NCBI GenBank assembly: GCA_001898645.1
Contig: MKUQ01000030.1
Coordinates: forward strand, 1-64,000
DNA from: Burkholderiales bacterium 70-64
Lineage (GTDB): Bacteria > Pseudomonadota > Gammaproteobacteria > Burkholderiales > Burkholderiaceae_E
Direction of reading: 5' to 3'
DNA length: 64,000 bases
Shown in pieces: positions 1 through 64,000 of this stretch. Positions within the stretch are counted from its first letter, which is position 1. Each line of letters begins with the position of its first letter. Below the pieces are notes generated by a model. It made no database searches. It saw only the letters and a list, made by a program, of their open reading frames with translations, and was not told the DNA's origin. The translations under genes were made by a program, and so were the position numbers.

Positions 1-171
1 AACAGCGCCAAGTTGGCCAGGAAGGTCCGGGTCATGACTTTCGGTGCGCGCACGAAAGCAGGGCTCGCACTCGAGGTGAATCCGGTGATTCCGGTCGACG
101 CGTTCGGCTTGCGACGCGATCTCCCGCACGATGAGCTCGTGGGTGCCCTGCACCAGCTGCCTTGGTGGCAC
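1..171 (-). CDS. Hypothetical protein, N-terminal part, cut by the window edge
   Basis: An open frame on the reverse strand begins with GTG at 171, preceded by an AAGGAG ribosome-binding site at 175-180, and stays open for 57 codons to the edge. An in-frame stop lies just upstream, so the frame cannot start much earlier. The peptide starts MPPRQLVQGTHELIVREIAS and then is polar with three cysteines and several histidines. I do not recognise the family. The frame on the opposite strand over the same bases looks less protein-like. The short spacing between Shine-Dalgarno and start (3 nt) is a weakness. Confidence 0.35.
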   Translation of the reverse strand, partial: MPPRQLVQGTHELIVREIASQAERVDRNHRIHLECEPCFRARTESHDPDLPGQLGAV

Positions 172-499
172 GTGCTCCTTCTTTCACACGTCATGCCGTG
201 CCCTCCATGCCACGGCATCGGCGTGGCGGGCAGCCCGGATGCGAACCCTTGATCACCAGCTCCTGCGCTTTCACGGTCGTCGGTTCTCCCCCGCTTCACA
301 GCGCTCGCCTGATCCCGAACTGTGGTGTACTCTACTAAGATATATTTAGTATACTCCTTCAAAAGGGTGACGTGGAATCGCAAGCTGCATTGCCAACCGA
401 CCGTCGATCCACGGGATTCACGGGCTTCAGAACCGCCGTTCGTGCAGCTCGAGCAGGCAGGGTCGATGGGTACGGTGCAGCCAGGGGGAGGCCATCCAG
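172..499. other. Intergenic region between divergent genes
   Basis: About 330 bp with no convincing gene. It holds the only strongly AT-rich patch nearby (about 330-360), described separately as an operator, and a long untranslated stretch before the membrane protein gene at 500. The forward frames here are short and lack ribosome-binding sites. A GTG-initiated 27-codon reverse frame around 195-278 is also possible, but nothing supports it. Confidence 0.5.
333..359 (+). promoter_or_regulatory. AT-rich operator/promoter, NsrR-like
   Basis: A perfect inverted repeat TACTAA-N7-TTAGTA (333-351) overlaps a -10-like TATACT (350-355). Read from 337, the sequence AAGATATATTT followed by AGTATACTCCTT agrees with the known NsrR consensus (AAGATGCATTT dyad) at about 16 of 23 positions by eye. 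NsrR is the [2Fe-2S] nitric oxide-sensing repressor, and the operon downstream encodes DUF2249 and Fe-S assembly proteins of the kind found in nitrosative-stress regulons. The regulator assignment is inference; no nsrR gene is in the window. Confidence 0.4.
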
Positions 500-1885
500 A
501 TGATGATCAGATCCGGGGTTTCGCGCTGGACGATGGTGCATTTCGGCCTGGCCATCGTCGCGCTCCTGGCCGCCGAGGTGCTGTTCGTCCTGGGCTACTC
601 CGACCCGCTGTCCGGATTACGCGCACCCGCCACGCTGGTCGCGGTTCATCTCCTCACCATCGGCTGGCTCAGCCTGCTGATGCTTGGCGCGCTGTATCAA
701 TTCGTCCCCGTCATCACCAACACTCGACTGTATAGCCAGCGCCTGCCGCTGTATTCGCTCATCGCGATCATCACGGGACTGGCCGCAATGCTGGCCGGCT
801 TCCTGGCATTGGGCGGGCTGAGCGTGCTCACGATTGCCTGGCTGCCGATCGGCGGCAGCCTCGTGATCGCGGGTTTCGCGCTCGGGGCGATCGACCTCTG
901 GGTGACGCTCTGGCGCGTACGACCGCTGCCTCTGCCGGCGGGATTCGTGGCCGTCGGCCTCGGTTTCCTGTTGTTGACCGGCCTGATCGGCCTCGGATTC
1001 GCGCTCACTTTCACGCTGCCGCAGCCACCGGGCTTCCTGCTGGCACTGACCGCCGAAGGGCTCAGCCTGCATCTCGCAGCGGGCCTCGGCGGCTGGTTCA
1101 CGCTGACCGTGATGGGTGTCAGCTATCGGCTGCTGTCGATGTTCATGCTGTCACCCGATGAGCCGCACCGCACGACCTATGCGGCACTGATCCTGACCGT
1201 GACGGGCCTGCTGTTGCTGATCGCTGCCGGGCTGGGCGGGGCGTGGGCGGGATTGGCCTCGGGCTGGGGCAAGTCGATCGGTGCGGCGCTCGCCGGTCTC
1301 GGCGTGGCTTTCTATCTGGTCGATATCGCACGGTTCTACCGCACGCGCAGCCGGCGTCATCTGGAATTGAACAGCACGACGGCGGCCGCGGCACTGGGCC
1401 TGGTCACTCTGGCCCTGGCGGCCGGCGCGCTGGCGGCGGCATGGGGCGTGCTCGATCGCTTTGCCGGTGCAATCGGCTATCTGTTCGTCCTGGGTGGCCT
1501 GACGGGACTTGGGCTCAGCCAGCTCTACAAGGTCGTCCCGTTCCTGACCTGGCTCGAGCTGTTCGGGCCGAAGCTCGGCAAAGGGCCGGTGCCGCGGGTT
1601 CAGGACCTCGTCGACGAGCGCCGCGCCATGCCGTGGTTCGTGCTCTATTTCGCGACGGCGCTGGCGGCGGCGGGGTCGATCGCGCTCGACCAGGCGCCGG
1701 CGTGGAGACTGGCTGCCGGCCTGCAATTGGCGGCCACGGTGCTGATCGTGATCGAGCTGTGGCGTTCTCGCCATCCGGACCCGAACCTCAAGCCTGCACC
1801 GATGAAGCTGCCGGTCGTGCCCGCGCCGGGAGCCAAATCGGCGGCCTTTGCCTCGCCCTCATCCCGTCAAAGGAGTACGACATGA
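500..1885 (+). CDS. Polytopic membrane protein of a DUF2249 operon
   Basis: A 461-residue integral membrane protein with about 12 hydrophobic helices. Histidines sit within or beside helices at about residues 14, 50 (AVHLLTIGWLS) and 191 (LSLHLAAGLGGW), a pattern reminiscent of heme-binding NnrS or heme-copper-oxidase-like proteins, but I cannot assign it to a defined enzyme. The start ATG at 500 has a GGGGGAG ribosome-binding site 9 nt upstream. The stop overlaps the next start (ATGA, 1882-1885), so it is translationally coupled to the DUF2249 gene. The C-terminal 30 or so residues are soluble and proline-rich. The context suggests a role in anaerobic or nitrosative metabolism, by inference only. 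Confidence 0.8.
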   Translation: MMIRSGVSRWTMVHFGLAIVALLAAEVLFVLGYSDPLSGLRAPATLVAVHLLTIGWLSLLMLGALYQFVPVITNTRLYSQRLPLYSLIAIITGLAAMLAGFLALGGLSVLTIAWLPIGGSLVIAGFALGAIDLWVTLWRVRPLPLPAGFVAVGLGFLLLTGLIGLGFALTFTLPQPPGFLLALTAEGLSLHLAAGLGGWFTLTVMGVSYRLLSMFMLSPDEPHRTTYAALILTVTGLLLLIAAGLGGAWAGLASGWGKSIGAALAGLGVAFYLVDIARFYRTRSRRHLELNSTTAAAALGLVTLALAAGALAAAWGVLDRFAGAIGYLFVLGGLTGLGLSQLYKVVPFLTWLELFGPKLGKGPVPRVQDLVDERRAMPWFVLYFATALAAAGSIALDQAPAWRLAAGLQLAATVLIVIELWRSRHPDPNLKPAPMKLPVVPAPGAKSAAFASPSSRQRSTT

Positions 1886-2433
1886 CCGTATCGCTCCATA
1901 CCCTCGACGTGCGCCCGATCCTGAAGGCGGGCGGCGAGCCGCTTGCCGAAATCATGAACGCAACCGCCGCACTCGGCAGCGGCGAGGGCCTGCGCCTGCT
2001 GGCCAATTTCAAGCCGGTACCGCTCTTTTCGATCATGCAGAAGAAAGGCTACGCGCATCACGAAAAGGAGCTCGGCGGCGGCGATTGGGAGATCGTCTTC
2101 GAACCCAGTGCCGCAGCAGAAGCCGCCGCACCTGCCGCGCCCGCGGAAACGGCGCCCGCCCGACCCGGGCAGGACGATGCCGGCGGCTGGCCTGCACCGA
2201 GCCGCTCGCTCGACAATCGCGGCATGATGCCGCCGGAACCGATGGTCACCACCCTCGAAGCCATCGAGAGCATGGCGGCCGGCGAGGTGCTGGAGGGCTG
2301 GTACGACCGCGATCCGCTGTTGCTGTATCCGGAGCTCGAGACGCGCGGCCACGAGCACCGGTGCGAGAAGCGCGGTCCCGGCGAATATCGCGTGCTGATC
2401 CGTTGCGGCACCCGGCAGGAACGCGCGTCATGA
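1882..2433 (+). CDS. Tandem DUF2249 domain protein
   Basis: A 183-residue soluble protein with two DUF2249 units. The first covers about residues 5-75 and starts TLDVRPILKAGGEPL. The second covers about 115-180 and contains the typical LDNRGMMPPEPMV opening and the PLLLYPELE segment. An Ala/Pro-rich linker (about 78-110) separates them. DUF2249 is a small TusA/SirA-like fold often encoded beside denitrification, hemerythrin and Fe-S repair genes; its biochemical role is unsettled. The ATG at 1882 is preceded by AAGGAG (1870-1875). It overlaps the upstream stop by 4 nt and its own stop overlaps the next start (ATGA at 2430). Confidence 0.85.
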   Translation: MTVSLHTLDVRPILKAGGEPLAEIMNATAALGSGEGLRLLANFKPVPLFSIMQKKGYAHHEKELGGGDWEIVFEPSAAAEAAAPAAPAETAPARPGQDDAGGWPAPSRSLDNRGMMPPEPMVTTLEAIESMAAGEVLEGWYDRDPLLLYPELETRGHEHRCEKRGPGEYRVLIRCGTRQERAS

Positions 2434-2738
2434 GCACGCCCACTGCCGAGCAGTTGCGCGAACTGTTGAAGGACGTGTTCGACCCGGAGCTCGGGTACAA
2501 CATCGTCGATCTCGGCCTGGTCTATGGAGTCGAGATCGCCGACGGCGTGGTGACGGTCACGATGACGATGACCACACCCGGCTGCCCTGCCTCGGACATG
2601 ATCCAGGGAGGCGTCAGGCACCGGCTGGAAGAAGTGAAAGGGGTGGACGACATCGTCATCGACCTGGTCTGGGAGCCTCCGTGGGGCCCCCATGCGATGA
2701 GCCCGGCGGGCAAGGAACATTTCGGCGTCGAGGACTGA
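2430..2738 (+). CDS. MIP18/DUF59 metal-sulfur cluster assembly factor
   Basis: A 102-residue protein of the MIP18 (DUF59, SufT/PaaD-like) family. Visible hallmarks are the N-terminal helix LRELLKDVFDPELGYNIVDL with the conserved DPE, the VTVTMTMTTPGCPASD strand-loop carrying the single conserved cysteine, and the hydrophobic DLVWEPPWGP segment near the C-terminus. Family members assist maturation of Fe-S proteins. The start overlaps the DUF2249 stop, so the two are made together. A role in repairing or loading Fe-S clusters under nitrosative stress fits the operon but is inferred. Confidence 0.85.
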   Translation: MSTPTAEQLRELLKDVFDPELGYNIVDLGLVYGVEIADGVVTVTMTMTTPGCPASDMIQGGVRHRLEEVKGVDDIVIDLVWEPPWGPHAMSPAGKEHFGVED

Positions 2739-2838
2739 CCGCACATGGACACACCCGAGCCGCAGCAGAGAGAGTCGTGTGCCGGCGATCGCGTCGAGCC
2801 GGCTCTATCCACCCACAGCGTGACGCAAAAGGAGCTTC

Positions 2839-3081
2839 ATGATGAGCGATAGCGAAAACCTCGATGTCCGCCAGCTGATCCCCATGAAACGGCACAGCAC
2901 GATCTTCAGCACCTGGCAGAACCTGGCCCCGGGCAAGAGCTTCGTCCTGATCAACGACCACGATCCGAAACCGCTCTATTACCAGTTCGACGCGGAACAC
3001 CACGGGAAGTTCACCTGGGACTACATCGAATCCGGCCCCGAGGCCTGGCGCGTGAGGATCGGCAAGGCCGCGACGGCCTGA
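2839..3081 (+). CDS. Single-domain DUF2249 protein
   Basis: An 80-residue one-domain DUF2249 protein. It carries the LDVRQLIPMKRHSTIFSTW opening and the PKPLYYQFDAEH segment that matches the PLPLYPEL core of the family. It lies 100 bp behind the DUF59 gene on the same strand with a strong AAAAGGAG site (2827-2834); ATG at 2839 or 2842 could serve as start. It differs from the two DUF2249 units of the upstream gene, so it is not a recent duplicate. It is probably the last gene of this operon, since the next gene is on the other strand. Confidence 0.8.
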   Translation: MMSDSENLDVRQLIPMKRHSTIFSTWQNLAPGKSFVLINDHDPKPLYYQFDAEHHGKFTWDYIESGPEAWRVRIGKAATA

Positions 3082-3141
3082 ACGGAGGAGACGGTCGATC
3101 CGGCGTCCCGGACGCAGCCGGAAGCGCGTAGCGCATCCCGG

Positions 3142-3159
3142 CCGGCCGGGACCGGCCGG
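3142..3159. terminator. GC hairpin between convergent genes
   Basis: A perfect 8-bp inverted repeat CCGGCCGG-GA-CCGGCCGG lies in the 136-bp gap between the DUF2249 gene and the oppositely oriented ilvD. It has no T-run, so it would be at best a weak intrinsic terminator usable from either side. Confidence 0.3.
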
Positions 3160-3217
3160 AAGTCGGGGGCGACGAGGGGCCGCTGCCGTGCATGCGCAGG
3201 GCGCATTCCGCGGCCCG

Positions 3218-5053
3218 TCAATCGTCCAGCAACGACAGATCCCTGACCGCTCCCTTGTCAGCCGACATCGCGAGCTTCGCATAGGCCCTCAACGCCGCCG
3301 AGACCTTCCGCTTCCGCGGCCGTGCCGGCTTCCAGCCCGACGCCTCCTGCTCCACGCGCCGCCTGGCGAGCTCCTCGTCGGACAGCAGCACATCAATGCG
3401 ACGGTTCGGGATGTCGATGCGGATCCGGTCGCCGTGGCGCACCAGGCCGATCGGTCCGCCCGCTGCAGCTTCCGGTGACACGTGGCCGATCGACAGGCCC
3501 GAGGTTCCGCCGGAGAAGCGCCCATCGGTCAGCAGCGCGCAGACCTTGCCCAGGCCCTTGGCCTTGATATACGAGGTGGGATAAAGCATCTCCTGCATGC
3601 CGGGGCCGCCGCGCGGGCCCTCGTAGCGCACCACGACGACGTCGCCGGGCTTCACCTCGTCCTTCAGGATGCGCTCGACGGCTTCGTCCTGCGATTCCGT
3701 GACATGGGCGGAGCCCTCGAATACCAGCAGTGAGTCGTCCACGCCGGCCGTCTTCACCACGCAGCCGTCGGGCGCGATGTTGCCCACCAGCACGGCCAGA
3801 CCGCCCTCCTGCGAGTAGGCGTGGCCGTTGGAGCGGACGCAGCCCTCGACGCGATCGGTGTCCAGCGAAGGCCAGCGGGTATCCTGACTGAAGGCCACCT
3901 GGGTCGGGATGCCGGCGGGGCCGGCGCGGTAGAAGCGCTTCACCTCCTCGGAGGGTTCACGCATGACGTCCCACTCGTCCAGGGCGTGCTTCAGCGTGGG
4001 CGCGTGGATGGTGGGCACCCCGGTGTGCAGCTTGCCGGCGCGCTCGAGCTCGCCGAGGATCGCCATGATGCCGCCTGCGCGGTGCACGTCCTCGACGTGG
4101 TACTGCTGAGTGTTGGGCGCCACCTTGCACAATTGGGGCACCACGCGCGAGAGGCGGTCGATGTCCTTCATCGTGAAGTCGACACCGGCCTCCTGGGCGA
4201 TCGCCAGGATGTGCAGGATGGTGTTGGTCGAGCCGCCCATCGCGATGTCCAGCGTCATCGCGTTCTCGAAGGCCTCACGGCCCATCGAGCGCGGCAGGAT
4301 GCTCCCGTCGCCCTGCTCGTAATAGCGACGGGCCAGCTCCACGACCAGGCGGCCGGCGCGCTCGAAGAGCTTCCGGCGGTCGGCATGAGTGGCCACCACG
4401 GTGCCGTTGCCGGGCAGGGCCAGGCCAAGCGCCTCGGCCAGGCAGTTCATCGAGTTGGCGGTGAACATCCCGGAGCACGAGCCGCAGGTGGGGCAGGCGG
4501 AGTGCTCGACCGCGGCCACGGTTTCGTCGCTCACGGCGGGGTCGGCGGCCATCACCATCGCATCGATGAGGTCGAGCTTGTGGTCGGCCAGGCGCGTCTT
4601 GCCTGCCTCCATCGGGCCGCCGGTCACGAACACCGCCGGGATGTTCAGGCGCATCGCGGCCATCAGCATGCCGGGGGTGATCTTGTCGCAGTTGGAGATG
4701 CACACCATGGCATCGGCGCAGTGCGCGTTGACCATGTATTCGACCGAGTCCGCGATGATGTCGCGGCTGGGCAGCGAGTAGAGCATGCCGTCGTGGCCCA
4801 TCGCGATGCCGTCGTCCACCGCGATGGTGTTGAACTCCTTGGCCACGCCACCGGCCGCCTCGATCTCGCGCGCCACCAGCTGGCCCAGGTCCTTCAGGTG
4901 CACGTGCCCCGGCACGAACTGCGTGAACGAGTTGGCCACCGCGATGATCGGCTTGTCGAAGTCGGCATCCTTCATGCCGGTGGCGCGCCACAGCGCGCGC
5001 GCGCCCGCCATGTTGCGGCCGGCAGTGGAGGTCCTGGAGCGGTAGGCAGGCAT
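3218..5053 (-). CDS. ilvD: Dihydroxy-acid dehydratase
   Basis: IlvD dehydrates 2,3-dihydroxy-isovalerate and 2,3-dihydroxy-methylvalerate to the 2-oxo acids of valine and isoleucine synthesis. The product is 611 residues, the usual length for the E. coli-type enzyme. Fe-S and Mg ligand motifs are present: SNCDKITPG with Cys122, [11 protein letters not shown] around residues 187-197, and [11 protein letters not shown] at 80-90. The start is the [21 protein letters not shown]-terminus typical of the family. It stands alone on the reverse strand, about 130 bp below the DUF2478 gene. Confidence 0.97.
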
Positions 5054-5183
5054 CGGTGAACCCTCGTGGTATGCGGTTGCTGTTTCGTGCGAGGCTGCGC
5101 CGGGGCGCAGCCGGTGGCGTCAAGCGGGGATTGTCGCTCACCGGCGGCGATGGTACCTGCCGGATGCAAGCCGCCCGCCACCG

Positions 5184-5825
5184 TCACCCGGCCGGCATCC
5201 CGCACCGCGCACGTGCCGGTGCCGCGGCGCGCGGCGGCAGCACCTGCGCCAGCCACAGCGACACCGCCGCGGCCTGCGCTGGCAGCACCGCGGCCCCGCC
5301 GCTGAACCGTTCCCAGGACCCCAGATACGGCGTGGCCACGGCCGTCAGCACCGGCACGCCGTTGGCCATCAGCGCCAGCAGCTCCGCGGCGAACCCGCCG
5401 CCCTCGGCCTCGAGGCTGCCGAAGCGGTTGCTGATAACGAGATCGGGCGACTGCTCGAGCGCATCGCGCAGCACCCGGCTGGCGCGCGCGAATCCGTGAG
5501 GATCGGCTCGGCATGAGGTCGAGCCGCGACCCAGGCGCTGCGATACCAGGTACTCGTCGCGCGTCTCGATGTCGACCAGCACCATGGCGCCGTTGCAGCC
5601 CGGGCCGTCGGGATGCGTCATCAGCAGGCCGCGCACGCGGCGCCCGGCCTGCCGCTGCGCCCGCGCGACGGCGGCCAGCAGGGCATCGATGTCGACGCTG
5701 CCGTCGTCCAGGACGGCAGCGGCGGGCACGGGCGGACAGTCCACGGCCGCCGACCGTTGGGGACTCGCGGCGCTGGTTGGCGTGCCGGACGCGACCGGGA
5801 GCGGGAAAGCCGGGATCGAGCTCAT
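5184..5825 (-). CDS. DUF2478 family protein
   Basis: About 213 residues. The central part has LLMTHPDGPGCNGAMVLVDI, RLGRGSTSCRADPHGFARAS and LVISNRFGSLEAEGGGF, which I recognise as DUF2478, a P-loop-like family described as lying near molybdenum transport genes. The function is unknown. It follows the ModE-like gene by a few tens of bases on the same strand and is probably co-transcribed with it. An ATG five codons upstream (5840) is also possible; the ATG at 5825 is preferred because GGAA lies about 9 nt before it. The N-terminal 45 residues are low-complexity. Confidence 0.65.
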   Translation of the reverse strand: MSSIPAFPLPVASGTPTSAASPQRSAAVDCPPVPAAAVLDDGSVDIDALLAAVARAQRQAGRRVRGLLMTHPDGPGCNGAMVLVDIETRDEYLVSQRLGRGSTSCRADPHGFARASRVLRDALEQSPDLVISNRFGSLEAEGGGFAAELLALMANGVPVLTAVATPYLGSWERFSGGAAVLPAQAAAVSLWLAQVLPPRAAAPARARCGMPAG

Positions 5826-5850
5826 GGTTCCTGTTTCCAATATCCGGCGT

Positions 5851-6303
5851 TCAGCGGGCCAGCATGGCCATGAGCTTGCGGATGTCGTCGCGGCAGGCCG
5901 CGGCGGCGGTCTGCTCGATGTGCCGGTACAGCGCGATCAACTGCCGCCCCGCGTCGGTGAGCGCGCTGCCGCCGCCGTCGGCCCCGCCCTTGGCGGAATC
6001 GACCACCGGATGGCGCAGCGAGCGGTTCATCTCGTCGAGCAGGATCCATGCGCGCCGGTACGACATGTCGAGGCGCTTCGCGGCACCGGTGATCGACCCG
6101 GCCTGGTCGATGGCTTCCAGCAGCGCGATCTTGCCCGGTCCGACGGCGATCATGTCGCCGACGGTGATGCGGATGCGGAATCGCAGCACGGGCTCCGGCC
6201 GGCCCGGGGCCGTGCGGGGCGGTGTCCGGGCGCCGGCTTCGGGGCGGGAGGTCCTGGCGGGCATGGGATAGACCGATCGGGTCGTGTTCGCAGATCGCAG
6301 CAT
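5851..6303 (-). CDS. ModE-like winged-helix regulator without a molybdate domain
   Basis: A 150-residue DNA-binding protein matching the N-terminal domain of ModE (LysR-type winged helix). It has the helix-turn-helix GPGKIALLEAIDQAGSITGA (about 57-76), then AAKRLDMSYRRAW and the GGADGGGSALTDAGRQLI wing. The tandem Mop/TOBE molybdate-binding domains of full ModE are absent, so how it would sense its ligand is unclear. ATG at 6303 has an excellent GGAAGGAGGGG site 8 nt upstream. A ModE-box match at 6335-6362 lies 32 bp upstream, so it probably autoregulates and controls the divergent DUF2325 gene. Confidence 0.85.
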   Translation of the reverse strand: MLRSANTTRSVYPMPARTSRPEAGARTPPRTAPGRPEPVLRFRIRITVGDMIAVGPGKIALLEAIDQAGSITGAAKRLDMSYRRAWILLDEMNRSLRHPVVDSAKGGADGGGSALTDAGRQLIALYRHIEQTAAAACRDDIRKLMAMLAR

Positions 6304-6334
6304 AGACGACCCCTCCTTCCCACGCCCGTTCCCG

Positions 6335-6362
6335 ATCGTTATATTCTACTGTATATTTCGAA
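6335..6362. promoter_or_regulatory. ModE box between divergent genes
   Basis: The half-sites ATCGTTATAT (6335-6344) and TATATTTCGAA (6352-6362), separated by 7 bp, match the E. coli ModE consensus (ATCGnTATATA and TATATAACGAT) at about 10 of 11 and 8 of 11 positions by eye. The site lies between a ModE-like gene on the reverse strand and the DUF2325 gene on the forward strand, an autoregulatory position. It is one of very few AT-rich patches in this GC-rich sequence. Confidence 0.65.
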
Positions 6363-6425
6363 GCGGATGCCGCGGCCGCTGGCCTGCGGTGGTGTTTCCC
6401 ACTCTCCGCCGGCCACCGCGTGACC

Positions 6426-7754
6426 ATGTCGAATCTGCCGTTCCGTCCCGCTCTCCGGCCCACTGCCGCACCGTGGGCAGACAGGATCGCGGAGTCGCTC
6501 GCCGGGGGTGCCTGTCACCACGAGGCGCCCCCGCAAGCCGCTGTCTGTGGCAGCACCGCTCGCGCGCGCCTGATCGACCTGGATCCGCAGCTGCACTGTT
6601 CGGTGATCGGCACCTGTCTGTCGACCGCCGAGCTGCGCAGGCTGATGCGCAAATTCATGGACGTCGACGATGCGAACGACCTCGAGGTCCACCACGAAGC
6701 GGTGCGGATGGTGTCCCAGCACGCCGGGCTGGGGCGAGCGCTGCACAAGACGCTGGAGCAGCAGCACGGCTCGGCCGTGCAGCGTTTCGGCCGGGCCAGG
6801 GACACCGATGCGCTGATCGCCCTGTGGGAGGAAGCGCTGCGCCAGGGCGAAGTGCCCGGCGCCTACTGGGCGGTGCTCACGCATCGCCGCGTCACGCCTG
6901 CCCTGCGCCAGCGCGTGTTCGGTGATGTCCACATGCTGTCGCACCTGGTGGGTGCCGCCAACCGCGCCGACATCCGGCGCCTGGTCGCGCTCGAGCAGGA
7001 GAACGCCGAGCTGCGCAACCGCGTCGAGCGCCAGCAGGAACGTCTGACCGGGATCGGCGAGGAGCGCGATCGCGCGCTGGCCGAGCGCGACCAGCAGGCG
7101 TGCGAGCTGGTCGGAATGCGCAGCGCGCTGGCCCGGGGCGCGCAAGAGGAGGCCCGGCATCGCGAGACCGCCGCCGAGGTCGCCGCGCTGTCGGCCGCGG
7201 TCGCGGCGCAGACCCGGCGGCGCGAGCAGGCCGAAGGCGCTGCGCTCGCCGCCGGCGCCGACGCGCAGCGGCTCGAGCAGGAGCTGGCGCGCCTGCACGC
7301 CTGTGTCGCGGAGCTGGCGCACGAGCTCGCCGCCGCCGAGACCCAGCTGCGCGAGATGGCGAGCGGCGCCGATGCCGCCGGTTCGACGCTGAGCCGCCTG
7401 TTGCGCGGCCAGCGCGTGCTCTACGTCGGAGGCCGGCCGAGCTCGAACCCGGCCATCCGCGACCTGGTGTTGCGCCACGGCGGCGAATACCAGCGCCACG
7501 ACGGCGGCATCGAGGACCGCAAGGGCCTGCTCGCCTCGGCAGCGGCATGGGCGACGCTGGTGGTGTTCCCGGTCGACTGCATCGACCACGATTCGGCGCT
7601 CGCGCTCAAGCGCATGTGCATGCGCCAGGGCACGCGCTTCGTCGCCCTGCGCAGCGCCGGCGTGGCGAGCTTCGCCAACGGCGTCTCCGCGCTGGAGGCG
7701 GCGGAGATGCGGGCCGGGCTGCCGGCCATGCACCTGTGCCCGAAGCACGGCTAG
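6426..7754 (+). CDS. Coiled-coil protein with C-terminal DUF2325 domain
   Basis: About 442 residues. The N-terminal 170 residues are mostly helical. Residues about 175-325 are an Ala/Glu/Arg/Leu-rich coiled coil (LVALEQENAELRNRVERQQE and onward). The last 95 residues are DUF2325, beginning VLYVGGRPSSNPAIRDLVLR and carrying VVFPVDCIDHDSA and KRMC. DUF2325 is of unknown function, and some members are linked to metal or molybdenum loci. The start may be GTG 6420 or ATG 6426; neither has a strong ribosome-binding site. It is divergent from the ModE-like gene across the ModE box, so it is probably controlled by that regulator. Confidence 0.75.
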   Translation: MSNLPFRPALRPTAAPWADRIAESLAGGACHHEAPPQAAVCGSTARARLIDLDPQLHCSVIGTCLSTAELRRLMRKFMDVDDANDLEVHHEAVRMVSQHAGLGRALHKTLEQQHGSAVQRFGRARDTDALIALWEEALRQGEVPGAYWAVLTHRRVTPALRQRVFGDVHMLSHLVGAANRADIRRLVALEQENAELRNRVERQQERLTGIGEERDRALAERDQQACELVGMRSALARGAQEEARHRETAAEVAALSAAVAAQTRRREQAEGAALAAGADAQRLEQELARLHACVAELAHELAAAETQLREMASGADAAGSTLSRLLRGQRVLYVGGRPSSNPAIRDLVLRHGGEYQRHDGGIEDRKGLLASAAAWATLVVFPVDCIDHDSALALKRMCMRQGTRFVALRSAGVASFANGVSALEAAEMRAGLPAMHLCPKHG

Positions 7755-7781
7755 GGCCTACCCCACCCGGCCGCCCTCCGC

Positions 7782-7787
7782 TATACT
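7782..7787 (+). promoter_or_regulatory. Promoter -10 element of the fluoride operon
   Basis: TATACT, a 5 of 6 match to the sigma-70 -10 hexamer, lies 8-9 bp before the first base of the fluoride aptamer, which puts the transcription start at the aptamer's 5' end. No good -35 is visible at 17 bp spacing, so the promoter may be weak or need an activator. Confidence 0.5.
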
Positions 7788-7795
7788 GGCTGTCA

Positions 7796-7846
7796 GTGGA
7801 GATGGCATACCTCCCTTAACCGCCGGTCACGGCTGATGATGCCTAC
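7796..7846 (+). promoter_or_regulatory. Fluoride riboswitch (crcB motif RNA)
   Basis: The conserved parts of the crcB motif are all present and in order: GGAGATGGCATACCTCC (7798-7814), TTAACCGCCGG (7816-7826), and the hallmark 3' segment GGCTGATGATGCCTAC (7831-7846). The aptamer binds fluoride through magnesium ions and turns on downstream genes. It sits 108 bp upstream of crcB, the most common gene it controls. No U-run terminator follows; a Shine-Dalgarno-masking hairpin (7922-7954) suggests translational control. Confidence 0.95.
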
Positions 7847-7850
7847 GCAA

Positions 7851-7866
7851 GGCCCCTGGATGGGCC
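7851..7866 (+). promoter_or_regulatory. Hairpin downstream of the fluoride aptamer
   Basis: GGCCC-CTGGAT-GGGCC forms a 5-bp GC stem 4 nt after the aptamer. It lacks a following T-run, so it is not a classical terminator. It could be a spacer hairpin or part of the switching structure. A second imperfect stem (GGAATCC at 7883-7889 with GGACTCC at 7895-7901) follows. Confidence 0.35.
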
Positions 7867-7921
7867 GGTGTGGGCATTATTCGGAATCCTCTTCGGACTC
7901 CCCGATACGCGCTCGCTGCCG

Positions 7922-7954
7922 GTCGCTCCAGGTCTGTGAAGATGAAGGAGCGAC
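7922..7954 (+). promoter_or_regulatory. Shine-Dalgarno-sequestering hairpin before crcB
   Basis: GTCGCTCC (7922-7929) is perfectly complementary to GGAGCGAC (7947-7954), which contains the GGAG ribosome-binding core and the spacer right up to the crcB ATG at 7955. The 8-bp stem closes a 17-nt loop. It would hide the ribosome-binding site, making it a credible expression platform for the upstream fluoride aptamer. The pairing is seen directly; its regulatory role is inferred. Confidence 0.55.
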
Positions 7955-8353
7955 ATGGACGGTTATCCTTTTCTCGCGGTGTTCGGCGGCGCCGGCCTGG
8001 GCGCCCTGCTGCGCTGGGCTTTCGGTTCCACGCTGAACCCGATCTTCCCGACCATTCCGCTGGGCACCCTGGCCGCCAACCTCCTCGGCGGCCTGCTGGT
8101 GGGCGTGGCCACGGCAGTGTTCCTCCACAAGCCCGGCCTGGCTCCGGAATGGCGGCTGTTCGTGATCACCGGCTTCATGGGCGGGCTGACCACTTTCTCG
8201 ACCTTCTCGGTCGAGGTGGTCTCCCTGCTGGGACGTCGCGAGCCGCTGTGGGCCTTGGGCATGACGGCTCTCCACCTGCTGGGCTCGCTCGCCCTCACCG
8301 CCGCCGGCCTGGTGCTCGGCAGCGCGATCGCGACGGCCGGCACCTACCGTTGA
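7955..8353 (+). CDS. crcB: Fluoride ion channel CrcB/Fluc
   Basis: A 132-residue, four-helix membrane protein of the Fluc family, which exports fluoride as a dual-topology dimer. Family marks include [10 protein letters not shown] (12-21), [10 protein letters not shown] (37-46) with the conserved asparagine, and [10 protein letters not shown] (76-85), which lines the fluoride path. The start ATG follows AAGGAG by 5 nt. It is the first gene behind the fluoride riboswitch and leads a six-gene fluoride-response operon. Confidence 0.97.
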
Positions 8354-8366
8354 AGGGAGGCCTGCG

Positions 8367-8813
8367 ATGGACGGACTCTTTCTGCGCTTCTACGTGCACG
8401 AGAACCAGCGCATCCACCACGTCCTCCTGTGGGAATGGCTGCTGCAGCAGGCCAACCGCATGGGCATCCGCGGCGGCTCCGCCTTCCGCGCCATGGCCGG
8501 CTTCGGCAGCCATCGCGTCCTGCACGAGGATCATTTCTTCGAGCTCGCCGGCACGCTGACCGTGGAGGTCGAGTTCATCGTGACGCAGGACGAGGCGCAG
8601 CGGCTGCTCGCCCTGCTGCGCAGCGAGCGGGTACGCGTGTTCTACGCGCAGATCCCGGCGCAATTCGGCGTGCTCGACGCGGGGGAGGGCGGCGCGGGCA
8701 GCACGGGGAGCGCCGGCGGGACGGGCAGTGCCGATAGCACGAGCGGTACGGGCGGCGCCGGCAACCCCAGCGGAGCCGGCGATGCGGGCAAGCCGACGGG
8801 GAGCGCATCGTGA
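8367..8813 (+). CDS. DUF190 domain protein
   Basis: 148 residues. Residues 1-105 are a DUF190 domain (LFLRFYVHENQRIHHVLLW, then GGSAFRAMAGFGSH), a small ferredoxin-like/PII-like fold often encoded next to crcB. The last 40 residues are a Gly/Ser/Thr/Ala repeat-like tail that is unlikely to be folded. It starts 13 bp after crcB with an AAGGGAGG site, and its stop overlaps the next start (GTGA at 8810-8813). The function is unknown; a regulatory or channel-associated role with CrcB is inferred from recurring linkage. Confidence 0.85.
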   Translation: MDGLFLRFYVHENQRIHHVLLWEWLLQQANRMGIRGGSAFRAMAGFGSHRVLHEDHFFELAGTLTVEVEFIVTQDEAQRLLALLRSERVRVFYAQIPAQFGVLDAGEGGAGSTGSAGGTGSADSTSGTGGAGNPSGAGDAGKPTGSAS

Positions 8814-10027
8814 CCGGGATCTGGGCCCAGGCGGCCCTGTGGCTGGGCCTGGCGCTGGTGGCCACGCTGCTGTCCATCGGCCTGCGGGTGGCCACGGCGC
8901 TGTCCGAGATCGTGGTCGGCACCATCGCGCAACTGCTGATCGGCGCCGCGCTCGGCGGTGTGCTGCTCGCGGGCGACGCCTCGTGGCTGAAGTTCCTCGC
9001 CGGCGCGGGCGCGATCGTGCTCACCTTCCTGGCCGGCGCCGAGCTGGATCCGGCAGTGTTCCGCCACAAGTGGAAGGAGGCCGGCGCAGTCGGGCTGGTG
9101 GGCTTCGTCTCGCCCTTCCTGGTCTGTGCGGCCGCCGCGCACTACCTGCTCGGCTGGTCCACGGACGCCAGCTGGCTGGCTGGCGTGGCGATGTCGACCA
9201 CCTCGGTGGCCGTCGTCTACGCGGTGATGCTGGAGTTCGGCCTGAACCGCACCGACTACGGCAAGACGGTGCTGGCGGCCTGCTTCGTCAACGACCTCGC
9301 CACGGTGCTCGCGCTGGGCTTCCTGTTCTCGCCGTTCAGCCTCAAGACGCTGGTGTTCGTCGCCGTCGCCGTGGTCGTGTTCGCGATCCTGCCGTGGCTC
9401 ACGCCGCGCTTCTTCCACCGCTTCGGCGGGCGCCCCTCGGAGCTCGAAGCCAAGTTCCTCATGCTGTGCCTGTTCGGCATGGGCGCGCTGGCGAGCTGGG
9501 CCGACAGCGAGGCCGTGCTGCCGGCCTACCTGATCGGCATGGTCCTCGCCGGCACCGTGGGCAAGGACCATGCGCTGATCCGCCGGTTGCGCACGCTGAC
9601 CTTCGGGCTGCTCACGCCGTTCTACTTCATCCGCGCCGGATCGCTGGTCTCGGTACCGGCGCTGGTCGCGGCGCCGGCCGGCCTGCTGGTGCTGCTGCTG
9701 ACCAAGATGCTGGCCAAGGTCGTCGGCGTGTACCCGGTCACCAAGCTGTACCGTTCGCCCGATCGCGAGGCGGCGTACACCACGCTGCTGATGTCCACCG
9801 GGCTCACCTTCGGCACGATCTCGGCGCTCTTCGGGCTCTCGCACGGCGTGATCGACGAGGGCCAGTACTCGGCGCTGGTGGCCGCCGTGGTCGGCAGCGC
9901 GGTGGTGCCGACGCTGATCGCCAACGCCTTCTTCATGCCGCGCCACCTGCTCGACGAAGCGGTCGATGCCGGCGACCCGATGCCGCCCGTGGCGCGGCCC
10001 CAGCCATCGGCCAGGAGAGGAACATGA
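8810..10027 (+). CDS. Cation:proton antiporter (CPA family)
   Basis: A 405-residue protein with about 12 transmembrane helices throughout and no C-terminal TrkA domain. It has the GAGAIVLTFLAGAELDP region and polar residues in helix breaks (VAMSTTSVAVVYAVML, CFVNDLATVLALG) typical of CPA-type Na+/H+ antiporters. GTG start at 8810 overlaps the DUF190 stop, and its own stop overlaps the uspA start (ATGA at 10024). Such antiporters are recurrent members of fluoride-riboswitch operons; proton- or sodium-coupled relief of HF-driven acidification is a plausible role. Confidence 0.85.
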   Translation: MTGIWAQAALWLGLALVATLLSIGLRVATALSEIVVGTIAQLLIGAALGGVLLAGDASWLKFLAGAGAIVLTFLAGAELDPAVFRHKWKEAGAVGLVGFVSPFLVCAAAAHYLLGWSTDASWLAGVAMSTTSVAVVYAVMLEFGLNRTDYGKTVLAACFVNDLATVLALGFLFSPFSLKTLVFVAVAVVVFAILPWLTPRFFHRFGGRPSELEAKFLMLCLFGMGALASWADSEAVLPAYLIGMVLAGTVGKDHALIRRLRTLTFGLLTPFYFIRAGSLVSVPALVAAPAGLLVLLLTKMLAKVVGVYPVTKLYRSPDREAAYTTLLMSTGLTFGTISALFGLSHGVIDEGQYSALVAAVVGSAVVPTLIANAFFMPRHLLDEAVDAGDPMPPVARPQPSARRGT

Positions 10028-10476
10028 TCCGCAAGATCCTGCTCGGATACGACGGCTCGCAGGCCGCCGACGACGCCTTCCGTTTCGCGGTCGAGCTCGC
10101 GAAGAAGTACACGGCCGAGCTCCATCTCCTGGCGGTGGCGCGGCCGCCCGAGCTGGGCGACGACGTGGAGACCGAAGCGGTCATCGAGAACTCGCGCCGC
10201 CACTACGACCGGCTGCTGGGCCAGCTCGACGCCCGGCTGGCCGGCGAAGGGGTGGCCGCGCAGGCCCACGTGGTCGTCGGCCATCCGGCCGAGCAGATCG
10301 TGCGCTATGCCGATGCCCACGGCATCGATCACATCGTCGTCGGCCATCGCGGCCACACCCTGTTCGAACGCTGGCTGATCGGCTCGGTCGCCCGGCAGGT
10401 GATCGCCTACGCGCACTGCGCCGTGACCGTGGTACGCACGGCGCAGCCGTCTGCGCAGGCCGGCGGGCGGCAATGA
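10024..10476 (+). CDS. Universal stress protein, ATP-binding type
   Basis: A 150-residue UspA-domain protein. It starts MIRKILLGYDGSQAADDAF, with the family's first strand and Asp, and ends with the nucleotide-binding pattern G-2X-G-9X-G-S (GHRGHTLFERWLIGS, about 116-130), so it should bind ATP. It is translationally coupled to the antiporter by ATGA. Universal stress genes are among those known to be controlled by fluoride riboswitches. Confidence 0.93.
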   Translation: MIRKILLGYDGSQAADDAFRFAVELAKKYTAELHLLAVARPPELGDDVETEAVIENSRRHYDRLLGQLDARLAGEGVAAQAHVVVGHPAEQIVRYADAHGIDHIVVGHRGHTLFERWLIGSVARQVIAYAHCAVTVVRTAQPSAQAGGRQ

Positions 10477-10512
10477 TCCGGCGACGGACACCTCGGAACC
10501 AGGAGCGAAGAC

Positions 10513-11046
10513 ATGGGACTGAACCGCGTCGAGACCGGCCTGAACGTGCCGGAAGACTTCAACGTGATCATCGAGATCCCGATGCTGGCCGATCCGATCA
10601 AGTACGAGGTGGACAAGAAGAGCGGCGCGCTGGTCGTCGACCGCTTCATGTCGACCTCCATGCACTACCCGTGCAACTACGGCTACGTCCCCGGGACGCT
10701 GTGCGGCGACGGCGACCCCCTGGACGTGCTGGTGCTCACTCCCGTGCCCCTGATGATGGGGGTCATCGTGCGTGCCCGTCCGATCGGGCTGCTGCGCATG
10801 CAGGACGAGCACGGCGAGGATGCCAAGGTGCTGGCGGTGCCGGTGAAGGCAGTGTGCGGCGTGTACGACGACGTGCAATCGACGCACGACCTCCCCGCCC
10901 TCCAGCTGCGGCAGATCGAGCACTTCTTCCAGCACTATAAGGACCTGGAGGCGGGCAAGTTCGTGCGGCTGCTCGGCTGGGGCGACCCGCAGGAGGCGCG
11001 CGTCGAGATCCTGCGCGGCGTGCACGCCTACCGGGACGCCGCATAG
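10513..11046 (+). CDS. ppa: Inorganic pyrophosphatase, family I
   Basis: A 177-residue soluble pyrophosphatase that hydrolyses PPi to phosphate with Mg2+. The signature DGDPLD (66-71) is present along with the metal- and substrate-binding residues in VDRFMSTSMHYPCNYGY (42-58). The enzyme is a classic target of fluoride inhibition, so its place as fifth gene of the fluoride operon makes sense: more enzyme compensates for inhibition. A GGAGCG site precedes ATG 10513. It may be the sole ppa or a fluoride-induced extra copy. Confidence 0.95.
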   Translation: MGLNRVETGLNVPEDFNVIIEIPMLADPIKYEVDKKSGALVVDRFMSTSMHYPCNYGYVPGTLCGDGDPLDVLVLTPVPLMMGVIVRARPIGLLRMQDEHGEDAKVLAVPVKAVCGVYDDVQSTHDLPALQLRQIEHFFQHYKDLEAGKFVRLLGWGDPQEARVEILRGVHAYRDAA

Positions 11047-11080
11047 CGGCCCGCGGCAGCGCACACGGCAAGGCGGCCCC

Positions 11081-11551
11081 ATGATCGAGATCCTCGTCCC
11101 GGGCGGCGGCGCGCTGCGCCTGGAGTACCTCGTCGCCGATTTCAACGGCACCCTGGCCGTCGACGCGACGCTGCTGCCCGGGGTGGAGGAGGCGCTGCGC
11201 CGGCTCGCCGGCCGCCTGGCGATCCACGTCGTCACGGCCGATACGCACGGCCGGGCGCGCGAGGCGCTCGCCGGACTGCCGCTCGAGCTGTTCGTCCTGC
11301 CGCCCGGGCCGGGTGCGCCGGCCAAGCGGTATCACGTCGAACGGCTCGGCGCGCATCGCTGCGCGGCCATCGGCAACGGCCGCAACGACTGCGACCTGCT
11401 CTCGGTGGCGGCGCTGGGCATCGCCGTGGTGCAGGCCGAAGGCGCCGCGGCACAGACCCTCGCCGCCGCCGACATCGTGGTGCCCGACATCGGCGCCGCC
11501 CTGGACCTGCTGCTGCATCCGGCGCGCCTCGCCTCCACCCTGCGGCCCTGA
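11081..11551 (+). CDS. HAD-family soluble P-type-ATPase-like phosphatase
   Basis: A 156-residue HAD-fold protein matching the soluble fragment family related to P-type ATPase catalytic domains. Motif I is DFNGTLA (about 20-26), with Asn in place of the usual second Asp. Motif IV is GNGRNDCDLL (about 105-114), as in P-type ATPases. No transmembrane helices or ATP-binding N domain are present. It lies 34 bp after ppa and is probably the last gene of the fluoride operon. The substrate is unknown; a phosphoenzyme-type function linked to magnesium or fluoride stress is speculation. Confidence 0.75.
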   Translation: MIEILVPGGGALRLEYLVADFNGTLAVDATLLPGVEEALRRLAGRLAIHVVTADTHGRAREALAGLPLELFVLPPGPGAPAKRYHVERLGAHRCAAIGNGRNDCDLLSVAALGIAVVQAEGAAAQTLAAADIVVPDIGAALDLLLHPARLASTLRP

Positions 11552-11580
11552 GCGGCACCATGGGCGATGCGCTGCCCGGG

Positions 11581-11631
11581 CTGCCGGACGCCGCCTTCCG
11601 GCAGGTCGACGAGGCCGGGCGCGCCGGCCTC
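11581..11631. terminator. Two GC hairpins between convergent operons
   Basis: CTGCCGG (11581-11587) pairs with CCGGCAG (11598-11604), and GAGGCCGG (11611-11618) pairs with CCGGCCTC (11624-11631) around a GCGCG loop. They fill the 85-bp gap between the fluoride operon and the oppositely oriented MutS-like pair, so they could end transcription from both sides. No U-tract is present. Confidence 0.4.
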
Positions 11632-11636
11632 CGCGT

Positions 11637-13154
11637 TCACGCCGAGGCGCAGGCCGCCTCGTCCTCGAAGATCCTGCGGTACAGATCCTGGCCGAAGCTG
11701 GTCGCCAGCGGCTCGCCCTCGATGAGGCGGAAGGTGCGGGTTCCGTCGGCACGCCGCTCGGCGCGCAGGAACAGCGCATCGTCGTGCCTGCGGACGTGGC
11801 ACTCGTGCGCGAACTGGTACAGGTGAGTGACGAAGAAGATCCGCACGCGCTTCTCCAGCAAGGCCCCGACGATCTGCCGGGCGATCTCGGAACCCTCCCG
11901 CTCGTTGGTCGCGGCGAACGATTCGTTGCACAACAGCATCGAGTTCGGCCGCAGCCGGTCGACGATCCGGTTCATGCGCCCGAGCTCCTCGTCGAGCTTC
12001 CCGCTGCGCAGTGTCGCATCCTCCTCGCGCTTGTAGTGGGTGAACAGGCCGTCGCACAGCTCGCCCTCGAAGGCCTGCGCCGCCACGAACATGCCGGACT
12101 GCATCATCAGCTGCGCCAGGCCGATGCTCCTCAGGAAGCTCGATTTCCCGCCCTGGTTGGCGCCGGTGACGATCACCAGCCTCTTGCCGTCGGCGTTCGC
12201 CGCGTTGCCGACGACGCGCCGCTCCATGCTCAGCGCGAGGCAGGCGTCGTAGAGCCCGCTGAAGGACCGGCGGCGCGCGCCGGCGGGCCAGGGAGTGGGA
12301 AGGACCACGCCCGCCCCTCTCTCCGCGAGACGCTGGTGCAGGTTCAGGCAGCCGACGTAGAAGGCCAGCTCCGCGCGCAGCATCTCGAAGAAGCTCAGGA
12401 CGTGGTCGGTCGACTGGGCGAGCGCGTTGGCCACGAGGTTGATGCCGCGGCCCTGCAGCTGCGACAGCGCGTTGGCGCCCGCCTCGTCGCGATCGGCGAT
12501 GCGGAACACGTAGGCGGGCGGCTTCCTGGCGAACAGGCGCTCCCACCAGCGCTGCCTGCGCGGCGGCGTCCTGCGCACGACGTAGCCGCTCGCCTTGTTG
12601 CCCTTGCCCAGCCCCGCGCTCAGGAGCACCCCCTTGCGGAACCGGAGCTCGGCCAGGTGGTCCTCGATCTCGGCGAAATACGCCTCGCCGAACTCCCTGC
12701 GCAGCAGCGCGAACAGCGTGCAGAAGCCCTCCGAGCGGAACTGTCCGGCGTGCTCGTCGGCGATCGCCTTCAGCTGCCCGATGTGCCCGACGAACATCTG
12801 CAGCAGCTCGATCGCATCGTGCAGGATCACGATCGGGTAGTGGCTGAGGACGCCGAAGAAATGCTTCTTCCTGCCCTCGACCGCCGCCGTCGCGACCCCG
12901 TACAGCGCGCGGACCACCGCGGCGTTCGCCAGGCAGTCGGCGACGATGTGCTGGCGGTGCAGCACTGCTTCCACGTCGTCGTGCAGGCTCGCGAGCATGG
13001 CCTTGCGAGCCACCTCGAGAAGGAAGGGATCGCCGTCGGCCATGGCGCCGAACAGCACCTCCAGCTCCAGGTCCCGGATCAGGTCCTCTCCCTCGGGCGG
13101 CAGTTCCTGCTGCAGATCGAGGTCACGGTCGGGGTACATCAGGAAGGCTTTCAT
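11637..13154 (-). CDS. MutS-like ATPase (second of tandem pair)
   Basis: 505 residues, starting at ATG 13154, which overlaps the upstream gene's stop (ATGA). The C-terminal third is a MutS-type ABC ATPase domain: Walker A GANQGGKSSFLR (about 330), THYKREEDA, Walker B MLLCNESFAATNEREG and FFVTHLYQFAH. The N-terminal part is a helical core/lever region. The mismatch-recognition and connector domains of true MutS are missing. It shares this short layout with its neighbour. MutS-like genes are among those reported next to fluoride riboswitches, and here the pair converges on a fluoride operon. The cellular role is unknown. Confidence 0.85.
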   Translation of the reverse strand: MKAFLMYPDRDLDLQQELPPEGEDLIRDLELEVLFGAMADGDPFLLEVARKAMLASLHDDVEAVLHRQHIVADCLANAAVVRALYGVATAAVEGRKKHFFGVLSHYPIVILHDAIELLQMFVGHIGQLKAIADEHAGQFRSEGFCTLFALLRREFGEAYFAEIEDHLAELRFRKGVLLSAGLGKGNKASGYVVRRTPPRRQRWWERLFARKPPAYVFRIADRDEAGANALSQLQGRGINLVANALAQSTDHVLSFFEMLRAELAFYVGCLNLHQRLAERGAGVVLPTPWPAGARRRSFSGLYDACLALSMERRVVGNAANADGKRLVIVTGANQGGKSSFLRSIGLAQLMMQSGMFVAAQAFEGELCDGLFTHYKREEDATLRSGKLDEELGRMNRIVDRLRPNSMLLCNESFAATNEREGSEIARQIVGALLEKRVRIFFVTHLYQFAHECHVRRHDDALFLRAERRADGTRTFRLIEGEPLATSFGQDLYRRIFEDEAACASA

Positions 13155-14701
13155 GGCGTCACCCGCTGTCCGATCCACGCGGCGGTCAGGCGGTACTTCG
13201 CCGCGATCGCCAGCGCATAGGAAAGCCCGTCGGCCGGCCGGCGTTCGAGCCTGAAGGTGCGCACCGTCGGATCCTCGGCGTCGACCGCGCTCACCATGCT
13301 CACGGTCTTCTCGTCGAACGACGCCAGCTCGTCCATGAAGGTGACGCACACGCACAGCGCGTCCAGCGCCGAGATCCTCGCCATCACCTTCCTGCCCAGC
13401 CACACCGCGTCCTCGAGCGTGGTGGACGAGAAGATCTCGTTCATCACCACGACGCTCGCAGGCGTCGCCCGGTCGAGGATGCGGCGTATCCTCGTCAGGT
13501 CGTCCTGCAGCTTGCCGTGCAGGTTGGCGATGTCCTCTTCCCGCTCGAAATGCGTGAACAGGCGGTCGAAGAGGAACAGACGCGCCTGCGCGGCCGGCAC
13601 CGGCAGGCCCAGGCAGGCCAGGTAGTGCAGCTGGCCGAAGGTGCGGGCGAAGGTGGTCTTGCCGCCCTGGTTGGGGCCCGACACGACGAAGATGCGCTCG
13701 GGGTCGCGCAGGAAGAAGTCGTTGCGCACCACGGACAGGCCGTCGCGCGCGAGGCGATCGGCCAACGCGAGGTCGAAGGCCGCGCGGACCTCGATGTCCT
13801 TGCGCTCGCCCGAGAGCTGCGGATAGCAGAACTCCAGGCCGCCCCGCCTGAAGGTGTCGGCGTGCTCGAGGAAGGCCAGGTAGAACTGCACCTCGCGATC
13901 GAACCGCTCGATCGCCGGATCCAGGTAGTCGCGGTGATCGGCGCAGCAGGCGTCGAGCGCGCGGAACGCCTCGGGCTCGAGCTGCGCCACGAGGTCCAGG
14001 ATGCCGGCCTCGACGTGGTTCATGCCGGGCCAGTCCGAGTACTTCACCCGGTAGTCGCTCACCGCTCCCTGCCTGAACTTGGCGAACGTCTCCTCGACCG
14101 CGGCGCTGTAGTCGATCTCGCCGTCGTAGCGGCTGACGACCACGGCGTTGCCGTGGATCCGCATGCAGTAGCGGATCGCGGCCAGGCCGGCCTTCACTGC
14201 CTCGACCTGCCCCGGCAACGGGGCGAAGCGGGCGGATTGCACGTATTGCGACAGGTATTGCCGCAGCCCCGACAGCCCGCGTGATCGCACCGCCAGCCGC
14301 TCCAGGTCGCGCGCGAGGCCGGCGACGGCGCCGCAGTACGTTTCGATCGCGTCGAGGAACCAGCGCTCCTTCTCGTAGGGGTAGTGCAGCTTCTCCGCCT
14401 GCGCGCGCTGCTCGCGCATCGTGCGCATCGCCTCCGCGAAGGCGCCGATGGCCTGCCGCGCGTCCTCGCGCTCCAGCTCGCGCATCACTTCCTGGCGATA
14501 GGCGATCGCGTCGAGGTCATCCAGGCGCGCGTGGAAGAAGGGCTCGAGCCGGTATTCCGCGCGCCGTGCGGCAACGGCCGCGATGATCAGGTCGAGGCCG
14601 AGGTCGTGGAAGAAGTCGGGCGCCTCGGGCGCGGGCGACAGCGCCTCATCTCCGGGGCGCGGGAACAGGATGCTGCGAAAACCGCATGGCGCTTCGTTCA
14701 T
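13151..14701 (-). CDS. MutS-like ATPase (first of tandem pair)
   Basis: 516 residues with a helical N-terminal two-thirds and a C-terminal MutS ATPase domain: Walker A GPNQGGKTTFAR (about 340), the FDRLFTHFEREEDI segment, and Walker B SVVVMNEIFSSTTLEDA. As in its neighbour, the DNA mismatch-binding domain is absent and there is no Smr domain, so it is neither MutS1 nor MutS2. The two products are clearly related but diverged, suggesting an old duplication and perhaps a heterodimer. ATG 14701 is the natural family-like start. It is divergent from the MFS gene. Confidence 0.85.
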   Translation of the reverse strand: MNEAPCGFRSILFPRPGDEALSPAPEAPDFFHDLGLDLIIAAVAARRAEYRLEPFFHARLDDLDAIAYRQEVMRELEREDARQAIGAFAEAMRTMREQRAQAEKLHYPYEKERWFLDAIETYCGAVAGLARDLERLAVRSRGLSGLRQYLSQYVQSARFAPLPGQVEAVKAGLAAIRYCMRIHGNAVVVSRYDGEIDYSAAVEETFAKFRQGAVSDYRVKYSDWPGMNHVEAGILDLVAQLEPEAFRALDACCADHRDYLDPAIERFDREVQFYLAFLEHADTFRRGGLEFCYPQLSGERKDIEVRAAFDLALADRLARDGLSVVRNDFFLRDPERIFVVSGPNQGGKTTFARTFGQLHYLACLGLPVPAAQARLFLFDRLFTHFEREEDIANLHGKLQDDLTRIRRILDRATPASVVVMNEIFSSTTLEDAVWLGRKVMARISALDALCVCVTFMDELASFDEKTVSMVSAVDAEDPTVRTFRLERRPADGLSYALAIAAKYRLTAAWIGQRVTP

Positions 14702-14866
14702 TCGCGTGCCTCCACGCCCAAGCGGGCGGTGCAGGCATCATCAGCCGTTGCGGCGGTTTCGCGAATGCGGGAGGAATGCCATCTCCCTCGTCCAAGTGTA
14801 CGACGGCCGCATCCGCCGAGCAACGCCGGCATACTGCGGAGCATCGAGAATCACCCGGGCCATCCG

Positions 14867-16093
14867 TTGACCGCCGCAACCGCTCCGCACGAACGCCTCG
14901 CCGCCGGCTCGCCCGCCTTTCGCCGGGTCAACCTGGCGATGTTCGTCGGCGGCTATGCGAGCTTTGCCATGCTCTACGGCACGCAGCCGCTGCTGCCGCT
15001 GTTCTCAGCCGAGTTCGCGCTCGATCCGGCGACCGCCAGCCTGGCGGTCTCGGCGGGCACCGCGGGGCTGGCGCTGATGCTGATCCCGGCCAGCGTGCTG
15101 TCGGACCGCTTCGGGCGCGTGCGCCTGATGAAGCTCTCGCTCGCCATCGCCGCCCTCGTCTGCGCCGCCTCGGCGGCAGTGGCGGACTTCGCCCAGCTGC
15201 TGCTGCTGCGCGCGCTGCTGGGGGTGGCCATCGCGGGCCTGCCGGCCGCCGCGGTGGCCTACCTGGCCGAGGAGGTGGCGCCGGCGGCCCAGGGCCGCGC
15301 CATGGGCCTGTACATCGGCGGCAACGCGCTGGGCGGCATGAGCGGGCGGTTCCTGGCCGCCCTGGTCACCGAAGGCGGATCCTGGCGCCTGGCCCTGGCG
15401 CTGCTGGGCGCGCTCGGCGTGGTGGCCGCGGTGCTGTTCTGGCAACGGCTGCCGGCCTCGCACCACTTCCGGCCGCGCGACGCAGCGATCGGCCGCATCC
15501 TGCACGATGCGCGCGCGATGCTGGCCGACCCCGGCCTGCCCTGGCTGTTCCTGATCGGCTTCCTGCTGATGGGCACCTTCATCGCGCTCTACAACTATCT
15601 CGCCTATCGCCTGCTCGCAGCGCCCTATCACCTGGGGCAGTCCGCGATCGGCGCGATATACCTGCTCTACCTGCTGGGCAGCGCAGCCTCGGCCTTCGCC
15701 GGACGCCTGGCCGACCGCCATGGCCGGCGCAACGTGCTGTGGATCATGCTGGTGCTGCTGGCGGCAGGCCTGGCCGCGACCCTGGCGGCCCCCATGGCGG
15801 CCATCGTCGCCGGCGTGGCGCTGAGCACCTTCGGCTTCTTCGCGGCCCACTCCCTGGCCAGCGGCTGGGTGGCACGGCGCGCCCCCGAGCGCCCGGCGCT
15901 GGCGGCCGCCCTGTACCTGTGCGGCTATTACCTCGGCGCCAGCATCATCGGCACCGTGGCAGGGAAGGCCTGGAGCGCGGGCGGCTGGCCGGGCCTGGTG
16001 GCGATGCTCATGGCGTGCACGCTGGCGATGATCGTCGCGGCGCTGCGCGCGCGCCGGGCCGCCATCGTCCGTCCTGCACCCAGTGAATACTGA
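14867..16093 (+). CDS. MFS transporter
   Basis: About 408 residues with 12 transmembrane helices and the MFS loop motif DRFGRVRLMK between helices 2 and 3, repeated in weaker form (GRLADRHGRRN) between helices 8 and 9. It resembles the YnfM/arabinose-efflux-like group. The start is uncertain: TTG 14867 is placed just before the conserved N-terminus, but ATG 14765 in frame is also possible, and no ribosome-binding site is clear. The substrate is unknown. The hydratase and CitE-like genes follow at 37-79 bp, so organic acid transport is a reasonable guess. Confidence 0.8.
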   Translation: MTAATAPHERLAAGSPAFRRVNLAMFVGGYASFAMLYGTQPLLPLFSAEFALDPATASLAVSAGTAGLALMLIPASVLSDRFGRVRLMKLSLAIAALVCAASAAVADFAQLLLLRALLGVAIAGLPAAAVAYLAEEVAPAAQGRAMGLYIGGNALGGMSGRFLAALVTEGGSWRLALALLGALGVVAAVLFWQRLPASHHFRPRDAAIGRILHDARAMLADPGLPWLFLIGFLLMGTFIALYNYLAYRLLAAPYHLGQSAIGAIYLLYLLGSAASAFAGRLADRHGRRNVLWIMLVLLAAGLAATLAAPMAAIVAGVALSTFGFFAAHSLASGWVARRAPERPALAAALYLCGYYLGASIIGTVAGKAWSAGGWPGLVAMLMACTLAMIVAALRARRAAIVRPAPSEY

Positions 16094-16130
16094 CCGGAGC
16101 TACGCTTCGACTTCCAGGACGACCCGGACC

Positions 16131-16976
16131 GTGAACACCGAGAACCTGCAGCAATGGATCGGTCGCACCGAGCGCCGCACCGACCAGGTCACCGCGACCC
16201 CGATCGCCGCGCTGTCGGCCACGCTCGATCGCGACGACCCCGAACCCGTTTCGGGCAGCGACGTGCCGCCGCTGTGGCACTGGCTGTATTTCACTCCGCT
16301 GGCCCGACAAAGCGAGATCGGCCCCGACGGCCACCCGAAGCGCGGCGGCTTCCTGCCGCCGGTGCCGCTGCCCAGGCGCATGTGGGCCGGCGGACGGCTC
16401 GAGTTCCACCATCCGCTGCACGTGGGCGACCCGATCACGCGCGTCTCGCGCGTGGCCGACGTGAGCGTGAAATCGGGACACAGCGGCGCGCTGGTGTTCG
16501 TGAAGGTGCACCACGAGATCGCCGACACGCGCGGCATCGCGATCACCGAGGAGCACGACATCGTCTACCGTGATCCTCCTGCCCCCGGCGCACCGGCACC
16601 CGCCCCGCGGGCGGCGCCGGACGATGCGGCTTTCTCGCGCGAGATCGCGCCCGACCCGGTGCTGCTGTTCCGCTATTCGGCGCTCACCTTCAACGGCCAT
16701 CGCATCCACTACGATCGCAGCTACGTCACCGCAGTCGAGGGCTACCCCGGCCTCGTCGTGCACGGGCCGCTGATCGCCACGCTGCTGCTCGATCTGCTGC
16801 GGCGCGAGATGCCGCACGCGGGCGTGCGCCGCTTCGAGTTCCGGGCGGTGCGCCCGCTGTTCGACATCCATCGCTTCGCCGTGTGCGGGCGCCGCGACGG
16901 CGAGCGTGCCGTACACCTGTGGGCCCGCGACCACGAGGGCTTCCTCGCGATGGAAGCTGTCGCGCAGCTCTCCTGA
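16131..16976 (+). CDS. FAS1-like/MaoC hydratase (itaconyl- or mesaconyl-CoA hydratase type)
   Basis: 281 residues. The N-terminal half is a FAS1-like dehydratase domain (WIGRTERRTDQVTATPIAAL, LPPVPLPRRMWAGG). The C-terminal half is a hot-dog domain with FRYSALTFNGHRIHYDRSY and YPGLVVHGPLIATLL, as in mesaconyl-C4-CoA and itaconyl-CoA hydratases. GTG 16131 is chosen because the conserved N-terminus starts there and AGGA lies 10 nt upstream; GTG 16083 is an alternative that would overlap the MFS stop. It is followed by a CitE-like lyase, matching the hydratase-lyase pairing of itaconate breakdown to acetyl-CoA and pyruvate. Confidence 0.8.
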   Translation: MNTENLQQWIGRTERRTDQVTATPIAALSATLDRDDPEPVSGSDVPPLWHWLYFTPLARQSEIGPDGHPKRGGFLPPVPLPRRMWAGGRLEFHHPLHVGDPITRVSRVADVSVKSGHSGALVFVKVHHEIADTRGIAITEEHDIVYRDPPAPGAPAPAPRAAPDDAAFSREIAPDPVLLFRYSALTFNGHRIHYDRSYVTAVEGYPGLVVHGPLIATLLLDLLRREMPHAGVRRFEFRAVRPLFDIHRFAVCGRRDGERAVHLWARDHEGFLAMEAVAQLS

Positions 16977-17055
16977 CCGGCCCCCTCCAGGAGCACCCGA
17001 TGATCCCGACCTGCGCATCCGATCCGGCTCGAGCCGGCCGAGCCGGGACAGACCG

Positions 17056-17907
17056 ATGAGCCAGTCCGACCTCCATCGCAATCGGCCGACGGATCCCGAA
17101 GCGACGCGCATCGCACGTTCGCTGCTGTTCGTGCCCGCATCGCGGCCCGATCGCTTCGACAAGGCGCTGGCCGCCGGCGCCGACGCGGTGGTGATCGACC
17201 TCGAGGACGCGGTTCCGCCCGCCGACAAGGACCGTGCGCGCGACGCGGTCGCCGCCTGGCTCGCGCCGGGTCGCTCCGTGGTGGTACGCATCAACGGCGC
17301 CGGCACCGGCTGGTTCCGCGGCGATCTCGCGCTGTGCGCCCGACCCGGTGTGGCAGCGGTGATGCTGCCCAAGGCCGAGCGCGCCGACCAGGTCGCCGCG
17401 TTGCGCGATGCCGGCGCGGCCGCGGTCATGCCGCTCATCGAGAGCGCGGCCGGATTCGCCGCGCTGCCGGCCATCGCGGGCGCGCCCGGCGTGCAGCGGC
17501 TCGCCTTCGGCTCGATCGACATCCAGGTCGACCTCGGCATGCGTGACCCGCTCGAGGACGAGCTGCTGCTCTTCCGCTCGCAGCTGGTGCTCGCCTCGCG
17601 CCTGGCCGGGCTGCAGCCGCCGATCGACGGCGTGAGCACGGCGATCGACGATGCCCAACGACTGCGCGACGACGTGCTGCGCGCGCGCCGCCTCGGCTTC
17701 GGCGGCAAGCTGTGCATCCATCCGCGCCAGGTGGAGGGCGTCAACCGCCATTTCGCGCCCAGCGAGGCCGAGCGGGCGTGGGCGCAGCGCGTGCTGGCAG
17801 CCGCCGCGGCTGCGGGCGGCGCCGCGGTGGCCCTGGACGGCGCCATGGTCGACCAGCCGGTGATCCTGCGCGCGCAGGCGATCCTGCGCGAGGCGCAACG
17901 CGACTAG
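17056..17907 (+). CDS. CitE-like CoA-ester lyase (citramalyl-CoA lyase type)
   Basis: A 283-residue HpcH/HpaI aldolase of the CitE type. Hallmarks are RSLLFVPASRPDRFDKAL, the metal-binding VVIDLEDAVPPADKDRAR (about 50-67), the ESAAGF motif (about 136-141), FGSIDIQVDLG and the C-terminal GFGGKLCIHPRQV. Stand-alone CitE-like proteins cleave citramalyl-CoA, malyl-CoA or related esters. The upstream FAS1-like hydratase points to (S)-citramalyl-CoA from itaconyl- or mesaconyl-CoA. No CoA-transferase is nearby in the window, so the pathway assignment is inference. Confidence 0.88.
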   Translation: MSQSDLHRNRPTDPEATRIARSLLFVPASRPDRFDKALAAGADAVVIDLEDAVPPADKDRARDAVAAWLAPGRSVVVRINGAGTGWFRGDLALCARPGVAAVMLPKAERADQVAALRDAGAAAVMPLIESAAGFAALPAIAGAPGVQRLAFGSIDIQVDLGMRDPLEDELLLFRSQLVLASRLAGLQPPIDGVSTAIDDAQRLRDDVLRARRLGFGGKLCIHPRQVEGVNRHFAPSEAERAWAQRVLAAAAAAGGAAVALDGAMVDQPVILRAQAILREAQRD

Positions 17908-17954
17908 CGACTAGCGACTAGCGACTAGCGACTGGCACTGGCACTGGCACTGGC
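17900..17954. repeat. Two adjacent short tandem repeats
   Basis: Four copies of GCGACTA (17900-17927) plus a partial copy run straight into four copies of ACTGGC (17931-17954). The first copy contains the TAG stop of the CitE-like gene, and the remaining copies supply further stops. This looks like replication-slippage DNA and should vary in length between strains. Confidence 0.85.
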
Positions 17955-17972
17955 GGCCAGGGCACGCACACT

Positions 17973-17992
17973 CCGGTCGTCCCCACGACCGG
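17973..17992 (+). terminator. Hairpin downstream of the CitE-like gene
   Basis: CCGGTCGT-CCCC-ACGACCGG is a perfect 8-bp stem with a 4-nt loop, followed by GGATTTCG. The T-run is only three bases, so it is a weak intrinsic terminator candidate separating the hydratase/lyase operon from folE2. Confidence 0.45.
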
Positions 17993-18066
17993 GATTTCGA
18001 ACGCCCGAGGCAGACCCCTCCTGCGCGGCCGGGAACGCCCGGCACCGTGCCGGCATCCAATGCGGC

Positions 18067-18858
18067 ATGAACGCCCCCGAACCGCTCCTGCCCCTCATCG
18101 ACATCCAGTCCCAGCGCGACGAGCGTCGCATCGCCATCGACGCCGTCGGCGTCCACGGGCTGCGCCACCCGCTCACGATCCGTTCCGGCAGCGCGTCGCA
18201 GCCCACGGTCGCCGCGGTGACCATGACCGTCGGCCTGGATGCCCGCACCCGCGGCACCCACATGTCGCGCTTCGTCGAGCTGCTCGAGACGCAGGCCGCA
18301 CCCGTCGACCAGCCACGCTTCGCCGCGCTGGTAGCGCAGATGCTGGACCGGCTCGAGGCGGACAGCGGCGCGATCGACCTGCGTTTCCCCTGGTTCGTGA
18401 CCAAGCGTGCGCCGGTATCGGGCGTGCGCAGCCGCCTCGACCATGACGTGCACTGGCACGGCAGCCTGCGCGATGGCCGCTACGTCTTCCGGATGGGCGT
18501 GCGCGTGCCGGTCACGAGCCTGTGCCCGTGCTCGAGGGCCATTTCGGACTATGGTGCGCACAACCAGCGCTCGCTGGTCGCCATCGAGGCCGAGCCGTGC
18601 GGGGAGATGCCGATCGACGACCTGATCGCCGTCGCCGAGCGCCACGCGTCGTGCGAGGTGTACGGCCTGCTCAAGCGCCCGGACGAGAAGTTCGTGACCG
18701 AACGCGCCTACGACAACCCGAGGTTCGTCGAGGACCTCGTCCGGGACATCGCCGCGGACCTCGATCGCGATCGGCGCGTGGCGCGCTACCGGGTCGAGGC
18801 CGAGAACTTCGAGTCGATCCACAACCACTCCGCGTTCGCGCGCATCGTGCGCGCCTGA
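18067..18858 (+). CDS. folE2: GTP cyclohydrolase FolE2 (type IB)
   Basis: A 263-residue FolE2, which converts GTP to dihydroneopterin triphosphate, the first step of folate synthesis, using metals other than zinc if needed. Family motifs include the SLCPCSRAISDYGAHNQRS segment around residues 150-168 with the catalytic cysteine, and the C-terminal ENFESIHNHSAFA. In many bacteria folE2 replaces folE under zinc limitation and is Zur-controlled, but I see no convincing Zur box in the 115 bp upstream. It is followed 28 bp later by a cytochrome gene. Confidence 0.95.
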   Translation: MNAPEPLLPLIDIQSQRDERRIAIDAVGVHGLRHPLTIRSGSASQPTVAAVTMTVGLDARTRGTHMSRFVELLETQAAPVDQPRFAALVAQMLDRLEADSGAIDLRFPWFVTKRAPVSGVRSRLDHDVHWHGSLRDGRYVFRMGVRVPVTSLCPCSRAISDYGAHNQRSLVAIEAEPCGEMPIDDLIAVAERHASCEVYGLLKRPDEKFVTERAYDNPRFVEDLVRDIAADLDRDRRVARYRVEAENFESIHNHSAFARIVRA

Positions 18859-18886
18859 TCGCGGAGCACCGGGGGAGGACACGGCC

Positions 18887-20098
18887 ATGACGTCTCCACG
18901 CAGCGCAGCGGCGCTCTCCTCGGTCGCCGCCGTCCTGGCGCTCGGCGCCTGCGCCAGCGGCGAGGACACCGGCACCGGGACCGACCCGGCGGTGATCGCG
19001 CAGGGCAAGCAGATCTTCCGCTACGACACCTTCGGCGACGAGTCGAAGTGGACCGATGCGCTGCGGATGCACGAGGTCATCGCGGCCGCGGTCGATCCGC
19101 TGACCGCGCTGTCGGTCGGCCTGAAGGTCGATGCCGAGGCGCTCCCGCCGGCGGTGGTGCAGGGGATCCGCGACGGCAGCATCGACCTCGCGAGCCCGGA
19201 CACCACCGTCGCCCTGCTCAAGCTCAACGCCGTCGTCGGCCTGCGCGGCACCGTCGAGCGCATCGGCGGCAAGGACACGCTGACCCGCGTCGGCATCACC
19301 TGCGCCCTGTGCCATTCCACGGTCGACGATTCGCTCGCGCCGGGGATCGGCAAGCGGCTCGACGGATGGCCCAACCGCGATCTCGACCCGGGCGCGATCA
19401 TCGCGCTCTCCCCGTCGATCGACACTGCCGCCCGCGCCGTCTTCGGCTCGTGGGGCAAGGGGAAATACGACCCGCGCTTCAATCTCGACGGCATCAACGG
19501 GCCGGTGGTGATCCCGCCGGCCTACGGGCTTGCCGGCGTCGCGCGCATCACCTCCACCGGCGACGGGGACGACATCGCCTACTGGAACCGGTACGTCGCC
19601 ATCACCCAGATGGGCGGACACGGCGCCTTCTCGGACGCGCGCATCGGCGTCGACGTCCGCAACGGCAGCGACGACCTGGTGAGCGCCAAGCTCCCGGCGC
19701 TGCAGGCCTACCAGCTGGCGCTCGCGGCGCCGGCGCCGCCGGCCGGCAGCTTCGACGCCGCGGCCGCCGCGCGCGGCAAGGCCGTCTTCGAGGGCGCCGG
19801 CAGGTGCGTGAGCTGCCACAGCGGGCCGACGTTCACCGATGCCGCGTCCAGGCTGCACCCGGCCGCCGACGTGGTCAGCGAGCCCGAGCCGAACGGCGCG
19901 CCCAGCTGGGCGTCGCGCAGCGCGACCAAGCTGTACCGCACGGCGCCGCTGCGCGGCATCTGGCAACACCCGCCGTACTTCCACAACGGCAGCGCGCCGA
20001 CCCTGGAAGCCGTGGTGCAGGCCTACAACGCGAAGAAGTCGCTCGGGCTGGGCATCGCCGAGGTCGCCGATCTGGTCGAGTACCTGAAGTCGCTGTAG
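18887..20098 (+). CDS. Di-heme cytochrome c lipoprotein
   Basis: 403 residues. The N-terminus is a lipoprotein signal with lipobox LGAC (cleavage before Cys22), so the protein is membrane-anchored in the periplasm or outer membrane. Two c-type heme sites are seen: CALCH (about 141-145) and CVSCH (about 306-310). The C-terminal heme domain ends LRGIWQHPPYFHNGSAPTLE, the usual ending of di-heme peroxidase/MauG-like cytochromes. The electron partner and substrate are unknown. It lies 28 bp after folE2, though a functional link is not obvious. Confidence 0.85.
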   Translation: MTSPRSAAALSSVAAVLALGACASGEDTGTGTDPAVIAQGKQIFRYDTFGDESKWTDALRMHEVIAAAVDPLTALSVGLKVDAEALPPAVVQGIRDGSIDLASPDTTVALLKLNAVVGLRGTVERIGGKDTLTRVGITCALCHSTVDDSLAPGIGKRLDGWPNRDLDPGAIIALSPSIDTAARAVFGSWGKGKYDPRFNLDGINGPVVIPPAYGLAGVARITSTGDGDDIAYWNRYVAITQMGGHGAFSDARIGVDVRNGSDDLVSAKLPALQAYQLALAAPAPPAGSFDAAAAARGKAVFEGAGRCVSCHSGPTFTDAASRLHPAADVVSEPEPNGAPSWASRSATKLYRTAPLRGIWQHPPYFHNGSAPTLEAVVQAYNAKKSLGLGIAEVADLVEYLKSL

Positions 20099-20117
20099 CC
20101 GCCCTCGCCCGCCTCCC

Positions 20118-21782
20118 TCACGGGTCGCGGGCGTCCGCGGCTGTGCCCGATTCTGCCCGGCCCTGCGCCTTGGCGCGGTACATGTCGCTGTCGCTGCGCC
20201 CGAGCAGGGACTCGACCGTGTCGCTGGCGTGCGCCTGCGCCAGGCCCACGCTCAAGCTCACCGCGAGGCCGCTGCCGATCTCGCCCCAGGCATGGCAAGC
20301 GACGGCCTGAACCAGGCGCCGGCACACGCGCGTTGCCGCCGCCAGGTCGGCGCCGCGGAACAGGATCACGAACTCGTCGCCCGCCAGCCGCGCCGGCAGG
20401 TCGTCCTGGCGCACGTGCGCGCGCAGCAGGCCGGCGATCGCCTTGAGCACGAGGTCGCCGGCAACGTGCGAATAGCGGTCGTTGATGCTCTTGAAGCGGT
20501 CGACGTCGATCAGGGCGATGGAGACGCCTTGCGGATAGCGCGGCAGCAGCGCGAGCGCCTCCGACAGCTCCCGTTCGAAGCGGCGCCGGTTGGGCAGGCC
20601 GGTCAGCGCGTCTTCCAGCGACAGCTGCTCGAGGTGCCTGGAGCGCGCCTGCAGGCGATGCAGCTGCGAGAAGCTGGCGCGCAGGTCGATCTGCCATTGC
20701 GCCACCCGTTCGTGGTGCGCGAAGCTCTCGCGGCGGATGTCGAGGTCGCGCTGCGCCAGCAGACGCAGCGCCTCGAGCGCCTCGCCGCTGCGGTCCTGCG
20801 CGCCGAGGATCTGGCTCGACAGCATGTAGCCGGTACGCACGAGCTGCTCGTGCTCGACGGCGATCGCCAGCTCGATCATCTGCCTGGCGCAGGACTCGGC
20901 CAGCGCCCAGTCGCGCTCGGCCCAGGCCACCTCGCAGCGGGCCCACATGCCCAGCGAGCGCAGCCAGGTGACGCGCGCATAGCGCGCAGCCCAGCGCAGG
21001 ACCTCCTCGGACTGCGCACGCGCGGCGGCGCGCTCGCCCTGCCAGCAGGCGGCGAAGCATTCGGCGAACGCCAGCAGGGCGTTGAAGGTCGGCTCGAGCC
21101 CTGCCGCCGGCCGCGGCATCTCGCCCGGGCGCCTCTGCGCGCGGCACTCGGCGAGGAAGCCGGCGAGCCGGCCCGGATCGGGCGCCCGGCCGTCCAGGTG
21201 CCGCTCGACCGTGAGCCGCACGATCTCGCCGTAGCAGCGGTCGAGCCTGGGCGGCCACCCCGCCGCGACGTCGCCCAGCTCTCCGGCGATGTCGATGGCC
21301 GTGGCCAGGGCCCGCTCGGACTGCTCGAAGTCTCCGTTGGCGGTGAGCGCGATGCCGAGGCTGTCGAAGGCCGACACCCGCAGCGGGCTCAAGGGCAGCG
21401 ATTCGGCCAGCTTGGTGGCCAGCAGGGCCGCCGACAGGGCTGCCTCGTTGTGACGCAGGCAGCTGGCGGCATGGGCCAGCCTCGCCAGCGAGCGGACCTC
21501 GCCGGCCGGATCGTCGAGCGCCTGGTACAGGTGCGCCGCCCGGTGCGCCGCCTGGTGGGCGCTGCGCAGGCGCGACACCAGGGCGTCGGCGCGCGCCAGC
21601 AGCAGCTGGGCATGCGCTTCGAGCCGCAGGTCGCCGGCAGCGCTCGCCATGCGGCTGGCCAGCATCGCCAGCGAGCGGCTGCGCTCGGGTTCGCCGCGCT
21701 CGAGTGCGGCATCGGCCAGCGCCAGCGGATGCGCGGCGCCCGCCGTGCTCGCCCCTGCCGCCCCCCTCGATTCGTTGTTCAT
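20118..21782 (-). CDS. GGDEF diguanylate cyclase with TPR-like helical N-terminus
   Basis: About 554 residues. The first 370 are helical, Ala/Leu-rich and TPR-like with no transmembrane segment. The C-terminal 170 form a GGDEF domain (LEDALTGLPNRRRFEREL, then IALIDVDRFKSINDRYSHVA). The active-site motif is AGDEF, a variant found in active cyclases, and an inhibitory I-site RQDD lies five residues before it. The protein probably makes c-di-GMP in the cytoplasm. ATG 21782 is preferred, but TTG 21872 upstream is possible. It converges on the cytochrome gene with only 19 bp between stops. Confidence 0.85.
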   Translation of the reverse strand: MNNESRGAAGASTAGAAHPLALADAALERGEPERSRSLAMLASRMASAAGDLRLEAHAQLLLARADALVSRLRSAHQAAHRAAHLYQALDDPAGEVRSLARLAHAASCLRHNEAALSAALLATKLAESLPLSPLRVSAFDSLGIALTANGDFEQSERALATAIDIAGELGDVAAGWPPRLDRCYGEIVRLTVERHLDGRAPDPGRLAGFLAECRAQRRPGEMPRPAAGLEPTFNALLAFAECFAACWQGERAAARAQSEEVLRWAARYARVTWLRSLGMWARCEVAWAERDWALAESCARQMIELAIAVEHEQLVRTGYMLSSQILGAQDRSGEALEALRLLAQRDLDIRRESFAHHERVAQWQIDLRASFSQLHRLQARSRHLEQLSLEDALTGLPNRRRFERELSEALALLPRYPQGVSIALIDVDRFKSINDRYSHVAGDLVLKAIAGLLRAHVRQDDLPARLAGDEFVILFRGADLAAATRVCRRLVQAVACHAWGEIGSGLAVSLSVGLAQAHASDTVESLLGRSDSDMYRAKAQGRAESGTAADARDP

Positions 21783-21918
21783 ATGCAGCGCAGCCGACGC
21801 CGCGAACGGCCGGGATGGATTCCGGTACACCGTGCCGCGTTGGCCAACAGCGATATTTATCACGCGCCGCAACGGAATTGTGCGTGCGCCACAGGACCGA
21901 TGGCCTAGGCCGTTAGTC

Positions 21919-22380
21919 TTATTGCGTAATACCGGAAGATGAGGTAGGCGAATCGGCCCTGGTCCCCGCAGGCTGCCGCGGGGCCGCCCGGCGGCCGATG
22001 GCCAGCGCGCCGATCACCGTGCCGGCCGCGCCGGTCACCACGGTGAAGCTGAGGTCCACGTAGAGCTTGCTGCCGTCCTTGTGCATGGAACGGGTGGTGG
22101 TGACGTGCCCCGCGGCGCTACGGGTACGCCCGGCGGCGATCGCCCGGTGGAACCCTTCCCAGTGGGGGCGCCGAAGGTGCTCGGGGATGATCAGGTCGAG
22201 GCTGCGCCCGATCGCCTCGTCCGCCCCGTAGCCGAAGAGCGCCTCGGCGCCGCGGTTCCAGAGGCGGATCGTGCCGTCGCGGTCGGCGAGGATGATCGCC
22301 TCGGGCGCCTGCTCGACGATCGCGCGAAAGGCCTCGGCATCGAGGGGCCCGGGTGCGCGATCGGCTGGCATATCGGGCAT
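21919..22380 (-). CDS. Single PAS-domain protein
   Basis: 153 residues with a single PAS domain at about 15-130: FRAIVEQAPEAIILADRDG, LWNRGAEALFGYGADEAIG and the C-terminal strands MHKDGSKLYVDLSFTVV. No output domain is attached, so it may act as a stand-alone sensor or partner for another protein such as the GGDEF cyclase encoded next on the same strand. ATG 22380 has a CCAGGAG site about 6 nt upstream. The last 25 residues are low-complexity. Confidence 0.85.
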   Translation of the reverse strand: MPDMPADRAPGPLDAEAFRAIVEQAPEAIILADRDGTIRLWNRGAEALFGYGADEAIGRSLDLIIPEHLRRPHWEGFHRAIAAGRTRSAAGHVTTTRSMHKDGSKLYVDLSFTVVTGAAGTVIGALAIGRRAAPRQPAGTRADSPTSSSGITQ

Positions 22381-22405
22381 GGCGGCTCCTGGAAGTGAGT
22401 CGGAG

Positions 22406-22435
22406 TTGGATCGAGCCCCTGGCGCCACGTATTAT
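22406..22435 (+). promoter_or_regulatory. Sigma-70-like promoter for the phosphoesterase gene
   Basis: TTGGAT (22406-22411) and TATTAT (22430-22435) are separated by 18 bp and point at the GTG start at 22472, leaving a leader of about 30 nt. They match the -35 and -10 consensus at 4 and 5 of 6 positions. The site lies in the 91-bp gap between divergent genes. Confidence 0.45.
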
Positions 22436-22471
22436 GGATTTCGTCCGGCGCCCATATCGAATCCCCCTGCC

Positions 22472-23236
22472 GTGAAACTCAATATCCTCTCCGACCTGCA
22501 TCTGAGCCTCGGCGCGCTGCCGATGCCGCACAACGATGCCGACGTGATCGTGCTCGCCGGCGACCTCGGACGCCCGCGCGAGGCGCTCGCCTGGGCCTCC
22601 CGGCTCGACAAGCCGGCGCTCTACGTGCCGGGCAACCACGAGTTCTACGGCGGCAGCCTCGACGGCACCGTCGACGAGCTGCGCCAGCTGTGCGCGGGCA
22701 CCGGCGTGCGCCTGCTCGACAACGACGAGGTGGTCATCGACGGGATCCGCGTGCTGGGCAGCACGCTGTGGACCGACTTCCTGCTGCTCGGCACGGGCGA
22801 GCAGCGCGAGGCGGCGGTGCGCGAGTCGAAGCGCCTCATGCGCGACTTCAGCCGCATCCGCGTCGAGCGCGGCTCGGAGACGATCTTCACGCCCGACCAT
22901 TGCGCAGCGCTGTTCGCGCGCAACGCCGCCTGGCTCGCCGCCCGGCTGGACGAGCCCTTCGACGGCCCGACCGTGGTGATCACGCACCACGCGCCATCAC
23001 GCCGCAGCATCCATCCGCGCTTCGCCGACTCGCTGATCAACGTCTGCTTCGTGTCGGATGCCGAGCACCTGCTCGACGGCTCGCGCGTGCGGCTGTGGAT
23101 CCACGGCCACACGCACGACAGCTTCGACTACGTCGTGAACGGCACGCGCGTGGTGTGCAACCCGCGCGGCTACTCGCGCGACGGCGTCAACGAGAACCCC
23201 GCCTTCGACCCGGACCTGATCGTCGAGGTCGCTTGA
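22472..23236 (+). CDS. Calcineurin-like metallophosphoesterase
   Basis: A 254-residue cytoplasmic phosphoesterase with all metal-ligand motifs in order: SDLHL (7-11), AGDLGRP (28-34), GNHEFY (51-56), THHAPS and GHTHDSFDY near the C-terminus. It uses two metal ions to cleave phosphate esters; the substrate cannot be told from sequence. GTG 22472 is the start because the first strand (KLNILSDLHL) begins there. It is divergent from the PAS gene and converges on nnrS. Confidence 0.9.
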   Translation: MKLNILSDLHLSLGALPMPHNDADVIVLAGDLGRPREALAWASRLDKPALYVPGNHEFYGGSLDGTVDELRQLCAGTGVRLLDNDEVVIDGIRVLGSTLWTDFLLLGTGEQREAAVRESKRLMRDFSRIRVERGSETIFTPDHCAALFARNAAWLAARLDEPFDGPTVVITHHAPSRRSIHPRFADSLINVCFVSDAEHLLDGSRVRLWIHGHTHDSFDYVVNGTRVVCNPRGYSRDGVNENPAFDPDLIVEVA

Positions 23237-23263
23237 AGTGATGCGGACGAACGCCAGACCGTA

Positions 23264-24511
23264 TCAGGGACGCACCGTCGGATCGTCGCCGCTCAGCCCG
23301 GCGCATCCCGAAGCGCCGTCGAGGCGCCGGCCGGCGAGCACGCCCTGGAAGCGGATCGCCCACATGGCGAACGCGGCCAGCCACATCGCCGCGGCCGCGA
23401 GGAGCAGCGCCTGCGAGGCCGCGCCGCCCTCGCTCGCGGCCGCGCGCGTCAGCGCAGCCGCCGCCAGCAGCACCGCGCCGGCCGGCAGCCAGGGGCGCGC
23501 ATCGAGCTTACGCCCGGCATGCACGCGCCCCGCGATGCTCATCGCCACGTAGATCGCCAGGCTGAGCGCGCCCGCCGCGAGCAGATGGCGCCCGCCGCTC
23601 ACCGTGCCGTAGTCGAACAGCAGCGCCGAGCCCATGGTCGCGTAGCCCAGCGCCATCAGCGCGTAGACCGCATAGAGCATCGCCACCCAGCGATCGAGCA
23701 GCACGCGGCCGCGGTGCCAGTCGCCCAGCACGTTCAGCACCGCGGCGGCGGCGGCCAGCGCGACCCAGCCGGTGACCGGCTGGCCGGGAGCGAGCCATTC
23801 GACGGCGGCGTGCAGGCCGATCGCGAACACGGCGAGGTTGCGCCGCGGCGGCCGCACGCGGTACTCCTCGCCGGGGTCGTGCCCGGCGGTGCGCAGGAGG
23901 TCGAGCCCTTCGTTGACGATGCGCATCGAGATGCGGCTCATGGCCAGCACGATGAGCGCCATCAGCGCGCCGATCGCGGCATAGAGCCATCGCATCGGCG
24001 ATGCGCCGCGCCACGCATCGACGTAGAAGCCGGCGGTCACGACGATGAGAGCGATCAGCGCCCACAGGAACCCGGTATGCAGGCGCGCGGGGTCGCGCAG
24101 CACCCTCGGGGCCACGCGCGCGGCGAGCAGGCCGAGCAGCGCGAGCTGCGCCAGCGCGACCGGCAGGATCCCGATCCAGCCCGAGGCCGCGAAGGCGACA
24201 CGGGCGGCCAGCCACGCCAGCAGCAGCGCCAGGGTGAGCGGCGGCTCGAACTCGGGGGTGGTGGTGAACTCGGGCACCGAGGTGAGGAGGAAGCCGACCA
24301 CGGCGGCGGTCGCGAAGCCGAACACCAGCTCGTGGACATGCCAGACGAAAGGCCCGCCCGGCACGTCGGGCAGCGGCAGGCCCCAGGCGAGGAAGGCCAG
24401 CCACAGCGTCATGTCGAGCGCCGCCAGCCACGCCCCGAGGAGGAAGAAGGGGCGAAAGCCGCACAGGAACAGCGGCAGCGCGAGCACGCGCGCTATCGCG
24501 CGCTTCAGCAT
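23264..24511 (-). CDS. nnrS: NnrS family heme-copper membrane protein
   Basis: A 415-residue, 12-helix membrane protein of the NnrS family, which carries heme and copper and helps cells survive nitric oxide. The sequence has LFLCGFRPFFLLGAWLAALD at the N-terminus, FVWHVHELVFGFATAAVVGF with clustered histidines (about 56-75), and later MSRISMRIVNEG, all family features. ATG 24511 overlaps the end of the ABC ATPase gene by 7 nt, so nnrS is the last gene of the importer operon. Expression probably follows the FNR/DNR-type box at 27330-27343. Confidence 0.93.
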   Translation of the reverse strand: MLKRAIARVLALPLFLCGFRPFFLLGAWLAALDMTLWLAFLAWGLPLPDVPGGPFVWHVHELVFGFATAAVVGFLLTSVPEFTTTPEFEPPLTLALLLAWLAARVAFAASGWIGILPVALAQLALLGLLAARVAPRVLRDPARLHTGFLWALIALIVVTAGFYVDAWRGASPMRWLYAAIGALMALIVLAMSRISMRIVNEGLDLLRTAGHDPGEEYRVRPPRRNLAVFAIGLHAAVEWLAPGQPVTGWVALAAAAAVLNVLGDWHRGRVLLDRWVAMLYAVYALMALGYATMGSALLFDYGTVSGGRHLLAAGALSLAIYVAMSIAGRVHAGRKLDARPWLPAGAVLLAAAALTRAAASEGGAASQALLLAAAAMWLAAFAMWAIRFQGVLAGRRLDGASGCAGLSGDDPTVRP

Positions 24512-25467
24512 CGGTGCGCCGGCGCGTGCGCCCGCACCGGCGCATCCTCGATCGTGAACGCCGGCACCGGCGCGGCGGCGCAGGCCGCCGGTGCGCCGGC
24601 GGGTGCAGGCGGCGGCTCCACGGCCGCAGGCAGCTCCAGGCCGTCCGCCTGCGCCTCGGGCAGGCCGAACGACTCGCGCACCACCGGATCCTGCAGCAGG
24701 GCCGCCGTGCTGCGATAGACCCAGGCGTCGTCGCGCCGCCCGAGGGCGTCGCGCAGCACCAGGCGGCGCGCGATGCGGCCCGGCCCGGCGATCATCACCA
24801 GGATGCGGTCGGACAGCCGCACGGCCTCCATGAGATCGTGGGTGATCATCAGCACCGCCATGCCGCGGCGCGCCTGGTGCTCGGCCAGCAGCGCGTAAAG
24901 CTCCGTCTTCAGGCCGATGTCGAGCGAGGAGAAAGGTTCGTCCAGCAGCAGCAGCTGCGGATCGAGCACCAGCGCGCGGGCCAGGGCGACCCGGCTCTGC
25001 ATGCCGCCCGACAGCTCGTGCGGGAACTTCGCCAGGTCGTCGGCGCCCAGGCCGAGGCGCTCGCCCAGCTCGAGCGCGCGCTGCGCCCGCTGCGCGCGCG
25101 ACATGCCGCGCGCCTTCAGGCCCAGCGCGATGTTCTCGCTCGCGGTCTTCCAGGGCAGCAGGCGCGGCTGCTGGAACATGCAGGCGGTGCTCGCGAAGCG
25201 GTTCGAGATCGTGCCTTCGCGCAGGGGCAGCAGCCCCGCCACGAGGTGCAGCAGCGTCGTCTTGCCGCACCCCGACGGGCCGACCAGCGCCACGGTCTGG
25301 CCGGGCTGCAGCGCCAGGTCGATGCCTTCCAGGACCTCTGTCGGGCCGAAGGCGTGGCCGACCCCGCTCAGCTCCAGCGCGGCGGCCTCGAGCCGCACCT
25401 CGGTCAGGTGCGCGGCGCCGGCCTCGATGAGGCCCGCGGCGCCGATCAGGCTTGCGGCGCTCGCCAT
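24505..25467 (-). CDS. ABC transporter ATPase, NitT/TauT type
   Basis: A 320-residue ATP-binding subunit. Walker A is GPSGCGKTT (about 63-71), the Q-loop is FQQPRLLPW, the signature LSGGMQSRVALARAL (about 155-169) and Walker B LLLLDEPFSSLD. It belongs with SsuB/TauB/NrtD-like ATPases. A roughly 50-residue Ala/Pro-rich C-terminal tail beyond the domain is unusual. It starts at ATG 25467 with GGTGGAG just upstream, overlapping the permease gene by 22 nt, and overlaps nnrS at the other end. Confidence 0.9.
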   Translation of the reverse strand: MASAASLIGAAGLIEAGAAHLTEVRLEAAALELSGVGHAFGPTEVLEGIDLALQPGQTVALVGPSGCGKTTLLHLVAGLLPLREGTISNRFASTACMFQQPRLLPWKTASENIALGLKARGMSRAQRAQRALELGERLGLGADDLAKFPHELSGGMQSRVALARALVLDPQLLLLDEPFSSLDIGLKTELYALLAEHQARRGMAVLMITHDLMEAVRLSDRILVMIAGPGRIARRLVLRDALGRRDDAWVYRSTAALLQDPVVRESFGLPEAQADGLELPAAVEPPPAPAGAPAACAAAPVPAFTIEDAPVRAHAPAHRC

Positions 25468-26237
25468 CGCTCCACCTCGCGCTTGAAGGGTTCGAGGACC
25501 AGGTATTCGACCGCCAGCAGCAGGCCGACCACGGCGCTGATCCAGGCCATGGTGGTGGCGGTGTCGAGCTGCGAGCGCGAAGCGGCCAGCGCCGCGCCCA
25601 CGCCGTCGCTCGAGGCGAGCAGCTCGGCCATGACCACCACCTTCCACGACACGCCCAGGGCAGCGATCCACGAGGGGAAGAGATACGACAGCATGTGCGG
25701 CAGGTAGACGTCGAACACTTGCATGCGCAGCGGCAGCCGGAAGGTGCGCGCCATGTCGCGCAGCTGGCCGTCGAGCGTACGCGCGCCCTGCAGCGCGCCG
25801 AGGAACACCAGCGGGAAGCAGGCGATGAAGACGGTGAACAGCGGCGTGCCGTCGCTCGCGCCGAACCACAGCATCGCCAGCACCAGCCACGCGATGGGCG
25901 GCGTGCCCATCAGCACGGTGACCAGCGGCCGCGACATGGTCGAGGCGGTCATCGACAGGCCGGCGACCAGCCCGAGCACGCTGCCCGCGACGATCGACAG
26001 AGCCAGCCCGGTCAGCGCGCGGCGCGCCGTGATCGCCAGCTCGGACCATCCCGGTCCGGAAGCGAGCAGGCCGTAGAGGGTGTGGAAGGCGGCGCGCGGA
26101 TCGGGCAGCACCAGCGCGCCGTAGCGCTGGCTCACCGCCTCCCAGGCGGCCATCAGCAGCAGCAGGCTGGCGATCGCGCCCCAGCCGCTCCACAGATAGG
26201 CCGGCAGCCCGCGCAGCCACAGCCGCAGCAGGTTCAT
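25446..26237 (-). CDS. ABC transporter permease, NitT/TauT type
   Basis: A 263-residue inner-membrane permease with about six helices and the BPD_transp_1 fold. The EAA-like coupling loop is ARTFRLPLRMQVFDVYLP (about 158-175), followed by PSWIAALGVSWKVVVMAEL, the usual SsuC/TauC pattern. It is co-translated with its neighbours (4-nt overlap with the binding-protein gene upstream). Confidence 0.92.
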   Translation of the reverse strand: MNLLRLWLRGLPAYLWSGWGAIASLLLLMAAWEAVSQRYGALVLPDPRAAFHTLYGLLASGPGWSELAITARRALTGLALSIVAGSVLGLVAGLSMTASTMSRPLVTVLMGTPPIAWLVLAMLWFGASDGTPLFTVFIACFPLVFLGALQGARTLDGQLRDMARTFRLPLRMQVFDVYLPHMLSYLFPSWIAALGVSWKVVVMAELLASSDGVGAALAASRSQLDTATTMAWISAVVGLLLAVEYLVLEPFKREVERWRAPQA

Positions 26238-27271
26238 CGCCGGGCCGCCGGCGCGGCAGGCGCGCGCCAGTAGAAGGCGTCATCGGGCAGCTTGCCGCCG
26301 ACCAGGCCCGGGCTGCGCTCGAGCATGCGCTGGAACAGGAACTCCAGCTCGGGGCGCGCCTCGGCGGCCGGCACCGCCTGCATCGGGTTGGCCGCGATCG
26401 CGTCGGCGGCCGCTTCGGCGGAGATCATCGGCACCCGCCGGGCGACCGCCTTGCCGCATTCCTCGGCGTGGGCGCGGCACCATTCGAGGGAACGGGCATA
26501 CTCCTGCGCCACGCGCGCGGCAAGCTTCGGATCGTCGCGCAGCGCCCCCATCGCGACGATGCCCGCCTGCGGGATGCGCGCGGCGCGCCCGAACGCGCGG
26601 CCCCACTCCTTCTGCATGTCGATGCCGCGGTACAGCGTCGGCGCCACCACGCTGACCGGGAACGAGCCGGTCTTGCGCAGCGCCATCGATACCGCAGGCT
26701 CGGCCAGCAGCGCATGGTCCACCTGGCGCATGATCAGCAGCTGCATCGCGTCGATGGGCGAGGCGACATAGCGCAGGCGCAGGTCCTTGCGCACGTCGAT
26801 GCCCTCGCGCTGCGCGATCAGGCCGAACAGCAGATCGGGCATGTCGCCGCGAAACGGCATCGCGATCTCCTTGCCGCGCAGGTCGGCGAGGGTGTGCACG
26901 TCGGGGTCGCGGGTGAGCACCCACAGGATGCCCCAGGTCGATACGTTGAGCAGCTCGAGCGGCACGCCGCGGTTGTACAGGTTGGCCGCCACGTTCACCG
27001 GCATCGCCAGCACGTCGGCGCGCTTGTCGAGCGCCATGGCGCGCAGCTGGTCGGGATCGCGCCACGGCACGAACTCGACCTGCTCGGCGACGTCGGACAG
27101 CGCGCCCGAGTCGACCATGTGGATCAGCGCATCGGACACCGACGCCGGCGGCCCGGCAAGCACGAGGCGCGGCAGCTTCTGGGCATGGGCGGGGAGCACC
27201 AGCAGCGCGGCGACGAGCGCGACCAGCATCCGCCGCACGGCGCGGCCGGGGTCACGGCCGGGAATGCGCAT
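26234..27271 (-). CDS. ABC transporter substrate-binding protein, NitT/TauT-like
   Basis: A 345-residue periplasmic binding protein. The signal peptide is about residues 1-30 (LVALVAALLVLPAHA, cleavage before QKLP). The mature part has the SsuA/TauA-like layout, with VNVAANLYNRGVPLELLNVS and LADLRGKEIAMPFRGDMPDL. The ligand is not evident; nitrate, sulfonates and cyanate are all known for the family. It is first in an operon with permease, ATPase and nnrS, so the substrate may be connected to nitrogen oxide metabolism. ATG 27271 has AAGG 8 nt upstream. Confidence 0.85.
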   Translation of the reverse strand: MRIPGRDPGRAVRRMLVALVAALLVLPAHAQKLPRLVLAGPPASVSDALIHMVDSGALSDVAEQVEFVPWRDPDQLRAMALDKRADVLAMPVNVAANLYNRGVPLELLNVSTWGILWVLTRDPDVHTLADLRGKEIAMPFRGDMPDLLFGLIAQREGIDVRKDLRLRYVASPIDAMQLLIMRQVDHALLAEPAVSMALRKTGSFPVSVVAPTLYRGIDMQKEWGRAFGRAARIPQAGIVAMGALRDDPKLAARVAQEYARSLEWCRAHAEECGKAVARRVPMISAEAAADAIAANPMQAVPAAEARPELEFLFQRMLERSPGLVGGKLPDDAFYWRAPAAPAARR

Positions 27272-27301
27272 GGTTAACCTTCATTCTGAACGTATGTTTA
27301 A

Positions 27302-27307
27302 ACCATA
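27302..27307 (-). promoter_or_regulatory. -10 element of the nnrS-linked importer operon
   Basis: On the reverse strand this reads TATGGT (4 of 6 to TATAAT). It implies a start site near 27295 and a 24-nt leader to the ATG at 27271. The FNR-type box upstream would then be centred at exactly -41.5, the class II activator position. Confidence 0.5.
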
Positions 27308-27314
27308 GAATAAC

Positions 27315-27327
27315 AAGAATCATTCTT
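27315..27327. promoter_or_regulatory. Perfect palindrome between activator box and -10
   Basis: AAGAAT-C-ATTCTT occupies about -20 to -32 of the importer promoter, a classic repressor position. A 19-bp window around it (27309-27327) agrees with the Fur-box consensus at about 13 of 19 positions, and the AAGAAT half also recalls NsrR sites. The binding protein cannot be decided from sequence. Confidence 0.4.
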
Positions 27328-27329
27328 GG

Positions 27330-27343
27330 ATGATATCGATCAA
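27330..27343 (-). promoter_or_regulatory. FNR/DNR-type box
   Basis: Reverse strand TTGAT-CGAT-ATCAT, one mismatch from the TTGAT-N4-ATCAA consensus shared by FNR, ANR, DNR and NNR. The centre is 41.5 bp upstream of the start site inferred from the -10 candidate. This fits oxygen- or nitric oxide-dependent activation of the importer-nnrS operon. Confidence 0.65.
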
Positions 27344-27427
27344 CGACCCGTCGCGCTTCGGGCCGACGACGGTGACAGCTTAGGGCGGTCAGGAGCCCGT
27401 GGGGGCCGAATCGAGCCTGACAGGTTC

Positions 27428-28426
27428 CTAGAGGGGCTTCTTCAGCCAGTGGCCGATCTCGCCCACCACGCCGCGCCGGAAGGCCAGCACGCACACCACG
27501 AAGATCGCGCCCTGCACCACCGTGACCCAGGCGCCGATCTGCGCCAGGTAGTTCTGCATCGTGATGATGATCGCCGCGCCCACCACCGGCCCGAACAGCG
27601 TGCCCAGGCCGCCGAGCAGCGTCATCAGCACCACCTCGCCCGACATCGTCCAGTACACGTCGGTGAGCGAGGCGAGCTGGAACACCAGCGCCTTGGTGCC
27701 TCCGGCCAGGCCCGACAGCGCCGCCGAGAGCACGTAGGCCAGCAGCTTGTAGCGGTCGGTGTCGTAGCCGAGCGAGAGGGCGCGCGGCTCGTTCTCGCGG
27801 ATCGCCTTGAGCACGCGGCCGAACGGCGAGGTGACCACGCGCCAGATGAGCAGGAACCCGGCCAGGAAGATCACCAGCACCAGCGGGTACATGGCAGCGG
27901 CGGAATTCAGGTCGACGAGCCCGAACAGCCGGCCGCGCGGCACCGCCTGGATGCCGTCCTCCCCGCCGGTGAACGGTGCCTGGACATAGAAGAAGAACAG
28001 CATCTGCGCCAGCGCCAGCGTGATCATCGCGAAGTAGATGCCCTGGCGGCGGATGGCCACCAGCCCGGTGATCCAGCCGAGCAGCGCCGAGCAGGCGGTG
28101 GCGAACAGGATCGCCAGCTCGGGCGTGAACCCCCACACCTTGGCCGCGTGCGCCGCCGCATAGCCGGCCGTGCCCAGGAACATCGCATGGCCGAACGACA
28201 GCAGCCCGCCGAAGCCGATCAGGAGGTTGAAGGCGCAGGCGAACAGCGCGAAGCACATCAGCTTCATCAGGAAGACGGGGTAGATGGCGAGCGGCGCGAG
28301 CGCGAAGAACGCCACCATCACCGCGAAGGCGATGAGCTGGGACCGCCGGCCGTCGTCGCCGCCCGGCGACAGGGGCGCGGAGCGGACGCCGCGAGCCGGC
28401 GCGAGGGAAGGGGTGTCGCTCGCCAT
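27428..28426 (-). CDS. livM: Branched-chain amino acid ABC permease
   Basis: A 332-residue LivM-type permease with about ten helices. It has the family segments NLLIGFGGLLSFGHAMFLGT (about 68-87), SPFGRVLKAIRENEPRALSLGYD (coupling loop, in the middle) and GGLGTLFGPVVGA. With LivH it forms the channel of a high-affinity importer for leucine, isoleucine and valine or related acids. It is the last gene of a five-gene leftward operon, 7 bp after livH. Confidence 0.92.
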   Translation of the reverse strand: MASDTPSLAPARGVRSAPLSPGGDDGRRSQLIAFAVMVAFFALAPLAIYPVFLMKLMCFALFACAFNLLIGFGGLLSFGHAMFLGTAGYAAAHAAKVWGFTPELAILFATACSALLGWITGLVAIRRQGIYFAMITLALAQMLFFFYVQAPFTGGEDGIQAVPRGRLFGLVDLNSAAAMYPLVLVIFLAGFLLIWRVVTSPFGRVLKAIRENEPRALSLGYDTDRYKLLAYVLSAALSGLAGGTKALVFQLASLTDVYWTMSGEVVLMTLLGGLGTLFGPVVGAAIIITMQNYLAQIGAWVTVVQGAIFVVCVLAFRRGVVGEIGHWLKKPL

Positions 28427-28433
28427 CGCCGTC

Positions 28434-29318
28434 CTATTTCTGCGTACCGAACAAGCCGGCCGGCTTGATCATCAGGATGATCACCATGATCACGAAGATC
28501 ACGGTGCTCGAGGCCTCGGGATAGAAGACCTTGGTCAGCCCCTCGATCAGCCCGAGGCCGAAGCCGGTGAGGATGGAGCCGAGGATCGAGCCCATGCCCC
28601 CGATGACCACCACGGCGAACACCACGATGATCATGCTCGAGCCCATCTGCGGGCTGACCTGGTAGATGGGCGCGGCCATCACGCCGGCCAGCGCGGCCAG
28701 CCCCACGCCGAACCCGTAGGTGAGCGTGATCATGCGCGGCACGTTGATGCCGAACGCCTGCACCAGCTGCGGGTTCTCGGTGCCGGCGCGCAGGTAGGCG
28801 CCGAGCTTGGTGCGCTCGATGATGTACCAGGTGCCCAGGCACACGATCGCCGAGGCGACGATGACCCAGGCCCGGTAGTTGGGCAGGAACATGAAGCCGA
28901 GGTTGCGCCCGCCCGAGAGCTGGGACGGAATCGGGTAGGGCTGGCCGGAGGAGCCGAACTCGTTGCGGAAAAGCCCCTCGATGATCAGCGCCAGGCCGAA
29001 GGTGAGCAGCAGGCCGTAGAGGTGGTCGAGCTTGTAGAGCTGCCTGAGCATCAGCCGTTCGATGACGATGCCGCTGGCGCCCACCGCGATCGGAGTGATC
29101 AGCAGCGCCCACCAGTAGTTGACGCCGAGCTTGTTCAGCAGCAGATAGGCGCAGAAGGCGCCCAGCATGTACTGCGCGCCATGGGTGAAGTTGATGATGT
29201 TGAGCAGGCCGAAGATCACCGCCAGCCCGAGCGAGAGCAGCGCGTAGAACGAGCCGTTGATCAGGCCGATCAGCAGCTGGCCGAACAGGGCCTGGGTCGG
29301 GATGCCGAAGATCTCCAT
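28434..29318 (-). CDS. livH: Branched-chain amino acid ABC permease
   Basis: A 294-residue LivH-type permease with about eight helices. It begins with GLINGSFYALLSLGLAVIFG and LLNIINFTHGAQYMLGAF, the usual family opening, and has the coupling loop around RTKLGAYLRAGTENPQLVQAFG. It lies between the binding-protein gene livK (82 bp upstream) and livM. Paralogous families import urea or short amides with similar permeases, so the exact substrate is uncertain. Confidence 0.92.
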   Translation of the reverse strand: MEIFGIPTQALFGQLLIGLINGSFYALLSLGLAVIFGLLNIINFTHGAQYMLGAFCAYLLLNKLGVNYWWALLITPIAVGASGIVIERLMLRQLYKLDHLYGLLLTFGLALIIEGLFRNEFGSSGQPYPIPSQLSGGRNLGFMFLPNYRAWVIVASAIVCLGTWYIIERTKLGAYLRAGTENPQLVQAFGINVPRMITLTYGFGVGLAALAGVMAAPIYQVSPQMGSSMIIVVFAVVVIGGMGSILGSILTGFGLGLIEGLTKVFYPEASSTVIFVIMVIILMIKPAGLFGTQK

Positions 29319-29400
29319 CGGGCGTCGGTCCGGTGGGTGGCGGTCCGGCCGCTTCCTCCGGCGAGCGCGCCGGGGGAAGCGGCCGGGCCCGAGCGGTCGC

Positions 29401-30618
29401 TCAGCCCTTGACCAGCGGGCAGCCGCCTTCGTTCAGCGGCCGGAACGCCTGCTCGGCCGGGATCGTGGCGCGCAGCTTGTAGTAGTCGTACGGACCCTTG
29501 GACTCGCTGGGCTTCTTGACCTCGAACAGGTAGGCCGGGTGGATCTTGCGGCCGTCGACGCGGATGGTGCCCTTGCCGAACAGCGCGTCGTCGGTGGGCA
29601 GCGCCTTCATCTTGTTCACCGCCTTCAGGCCGTCGTCGCTGTTGCCGGCCTGCACCGACTTCAGGTAGTGCAGGACCACCGCGTACACCCCCGCGTGGTC
29701 CATCGACGGGTATACGCCCTTGTTGGCCGCCGCGAAGCGCTTGGACCAGGCGCGCGTCTGGTCGTTGAGGTCCCAGTAGAAGGTCTCGGTGAGCATCAGG
29801 CCCTGCGCCTTCTCCAGGCCCAGCCCGTGCACGTCGGTGATGAACACCAGCAGGCCGGCGAGATTCTGCCCTCCCTTGACGATGCCGAACTCGGATGCCT
29901 GCTTGATCGAGTTGATGGTGTCGCCGCCGGCGTTGGCCAGGCCGATGATCTTCGCCTTGGAGGACTGCGCCTGCAGCAGGTAGGAGGAGAAGTCCTGGGT
30001 GTTCAGCGGCACGCGTACCTGGCCGAGCACCTTGCCGCCGGAGGCCTTGACCACCTCGGCGGTGTCGCGCTCGAGGGCGTGGCCGAAGGCGTAATCGGCG
30101 GTGATGAAGAACCAGGAATCGCCGCCCGTCTTCACGATGGCGCTGCCGGTGCCGTGGGCCAGCATCCAGGTGTCGTAGAGCCAGTGCACGGTGTTCGGCG
30201 AGCACGCCTTGCCGGTGAGATCGGCCGTGCCCGGGCCGGTGGCGAGGAAGGCCTTGTTCTTGTCGCGGGTGATCTGGCTGACCGCCAGCGCCACCGACGA
30301 GGTCGGCACGTCGACGATCGCGTCCACGCCGTCGGTGTCGTACCACTGGCGGGCGATGGTCGAGCCGACGTCGGGCTTGTTCTGGTGGTCGGCCGACACG
30401 ACCTCGATCTTGAAGTTGGGCTTGGCCGACTTCTGGAAGTCCTCCACGGCCATCTTCGCCGCGACCACCGAGCCCGGGCCGCCGATGTCGGCATACAGCC
30501 CCGACATGTCGTTCATGACGCCGATCTTGACCACGCCGCCGGAGACCTGCGCCTGCGCCGCGCCGCCCGCGAAAGCGAGCGCCAGCGAGGCCACCACCGT
30601 CGAAAGCTTCAGTTTCAT
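29401..30618 (-). CDS. livK: Branched-chain amino acid ABC binding protein
   Basis: A 405-residue periplasmic binding protein with a signal peptide at 1-23 (ending AGGAAQAQ). The mature part has the Leu/Ile/Val-binding-protein fold: VVKIGVMNDMSGLYADIGGP, ADHQNKPDVGSTIARQWYD, WFFITADYAFGHALERD. An aromatic-rich ligand pocket cannot be assigned to one amino acid. Placement between livF and livH is unusual but common in Burkholderiales gene clusters. Confidence 0.9.
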   Translation of the reverse strand: MKLKLSTVVASLALAFAGGAAQAQVSGGVVKIGVMNDMSGLYADIGGPGSVVAAKMAVEDFQKSAKPNFKIEVVSADHQNKPDVGSTIARQWYDTDGVDAIVDVPTSSVALAVSQITRDKNKAFLATGPGTADLTGKACSPNTVHWLYDTWMLAHGTGSAIVKTGGDSWFFITADYAFGHALERDTAEVVKASGGKVLGQVRVPLNTQDFSSYLLQAQSSKAKIIGLANAGGDTINSIKQASEFGIVKGGQNLAGLLVFITDVHGLGLEKAQGLMLTETFYWDLNDQTRAWSKRFAAANKGVYPSMDHAGVYAVVLHYLKSVQAGNSDDGLKAVNKMKALPTDDALFGKGTIRVDGRKIHPAYLFEVKKPSESKGPYDYYKLRATIPAEQAFRPLNEGGCPLVKG

Positions 30619-30669
30619 GTTCCGTCCTCCTGGAAAGTGTTCAGGACATCAACGACCGGGCCATCGCCC

Positions 30670-31386
30670 TCAGACTCCGAGGAGCTCGTGCAATGCGCCC
30701 ATCTTCTCCCCCAGCTGCGCCGCATCGATGCGCTCCACGATGCGGCCGTGCTCCATCACGTAGAACCGGTCGGCCAGCGGCGCCGCGAAGCGGAAGTTCT
30801 GCTCCACCATGACGATGGTGAAGCCCTTCTCGCGCAGCGTGCGGATCATGCGCGCCAGCGCCTGCACGATCACCGGCGCCAGGCCTTCCGAAATCTCGTC
30901 GAGCAGCAGCATGCGGGCGCCGGTGCGCAGGATGCGCGCCACCGCCAGCATCTGCTGCTCGCCGCCCGACAGGCGCGTGCCCTGGCTGGCGCGACGCTCC
31001 TCCAGGTTGGGGAACATCGCGTAGATCTCTTCCACCTTCATGCCGCCCGAGGCCACCTGCGGCGGCAGCAGCAGGTTCTCCTCGCACGACAGGCTGGCGA
31101 AGATGCCGCGCTCCTCGGGGCAATAGCCGATGCCCAGGCGGGCGATCGCGTGCGGCGGCAGGTCGACCGCCTCGACTCCGTTGATCATGATCGAGCCGCT
31201 GCGCCGCCCGACCAGGCCCAGGATCGCCCTGAGCGTGGTGGTGCGCCCGGCGCCGTTGCGCCCGAGCAGCGTGACCACCTCGCCGCGGTTCACCACCAGG
31301 TCGACCCCGTGCAGGATGTGGGATTCGCCGTAGAAGGCATGCAGGTCGGTGATGCGCAGGTATTCGGTGGCGGCGCTAGTGCCCAT
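30670..31386 (-). CDS. livF: Branched-chain amino acid ABC ATPase, altered Walker A
   Basis: A 238-residue LivF-type ATPase. The signature LSGGEQQMLAVARIL and Walker B MLLLDEISEGLAP are intact, but Walker A reads GRNGAGRTT: the catalytic lysine is replaced by arginine at residue 48 (codon CGC at 31243-31245). LivG beside it keeps its lysine. ATG 31386 is preferred to GTG 31392 because GGAGGT precedes it. It overlaps the livG stop by 11 nt. Confidence 0.92.
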   Translation of the reverse strand: MGTSAATEYLRITDLHAFYGESHILHGVDLVVNRGEVVTLLGRNGAGRTTTLRAILGLVGRRSGSIMINGVEAVDLPPHAIARLGIGYCPEERGIFASLSCEENLLLPPQVASGGMKVEEIYAMFPNLEERRASQGTRLSGGEQQMLAVARILRTGARMLLLDEISEGLAPVIVQALARMIRTLREKGFTIVMVEQNFRFAAPLADRFYVMEHGRIVERIDAAQLGEKMGALHELLGV

Positions 31387-32158
31387 GCGCACCTCCGAGC
31401 TCGACGTCGGCGCTGCCCATGTAGGCCTCGAGCACCTGCGGATCCTTCGAGACGACGGCGTACGGCCCCTCGGCGATCACCTGGCCGCGCTGCAGCACGC
31501 TGATCGTGTCGGCGATGTTCGACACCACGTTCATGTTGTGCTCGACCATCAGCACCGTACGGTTGGCCGCCACCTTCCTGATCAGCTGCGTGACGCGCTC
31601 GACGTCCTCGTGCCCCATCCCCTGGGTGGGCTCGTCGAGCAGCATCAGCTCCGGATCGGTGGCCAGCGTGGTGGCGATCTCCAGCGCGCGCTTGCGTCCA
31701 TAGGGAAGCTCGACCGTGAGGTAGTCGGCGAAGTCGGCCAGGCCCACCGTATCGAGCAGCTCGAGGGCGCGCGCATCGAGCACGCCCAGCGAGCGCCCCG
31801 GCTTCCAGAAATGGAACGAAGTGCCCAGGGCGCGCTGCAGGCCGATGCGGACGTTCTCGATCACGCTCAGGTTGGGGAAAGTGGCCGAGATCTGGAACGA
31901 ACGTACCACGCCGCGGCGCGCGACCTGCGCCGGCCTCTCGGTGGTGATGTCGCGCCCGTTGAACAGGATCTGCCCCGCGTTGGGGATCAGGAACTTGGTC
32001 AGCAGGTTGAAGACCGTGGTCTTGCCGGCGCCGTTCGGCCCGATCAGGGCATGGATGCTGCCGCGCCGCACGCGCAGGCTGACATCGTTGACCGCGACGA
32101 AACCCTTGAATTCCTTGACCAGGTGCCTAGTCTCGAGAATGTAGTCGTGTTCGGCCAT
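31376..32158 (-). CDS. livG: Branched-chain amino acid ABC ATPase
   Basis: A 260-residue LivG-type ATPase and first gene of the operon. It has Walker A GPNGAGKTT (about 40-48), FQISATFPNLSVIENV (Q-loop), the degenerate signature LPYGRKRALEIATTLA usual for LivG, and Walker B LMLLDEPTQGM. Start MAEHDYILETRHLVKEFKGF matches the family; an ATG at about 32185 upstream is less likely because it would leave almost no leader from the promoter found at 32202-32230. Confidence 0.93.
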   Translation of the reverse strand: MAEHDYILETRHLVKEFKGFVAVNDVSLRVRRGSIHALIGPNGAGKTTVFNLLTKFLIPNAGQILFNGRDITTERPAQVARRGVVRSFQISATFPNLSVIENVRIGLQRALGTSFHFWKPGRSLGVLDARALELLDTVGLADFADYLTVELPYGRKRALEIATTLATDPELMLLDEPTQGMGHEDVERVTQLIRKVAANRTVLMVEHNMNVVSNIADTISVLQRGQVIAEGPYAVVSKDPQVLEAYMGSADVELGGAHGH

Positions 32159-32201
32159 CGATGCGCGGATGTCCGCGAGCGCCATGCCCGCCAGAGCGCG
32201 G

Positions 32202-32230
32202 ATTATGGCCATCCGGGCAGGGCGCCACAA
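32202..32230 (-). promoter_or_regulatory. Sigma-70-like promoter of the liv operon
   Basis: On the reverse strand, TTGTGG (32230-32225) and CATAAT (32207-32202) are 17 bp apart, pointing at livG. The predicted start is near 32195, giving a 37-nt leader. The match is 3 of 6 and 5 of 6 to consensus. Confidence 0.4.
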
Positions 32231-32354
32231 TCCGGGTAAGCCACGATCCGGCGAGCCGCGATCCCCGGCCGGCGCGCACGGCGGCCGGGCTGCCGTTCCC
32301 TGCCGGCGGTGGAATCCGGTAGGCTTGACAACGACCCCTTCCGGCGACACGCGC

Positions 32355-33665
32355 TTGGAAACGCTCCCGCTCTGGCTGCAGGGCCTGCTCCTGTTCCTGC
32401 TGTTGCTGCTGTCGGCCTTCTTCTCCATCGCCGAGACGGCGATGATGGCGCTGAACCGCTTCCGGCTCGGCCACCTGGTGCGCGAGGGGCGGCGCGGCGC
32501 GAAGCTGGCGGCCCGGCTGCTCGGCCAGACCGAGCGGCTGCTGGGCACCATCCTGCTCGGCAACAACGTCGCCAACATCGCGCTGACTGCCCTCGTCACG
32601 GCCATGGCCATCCGCTACTTCGGCAACGACGACCGGGTGGTGCTGGCCGCCACCACCGCGGTAGCGGTGCTGGTGATCGTGTTCTGCGAGATCACGCCCA
32701 AGGTGATCGGCGCCACTTTCCCGGAGCGCATCGCGCTGCCGGCCGGCCCGGTCCTGGATGTGATGATGCGCCTGTTCTCGCCGGCGGTCTGGGCAGCCAA
32801 CCTGATCGTGCGGCGCCTGCTCAGGCTGGCCGGCGTGGCGCCCGGCCCGGGGCAGGCGCCGCCCCTGTCGCTGGAGGAGATGCGCACCATCCTGCTCGAG
32901 AGCGGCGGCTTCATGCCGCCGAAGCACCGCTCGATCCTGCTCAACCTGTTCGACCTGGACCGCATCACGGTCGACGACGTGATGGTGCCGCGCCATCGCG
33001 TCGAGGCGCTCGACCTGGGGCACGACGTGCGCAGCATCCGCGAGCAGCTCGCCACCTGCTTCCACAACAAGCTGCCGGTGTTCGAGGGCGAGATCAACCG
33101 CGTGGTCGGCATGCTGCACGTGCGGCGCGCGCTCGGCCTGCTGCAGCGCGAATCGTTCGACATCGAGGACCTGCGCGGCATCCTCGCCGACCCCTACTTC
33201 GTCCCCAGCGGCACGCCGGTATTCCGCCAGCTGCAGTTCTTCCAGGAGAATCGCCAGCGCATCGCGCTGGTGATCGACGAGTACGGCGAGGTGCTCGGCC
33301 TGGTCACCCTCGAGGACATCATCGAGGAGATCATCGGCGAGTTCACCACCACCGCGCCGGGCGGCGACAGCAGCCTCGAATGGAACGAGCACGACGAGGC
33401 GACCGTCGAGGGCAGCGCGCTGCTGCGCGAGATCAACCGCCGGCTCGGCACCGCCTTCCCGCTCGACGGCCCGCGCACGCTCAACGGCCTGCTGCTGCAG
33501 ACCCTGCGCGAGCTGCCCGAGGCCAGCGTCAGCGTGCGCTTCGGGCAGCTGGTGGTCGAAGTGCAGCAGATCGAGGACCGGCTGATCCGCAGCGCGCGCC
33601 TGCGCCGGCTGCCGCCGGGCGCCTTCCCGGTCGAGGGCGCCCCGCAGGAGACGCCGCCGCGCTGA
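32355..33665 (+). CDS. CNNM/CorC-type transport protein with CBS domains
   Basis: A 436-residue HlyC/CorC family protein. The CNNM membrane domain spans about 1-165 (LLLLSAFFSIAETAMMALNR, GNNVANIALTALV). Two CBS domains follow at about 195-320 (VMVPRHRVEALDL, VFRQLQFFQENRQRIALVID), then a CorC_HlyC domain to the end. Relatives export or sense Mg2+ or Co2+. The start is probably TTG 32355; another in-frame TTG lies at 32325. The gene is divergent from livG and stands alone. Confidence 0.9.
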   Translation: METLPLWLQGLLLFLLLLLSAFFSIAETAMMALNRFRLGHLVREGRRGAKLAARLLGQTERLLGTILLGNNVANIALTALVTAMAIRYFGNDDRVVLAATTAVAVLVIVFCEITPKVIGATFPERIALPAGPVLDVMMRLFSPAVWAANLIVRRLLRLAGVAPGPGQAPPLSLEEMRTILLESGGFMPPKHRSILLNLFDLDRITVDDVMVPRHRVEALDLGHDVRSIREQLATCFHNKLPVFEGEINRVVGMLHVRRALGLLQRESFDIEDLRGILADPYFVPSGTPVFRQLQFFQENRQRIALVIDEYGEVLGLVTLEDIIEEIIGEFTTTAPGGDSSLEWNEHDEATVEGSALLREINRRLGTAFPLDGPRTLNGLLLQTLRELPEASVSVRFGQLVVEVQQIEDRLIRSARLRRLPPGAFPVEGAPQETPPR

Positions 33666-33672
33666 GCGCCGT

Positions 33673-33700
33673 CATTCGCCGGCGTTCATTCGCCGGCGTT
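33673..33700. repeat. Short tandem repeat before pilB
   Basis: Two direct copies of CATTCGCCGGCGTT, each containing the palindrome CGCCGGCG, lie just after the CNNM gene. They could fold into a hairpin followed by TTTCTT (weak terminator) or simply be slippage DNA. The rest of the 181-bp gap shows nothing I can name. Confidence 0.5.
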
Positions 33701-33846
33701 TCTTCCGGGCGCCACGGCGAGCGCCGTTCGTCCGGCTCGCTGCCGCCGCTCGTCCAGACCTCCCCGCACACCCATCGCTCCGGGCACGGCCCGGCAGGCA
33801 TGATGGCGCAATAACCCGAAGACCGACGATCCACCAGACAGGCAAG

Positions 33847-35571
<1,725 letters not shown>

Positions 35572-35602
35572 CCCACATCGAGACACGCTGAGAGGCACGC
35601 CG

Positions 35603-36838
35603 ATGGCCACCACCCGAGCCCTGCCCGCGCCGCCGCGCGCCGCACCCAAGGAGCACACCTACACCTGGGAGGGCCGCGACCGCACCGGCAAGACGGTGCG
35701 CGGCGAGATGCGCGCGAACGGTCCGGCCGTCGTGCAGACCACGCTGCGCCGCCAGGGCATCGTGGTGACCCGGGTCGCCAAGCGGCGCTACAAGAAGGGC
35801 AAGCGCATCGGCGAGAAGGACATCACCCTGTTCACGCGCCAGCTCGCCACCATGATGAAGGCCGGCGTGCCGCTGCTGCAGTCGTTCGACATCGTGGCGC
35901 GCGGCACCAGCAACGGCTCGGTATCCAAGCTGTTCAACGACATCCGCGGCGACGTCGAGACCGGCACCTCGCTGTCGCAGGCCTTCCGCAAGTATCCGCT
36001 GTACTTCGATTCGCTGTTCTGCAACCTGGTCGGCGCCGGCGAGCAGGCGGGGATCCTGGACGACCTCCTCGACCGGCTCGCGACGTACAAGGAAAAGATG
36101 CAGGCGATCAAGGGCAAGATCAAGTCGGCCCTGTTCTATCCGGTGGCCGTGCTGGTCGTGGCGTTCATCGTGGTCGCGGTGATCATGCTGTTCGTCGTGC
36201 CGGCCTTCAAGAACGTGTTCTCCAGCTTCGGAGCCGACCTGCCCGCGCCCACGCTGATGGTGATCGCCCTCTCCGACTTCTTCGTCGAATACTGGTACCT
36301 GGTGTTCGGCACCATCGGCGGCGGGCTGTACTTCCTGCTGCAGGCGTGGCGGCGCTCGCCCAAGGTCCAGATGATCGTCGACCGCACGATGCTCAAGCTG
36401 CCGATCTTCGGCTCGGTGGTCGAGAAGGCCACCATCGCACGCTGGCTGCGCACCCTGTCGACGATGTTCGCCGCCGGCGTGCCGCTGGTCGAGGCGCTCG
36501 ACTCCGTGGGCGGCGCCTCGGGCAACCACGTCTACCTCATGGCCACCAAGAAGATCCAGCAGGAGGTCTCGACCGGCACCAGCCTGACGGTGGCGATGCA
36601 GAACTCGAGCGTGTTCCCGAACATGGTGCTGCAGATGTCGTCCATCGGCGAAGAGTCGGGCTCGCTCGATTCGATGCTGGCCAAGGCGGCCGACATCTTC
36701 GAGCGCGAGGTCGACGATGCGGTCGAGAGCCTCTCGAGCCTGCTCGAGCCGCTGATCATGGTGGTGCTGGGCACGCTCATCGGCGGCCTGGTGGTCGCCA
36801 TGTACCTGCCGATCTTCAAGCTCGGCCAGGTGGTGTAG
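35603..36838 (+). CDS. pilC: Type IV pilus inner-membrane platform protein
   Basis: A 411-residue PilC with two T2SSF domains (about 80-205 and 280-400), each carrying LFTRQLATMMKAGVPLLQSF- or LRTLSTMFAAGVPLVEAL-type repeats, and three transmembrane segments (about 185-205, 225-250, 390-405). It works with PilB and PilT to move pilin in and out of the membrane. It lies between pilB and pilD, as in most beta- and gammaproteobacteria. Confidence 0.97.
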   Translation: MATTRALPAPPRAAPKEHTYTWEGRDRTGKTVRGEMRANGPAVVQTTLRRQGIVVTRVAKRRYKKGKRIGEKDITLFTRQLATMMKAGVPLLQSFDIVARGTSNGSVSKLFNDIRGDVETGTSLSQAFRKYPLYFDSLFCNLVGAGEQAGILDDLLDRLATYKEKMQAIKGKIKSALFYPVAVLVVAFIVVAVIMLFVVPAFKNVFSSFGADLPAPTLMVIALSDFFVEYWYLVFGTIGGGLYFLLQAWRRSPKVQMIVDRTMLKLPIFGSVVEKATIARWLRTLSTMFAAGVPLVEALDSVGGASGNHVYLMATKKIQQEVSTGTSLTVAMQNSSVFPNMVLQMSSIGEESGSLDSMLAKAADIFEREVDDAVESLSSLLEPLIMVVLGTLIGGLVVAMYLPIFKLGQVV

Positions 36839-36858
36839 TAGGATCGGCCGCAACGCCG

Positions 36859-37713
36859 ATGCTCGACACCCTGCAGCACTCGCCCTCCCTGGCCGTCGGC
36901 ACAGCCGCCGTCCTGGGGCTGCTGGTGGGCAGCTTCCTGAACGTGGTCATCCACCGCCTGCCCAGGATCCTCGAGCGCGACTGGGCGCGCCAGGCCGCGG
37001 AGGTGCGCGGCGAGGCGGCCCCGGCGCTCGAGCCGTACAACCTGGTGGTGCCGCGCTCGCATTGCCCGGCCTGCGGCCACCGCATCGGCGTGCTCGAGAA
37101 CATCCCGCTCGCCAGCTGGCTGTGGCAGCGCGGCAAGTGCACCGCCTGCGGCAAGGCCATCTCGCTGCGCTACCCGCTGGTCGAGCTGGCCGCCGCCGCG
37201 CTGAGCGCCGCGGCGGTGTGGCGCTTCGGCGCGAGCGCGGCCGGCCTCGGCGCCCTGCTGCTCACCTGGGCGCTGATCGCGCTCGCCTGCATCGACTTCG
37301 ACACCCAGCTGCTGCCCGACGACATCACCCTGCCTCTGCTGTGGCTGGGCCTGCTGTTCAACCTGCAGGGCGTATACGCGCCGCTCGAGGCCGCCGTGGT
37401 CGGCGCGATGGCGGGCTATCTCAGCCTGTGGTCGGTGTACTGGCTGTTCAAGCTCACCACCGGCCGGGAAGGCATGGGCTACGGCGACTTCAAGCTGCTC
37501 GCCGCGCTCGGCGCCTGGTTCGGCTGGACCGCCCTGCCCTCGGTGATCCTCCTGGCCTCGGTGGTCGGGGCCATGGTCGGGATCGCGCTGATGGTGTTCG
37601 CCCGCCATGGGCGCGAGGTGCCGATCCCGTTCGGCCCCTACCTCGCCGGCGCCGGCCTGCTGGCCCTGTACTTCCGCGAACCGCTGGGCGCGCTGTTCGG
37701 CATCCACGCCTGA
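36859..37713 (+). CDS. pilD: Prepilin peptidase/methyltransferase
   Basis: A 284-residue PilD that cuts and N-methylates prepilins. The cytoplasmic loop has the two zinc pairs CPAC (about 69-72) and CTAC (about 94-97). Catalytic aspartates are in CIDFDTQLLPD (about 144-154) and GYGDFKLL (about 207-214). It has about eight helices. The start ATG is 20 bp after the pilC stop, and coaE follows 55 bp downstream, a common arrangement. Confidence 0.97.
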   Translation: MLDTLQHSPSLAVGTAAVLGLLVGSFLNVVIHRLPRILERDWARQAAEVRGEAAPALEPYNLVVPRSHCPACGHRIGVLENIPLASWLWQRGKCTACGKAISLRYPLVELAAAALSAAAVWRFGASAAGLGALLLTWALIALACIDFDTQLLPDDITLPLLWLGLLFNLQGVYAPLEAAVVGAMAGYLSLWSVYWLFKLTTGREGMGYGDFKLLAALGAWFGWTALPSVILLASVVGAMVGIALMVFARHGREVPIPFGPYLAGAGLLALYFREPLGALFGIHA

Positions 37714-37768
37714 GAAAAACCCGATCGCCGCGCGTGCCCCGGCAGCAGCCGCTGCTAGACTGCCGCGC

Positions 37769-38407
37769 ATGGGCACCGCGCTCCCCCCTTCCGACCCGCA
37801 CGCCGGCCGACGCGGCCTGCTGATCGGCCTGACCGGCGGCATCGGCAGCGGCAAGAGCACCGTGGCCGACCTGTTCGCCGCGCATGGCGCCACGGTGATC
37901 GACACCGATGCGATCGCCCACGAGCTCACCGGACCCACCGGCGCGGCGATGCCGGCGATCCGCGCTGCCTTCGGCGACCGCGTGGCCAAGGCCGACGGCT
38001 CGCTCGACCGCGACGTCATGCGCGAGATCGCGTTCGGCGACCCGGCCGCGCGGACGCGTCTCGAGGCGATCCTGCATCCGATGATCCGCGCCGAATCGCA
38101 GCGCCGCATCGGCGCCTCGCGCAGCCCCTACACGGTGCTGGTCGTGCCGCTGCTGGTGGAGTCGGGCGATCGCGCCGGCGGCGTCGATCGCATCGTGGTG
38201 GTCGACTGCCCGGTCGAATCGCAGATCGAGCGCGTCATGCGCCGCAGCGGGCTCACCCGCGAGCGCGCCGAATCCATCCTCGCCGCCCAGGCCAGCCGCG
38301 CGCAGCGGCTGGCCGCGGCCGACGACGTGATCGACAACGGCGGCGCCCCGCAGGCGCTGGCCGCCCAGGTCGACGCGCTGCATCGCAGGTACGTCGAATC
38401 GCAATGA
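37769..38407 (+). CDS. coaE: Dephospho-CoA kinase
   Basis: A 212-residue CoaE, the last enzyme of coenzyme A synthesis, phosphorylating dephospho-CoA with ATP. It shows the P-loop [12 protein letters not shown] (about 20-31), [12 protein letters not shown], the [16 protein letters not shown] lid segment and ADDVIDNGG near the end. The pilD-coaE-zapD-yacG order is a conserved proteobacterial block. Confidence 0.96.
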
Positions 38408-38504
38408 CGAGTCCAACCGGTTTGTCAAGCGAATCGCTTTGCGCCAGAATTCGTGCGTCTTCGAGCATTGCGCACGATGCTCATCCGGCGACGCCGCCGC
38501 GGCG

Positions 38505-39299
38505 ATGCTGCGGGCAGCGCCGCCTGCGGCCCAGGACGGCACCTTGATCTTGTACGAGTATCCGCTGAACGAACGCGTCCGGACCCTGCTGCGGCTGGAA
38601 GACCTGTTCGAGCGCCTTGAGTTCTTCGCCGGCAAGGAGCACGCGCTGGATCACCACGTGGCGCTGGTCACCCTGTTCGAGATCCTCGACGTCGCGGGCC
38701 GCGCCGATCTCAAGTCCGACCTGCTGCAGGAGCTGGAGCGGCAACGCCAGACGCTGATCGCGTTCCGCAACAATCCGGACGTCTCGGGCGAGGCGCTCGA
38801 TCGCATCCTGGCGCAGATCGACGAGGCCGCGCGGGGGCTGGGCGCGATCACCGGCAAGAGCGGGCAGCACCTGCGCGACAACGAGTGGCTGATGAGCATC
38901 CGCAGCCGCACCATCATCGCGGGCGGCGCCTGCGAGTTCGACCTGCCTTCGTACTACGCCTGGCAGCATCGGCCGTTCGAGGCGCGCCAGCGCGACATCG
39001 CCGGCTGGGCGGCGCCCTTCAAGCCGCTCTACGACAGCCTCGCGATCGTGCTCCGGCTGCTGCGCGAAAGCGCCCAGCGCTCGGTGCTGTCGGCCCAGCA
39101 GGGCAGCTTCCAGCAGTCCCTCGGCGGCAAGACCTACCAGATGGTGCAGGTGCGCCTCGACGAGACCACCGGCGCCATCCCGGAGATCAGCGCCAACAAG
39201 TACCTGCTGTGGATCCGTTTCACCAGCCAGGACGGCGACCTGCGGCCGCGCCCCTTCGAGGGCACCGTCGACTTCGAGCTGGCGCTGTGCAACCTGTAG
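38505..39299 (+). CDS. zapD: Cell division protein ZapD
   Basis: About 264 residues of the ZapD (DUF1342) family, which cross-links FtsZ filaments at the Z ring. The conserved opening [20 protein letters not shown] begins near residue 15, and [12 protein letters not shown] and LPSYYAWQH follow. The N-terminal boundary is uncertain: ATG 38505 is used, while TTG 38439 or a TTG at the conserved region are alternatives. It lies between coaE and yacG; its partner ftsZ is on the other strand at 49-50 kb. Confidence 0.9.
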
Positions 39300-39300
39300 C

Positions 39301-39365
39301 GTGATGGCCGGGCGGGCGCAATGGCCGGACGCGTGATGGCTGGGCGGGTGTGATGGCCGGGCGGG
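39301..39365 (+). repeat. Four imperfect 16-bp tandem repeats at the yacG start
   Basis: Units resembling GTGATGGCCGGGCGGG occur at 39301, 39317 (degenerate), 39333 and 39350. Each contains an ATG, but only the last (39353) is in frame with yacG. The array begins one base after the zapD stop. It has displaced any normal ribosome-binding site, so translation of yacG may depend on coupling with zapD. Confidence 0.8.
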
Positions 39366-39598
39366 TGGTGTCGGTGAGTTGCCCGGCATGCGGGCGCAAG
39401 GTGCCGTTCGAGCCGGCCAGCCGCTGGCGGCCCTTCTGCTCGGAACGCTGCAAGACGCTCGACCTGGGCGCCTGGGCAGCCGAGCGCTACCGCATCGCCG
39501 GCGAATCGCGCGACCCGCAGGCGCATGACGTGGACCCGGCAGCGGGCGGAACCGGCGGTGGGACGGGAACACCCCCCACCAACGGGTCCCACGACTGA
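39353..39598 (+). CDS. yacG: DNA gyrase inhibitor YacG
   Basis: An 81-residue YacG with the four-cysteine zinc site CPAC (about 10-13) and CSERC (about 30-34) and the LGAWAAERYRIAGE segment. The protein binds GyrB and blocks gyrase. The C-terminal 25 residues are Gly/Thr-rich and variable. ATG 39353 lies in the last unit of a tandem repeat and GTG codons follow closely, so the exact start is uncertain. Confidence 0.92.
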   Translation: MAGRVVSVSCPACGRKVPFEPASRWRPFCSERCKTLDLGAWAAERYRIAGESRDPQAHDVDPAAGGTGGGTGTPPTNGSHD

Positions 39599-39675
39599 TA
39601 CGGTCTTGCGTTCGTTCGCATCACCGCCGCCGAGACCAGCTGCAGCATGCGCCGCCGGCGAAGCGCCTGTGCGGC

Positions 39676-40614
39676 TCAGCGCCAGATCGAACGCATCATG
39701 GCCAAGCCGTGCGCGCCGGCACGCATGGCCTGCGAGGCGTCGCGCTCGTCGAGGCCGCCCAGCGCATAGACCGGCACGCCCGACCCCCGCGCCAGCCGCG
39801 CGAAGCCCGGCCAGCCCAGCGTACGCGCCAGCGGGTGCGTCAGGGTCGGCTTGACCGGCCCGAGCAAAGCGAAGTCGGCGCCCAGGCGTGCCGCCAGGGC
39901 GAGCTCTTCGGCATCGTGGCACGACGCTCCGACGATGCGCAGTCTCGGGCGAGAAACGCACAGGCGCAATTCGGCCGCCCGCATGTGCACTCCGTCGCAG
40001 GCCTGCGCGTAGGAGGCCGGGTGCACGCTGTTGACGATGAGCTGCGCGCCGTGGTGCCGGCAGCGCTCGCGTACGCGGTGGAACAGGGCATCGAAGCGCT
40101 CGGCGGACATGCCCGGCTCGCGCAGCTGGAGCAGCCGCAGGCCGCGCAGCAGCCGTGCCTCGAGCCGTTGCAGGAACAATTCCTCGCCCAGCTCCATCGC
40201 GCAGGAGATGGCCAGGCACTGCGGCAGGCGCAGCCAGCCGATGACCGGCACGGTGGCCGGCAGCAGCGGCGCGAGGTCGATGTGCGAGGCCTGGCGCCAG
40301 GCCAGCGCCTGGCCTTCGCGGGCCCGCGGCTCGCCCGACCAGGTCGGCACGCGCAGGAACGACAGCCTGACGTGGGCGTGCGGATAGACATGCTCGCGCA
40401 CCACCCAGGGCCGCGCCTCGCGCACCGTGATGCCGAGCTCCTCGTGCAGCTCGCGCGCCAGCGCCTGCTCGACGCTCTCGCCGGCCTCGAGCTTGCCGCC
40501 CGGGAATTCCCACCATCCCGCGTAGGCCTTGCCCGGCGGACGCTGCGCCAGCAGCACGGCGCCGTCGGCGCGCGTCAGCACGCCCACGGCCACCTCGGTG
40601 ATGCCGCGCGTCAC
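39676..40614 (-). CDS. Nudix hydrolase fused to thiamine-phosphate-synthase-like domain
   Basis: 312 residues. Residues 1-130 form a MutT-type Nudix domain with the full box GGKLEAGESVEQALARELHE followed by ELGI. Residues about 135-312 are a TMP-synthase (TenI)-like barrel (LLQLREPGMSAERFDAL, ASCHDAEELALAARLGADFA, LGPVKPT). Proteins with this fusion are usually annotated as MutT; they clear oxidised dGTP or related nucleotides. GTG 40614 overlaps the DUF815 gene's TGA, so the two are coupled. The function of the second domain is not established. Confidence 0.9.
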   Translation of the reverse strand: MTRGITEVAVGVLTRADGAVLLAQRPPGKAYAGWWEFPGGKLEAGESVEQALARELHEELGITVREARPWVVREHVYPHAHVRLSFLRVPTWSGEPRAREGQALAWRQASHIDLAPLLPATVPVIGWLRLPQCLAISCAMELGEELFLQRLEARLLRGLRLLQLREPGMSAERFDALFHRVRERCRHHGAQLIVNSVHPASYAQACDGVHMRAAELRLCVSRPRLRIVGASCHDAEELALAARLGADFALLGPVKPTLTHPLARTLGWPGFARLARGSGVPVYALGGLDERDASQAMRAGAHGLAMMRSIWR

Positions 40615-41621
40615 CGGGCCTGCTTGCCGCCGGCGGCGCGGCGGCCGGCCGGGGCAGGCGTGCGCTGCCGGGCGGGCGCAGGCGTGCGGCCCCGGGCGGA
40701 CGCGGGCGCACCGCCCGGCGCGGCCCGGCGCGGCGCACGGCCTTTCAGGCGGCCGGCGTGGTCCCTGGCGAACTGCCAGGCCACGCGCCCGGAGCGCGAA
40801 CCGCGTTCGAGGGCGAAGCGCAGCGCCTCGGGGCGCGCGGCGTCGATCTCGTCTTCGCTGCAACCGAAGCTCGCCAGCCAGTGCGCCACGATGGCCAGGT
40901 AGTCGTCCTGGCGAAACGGATAGAAGGCCACCCACAGGCCGAAGCGCTCGGACAGCGAGATCTTCTCCTCGACCGTCTCGCCCGGGTGGATCTCGCCGTC
41001 GGCCTGGTGCTTCGCGTCGAGGTTCTCGCGCATGTACTCGGGCATCAGGTGGCGGCGGTTCGACGTGGCGTAGATCAGCAGGTTGTCGGACTGCACCGCC
41101 ACCGAGCCGTCCAGCGCCACCTTCAGCGCCTTGTAGCCGGGCTCGCCTTCCTCGAAGGAGAGGTCGTCGCAGAACACGATGAAGCGCTCGGAGCGCGGCG
41201 CCACCAGCTCGACGATGTCGGGCAGGTCGACCAGGTCGTCCTTGTCGACCTCGATCAGGCGCAGCCCGCGGCCGGCATATTCGTTCAGGCAGGCCTTGAT
41301 GAGCGACGACTTGCCGGTGCCGCGCGAGCCGGTGAGCAGCACGTTGTTGGCAGGCAGGCCCGCCACGAACTGGCGCGTGTTCTGCTCGATCACGCGCTTC
41401 TGCTCGTCGATGTGCATGAGGTCGGACAGGCGGATCGGCGACACCTGCCGTACCGGCTGCAGCACGGCCTGCACGCCCAGCACGCTGGTGCGGCGGCGCC
41501 AGCGAAACGCCGTGGACGCGCTCCAGTCGGGCTCGGGAACGCCCGGCAGCAGGCTCTCGAGCCGCCCGAGGAGCGAGTGCGCCCGATCGACGAGGTCATC
41601 GAGCTTGCGAAGATCGAACAT
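40611..41621 (-). CDS. DUF815 AAA-type ATPase
   Basis: 336 residues. The DUF815 ATP-binding core has SDLMHIDEQKRVIEQNTRQF, Walker A GSRGTGKSSL (about 97-106), Walker B RFIVFCDDLSFEE and the sensor-like YATSNRRHLMPE. The last 45 residues are Arg/Pro/Ala-rich and basic, possibly binding nucleic acid. The cellular role is unknown. In Burkholderiales it recurs between argJ and the Nudix gene, as here. ATG 41621 lies 14 bp after the argJ stop. Confidence 0.9.
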   Translation of the reverse strand: MFDLRKLDDLVDRAHSLLGRLESLLPGVPEPDWSASTAFRWRRRTSVLGVQAVLQPVRQVSPIRLSDLMHIDEQKRVIEQNTRQFVAGLPANNVLLTGSRGTGKSSLIKACLNEYAGRGLRLIEVDKDDLVDLPDIVELVAPRSERFIVFCDDLSFEEGEPGYKALKVALDGSVAVQSDNLLIYATSNRRHLMPEYMRENLDAKHQADGEIHPGETVEEKISLSERFGLWVAFYPFRQDDYLAIVAHWLASFGCSEDEIDAARPEALRFALERGSRSGRVAWQFARDHAGRLKGRAPRRAAPGGAPASARGRTPAPARQRTPAPAGRRAAGGKQAR

Positions 41622-41635
41622 CGACGCGCTCAGAA

Positions 41636-42865
41636 TCAGGAACGATAGTCGGCGTTGATCGACACGTAGTCGTGCGACAGGTCGCAGGTCCAGACGGTGG
41701 TGGCCGCCGACCCGCGGTCGAGCAGGACGCGAACGCCGATCTCGGGCTGCTTCATCACGCGCTGGCCGTCTTCCTCGCGATAGTCGGGGTGGCGCCCGCC
41801 GCGCGTGGCCACGTGCACGTCGTCGAGGTACAGCTCGATGCGCTCGACGTCGAGGTCGTGCACGCCGGCATAGCCGATGGCCGCCAGGATGCGGCCGAGA
41901 TTCGGGTCGGAGGCGAAGAATGCGGTCTTGACCAGCGGCGAGTGCGCGATCGCGTAGGCGATGCGCGCGGCCTCTTCTTCGCTGCGCGCCTGCTCGATGC
42001 GGACGGTGATGAACTTGGTCGCGCCCTCGCCGTCGCGCACCAGCGCCTGGGCGAGCTGCTGCGCCACCGCGACGAAGGCCTCCTTGAGCGCCGCGGCGCC
42101 GGGCGCGGCCTCGTCGGCCAGCGACACGCCGGACGCGCCGCTGGCCGCGAGCACCAGGGAATCGTTGGTCGAGGTGTCCCCGTCGACGGTGACCCGGTTG
42201 AAGCTGAGATCGGCCACCTCGCGCGCCCAGCGCGCCAGCAGCGGCTGCGGCAGCGCCGCATCGGTGGCGATGAAGCCGAGCATGGTCGCCATGTTCGGGC
42301 GGATCATGCCCGCTCCCTTGGCGATGCCGCTGACCGTCACGCGCCGCCCGCCGATCGTCACTTCGCGCGAGACGGCCTTGGGCAGCGTGTCGGTGGTCAT
42401 GATCGCCTCGGCGGCATCGAGCCAGTCGCTCGCGCCCAGCTCCGCCACGGCCGCCGCGATGCCCGCGAGCAGGCGCGGCATGGGCAGCGGCTCGAGGATC
42501 ACTCCGGTGGAGAACGGCAGCACCTGCTCGGGGGCGCAGCCGAGGAGCCGCGCCACCTCCTCGCAGCTGCGCCGCGCATCGGCGAGCCCCTGCGCGCCGG
42601 TGCCGGCGTTGGCGCAGCCGGTATTGACCACCAGCGCGCGGATGACGCCTGCGCTGCGCTCGAGGTGCTCGCGGCACACGCGCACCGGCGCGGCGCAGAA
42701 GCGGTTGGTGGTGAACACGCCGGCGACGCTGGCGCCTTCGTTCAGGCGCAGCACCAGCACGTCGCGCCGACCGGGCTTGCGGATGGCGGCCCTGGCGGTG
42801 GCGATGTCGACACCGGCCACCGGGCGCAGCCGCTCGCGCACCGGCATTTCGAGGTTCACGGGCAT
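41636..42865 (-). CDS. argJ: Glutamate N-acetyltransferase / amino-acid acetyltransferase
   Basis: A 409-residue ArgJ, which recycles the acetyl group in arginine synthesis from N-acetylornithine to glutamate. The self-cleavage site lies in [20 protein letters not shown]: the chain is cut before the threonine of MAT, which becomes the nucleophile. The N-terminal [13 protein letters not shown] and C-terminal [10 protein letters not shown] are also typical. It sits between secA and the DUF815 gene, the common Burkholderiales order. Confidence 0.96.
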
Positions 42866-42911
42866 GGGATTCTCCGCGCCGCCAGGGGTCGAGCCGCCGC
42901 CCGGCTGGACT

Positions 42912-45689
<2,778 letters not shown>

Positions 45690-45761
45690 TCGGGGCGGGC
45701 GAGCCGAACCGCGGCCGGTCGGGCCGGGCTGGGCCACAGCCTGATGGGAAATCCTGCGAGT

Positions 45762-46721
45762 CTAGCACGCACCCCTGCACGAGCCGGCCACCGGCGCACC
45801 GGCCCCGCGCAGCCCGCCGCGCAGATAGGCCAGCGGGTCCTTGGGCACGCCGTCGAGGCGGACCTCGAAGTGCAGGTGCGGGCCGGTCGAGCGGCCGGTG
45901 GAGCCGACCTCGGCGATCTTCTGCCCCTGCTTGACGATCTCGCCGGCCGTCACGTCCAGGCGCGAGGCGTGCGCGTAGCGCGTCACCAGGCCGTTGCCGT
46001 GGTCGATGTCGACCTGGTTGCCGTAGGCCGGATGGCGCTCGGCGTACACCACCACCCCGGCGGCGGCCGCGAGGATGGGCGTGCCCACGGGAGCGCCGAA
46101 GTCGAGCCCCTCGTGCACCACGCGCCGGCCGGTGAACGGATCGATGCGCGCGCCGAAGGCCGAGCCCACCAGCGCGTCGGCCAGCGGCCGCGTGCTCGGC
46201 ACCAGGCGCGCGGCCGCCTCGCGGTACAGCAGCTCCGATTCGAGCAGGTCCAGGGTGTCGGACTGGCGCTCGAAGGCGCTGTCGGTGCGATCGATCGCGT
46301 GCGCGAGCTCGTCCAGCGTGAGCGAGCGGCTGCCGGCGGCCAAGGGCCCGCCGCGGCCCGGCACGCGGCTCGCCGCGCCGATATCGACGGCAGGCAGGCC
46401 GGCCATGGACGCCAGCCGCTCGCCCAGGGCATCGAGCCGCGCCAGGCGCGCCTGCAGCTGACCCAGCCTGACGGCCAGGGCATCGATGTGGTGGCGCACC
46501 CGCTCGTCGCCGTCCGCAGCCAGCGGCGCCGGCTGCGGCAGCCATTGCTGCAGCCACGGCAGCTGCGCGCCCGCCGCGTGGCGCACCATCACGTAGGACA
46601 GCAGCCCCGAGGCCGAGGCCAGCGCCAGCAGCAGCGCGAGCGCGAGGGTGGTCACCGTGCCGCGGCCGATGACGATCGTGCGCGCCTGCCTGAACCGCGG
46701 ATGCACGAGAATGATCTGCAT
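45762..46721 (-). CDS. M23 family metallopeptidase (LytM/EnvC-like)
   Basis: A 319-residue protein with one N-terminal transmembrane anchor (about 22-45), a periplasmic helical/coiled region (about 70-175), and a C-terminal M23 peptidase domain. Zinc-ligand motifs HEGLDFGAPVG and TGPHLHFEVR are complete, with HASRLDVTAGEIVKQGQ between, so it should cleave peptidoglycan cross-links rather than act only as an activator. It is upstream of secA, as in Burkholderia and Neisseria relatives. Confidence 0.93.
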   Translation of the reverse strand: MQIILVHPRFRQARTIVIGRGTVTTLALALLLALASASGLLSYVMVRHAAGAQLPWLQQWLPQPAPLAADGDERVRHHIDALAVRLGQLQARLARLDALGERLASMAGLPAVDIGAASRVPGRGGPLAAGSRSLTLDELAHAIDRTDSAFERQSDTLDLLESELLYREAAARLVPSTRPLADALVGSAFGARIDPFTGRRVVHEGLDFGAPVGTPILAAAAGVVVYAERHPAYGNQVDIDHGNGLVTRYAHASRLDVTAGEIVKQGQKIAEVGSTGRSTGPHLHFEVRLDGVPKDPLAYLRGGLRGAGAPVAGSCRGAC

Positions 46722-46772
46722 CTGGTTTCTCCGCCGTGCTACCGTTGCCTGCCGACTGCGCAGACCCGACCG

Positions 46773-47213
46773 ATGAAATCCGCGCCCGCCCGCCCCGCCG
46801 CCAGCTGGCTCGATGCCGAGGCGAGCTTTCGCGCCCTGGCCGCCCGCGTCGATCGCCTGGTGGCGCTGCAGGCCCGGCTGGCCGAGGCGTGTCCGCGCAT
46901 TCCCATGGCCGTGATGTCGCTCGAGGCGGCGACGCTGACCGTCGCGACGCCGAACGCGGCCTGGGCGGCGCGGTTGCGCCAGATGGCCCCGACGCTGCTG
47001 GAAGTCCTGCGCCGGGACTGCGCGCAGGTTAGTCGAATCAGGATCGTGCCGCAACGACACGGCGCGGCGCCCGCGCCCGCCGCATCCGCGCCGCGCCCTG
47101 CCGTGCCGCCGCACGCTCTGGCCGAGCTGGCGCGGTTGACGGCCGGCATCGAAGCCTCACCGCTCAAGCAAGCGCTCGCAAACCTGATCCGCCACCAGCG
47201 CCGGGCGCGCTGA
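46773..47213 (+). CDS. DciA-like DUF721 protein
   Basis: A 146-residue DUF721 protein. The fold segment LEAATLTVATPNAAWAARLR followed by QMAPTLLEVLR is the DciA core (about 50-85), followed by an Ala/Pro-rich linker and a helical C-terminus ending HQRRAR. DciA loads the DnaB helicase onto DNA in bacteria without DnaC, but short DUF721 proteins vary, so the role is likely rather than certain. It is divergent from the M23 gene, with 51 bp between starts. Confidence 0.8.
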   Translation: MKSAPARPAASWLDAEASFRALAARVDRLVALQARLAEACPRIPMAVMSLEAATLTVATPNAAWAARLRQMAPTLLEVLRRDCAQVSRIRIVPQRHGAAPAPAASAPRPAVPPHALAELARLTAGIEASPLKQALANLIRHQRRAR

Positions 47214-47216
47214 CAC

Positions 47217-47242
47217 CGCCGGCGCGCGGCCGGACGCCGGCG
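47217..47242. terminator. GC hairpin between convergent genes
   Basis: CGCCGGCG (47217-47224) and CGCCGGCG (47235-47242), each self-complementary, can pair around a 10-nt loop just after the DUF721 gene and before the convergent small membrane protein gene. There is no U-tract. The remaining 98 bp up to 47341 shows nothing else. Confidence 0.35.
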
Positions 47243-47340
47243 TGACGGGCGGCGGCACGAGACCGATGGGAGGCGCTCGCCTGCGCGGCGAGCTGGGCCG
47301 GAAGCCGCGAGCGAATTCTGCCGCCCGGCGCCCGGGCCGG

Positions 47341-47517
47341 TCAGAGCCGCTCGGCGATCAGCACCGCGAAGAACAGCAGCACGGCCGCCAGGCCGATCGC
47401 CAGCGTACGGCCGGCCAGGCGCAGGTAGCGGCGCTCGCGCGTGGCGAGGAAGCGCACGACGAACCAGACCACGGCGATCGCGAGCGCGACGACCGCCAGC
47501 CGGAGCGCGATCATCAT
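47341..47517 (-). CDS. Small membrane protein, 58 residues
   Basis: A short frame with two hydrophobic helices: MMIALRLAVVALAIAVVWFV at the N-terminus and LAIGLAAVLLFFAVLIAERL at the C-terminus, joined by the basic loop RFLATRERRYLRLAG. The start is ATG 47517 or 47514; no strong ribosome-binding site is seen. It lies 18 bp after lpxC on the same strand and is probably co-transcribed. The two clear helices with a positive loop make it likely to be real. I know no function for it. Confidence 0.6.
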   Translation of the reverse strand: MMIALRLAVVALAIAVVWFVVRFLATRERRYLRLAGRTLAIGLAAVLLFFAVLIAERL

Positions 47518-47535
47518 CGCGGCAGCGGCCCGCGT

Positions 47536-48465
47536 TCAGGCATGGACCCAGTCGAGCGCGAACAGGCGCGGCGCATCGGCGCGCTCGCCGAAGGTGATCA
47601 GCTCCCAGGCCGACTCGTCGGCCAGCAGGGCGCGCAGCAGCTGGTTGTTCAGGGCGTGGCCCGACTTGTGCGCATCGTAGGCCGCCAGCAGCGGATGGCC
47701 GACCAGGTAGAGATCGCCGATCGCATCGAGGATCTTGTGCTTGACGAACTCGGCGTCGAAGCGCAGGCCGTCGGCGTTGAGCACGCGGTATTCGTCCATG
47801 ACGATCGCGTTGCCGAAGCTGCCGCCCTTGGCCAGGCCGTGGGCGCGCAGCGCCTCGACGTCCTGCATGAAGCCGAAGGTGCGCGCGCGCGCGACCTCCT
47901 TCACGTACGACATCGTCGCGAAGTCGATCTCGAAGGCCTGGCCGGTGGCGTCGATGGCCGGGTGCCCGAAGTCGATCGAGAAGCGCAGCTTGAAACCGAA
48001 GTGCGGATCGAGCCGCGCGTACTTGTCGCCCTCGCGCACCTCGATCGGCCGCTTGACCCGGATGAAGCGCTTGAGCGCGCGCTGCTCGACGATGCCGGCC
48101 GACTGCACCAGGAACACGAAGGAACCGGCCGAGCCGTCGAGGATGGGGATCTCGGCCGCCGTGACGTCCACGTACAGGTTGTCCACGCCGAGGCCGGCCA
48201 GCGCCGACATCAGGTGCTCGACGGTGGCCACGCGCACCTCGCCGCCCGGACCCTCGTCGGCTGCCGAGAGGGTCGAGGCCATGCGCGTATCGGTCACGCG
48301 CGCGGCGCCGGCGCGGATCTCGACCGGCGGGTCGAGATCGACGCGGCGAAAGACGATGCCGGCATCGGCGGGCGCCGGGCGCAGCGTCAGCTCGACCCGT
48401 TCGCCGGAGTGCAGCCCCACGCCGGTCGCGCCGACCGGTGCCCGGATGGTCCGTTGCCGCATCAT
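47536..48465 (-). CDS. lpxC: UDP-3-O-acyl-N-acetylglucosamine deacetylase
   Basis: A 309-residue LpxC, the zinc deacetylase that commits UDP-sugar to lipid A synthesis. Zinc ligands are in [15 protein letters not shown] (His about 82) and [13 protein letters not shown] (His about 238, Asp about 242), and the C-terminal catalytic [10 protein letters not shown] is present. Two start ATGs are adjacent (48465, 48462). The ftsZ-peroxiredoxin-lpxC order fits Burkholderiales. Confidence 0.97.
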
Positions 48466-48484
48466 GGTCCGCGCGGCCCGCGCC

Positions 48485-48988
48485 TCACAGGCGGGCCAGC
48501 ATCGGCTCGGCGCCCGAGACCTCGAACTTGCCGGCCGCCTCCACGTCGAGCGACTTGACCACGCCGTCGTCGACCAGCATGGCGTAGCGCTGCGAGCGGA
48601 TGCCCAAGCCACCCTTGGTGAGGTCGAGCTCCAGGCCCAGCGCGCGGGTGAGCTCGGCGCTGCCGTCGGCCATCATGCGCACCTTGCCGCCCGCCCCCTG
48701 GTCGCGGCCCCAGGCACCCATCACGAAGGCATCGTTGACCGACACGCACCAGATCTCGTCGACGCCCTTGGCCTTGAGCGCGTCGTAGTGCTTCACGTAG
48801 CCGGGCACGTGCTGCACCGAGCAGGTCGGCGTGTAGGCCCCGGGCAGGCCGAAGATCACGATGCGCTTGCCCTTGACGAGATCGGCGACCTGGAACGCGT
48901 TGGGGCCGATCGAGCAGCCGTTGCCCTCGACCTCGATGAATTCGCGGATCGTCGCATTGGGTAGCTTGTCACCCACCTTGATCGTCAT
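48485..48988 (-). CDS. Peroxiredoxin (Prx5/redoxin type)
   Basis: A 167-residue thiol peroxidase. It starts [17 protein letters not shown] and carries the active site [17 protein letters not shown], with the peroxidatic cysteine near residue 56 in PTC. It reduces peroxides in the cytoplasm, probably with a glutathione or thioredoxin donor. The gene lies between ftsZ and lpxC on the same strand, a neighbour pair often seen in Burkholderiales. Confidence 0.93.
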
Positions 48989-49033
48989 GGCCTGGTTCTC
49001 CGTGAGGCGGCCGCGAGGCGGGCCGTGGCACCC

Positions 49034-49051
49034 GTCCGCCTCGCGGCGGAC
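49034..49051. other. Stem-loop in the ftsZ-peroxiredoxin gap
   Basis: GTCCGCC-TCGC-GGCGGAC is a perfect 7-bp stem with a stable tetraloop. On the reverse strand a -10-like TACAAT lies about 10 bp upstream (about 49063-49068), so the stem may be in the leader of the peroxiredoxin-lpxC transcript. It may instead attenuate read-through from ftsZ. No U-run follows. Confidence 0.35.
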
Positions 49052-49157
49052 AACCCCGAATTGTAGTGCCGGACGCGTTCCGGCGCCCGGCAGCCCGGCC
49101 GCGGAACGCGCGCAGGGACTGCGGCGCGCGGATCCCCGTGCGCGTCCGGCGGGGCCG

Positions 49158-50318
49158 TCAGTCGGCCTGCTTGCGCAGGAACGCCGGGATGTCGAAGCGC
49201 TCGACGCCGCTGTCCTCCAGCGCCTGCACCTGGGCGGCCGCCGACGCCCGCGGGCTGCGCCACACCGTGGGCTGCTCGAACTGCGCGTAGTCGGCCGCCT
49301 GCGCCGGAGCGGCATGGTCGGTGCCGGTATGGCGATGCGCCTGCGGCACCAGCACCGGCTTGGCGGCACGCCGCCCGATGCCGGTGGCCACCACGGTCAC
49401 GCGCAGCCGGTCGGCCATGCTCTCCTCGAACACCGTGCCGTGGATGATGGTGGCGTCGTCGGCGCAGAAGTGCTTGATGGTGTTGATGACGTCGTTGGTC
49501 TCCTTCAGCTTCAGGCTGCGGTTGGCGGTGATGTTGACGATCACGCCGCGCGCGCCCTGCAGGTCGACGCCGTCGAGCAGCGGCGAGGACACCGCCTGCT
49601 CGGCGGCGATGCGCGCACGATCGAGGCCGGCCGATTCGCCGATGCCCATCATCGCCTTGCCCTGCTCGCCCATCACCGTCTTCACGTCGGCGAAGTCGAC
49701 GTTGACCAGGCCCGGCACGTTGATGATCTCGGCGATGCCGGCCACGGCGTTGTGCAGCACGTCGTCGGCGCGCTTGAACGCATCCTCCAGGCTGGCGTCC
49801 TCGTCCATCACGTCGAACAGCTTCTGGTTGAGCACCACGATCAGCGAATCGACGTGCTCGACCAGCTGCTCGATGCCCTGCTCGGCGATCTGCAGCTTCT
49901 TGGCGCCTTCGAAGTCGAACGGCTTGGTGACCACGCCCACGGTCAGGATGCCCATCTCCTTGGCGATCTCGGCGATCACCGGCGAGGCGCCGGTGCCGGT
50001 GCCCTTGCCCATCCCGGCGGTGAGGAACACCATGTTGGCGCCTTCGAGCGCCTCGCGGATGTGGTCGCGCATGGCATCGGCCGCGGCACGCCCGGCCTCG
50101 GGGCGCGCACCCGCGCCCAGCCCCATGTTGCCGAGCTGGATGGTGCGCTCGGCCAGCGAGCGGCCGAGCGCCTGGCGATCGGTGTTCAGCGTGATGAACT
50201 CGACCCCCTGCACGCCGCGGTTGATCATGTGGTTGACCGCGTTGCCGCCGGCGCCGCCAACCCCGACCACCTTGATCACGGCGCCGTCGACTTCGTTTTC
50301 GATCATTTCAAAAGTCAT
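49158..50318 (-). CDS. ftsZ: Cell division GTPase FtsZ, variant signature loop
   Basis: A 386-residue FtsZ, the tubulin-like protein that forms the division ring. N-terminal GVGGAGGNAVNHM, catalytic NVDFADVKTVM (T7 loop) and the C-terminal peptide DIPAFLRKQAD that binds FtsA and ZipA are normal. The tubulin signature, almost always GGGTGTG, reads GKGTGTG here with lysine at residue 105 (codon AAG, 50004-50006). ATG 50318 is chosen because AGGAGG lies 8 nt upstream; an ATG two codons earlier is too close to it. ftsA lies 128 bp upstream. Confidence 0.98.
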   Translation of the reverse strand: MTFEMIENEVDGAVIKVVGVGGAGGNAVNHMINRGVQGVEFITLNTDRQALGRSLAERTIQLGNMGLGAGARPEAGRAAADAMRDHIREALEGANMVFLTAGMGKGTGTGASPVIAEIAKEMGILTVGVVTKPFDFEGAKKLQIAEQGIEQLVEHVDSLIVVLNQKLFDVMDEDASLEDAFKRADDVLHNAVAGIAEIINVPGLVNVDFADVKTVMGEQGKAMMGIGESAGLDRARIAAEQAVSSPLLDGVDLQGARGVIVNITANRSLKLKETNDVINTIKHFCADDATIIHGTVFEESMADRLRVTVVATGIGRRAAKPVLVPQAHRHTGTDHAAPAQAADYAQFEQPTVWRSPRASAAAQVQALEDSGVERFDIPAFLRKQAD

Positions 50319-50446
50319 GGTCATGCCCTCCTGGATGGTGAGAAGACAGACGGGAGAAGCTGAGCCGACCCCCGGCACATGCCCCCGTTAGCGCGGCCGA
50401 ACGGCCTCGCCTCTCCAGTCGCCCTTCCCGATGCAAAACGGGGTGT

Positions 50447-51679
50447 TCAGAAATTCCCAAGGAACCACTCCTTCATGCGCCGCAGCGTTTCCTTGAACGA
50501 TCCCGACTGCTCGGCCACCTTGCGGCCGCGCAGGCGTTGCAGCCTCGCCTCCTCGAGCAGGCCCACCGCGGTGGAATAGCGCGGCGAGCGCACCACGTCG
50601 GCCAGCCCGCCGCTGTAGCCGGGCATGCCGATGCGCACCGGCTTGAGAAAGATGTCCTCGGCCAGCTCGACCATGCCCGGCAGCAGGCTGCTGCCGCCGG
50701 TGAGCACCACGCCCGAGGAGAGCAGCTCCTCGTAGCCCGACTCGCGGATCACCTGGTGCACCAGCGAGAACAGCTCCTCGATGCGCGGCTCGATGACGGC
50801 CGCCAGCGCCTGGCGCGACAGCGTGCGCGGGGCGCGGTCGCCCAGGCCCGGCACCTCGATCTTCTCGCCGGGATCGGCCAGCACCTGCTTGGCGATGCCG
50901 AAGCGCAGCTTGATCTCGTCGGCCTCGGGCGTGGGCGTGCGCAGCGCCATCGCGATGTCGTTGGTGATCTGGTCGCCGGCGATCGGGATCACCGCGGTGT
51001 GGCGGATCGCCCCGCCGGTGAAGATCGCGATGTCGGTGGTGCCGCCGCCGATGTCGACCAGCGCCACGCCGAGCTCCTTCTCGTCCTGCGTGAGGATCGA
51101 CATGCTCGAGGCCAGCGGCTGCAGGATCAGGTCGTTGACCTCCAGCCCGCAGCGGCGCACGCACTTGACGATGTTCTGCGCCGCCGACACCGCGCCGGTG
51201 ACGATGTGCACCTTGACCTCCAGGCGCACGCCGCTCATGCCGATCGGCTCGCGGATGTCCTCCTGGCCGTCGATGATGAATTCCTGCGGCAGCACGTGCA
51301 CGATCTGCTGGTCGGTCGGGATGTTCACCGCCTTGGCGGTCTCGATCACGCGCGCCATGTCGGCCTCGGTGACCTCCTTGTCCTTGATGGCCACCATGCC
51401 GCTGGAGTTGAAGCTGCGGATGTGGCTGCCGGCGATCCCGGTGTAGACCGTGCGGATCTTGCAGTCGGCCATCAGCTCGGCTTCCTCGAGGGCGTGCTGG
51501 ATCGAGGCCACGGTGGACTCGATATTGACCACCACGCCCTTCTTCAGGCCGCGCGAGTCGTGCTGGCCCAGGCCCACGATCTCGTAGTGGCCGTCGGCAC
51601 GCATCTCGGCGACGATCGCCACGATCTTCGAGGTGCCGATGTCGAGCCCGACGATCAGGTCCTTGGCGTCTCTGGTCAT
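50447..51679 (-). CDS. ftsA: Cell division protein FtsA
   Basis: A 410-residue actin-like FtsA that tethers FtsZ to the membrane. Nucleotide-binding motifs GLDIGTSKIVAIVAE (about 9-23), VDIGGGTTDIAIF and the C-terminal GVVLTGGSSLLPGM are present, and the extreme C-terminus FKETLRRMKEWFLGNF is the amphipathic membrane helix. It lies between ftsQ and ftsZ, in the same direction, as in most proteobacteria. Confidence 0.97.
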   Translation of the reverse strand: MTRDAKDLIVGLDIGTSKIVAIVAEMRADGHYEIVGLGQHDSRGLKKGVVVNIESTVASIQHALEEAELMADCKIRTVYTGIAGSHIRSFNSSGMVAIKDKEVTEADMARVIETAKAVNIPTDQQIVHVLPQEFIIDGQEDIREPIGMSGVRLEVKVHIVTGAVSAAQNIVKCVRRCGLEVNDLILQPLASSMSILTQDEKELGVALVDIGGGTTDIAIFTGGAIRHTAVIPIAGDQITNDIAMALRTPTPEADEIKLRFGIAKQVLADPGEKIEVPGLGDRAPRTLSRQALAAVIEPRIEELFSLVHQVIRESGYEELLSSGVVLTGGSSLLPGMVELAEDIFLKPVRIGMPGYSGGLADVVRSPRYSTAVGLLEEARLQRLRGRKVAEQSGSFKETLRRMKEWFLGNF

Positions 51680-51704
51680 TCCCTGGTTCCGGTGTCCATG
51701 CAGT

Positions 51705-52484
51705 TCAATGCGCCCCCGCGCGTCCCCGGGCGTCGCCGTCGGCGAGCTGGGCGAGCGTGCGGATGGCGAATCCGTTCGGGTAGCGCAGGTCGACCACCTC
51801 GGCGCGCCGGCCCAGGCTGGCGGCCACCTGCGGCCAGGCGTCGACCCAGCGCGCCACGCGGCGATCGAGCGGCATGCCTTCGTCGCGTCCCAGCAGCAGC
51901 GTGGTGCCGTCGTCCAGGCGCACCGTCCAGGCGTGCCGCGGCGATAGCGCTACCGAATCGGGCTGCACGTGCAGCGGTGCGACCTGCGCACGCAGCTGCG
52001 CGTAGCGGCGCGCCACCTGCAGCGCGCTGCCCTCGGGCCCGGAGAACTGCGGCAGCTCACCGTCCTCCTCGGCCTCGGCGAGATTGGCCGCGAACAGCTC
52101 CCCGAAGGTATTGACCAGGCGCCCGTCGCCCCACAGCGCCAGCGGCCGGTGCTCCTCGATCGCCACCTCCAGCCCGTCGGGCCAGATCCGCCGCACGCTG
52201 GCGTGGCGCACCCAGGGCACGGTCTCGAACACCGCGCGCACCGCGTCGAGGTCGATCGCGAAGAAGTTGCCGCGCACGTCGCGCGCCACCGTGGCGCGCA
52301 GCAGCAGCGGCGACACGCGGTGCAGCGCATGATCCTCGGCGGCGGCGATGCGCACGCTGCTCAGCGCGAACACCGGGCGCTGCGACAGCCACCATAGCCC
52401 GGCGGCCAGCACGGCGAGCAGCGTCGCGCCCGACACCGCGTTGGCCAGCGCATTGAGCACGCGCACGTTGTGCCACAGGTTCAT
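51705..52484 (-). CDS. ftsQ: Cell division protein FtsQ
   Basis: A 259-residue bitopic protein with a short cytoplasmic tail, a transmembrane helix (about 17-34), a POTRA domain ([20 protein letters not shown]) and a beta domain with [21 protein letters not shown] and [16 protein letters not shown]. It links FtsA/FtsK to FtsL/FtsB in the divisome. It overlaps ddl by 4 nt and precedes ftsA. Confidence 0.95.
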
Positions 52485-53473
52485 GCGCGCGCCCCGATCT
52501 TCAGGCTGGCTGAGGCCAGGATGCGCAGGCACAGCTCCTCGTACGACATGCCGACGGCGCGCGCGGCCATCGGCACCAGCGAATGGCCGGTCATGCCGGG
52601 CGAGGTGTTGACCTCGAGCAGCCAGGGCCGCTCGTCGGCGCGGCGCAGCATGATGTCGACGCGCCCCCAGCCTTCGCAGCCGATGGCGCGGTAGGCGTGC
52701 AGCGAGAGCTCGGCCAGCTCGTCGGCGAGCGCCTGCGACAGCTCGGCCGGGCACACGTAGCGGGTGTCGTCGCGGAAGTACTTGTTCTGGTAGTCGTAGT
52801 TCCCGGCCGGCGCGACGATCTCGATCACCGGCAGCGCGCGCGCCCGCGCCCCCGAGCCGATCACCGCGACGGTCAGCTCGCGCCCGTCGACGAACTCCTC
52901 GCACAGCACGTCGTCGTCGTGGCGCCGCGCGATCTCGAACGCCGCCTGCGCCTGGTCGGCCGACACCATCTTCGTGAAGCCGATCGTCGAGCCCTCGCGC
53001 GACGGCTTCACCGCCATCGGCAGGCCGAAGCGCGCCGCCGCCTCGCTCACCTCGGCGACGCTGCAGGCGAGCGCGAAGGCCGGCGTGGGCAGCCCGTGGG
53101 TGGTCCAGATGCGCTTGGTGTAGACCTTGTCCATCGCGATGGCCGAGGCCATCACGCCGCTGCCGGTGTAGGGGATGCCGAGCAGCTCGAGCGCGCCCTG
53201 CACGGTGCCGTCCTCGCCGTAGCGGCCGTGCAGCGCGATGAAGGCGCGCGCGAAACCCTCGCGGCGCAGTTCGTCGAGGGCGCGCTCGGCCGGGTCGAAG
53301 GGATGCGCGTCGACCCCGCGGCTGCGCAGCGCGGCCAGCACGCCGGCGCCCGACATCATCGAGACCTCGCGCTCGGCCGAACGGCCGCCCGAGAGCACCG
53401 CCACCTTGCCCAGCGCCGCCGGCGCGGGCAGCTCGCCGTCTCCGGGAGCGCGGTCCTGCGGATCAGGATTCAC
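52481..53473 (-). CDS. ddl: D-alanine-D-alanine ligase
   Basis: A 330-residue ATP-grasp enzyme that makes D-Ala-D-Ala for peptidoglycan precursors. Family motifs include [15 protein letters not shown] (about 24-38), [32 protein letters not shown] and the C-terminal [17 protein letters not shown]. Start GTG 53473 overlaps the murC stop by 11 nt; the first 20 residues are a variable extension. Confidence 0.96.
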
Positions 53474-54863
53474 CGGCAGCCTCCTTCACCTGCTGCGCGA
53501 CGGCTCCGATCGAGCCGGCGCCCATCGTGATCACCACGTCGCCGTCGCACGCGGCGTCGAGGATCGCCCCGGCCATCGCGCCGATCTCCTCGACGAACAC
53601 CGGCTCGACCTTGCCCGCCACGCGCACCGCGCGCGCCAGCGAGCGCCCGTCGGCGGCGACGATCGGGGCTTCACCGGCGGCATAGACGTCGCCGAGCAGC
53701 AGCGCATCGGCGCTCGAGAGCACGCGCACGAAGTCCTCGAACAGGTCGCGCGTGCGCGTGAAGCGGTGCGGCTGGAAGGCGAGCACGATGCGCCGGCCCG
53801 GAAAGGCGCCGCGTGCGGCCTCCAGCGTCGCCGCCATCTCGGCCGGGTGGTGCCCGTAGTCGTCGATGAGCGTGAAGCGCCCGCCGCCTGCGCCCCGCAC
53901 GGGAATCTCCCCGTAGCGCTGGAAGCGCCGCCCGACCCCGTTGAACTCGGCCAGCGCCGAGACGATGGCCTCGTCGGCCACGCCGAGCTCGTCGGCCACC
54001 GCGATCGCGGCGAGCGCGTTGCGCACGTTGTGCAGCCCGGGCGCATTGAGCACCACCGGCAGGGGATCGGCATCCTCGCGCACCAGCGTGAAGCGCATGC
54101 GGGCGCCCTCGGCGAGCACGCTGGCGGCGCGCACCTGCGCGCCCTCGGACAGCCCGTAGGTCAGCACCGGCTTGGAGACCAGCGGCATGATCTCGCGTAC
54201 GTGCACGTCGTCCATGCACAGCACCGCCGCCCCGTAGAACGGCAGGCGCTGGGTGAAATCGATGAAGGCCTGGCGCAGGCGCGCGAAGTCGTGCCCGTAG
54301 GTCTCCATGTGATCGGCGTCGATGTTGGTGACGACGGCGATCATGGGCGTGAGGTTCAGGAACGAGGCGTCGGATTCGTCGGCCTCGACCACGATGTATT
54401 CGCCGGTGCCCAGCCGCGCGTTGGCGCCGGCGCTCAGCAGGCGCCCGCCGATCACGAAGGTCGGGTCGAGCCCGCTGGCCGCGAGCACCGAGGCGACCAG
54501 GCTGGTGGTGGTGGTCTTGCCGTGGGTGCCGGCGATCGCGATGCCGTACTTCAGCTTCATCAGCTCGGCCAGCATGAGCGCGCGCGGCACCACCGGCACG
54601 CGGTGCTGGCGCGCCGCGATCACCTCGGGATTGTCGCTGCGCACCGCGGTCGACGTGACCACGCAATCGGCGCCGGCGATGTGCGCGGCGTCGTGGCCCA
54701 GGCTCACCGTGGCGCCGAGCGCGTCGAGCCGGCGCGTCATGGCATTGGCCGCGACGTCGGAGCCGCTGATGCGATAGCCGAGGTTGAGCAGCACCTCGGC
54801 GATGCCGCTCATGCCGGCGCCGCCGATGCCCACGAAGTGGATGTGCTTGACCTTGTGCTTCAT
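53463..54863 (-). CDS. murC: UDP-N-acetylmuramate-L-alanine ligase
   Basis: A 466-residue Mur ligase that adds L-alanine to UDP-MurNAc. It has the N-terminal [19 protein letters not shown], the ATP site [14 protein letters not shown] (about 111-124), [20 protein letters not shown] and the C-terminal [14 protein letters not shown]. It overlaps murG by 4 nt and is coupled to ddl. Confidence 0.97.
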
Positions 54864-55930
54864 GCCGCCCTCGCCGCCTCCTCGCACACGTCGGCGACCC
54901 GGCTCGCCGCGTCGGGGCGCGCCAGCGCGCGCGCGCGCGCGGCCATCTCCGCGAGCGCCGGCCGCTCGAGCCCGGCCAGCAGCTTCGCCAGCCGCTCGGC
55001 CGTGAGCTCTGCCTGGGGCAGCAGCAGCGCGGCGCCCTGCTCGGACAGGAAGCGCGCATTGCCGGTCTGGTGGTCGTCGACCGCATGGGGGAAGGGCACC
55101 AGCACGCTGGCCACCCCCACCGCCGCGATCTCGGCCACCGTCATCGCGCCGGCGCGGCACACCAGCAGGTCGGCGCGCGCATACGCGTCGGCCATGTCGT
55201 CGATGAACTCGAGCACCGTCGCCTGCACGCCGAGCTCGCGGTAACGCGCCTGCAGCTCGTCGCGGCGCCCGCGCCCGCTCTGGTGCACGACCTCGGGGCG
55301 CGACGGCGGCGCGAGCAGCGCCAGCGCCTGCGGCACGACCTCGTTGAGCGCCTGCGCCCCGAGGCTGCCGCCGACCACCAGCAATTGCAGCGCGCCGCTG
55401 CGCGCCTCGTAGCGCGCCTGCGGTGCGTCGTCGCGCAGCATGCCGGCGCGCAGCGGGTTGCCGGTGCACTGCGCGCCGGGCAGGGTGCCGGGGAAGGCCT
55501 CCAGCACCCGGTCGGCCAGGCGCGCCAGCAGGCGGTTGGTCAGCCCGGCCACCGAGTTCTGCTCGTGCACCACCAGCGGACGGTTCAGCAGCGCCGCCAT
55601 CATGCCGCCCGGGAAGGCGACGTAGCCGCCCATGCCCAGCACCACCGCCGGACGGGTCGCGCGCAGCGCGCGCAGGCTCTGCCAGAACGCGCGCAGCAGC
55701 GTCAGCGGCAGCAGCAGCCGGGTCGCCAGCCCCTTGCCGCGCACGCCGCCCATGCGCACCCACTGCATCGCGATGCCATGGCGGGGCACCAGCGCCGCTT
55801 CCATGCCCGAGGGGTTGCCCAGCCACACCACGCGCCAGTCGCGGGCGCGCATCTCGGCGGCCACCGCCAGCCCCGGCATCACGTGGCCGCCCGTGCCGCC
55901 GGCCATGATCATGACGGTGCGCCCGTTCAT
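54860..55930 (-). CDS. murG: Lipid II synthase (GlcNAc transferase) MurG
   Basis: A 356-residue GT28 glycosyltransferase that adds GlcNAc to lipid I. Glycine-rich loops [16 protein letters not shown] (about 9-24) and [16 protein letters not shown] are present, as is [20 protein letters not shown] for donor binding. ATG 55930 begins right at the conserved strand. It is separated from ftsW by a 97-bp repeat-rich insert instead of the usual overlap. Confidence 0.97.
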
Positions 55931-56058
55931 GCGGCCCCCCGCAGGAACGACCGGTTTTGGCTCCGGCCGCTCGCTGTCGCTCGCTTGACTTCGCTGCGCG
56001 AAGTCAGCCTGCGCCGAAACAGGCAACTCATGCGGCCCCCCGCATGAGTTGCCTGTTT
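55927..56058. repeat. 101-bp duplication/insertion with hairpins between ftsW and murG
   Basis: The 17-bp sequence TCATGCGGCCCCCCGCA occurs at 55927-55943 (at the murG start) and again at 56028-56044 (at the ftsW stop), 101 bp apart. The spacer holds a perfect 9-bp hairpin TGACTTCGC-TGC-GCGAAGTCA (55986-56006). A 19-bp perfect inverted repeat (56017-56035 with 56040-56058, loop CCCC) covers the end of ftsW. The layout suggests an inserted element with a target duplication or a slipped copy of the gene junction. Confidence 0.85.
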
Positions 56059-57233
56059 TCGTAATCCACCCGAAGGAGCACGCCGATCGCGACGCAGTTG
56101 ACCAGGATGCCGGTGCCGCCGTAGCTCATCAGCGGCAGCGTCAGGCCCTTGGTCGGCAGCAGGCCGGTGTTGACGCCCATGTTGATGAAGGCCTGGAACC
56201 CGATCCACAGGCCGATGCCCTTGGCCACCAGGCCGGCGAAGGTGCGGTCGAGCTTGATCGACTGGCGGCCGATCTCGAACATGCGCCGCGTGAGCCAGAA
56301 GAAGGCCACCATCACCACCAGCACGCCGACCAGGCCGAGCTCCTCGCCGAGCACCGCGAGCAGGAAGTCGGTGTGTGCCTCGGGCAGGTAGTGCAGCTTC
56401 TCGACCGACCCGCCGAGCCCGACGCCGAACAGCTCGCCGCGGCCGAATGCGATCAGCGAATGCGAGAGCTGGTAGCCCTTGCCCAGCGTGTTGGCGTCGT
56501 CGAACGGGTCGAGGTACGCGAAGATGCGCTCGCGCCGCCAGGGCGAGAGCCAGATCAGCAGCGAGAAGGTGGTGCCGGCGAGCACGATCAGCGCCGAGAA
56601 CAGCCTGCCGTTGACGCCCCCGAGGAACAGCAGGCCCATGGCCACGGCGGCGATCACCACGAACGCGCCCATGTCGGGCTCGAGCAGCAGCAGCAGGCCC
56701 ACCAGGGCGACCGCTGCGCCGATCGGCGCGAAGCCCTTGCGCACGCTCTGCATGTGGTCCTGCTTGCGCACCGTGTAGTCGGCGGCATAGAGCACCACGA
56801 ACAACTTCATCAGCTCGGAAGGCTGCAGGTTGAACACATACAGCGACAGCCAGCGCCGCGCCCCGTACACCGACTTTCCGACGCCGGGAACGAGCACGAT
56901 GGCCAGCAGGATCAGCCCGAGCAGGAACAGCCACTTCGCCCACGCCTGCCACTGGCGCACCGGCACCGCGAAGGCGACCAGCCCGGCGCCCACCCCGATC
57001 AACACCGCCATGGCGTGGCGCACCAGGAAGTGCGTCGAGGCATAGCTGGCGAAGCGCGGCGACTCCGGCAGCGCGATCGAGGCCGAGTACACCATCACCG
57101 TGCCGGTCAGCAGCAGCGCCGAGACGACCCACAGCACCGCGAAGTCGACGCCCTGCGCCGCGGCCGCAGGCGCGGCGCGATGCACAGCGGGCGCCCCGGC
57201 GTGACGGCGGGTGGGCAGGCGCAGGCTCAGCAC
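56028..57233 (-). CDS. ftsW: Lipid II polymerase/division protein FtsW
   Basis: A 401-residue SEDS-family glycosyltransferase with about ten transmembrane helices. It has [20 protein letters not shown] with the conserved Arg/Trp region, the acidic [20 protein letters not shown] and the late [17 protein letters not shown] 57233 overlaps the murD stop. The final residues [10 protein letters not shown] are encoded within a 19-bp inverted repeat, so the C-terminus may have been altered by the insertion downstream. Confidence 0.96.
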
Positions 57234-58807
57234 GATCCGTCCATCGCGACGCCGCGCGCCTCGGCGAGGCGGCGCACCGCCTGCGCGAACGCCTCGGCGC
57301 GGTGCGCGTAGTTGCGGAACATGTCGAAGCTCGCGCAGGCCGGCGACAGCAGCACGGCCTCGCCCGACCGGGCATCGGCGGCGGCACGCTCCACCGCTTC
57401 GTCGAGGCCGGCGCAGTCCACGAGCGGCACGCCGGCACCGGCCAGCGCCGCACGCAGGCGCGGCGCATCGCGCCCGATCAGGTAGACCGCTGCGGCATGC
57501 CGGCCGACCGGGCCGGCCAGCGGCGCGAAGTCCTGCCCCTTGCCCTCGCCGCCGGCGATCAGCCGGCAGCGCCGCCCCAGCCCCTCGAGCGCCGCGATGG
57601 TGGCCCCGACATTGGTGCCCTTGCTGTCGTCGACGTACTCGACCCCGTCGATCACGGCGATCGTGCGGCAGCGGTGCGGCTCGCCCGCGTACTCGCGCAG
57701 CGCGTGCAGCATGCGTGCCAGGGGCACGCCGATGGCGCTGCACAGCGCGAGCGCGGCCAGCGCATTGAGCTGGTTGTGCACGCCGCGGATGCGCAGCGCG
57801 TCGGCGGGCATGAGCCGCCTGATCGTGAACGCCACCGGCTGCCTGCGCCGGCGCGCGCCGGCAGCCGTATCCTCGTCGGCCACCGCCTGCGCCAGCCACA
57901 CCAGCGCCCCGTCGCGCACCAGGCCGAAGTCCCCGGCCGCCTGCGGCGCATCGGTGCCGAAGGTGATGCGCGCGGTCGCCTCCGGCGCGCCCTGCGCGCC
58001 CGCGCGGGCCAGCCCTTCGGCGCGCCGCGGCGCCGTGGCCGGATCGCCGCGATCGAACACGGCGACGGCGCCGTGCGCGAAGATGCGCTGCTTGGCCGCC
58101 GCGTAGCTGTCCATCGAGGCATGCCAGTCGAGGTGGTCTTCGCTGACGTTGAGGATGGCGGCGGCATCGGCCGAGAAGCTGTCGGCCAGGGCCAGCTGGA
58201 AGCTCGAGAGCTCGAGCACCCAGACCTGGGGCAGCGCTGCGGCGACGACCGCCTCGCGCAGCGCCTCGAGCATCGCCGGGCCGATGTTGCCGGCCGTGCG
58301 CACGTCCATGCCCGCGCCGCGGCACAGATGCGCGGCCAGCGCCGTGGTGGTGGTCTTGCCGTTGGTGCCGGTGACCGCCAGCACCCTGGGCACGTAGCCC
58401 GACTCGCGCAGGTCGGCCAGGGCCTGCGCGAACAGCTCCAGCTCGCCGGCCACGGCAATGCCGCGCTCGCGCGCCAGGGCATGGAAGCGCGCCGGCTCGC
58501 CGAGCTCGATCGACAGGCCGGGGCTCCATGCCACCAGGTCGACGCCGTCGAGCCAGTGCGCGCTCCAGGGCTCGCCCGAGGCGTACTCGAAAGCGTGCCC
58601 GGCCGCGCCCTCCTGCTCGCGCAGCCGCTGCCACTGCGGCAGGTCGCTGCCGTCGACGCTGCGCGTATCGGCCACGCGCACGCGCGCGCCGCAGTGCGCG
58701 GCCCAGCGCGCCATCGCCATGCCGGAATCGCCCAGCCCGAGCACCAGCACCCGCCGGTCGTGCAGGTCGAACAGGTGCAGCTGGGGCGTGGCGAAGGCTG
58801 CACTCAT
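57227..58807 (-). CDS. murD: UDP-N-acetylmuramoyl-L-alanine-D-glutamate ligase
   Basis: A 526-residue Mur ligase adding D-glutamate. The ATP-binding site is VTGTNGKTTTTALAAHL (about 144-160), with the LELSSFQLALADSF, HLDWHASMDSYAAAKQRIF and YVDDSKGTNVGAT segments typical of MurD. It is longer than E. coli MurD (about 438 residues) because of inserted Ala/Arg-rich loops in the central domain. It lies 2 bp after the mraY stop and overlaps ftsW. Confidence 0.95.
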   Translation of the reverse strand: MSAAFATPQLHLFDLHDRRVLVLGLGDSGMAMARWAAHCGARVRVADTRSVDGSDLPQWQRLREQEGAAGHAFEYASGEPWSAHWLDGVDLVAWSPGLSIELGEPARFHALARERGIAVAGELELFAQALADLRESGYVPRVLAVTGTNGKTTTTALAAHLCRGAGMDVRTAGNIGPAMLEALREAVVAAALPQVWVLELSSFQLALADSFSADAAAILNVSEDHLDWHASMDSYAAAKQRIFAHGAVAVFDRGDPATAPRRAEGLARAGAQGAPEATARITFGTDAPQAAGDFGLVRDGALVWLAQAVADEDTAAGARRRRQPVAFTIRRLMPADALRIRGVHNQLNALAALALCSAIGVPLARMLHALREYAGEPHRCRTIAVIDGVEYVDDSKGTNVGATIAALEGLGRRCRLIAGGEGKGQDFAPLAGPVGRHAAAVYLIGRDAPRLRAALAGAGVPLVDCAGLDEAVERAAADARSGEAVLLSPACASFDMFRNYAHRAEAFAQAVRRLAEARGVAMDGSC

Positions 58808-58809
58808 GG

Positions 58810-59979
58810 CTAGCGCAGCTTGAGCGTCGACAGGCCGAACAGCACCAGCATCATCGTGACGATCCAGAATCGCACGACCACCTGGCTCTCCTTGACCCCG
58901 CCGACCTCGAAATGGTGGTGCAGCGGCGCCATGCGGAAGATGCGCCGGCCCTCGCCGTAGCGCCGCCGCGTGTACTTGAAGTAGCTGACCTGGATCATCA
59001 CCGACAGCGTCTCGACCACGAACACGCCGCCCATGACGAACAGCACGATCTCCTGGCGCACGATCACCGCCACGCTGCCCAGCGCCGCACCCAGCGCCAG
59101 GGCGCCGACGTCGCCCATGAACACCTGTGCGGGGTAGGCGTTGTACCAGAGGAAGGCGAGGCCGGCGCCGGCGATCGCCGCGCAGAAGACGGTGAGCTCG
59201 CCTGCGCCCGGAATGTGCGGGATCAGCAGGTAGCGGGCGAACACCGCGTTGCCGGTGACGTAGGCGAAGATGCCCAGCGCCGATCCGACCAGCACCGCCG
59301 GCATGATCGCCAGCCCGTCGGCGCCGTCGGTGAGGTTGACCGCGTTGCTGGTGCCCACGATCACCAGGTAGGTGAGCACGATGAAGCCGAACACGCCGAG
59401 CGGATACGCGACGTTCTTGAAGAAGGGCACGATCAGGTCGGCGCCGGCCGGCAGGTCGCTGCTCAGGCCGCTGCGCACCCAGTCGAGGAACAGGTCGATC
59501 GCCTGCGCGTTGCTCTGCGCCGGCACCGAGAAGGCGAGGTAGACCGCCGCGCCCAGCCCGATGAGCGACTGCCAGAAGTACTTCTCGCCGGCCGACATCC
59601 CCTTGGGGTTGCGATGCACGATCTTGCGGTAGTCGTCGATCCAGCCGATCCAGCCGAAGCCGACGGTCACGATGAGGACGATCCACACGAAGCGGTTCGA
59701 CAGGTCCGCCCACAGCAGCGTCGCCACGCCGATCGAGATCAGGATCAGCGCGCCGCCCATGGTGGGCGTGCCCGATTTGGTGAGATGGGTCTGCGGGCCG
59801 TCGGTGCGCACCGCCTGGCCGATCTTGAGCGCGGTGAGCTTGCGGATCAGCGAAGGCCCGAACATCAGCCCGATCGCCAGCGAGGTGAGCGTGGCCAGCA
59901 CGGCGCGCAGCGTGATGTAGCCGAACACCGAGAACGCGCGGATGTCCTTGGCCAGCCACTGCGACAGCTCCAGCAGCAT
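58810..59979 (-). CDS. mraY: Phospho-N-acetylmuramoyl-pentapeptide transferase
   Basis: A 389-residue, ten-helix enzyme that makes lipid I from UDP-MurNAc-pentapeptide and undecaprenyl phosphate. It has the catalytic [18 protein letters not shown] (about 113-130), [14 protein letters not shown] and [15 protein letters not shown] motifs. The DGLDGLA motif reads DGADGLA, a mild change. Its ATG overlaps the murF stop (TGATG). Confidence 0.97.
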
Positions 59980-61418
59980 CAGGCGTGCTCCCCGGCCGGC
60001 GCGCCGGCGAGCGCCGCCACCACGCGCTCCATGCGCATGAAGCGCGAGCCCTTGACCAGCAGCACCGTGGCCGCGTCGCACAGGCCGCGCGCGCGCTCGA
60101 GCAGCGCCTCGAGCGTCTCGAAGTGCTCGCCGCCCGCGCCGAAGGCGGCCACCGCGCCGCTGCACGCCTCGCCGAGCGCCAGCAGATGCGTCACCCCGCG
60201 CTCGCGCGCGTACTCGCCGACCTCGCGATGGAACTGCGGCCCGCGTGCGCCGACCTCTCCCATGTCGCCGAGCACCAGCACGCGGCGCGCCTCGCAGGCG
60301 GCCAGCACGTCGATCGCCGCGCGCACCGAATCCGGGTTGGCGTTGTAGCTGTCGTCGATGAGCACGGCGCCGCCTGGCGCGCGCAGCCGGGCCAGGCGTC
60401 CGACGGCCGGGCGAAAGCGCGCCAGGCCGGCGGCGATGGTCGCGCCGTCGATGCCCAGCGCGTGCGCGCAGGCCGCCGCCGCCAGCGCGTTGCGCACGTT
60501 GTGCGCGCCGTCGATCGCCAGGGCCACCTCGACGCGGGCATCGGGCAGCTCGAGCATGAAGCGCTGCGGGCGCGCATCGGCTGCGGCCTGCACTGCGAAC
60601 CGCGCCGCCCGGCCCGGCTCGACCGCGGCGCCGCCGTGCCCGCCGCCGGGGCCGTCGTGCCCGCTGCCGCCGGCGTCGCTCTGCAGCCCGAACTCGATGC
60701 AGCGGCGCGCACCGGCCAGCGCGCGCCACAGCGGCGCCTGTGCGTCGTCGCCCGGGAACACCGCGATGCCCTCGGCGCCGAGCGCTGCGATCGCCGCCCC
60801 GTTCTCGCGCGCCGAGCCCTCGGCGCCATCGAGGAACTCCTGGTGCTCGCGCTGGGCATTGGTGACCAGCGCGACCGTCGGCTGCGCGATCCGCGCCAGC
60901 CACGCGACTTCGCCGGGATGGTTGGTACCGAGCTCGACCACCGCGGCGCGATGCTCCTCGCGCAGCCGCAGCAGGGTGAGCGGCACGCCCACGTCGTTGT
61001 TCAGGTTGCCTCGCGTGGCCAGGCGATGCGCCTGGCCGAAGCGCTCGACCAGGATGGCGGAGATCATCTCCTTGACCGTCGTCTTGCCGTTGCTGCCGGT
61101 GACGGCCACCAGCGGCAGCGCGAAGCGCGCGCGCCAGCCGGCGGCCAGCTCCCCGAGGGCGCGGCGGCTGTCGGCGACCTGGATCGCCGGCAGGCGCACC
61201 CCGGGCACCCAGCGATCGAACAGCACCGCGGCCGCTCCGGCGCGCTGCGCCTGCCCGACGAAGTCGTGCGCATCGAAGCGCTCGCCGCGCAGCGCCACGA
61301 ACAGGTCGCCCGGCGCGATGCGGCGCGTGTCGGTCGAGACGCCGCCCATGCGCACGGCGCCGTCGCCGTACAGGCGTCCCGCCGAGAGCCAGCCGAGCGC
61401 CTCGCGCAGCTCAAACAT
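59979..61418 (-). CDS. murF: UDP-MurNAc-tripeptide-D-alanyl-D-alanine ligase
   Basis: A 479-residue Mur ligase that adds D-Ala-D-Ala. It has ATP site [14 protein letters not shown] (about 104-117), [17 protein letters not shown], and [21 protein letters not shown] Gly/His/Asp-rich insert of about 25 residues ([20 protein letters not shown], near 242-262) sits in a surface loop and is not usual for the family. It overlaps both murE and mraY. Confidence 0.96.
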
Positions 61419-62946
61419 GCACGGTCTCCAGGCGCTGCGCGAGCCAGCGGCGGGCCACCTCGCGATCGGAGAACGGCAGACGATCGCCGGCGATCTCCTG
61501 GTACTCCTCGTGGCCCTTGCCGGCGATGAGCACCAGGTCGTCGACGCCGGCGGCCGTGATGGCGTGGCGGATCGCCTCCCCCCGGTCGAGCTCGGTGAGC
61601 CAGGGCTCGCGCATGAATCCGGCGCGGATGTCGGAGACGATGCGGAACGGCGTCTCGCTGCGCGGGTTGTCGCTGGTGACCACCACCCGGTCGGCGAAAC
61701 GCTCGGCGACCATGCCCATGATCGGGCGCTTGCCCGCGTCGCGGTCGCCGCCGGCGCCGAATACGCACCACAGCAGGCCGCCGCGCGCGTGCGCGATCGG
61801 CTGCAGCGCCTGCAGGACGTTCAGCAGCGCATCCGGCGAATGCGCGTAGTCGACCACCACCAGCGGGCAGCGCTCGACGACCACCTGCTCCATGCGCCCG
61901 GGCAGCGGCTGCAGCGCCTCGAGCCCCTGCATGGCCTCCTCGAAGGGCATGCCCAGGCTCATCCAGACCGTTGCCACGGCCATCGCGTTGACCACGTTGA
62001 AATGGCCGAGCACCTGCAGCCGGATCTGCGCGCGCCCCCAGTCGCCGCCCACCGACACGCGCACGCCGTCGCGCTCGTCGTGGATCTCGTAGGCCGAGAG
62101 CTTGCGGCGCGCTCGCCAGCCGTGCTCGCCGGGGAGCTGGCCGAAGGCCACCGTCTGCACCGGGCCCGGCACCGCGTCGAGGATCGCCGGTGCGCTGGCG
62201 TCGTCGCCGTTGACGATCGCGGTGCACAGGCCCGGCCACGAGAACAGCCGGCGCTTGGCTTCGAAGTAGGCCTCCTCGCTGCCGTGATAGTCGAGGTGAT
62301 CGCGCGACAGGTTGGTGAACACCGCCGTGCCGATCGGCATGCCGTTGAGCCGCCCCTGGTCGATGCCGATCGAGGAAGCCTCCATCGCCACGACTTCCAC
62401 GCCCGCCTGCACGAACCCGGCGAGCATGCGCTGCAGCGCGACCGCATCGGGGGTGGTCAGCCCGAAAGGCTCGAGCTGCGTCGGCGCGTCGGGGTGGCCC
62501 ATGATGCCGCTGCCCAGCGTGCCGATCACCGCGGCGCGGCGGCCGGTGCGCGCCAGTCCGCGCGCGATCCACTGGGTGCAGCTGGTCTTGCCGTTGGTGC
62601 CGGTGACCGCCACCACCTCCAGGCGCGATGCGGGGTGCCCGTAGTATTCGGCGGCGATCGGCCCTGCGAGGTGCCGCAGGCCCGGCACGGCCCGGCTCGG
62701 CACCGGCGGCGCGTCCGCAGCGGGCGCCTGGCCGTCGTCTTCGTACAGCACGGCCGCGGCGCCGCGTGCCAGCGCCTGCCCGATGAACTGGCGCCCGTCT
62801 GCCGACGCGCCCGGCCAGGCGATGAAGGCGTCGCCCGGCCGCACGGCGCGGCTGTCGGCCACCAGTGCCGCCCCCGGCGCCAGCACGCTGCGCAGCCATT
62901 GCCCGAGCGAGGCCGCGAGGGGCGGCTGCCCGGCCGTTTCGTTCAC
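61411..62946 (-). CDS. murE: UDP-MurNAc-L-Ala-D-Glu-meso-diaminopimelate ligase
   Basis: A 511-residue Mur ligase that adds the third stem amino acid. The ATP site is VTGTNGKTSCTQWIARGL (about 116-133), and MEASSIGIDQGRLNG follows. The substrate motif DNPR (VVTSDNPRSETPFRIV) marks specificity for meso-diaminopimelate, as expected for a Gram-negative. It overlaps ftsI by 4 nt upstream and murF by 8 nt downstream. Confidence 0.97.
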   Translation of the reverse strand: MNETAGQPPLAASLGQWLRSVLAPGAALVADSRAVRPGDAFIAWPGASADGRQFIGQALARGAAAVLYEDDGQAPAADAPPVPSRAVPGLRHLAGPIAAEYYGHPASRLEVVAVTGTNGKTSCTQWIARGLARTGRRAAVIGTLGSGIMGHPDAPTQLEPFGLTTPDAVALQRMLAGFVQAGVEVVAMEASSIGIDQGRLNGMPIGTAVFTNLSRDHLDYHGSEEAYFEAKRRLFSWPGLCTAIVNGDDASAPAILDAVPGPVQTVAFGQLPGEHGWRARRKLSAYEIHDERDGVRVSVGGDWGRAQIRLQVLGHFNVVNAMAVATVWMSLGMPFEEAMQGLEALQPLPGRMEQVVVERCPLVVVDYAHSPDALLNVLQALQPIAHARGGLLWCVFGAGGDRDAGKRPIMGMVAERFADRVVVTSDNPRSETPFRIVSDIRAGFMREPWLTELDRGEAIRHAITAAGVDDLVLIAGKGHEEYQEIAGDRLPFSDREVARRWLAQRLETVHV

Positions 62947-64000
62947 AGGCTCTCCTTCACCGGCTCGGCCGGCACGTTCAGGCGGGCCAGCGGCGCGTCG
63001 GGGGGCACGCGCAGCGTCCGCAAGGTATCTCCCGCGATGCGCGCGAAGACCGGCGCCGACACCAGCCCGCCGTAGTATTTTCCCGCGCTCGGCTCGTCGA
63101 TCATCACCGCGACGATCACGCGCGGAGCGGAGGCCGGCGCGAAGCCGACGAACGAGGCAACGTACTTGCCGACGTAGCGGCCGCCATCGCGCTTGTGCGC
63201 GGTGCCGGTCTTGCCCGCCACGCGATAGCCGGAGATCTGCGCCTGCGGGGCCGTGCCGCCGGGGCCGGCGGCCATCTCGAGCATGTGCCGCACCGCGCGC
63301 GCGGTCTGCGTCTTGATCACCCGGTAGCCCTCAGGGGCGCCGTCGACCTTGAACATCGACAGCGGCACCAGCTCGCCGTCGTTGGCGAACACGGTGTAGG
63401 CGCGCGCCAGCTGCAGCAGCGACACCGACAGGCCGTAGCCGTACGACATCGTCGCCTGCTCGATCGGGCGCCAGCTGCGATAGGGCCGCACGCGGCCGGC
63501 CACCGCGCCGGGAAAGCCGATCCGCGGCGCCTGCCCGAGCCCGAGCGCCGTGTACATCTCCCACATCTTCTGCGCCGGCATGTTGAGCGCGATCTTGGCG
63601 GTGCCGACGTTGGACGACTTCTGGATGATCTGCTCGACGGTGAGCGGCCCGTAGGCGTGCGCATCGCCGATGGTGTTCGGGCCTATCGTCAGGCGCCCCG
63701 GCGCCGTCTGGATCACCGTGCCCGGCGTGACCTGTCCGGTCTCGAGCGCCAGGGCGATGGTGAACGGCTTCATCGTCGAGCCGGGCTCGAAGGTGTCGGT
63801 GATCACGCGGTTGCGCAGCTGCGCGCCGGAGAGCTGGCCGCGCTGGTTGGGGTTGTAGGTCGGCCAGTTGGCCAGCGCCAGGATCTCGCCGGTATGCACG
63901 TCCAGCACGACGGCGGCGCCCGCCTTGGCCTTGTTCTCGCGCACCGCCTCGCGCAGGGCGTCGAAGGCGAGGAACTGGATCTTGCTGTCAATCGACAGCG
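62943..64000 (-). CDS. ftsI: Peptidoglycan transpeptidase FtsI (PBP3), C-terminal part
   Basis: The frame is open from the right window edge for 352 codons, so the N-terminal part with the membrane anchor and pedestal domain is missing. The penicillin-binding transpeptidase domain is complete: LSIDSKIQFLAFDALREAV, active-site STMK (in EPGSTMKPFT), KSSNVGTAKIA and KTGT (in VAGKTGTAHK). It cross-links septal peptidoglycan with FtsW and is followed at once by murE, the standard cluster order. Confidence 0.96.
   Translation of the reverse strand, partial: LSIDSKIQFLAFDALREAVRENKAKAGAAVVLDVHTGEILALANWPTYNPNQRGQLSGAQLRNRVITDTFEPGSTMKPFTIALALETGQVTPGTVIQTAPGRLTIGPNTIGDAHAYGPLTVEQIIQKSSNVGTAKIALNMPAQKMWEMYTALGLGQAPRIGFPGAVAGRVRPYRSWRPIEQATMSYGYGLSVSLLQLARAYTVFANDGELVPLSMFKVDGAPEGYRVIKTQTARAVRHMLEMAAGPGGTAPQAQISGYRVAGKTGTAHKRDGGRYVGKYVASFVGFAPASAPRVIVAVMIDEPSAGKYYGGLVSAPVFARIAGDTLRTLRVPPDAPLARLNVPAEPVKESL

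Follow-up and report, generated by a model that had tools for sequence, protein, structure and literature searches.

Fluoride tolerance is commonly attributed to export alone. A locus of Burkholderiales bacterium 70-64 sets a fluoride riboswitch ahead of a channel gene and five further genes, and it raises the question of whether the additional genes belong to the same fluoride response. The window considered here is the whole stretch of DNA analysed, 64,000 nt of contig MKUQ01000030.1. We regard it as likely that the locus was acquired by horizontal transfer and serves fluoride resistance, as an island in which two fluoride-riboswitch units face each other.

Two convergent fluoride-riboswitch units

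Computation places two RF01734 riboswitches in the window, each heading a set of co-directional genes, and the two units converge; the source genome holds four RF01734 sites in total. Open reading frames were found mechanically. The features are:

7789-11551, forward: riboswitch unit 1, RF01734 aptamer followed by crcB, DUF190, CPA2 antiporter, usp, pyrophosphatase and HAD genes
7789..7852, forward: fluoride riboswitch aptamer 1 (RF01734), 52.7 bits, all 64 model positions
7804..7843, forward: aptamer 1 pseudoknot, GGCAU (7804-7808) with AUGCC (7839-7843), read by eye from the model alignment
7833..7884, forward: alternative hairpin, a candidate expression platform, taking up the 3' pseudoknot strand
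7955..8353, forward: crcB (Fluc fluoride channel), 132 aa; PF02537 91.1 bits; TIGR00494 and NF010792 above cut-off
8367..8813, forward: DUF190 protein, 148 aa; PF02641 67.1 bits
8810..10027, forward: CPA2-type cation:proton antiporter, 405 aa; PF00999 130.1 bits; 4-base overlap with DUF190
10024..10476, forward: universal stress protein (Usp), 150 aa; PF00582 120.3 bits; 4-base overlap with antiporter
10513..11046, forward: family I inorganic pyrophosphatase, 177 aa; PF00719 185 bits
11081..11551, forward: small HAD-fold protein, 156 aa; D20-x-N22-G-T and G-N99-G-x-N102-D103 motifs
14795-11637, reverse: riboswitch unit 2, RF01734 aptamer followed by two MutS-like ATPase genes
14725..14795, reverse: fluoride riboswitch aptamer 2 (RF01734), 48.2 bits; pseudoknot GGCAU/AUGCC as in aptamer 1
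14707..14737, reverse: leader-2 hairpin, pairing Shine-Dalgarno-like bases with the AUGCC region of aptamer 2
13151..14701, reverse: MutS-like ATPase 1, 516 aa; PF00488 MutS_V 60.4 bits; Walker A GPNQGGKT
11637..13154, reverse: MutS-like ATPase 2, 505 aa from the ATG at 13154; PF00488 MutS_V 65.4 bits; Walker A GANQGGKS

An initial sequence-only reading had proposed a crcB-motif aptamer at 7796-7846 ahead of a six-gene fluoride-response operon, two of whose junctions carried GTGA or ATGA couplings. This is borne out: in a covariance-model search with the Rfam fluoride riboswitch, the proposed aptamer lies inside the aptamer 1 match, which has a window-wide E of 9.4e-12 and exceeds the gathering threshold (34 bits), all six open reading frames stand at the positions given for them, and the couplings are 4-base overlaps, GTGA at 8810-8813 and ATGA at 10024-10027. 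Its gene identities hold for five of the six by Pfam matches above cut-off (CRCB, DUF190, Na_H_Exchanger, Usp and Pyrophosphatase); the sixth is indeed a HAD protein, but its PF00702 match is sub-threshold (23.2 bits against a cut-off of 26.4). The arrangement of a riboswitch before co-directional fluoride-linked genes is thus supported by the RF01734 and Pfam assignments, and comparable runs recur elsewhere. The second riboswitch and the MutS-like pair did not figure in that reading.

Leaders and proposed switching

In both aptamers the P1 loop pairs with the 3' strand as a pseudoknot, as judged by eye in the alignments. In aptamer 1, both strands depart from the Rfam consensus GGaGU/ACUCC while keeping their pairing; aptamer 2 likewise scores above the gathering threshold (48.2 bits versus 34). 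The segment containing the alternative hairpin of leader 1 (7828-7900) folds at -35.0 kcal/mol with a z of -4.43 and is matched by none of 200 shuffles, whereas the whole 142-nt leader stands out less (z -1.83, 7 of 200 shuffles). The leader-2 hairpin ties up four of the five bases of a GGAGG Shine-Dalgarno-like sequence (14709-14713) belonging to the first mutS-like gene; its fold reaches z -2.44 (3 of 200 shuffles), and a longer fragment z -1.53 (15 of 200). The full leaders 1 and 2 fold better than shuffles only to a moderate degree. A consensus scan found no sigma-70-like promoter or intrinsic terminator at either leader, nor any terminator-like site at leader 1. Because hairpin 1 is followed by no T run, the switching step of unit 1 is uncertain.

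We infer that fluoride regulates both units and that the genes of each are co-transcribed. In the proposed mechanism, the Mg-fluoride-bound aptamer would retain its pseudoknot, so that the competing hairpin could not form. With the hairpin of unit 1 blocked, transcription would proceed into crcB-DUF190-antiporter-usp-ppa-HAD, and in unit 2 the bound aptamer would leave the MutS-like pair's ribosome-binding site accessible.

Channel, DUF190 protein, antiporter and pyrophosphatase

Past family assignment, the functions offered for the encoded proteins are proposals. CrcB is assigned to the Fluc family (91.1 bits against a PF02537 cut-off of 32.9) and would export fluoride. Its neighbor matches PF02641 (67.1 bits, cut-off 23.4), has a C-terminal tail rich in Gly, Ser and Thr, and has solved relatives in 1o51 and 2dcl. 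Across 200 genomes of the order, DUF190 has 81 matches in 67 genomes, and at least 60 of the 81 copies lie directly downstream of crcB, 48 of them with no riboswitch above cut-off less than 5 kb away. The figure of 60 is a minimum: all 81 DUF190 places were compared, by hand entry, with 48 over-cut-off riboswitches and with 66 crcB places drawn from a list that was itself incomplete. DUF190 thus usually comes directly after crcB, riboswitch present or not, and the sequence-only reading's description of it as unexplained gives way, at least as to context. DUF190 may be PII-like, of the trimeric, nucleotide-binding sensor type, and would be a small partner protein that regulates CrcB or the antiporter. 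Among the literature matches listed, none gave a PII-like reading of DUF190, and the search returned no paper joining the fluoride riboswitch with DUF190.

The antiporter belongs to PF00999 (130.1 bits, cut-off 26.2) but falls under the cut-off of the NCBIfam CPA2 subfamily TIGR00932 (110.8 versus 238.3 bits), so 'CPA2-type' describes similarity only. It is a member of a dedicated fluoride-riboswitch subfamily, found at E <= 1e-80 in 11 of 200 genomes of the order and 73-81% identical; ten of the eleven copies have a riboswitch no more than 1.3 kb upstream, and the remaining one comes after crcB-DUF190. Such an antiporter would correct the acid and cation load from HF entry, and Usp would serve the island as a stress protein.

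The pyrophosphatase is well supported (PF00719 185 bits; NF002317 255.5 bits against 200) and is one of two full-length copies in the genome, the other, at C46, being 58% identical over 177 residues. The unit-1 enzyme would be an inducible spare for a fluoride-sensitive one.

A HAD protein with an altered motif I

The AlphaFold2 model of the HAD protein is confident (pLDDT 93.8), and its nearest solved folds are of the capless KdsC/YrbI type (best E 3.3e-7, TM 0.72 on the query). Identity to these phosphatases is nevertheless only 16-19% in the top matches, and the second Asp of their motif I is Asn in the window protein. Along with the fold match, the HAD assignment draws on D20 (the nucleophile Asp), T52 (motif II) and K82 (motif III), all invariant in alignment A1, as is D103. 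Motif I reads DxNGT in 23 of 23 rows of A1, with the canonical second Asp replaced by Asn, and Asn also takes the place of the leading Asp in the motif IV acidic pair. The motif I replacement is present in all three plasmid copies opened and in all 15 column-covering copies found without motif bias. Because the search patterns behind HAD loci L006-L027 contained motif letters, those loci alone do not prove invariance; the order and class copies supply it.

The motif I consensus is DxDx[TV] in HAD phosphatases, DKTGT in P-type ATPases and DxYGT in L-2-haloacid dehalogenases. With DxNGT and GNGxND, the window protein is not a canonical member of any of the three. Its description in the sequence-only reading as P-type-ATPase-like is not supported as it stands: sequence similarity to those enzymes is weak, and the predicted fold and motif I point elsewhere; a soluble P-type ATPase or fragment was rejected on the DFNGT motif and on TIGR01525 (22.6 bits versus 346.25). 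An L-2-haloacid dehalogenase acting on organofluorine was rejected as well, as motif I is DxN rather than DxY.

Of 200 genomes of the order, 6 hold the HAD, with seven copies between them; six of the seven lie within 12 kb of a riboswitch, against about 0.012 expected by chance if each genome is taken as 3.5 Mb. Chance co-location is rejected within the order. It is not rejected for the family at large, most of whose copies have no riboswitch link: 2 of 10 are riboswitch-linked in the class sample and 3 of 22 in a wider collection, in which 15 of the 22 genomes carrying the HAD have no RF01734 match. The linked proteins do not form a single clade (6 label changes versus 9.6 in shuffles). By eye, no recurring gene was seen beside the non-riboswitch copies in the 10 of 22 loci listed, which carry no annotation.

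We propose that the HAD protein and the pyrophosphatase would cooperate in phosphoryl chemistry. The HAD would probably form an aspartyl-phosphate, and with Asn at the second Asp position of motif I it could not turn this intermediate over canonically. An ordinary HAD phosphatase, restoring phosphate or repairing fluoride-inhibited phosphoryl transfer, is somewhat unlikely: the predicted fold is closest to KdsC phosphatases, and excerpts of a review (PMC11139923) call HADs often riboswitch-associated and read them as phosphoesterases, but the Asn in every unbiased copy, A1 row and opened plasmid copy argues against it. We think it unlikely, too, that the protein is a catalytically dead binding partner for a phosphate analogue or metal-fluoride, for example a pyrophosphatase regulator; the two Asp-to-Asn changes and its place beside the pyrophosphatase, on two plasmids as well as in the window, would suit such a role, whereas the invariant D20, T52, K82 and D103 point to retained chemistry. 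Cellular kinases can transfer fluoride to phosphate in a fluorokinase side reaction, and the motif I acid Asp is likewise missing from haloacid dehalogenases, which expel a halide as leaving group. With fluoride as leaving group the general acid would be unneeded, which would explain the Asn. Even so, a fluoride-specific P-F bond hydrolase (fluorophosphatase) acting with the pyrophosphatase is a highly speculative identification that we would not expect to hold; if true, the Asn-for-Asp change would mark a dedicated enzyme class travelling with fluoride islands.

The MutS-like ATPase pair

The two genes of unit 2 overlap by 4 bases, and MutS_V (PF00488) is the sole Pfam match of each protein at E <= 0.01. 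That fluoride stress induces them for DNA mismatch repair is quite unlikely. Excerpts of Weinberg et al. 2010 (PMC2864571) list mutS behind the crcB motif and suggest DNA damage; in the window, Pfam detects domain V but no domain I in either protein, the mismatch-repair scores are 54.6 and 76.1 bits against 480, and all NCBIfam matches are far under cut-off, the best for ATPase 2 being KamC, an aminomutase reactivase ATPase (63.2 bits versus 300). An AlphaFold2 model of ATPase 1 made without an alignment was set aside (pLDDT 34.0). Literature searches on MutS, fluoride and riboswitch returned apparently unrelated papers only, and none joined the fluoride riboswitch with dynamin.

Recurrence and probable transfer of the modules

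The window proteins served as phmmer queries for homologues, and gene names at recurrent and plasmid loci are best-query labels. Downstream of 44 RF01734 sites in other genomes (same strand, <= 5 kb) lie crcB at 15, DUF190 at 14, CPA2 at 10, Usp at 9 and HAD at 3. Runs of crcB-DUF190-CPA2-usp recur at L074, L095, L119 and L120, and usp is followed by HAD at L068 and L015. The earlier description of the operon as unusually complete is not supported in that form, given these runs and another fluoride-riboswitch operon of six genes (ppaC, uspA, eno, gpmA, crcB and orf5249) in Enterobacter cloacae FRM, which excerpts of PMC5533749 describe with knockouts and as a horizontally acquired island. Like unit 1, that operon has one RF01734 riboswitch and six genes, with crcB, uspA and a pyrophosphatase among them; unlike the window, its gene list in those excerpts has no antiporter, DUF190, HAD or MutS pair. 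Its PpaC is of the DHHA2 type according to excerpted text of PMC5971314, a different family from the PF00719 enzyme.

Plasmid regions opened covered 4 of 38 records for the antiporter, 3 of 5 for the HAD and 6 of 48 for the MutS pair. The antiporter was riboswitch-led in all four opened regions containing it. On Klebsiella (L131) and Citrobacter (L139) plasmids, riboswitch-antiporter-usp-mutS-mutS forms one run holding modules of both window units. Since a single riboswitch heads this run on two enterobacterial plasmids, the best reading of units 1 and 2 is a single fluoride island. On Burkholderia plasmids L134 and L136, HAD-pyrophosphatase and mutS-mutS lie behind RF01734 sites, the HAD heading its own unit; mutS-mutS lies behind such a site on Caballeronia plasmid L137. 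No riboswitch was found at the third plasmid HAD region (L135) or ahead of the MutS pair at L138. The islands on L131, L134, L136, L137 and L139 share modules with the window but differ in order and strand, and the exact six-gene order of the window occurs in none of the plasmid regions opened. The MFS gene adjoining riboswitch 2 has no match to MFS query proteins of two other islands (E <= 1e-4). Some island-bearing plasmids are predicted to be conjugative. The two other genomes of the genus and three of the family in the sample carry no RF01734, HAD, MutS pair, DUF190 or antiporter subfamily member, which supports transfer.

Could crcB, perhaps with DUF190, be the only fluoride gene, the antiporter, usp, pyrophosphatase and HAD being ordinary downstream genes by chance? 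We find this very improbable. The pyrophosphatase does occur in none of the 40 other riboswitch loci of the order sample, DUF190-crcB pairs exist without riboswitches, and HAD copies beyond the order are mainly unlinked. Set against these are the antiporter's riboswitch linkage in the order and on plasmids, the HAD-led units on two plasmids, and the co-transcription of several genes behind the E. cloacae FRM riboswitch, seen by RT-PCR in excerpts of PMC5533749.

What the proposed island suggests about fluoride tolerance

Published work already links crcB, antiporters, pyrophosphatase, mutS and HADs to the riboswitch; excerpts of PMC2864571 and PMC11139923 name these together with enolase and formate hydrogenlyase. 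DUF190 and the module order, present in the window, are absent from the gene set in those excerpts, and the present counts put figures on the antiporter subfamily, on the pairing of DUF190 with crcB and on the HAD motif. The module linkages are thus mostly known, and the present gene set is a fresh variation on them. Linkage with counts picks out the antiporter subfamily, DUF190 as partner of CrcB, the altered-motif HAD adjoining the pyrophosphatase, and the MutS-like pair, each of them small and testable. If the chemistry of the HAD protein or of the MutS-like pair is fluoride-specific, it would reveal an as yet unnamed kind of repairable fluoride damage.

Two riboswitch-headed units

The fluoride gene arrangement behind the riboswitch is real. 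Riboswitch 1 is followed by crcB, DUF190, antiporter, usp, pyrophosphatase and HAD genes (unit 1), and riboswitch 2 by two overlapping MutS-domain-V genes directed towards unit 1 (unit 2). The sequence-only reading had placed a fluoride riboswitch ahead of crcB, and this is recovered as a match to the Rfam fluoride riboswitch model, RF01734; the six genes it listed are likewise all present, with 4-base overlaps at two junctions. Riboswitch 2 was absent from that reading. The leader features are:

7789-7852, + strand: fluoride riboswitch 1, full-length RF01734 match, 52.7 bits
7833-7884, + strand: hairpin 1, occupying the 3' pseudoknot strand of aptamer 1, from the fold of 7828-7900
14725-14795, - strand: fluoride riboswitch 2, RF01734 match, 48.2 bits
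14707-14737, - strand: hairpin 2, 3' of aptamer 2 (z -2.44, 3/200 shuffles)

In both aptamers, alignments read by eye place GGCAU and AUGCC as the pseudoknot strands, a paired change relative to the Rfam consensus letters. Hairpin 1 (fold z -4.43, 0/200 shuffles) lacks a T run, and the stability of the whole leader 1 against shuffles is only moderate (z -1.83, 7/200). Hairpin 2, which is weaker in a longer fragment (z -1.53, 15/200), pairs four of the five bases in the GGAGG that precedes the first mutS-like gene. Neither leader shows a terminator or a promoter in a consensus scan. We infer that unit 1 is switched at transcription and unit 2 at translation. Divergent from the MutS unit lies an ORF (14686-16086, + strand; start putative) that overlaps riboswitch 2 on the opposite strand and is, by the look of its sequence, a putative MFS transporter.

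Riboswitch neighbourhoods across the order

RF01734 matches occur in 41 of 200 Burkholderiales genomes, over the cut-off in 33. The surroundings of 44 over-cut-off sites outside the own genome, on 40 stretches, were compared by counting same-strand neighbours within 5 kb downstream. Counted in this way, 15 of the riboswitches are followed by crcB, 14 by DUF190, ten by the antiporter, nine by Usp and three by HAD; no pyrophosphatase was found in the 40 stretches. Hint and Fhit enzymes split adenylyl fluoridate. Seven of the 44 riboswitches (L065, L068, L070, L074, L082, L092 and L095) have HIT-domain-like proteins no more than 5 kb downstream, an assignment checked by Pfam in L065 and L092 only. 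Dynamin-family GTPases recur in fluoride islands (L065 and L092 by Pfam, the Burkholderia plasmids L134 and L136 by record annotation); a literature search found no paper combining 'fluoride riboswitch' and 'dynamin'. Complex I-like or formate hydrogenlyase-like genes follow riboswitches in L084, L092, L137 and other loci, and in L084 the HAD gene ends such a run.

DUF190 is present in 67 of the 200 genomes (81 copies), and at least 60 of the copies follow crcB on the same strand at a distance of 800 bases or less. Of these crcB-following copies, 48 lack an over-cut-off riboswitch in the surrounding 5 kb, which ties DUF190 to fluoride export whether or not a riboswitch is present. Three genomes (G132, G030 and G023) carry DUF190 between riboswitch and antiporter at a site without crcB. 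Solved relatives include 1o51 and 2dcl, and no paper combining 'fluoride riboswitch' and 'DUF190' was found in the literature search. The window copy has a Gly/Ser/Thr-rich C-terminal tail (8660-8813) that is not seen in the other rows of the DUF190 alignment.

The antiporter, counted at E <= 1e-80, occurs in 11 of the 200 genomes, the other ten copies being 73-81% identical to that of the window. For ten of the 11, the window copy among them, a riboswitch is located 77-1261 bases upstream; the remaining copy follows crcB and DUF190:

G103:C19:107713-109611: crcB-DUF190-antiporter cassette without an RF01734 match

This cassette may have a riboswitch that has diverged or was missed, given the stricter filters of the large-scale search. 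Among plasmids, 38 records carry the antiporter, and a riboswitch lies just upstream in all four antiporter-bearing regions examined.

Distribution and chemistry of the HAD protein

Within the order, the HAD gene is found as seven copies in six of the 200 genomes; six of the copies have a riboswitch no more than 12 kb away, where chance predicts ~0.012. The HAD gene occurs in 11 of 369 class-sample genomes, own genome included. Among the other ten, it is riboswitch-linked in G331 and G443, on the opposite strand and at distances of 3.4 and 3.6 kb; in G464 the riboswitch sits on a different contig, G346 and G494 have sub-threshold RF01734 matches only, and five have no match. In a wider collection, three of 22 HAD loci (L007, L015 and L022) are riboswitch-linked; RF01734 matches are absent from 15 of these 22 genomes. 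The riboswitch-linked HADs cluster on the tree, yet do not form one clade.

Motif I (DxNGT) and motif IV (GNGxND) are found in 23/23 rows of the HAD alignment, some of which were retrieved via the motif letters; in the unbiased set of 16 order and class copies, each motif is found in all 15 copies that cover the column, and both also occur in three plasmid copies. The sequence-only reading described this protein as P-type-ATPase-like, a label not supported by its DxNGT motif I and by a confident structure model (pLDDT 93.8) whose nearest solved structures are KdsC phosphatases. The nucleophile, Thr and Lys are retained. On these grounds, we expect phosphoryl chemistry of an altered kind, and neither a canonical phosphatase nor a P-type ATPase or a haloacid dehalogenase.

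The MutS pair and plasmid islands

The MutS pair occurs in three of the 200 order genomes, all of which carry the HAD gene, and is also present at two HAD and riboswitch loci of the wider collection, L007 and L022. It matches 48 plasmid records, and a riboswitch lies ahead of it in five of six plasmid regions examined: directly in L134, L136 and L137 (Burkholderia and Caballeronia), and via antiporter-usp in L131 (Klebsiella) and L139 (Citrobacter). The last two thus combine both units of the window into a single run. In L138, the riboswitch is ahead of crcB only.

The two Burkholderia plasmids each hold four fluoride riboswitches within 8.4 kb (L134 7076-15428, L136 7078-15473), heading a hydrogenase/complex I-like run, HAD-pyrophosphatase, a hypothetical-dynamin pair and the MutS pair. 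In the HAD-pyrophosphatase unit, the riboswitch ends ~115 bases ahead of HAD, and pyrophosphatase follows 14 bases after HAD. In a third plasmid region, L135, HAD follows usp and no riboswitch match was found.

Origin and biological meaning

The own genome has four RF01734 sites, two in the window and two on another contig, C60:

L005 7367-7428, - strand: RF01734 riboswitch, head to head with the next
L005 7482-7543, + strand: RF01734 riboswitch

This pair faces a membrane protein of the CNNM family (PF01595) and a protein of 455 aa with weak similarity to DUF6062. The genome also encodes another full-length family I pyrophosphatase, which shares 58% identity with the one in the window; besides these two, a partial pyrophosphatase-like match lies within a larger ORF (G000:C27:74256-74444). 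RF01734, HAD, the MutS pair, DUF190 and the window-type antiporter were all absent from the two other genus and three family genomes sampled, which suggests that the island was gained by transfer.

In the parts of the literature consulted, mutS is named behind the crcB motif (PMC2864571), a review lists antiporters, pyrophosphatase, HADs, enolase and formate hydrogenlyase as riboswitch-associated (PMC11139923), and a six-gene riboswitch operon is described with RT-PCR and knockouts (PMC5533749), so this kind of system is already known. The present analysis adds the variant itself, together with the counts and the HAD motif. The HAD protein with pyrophosphatase, DUF190 and the MutS pair are now linked to fluoride by counts and are open to direct testing.
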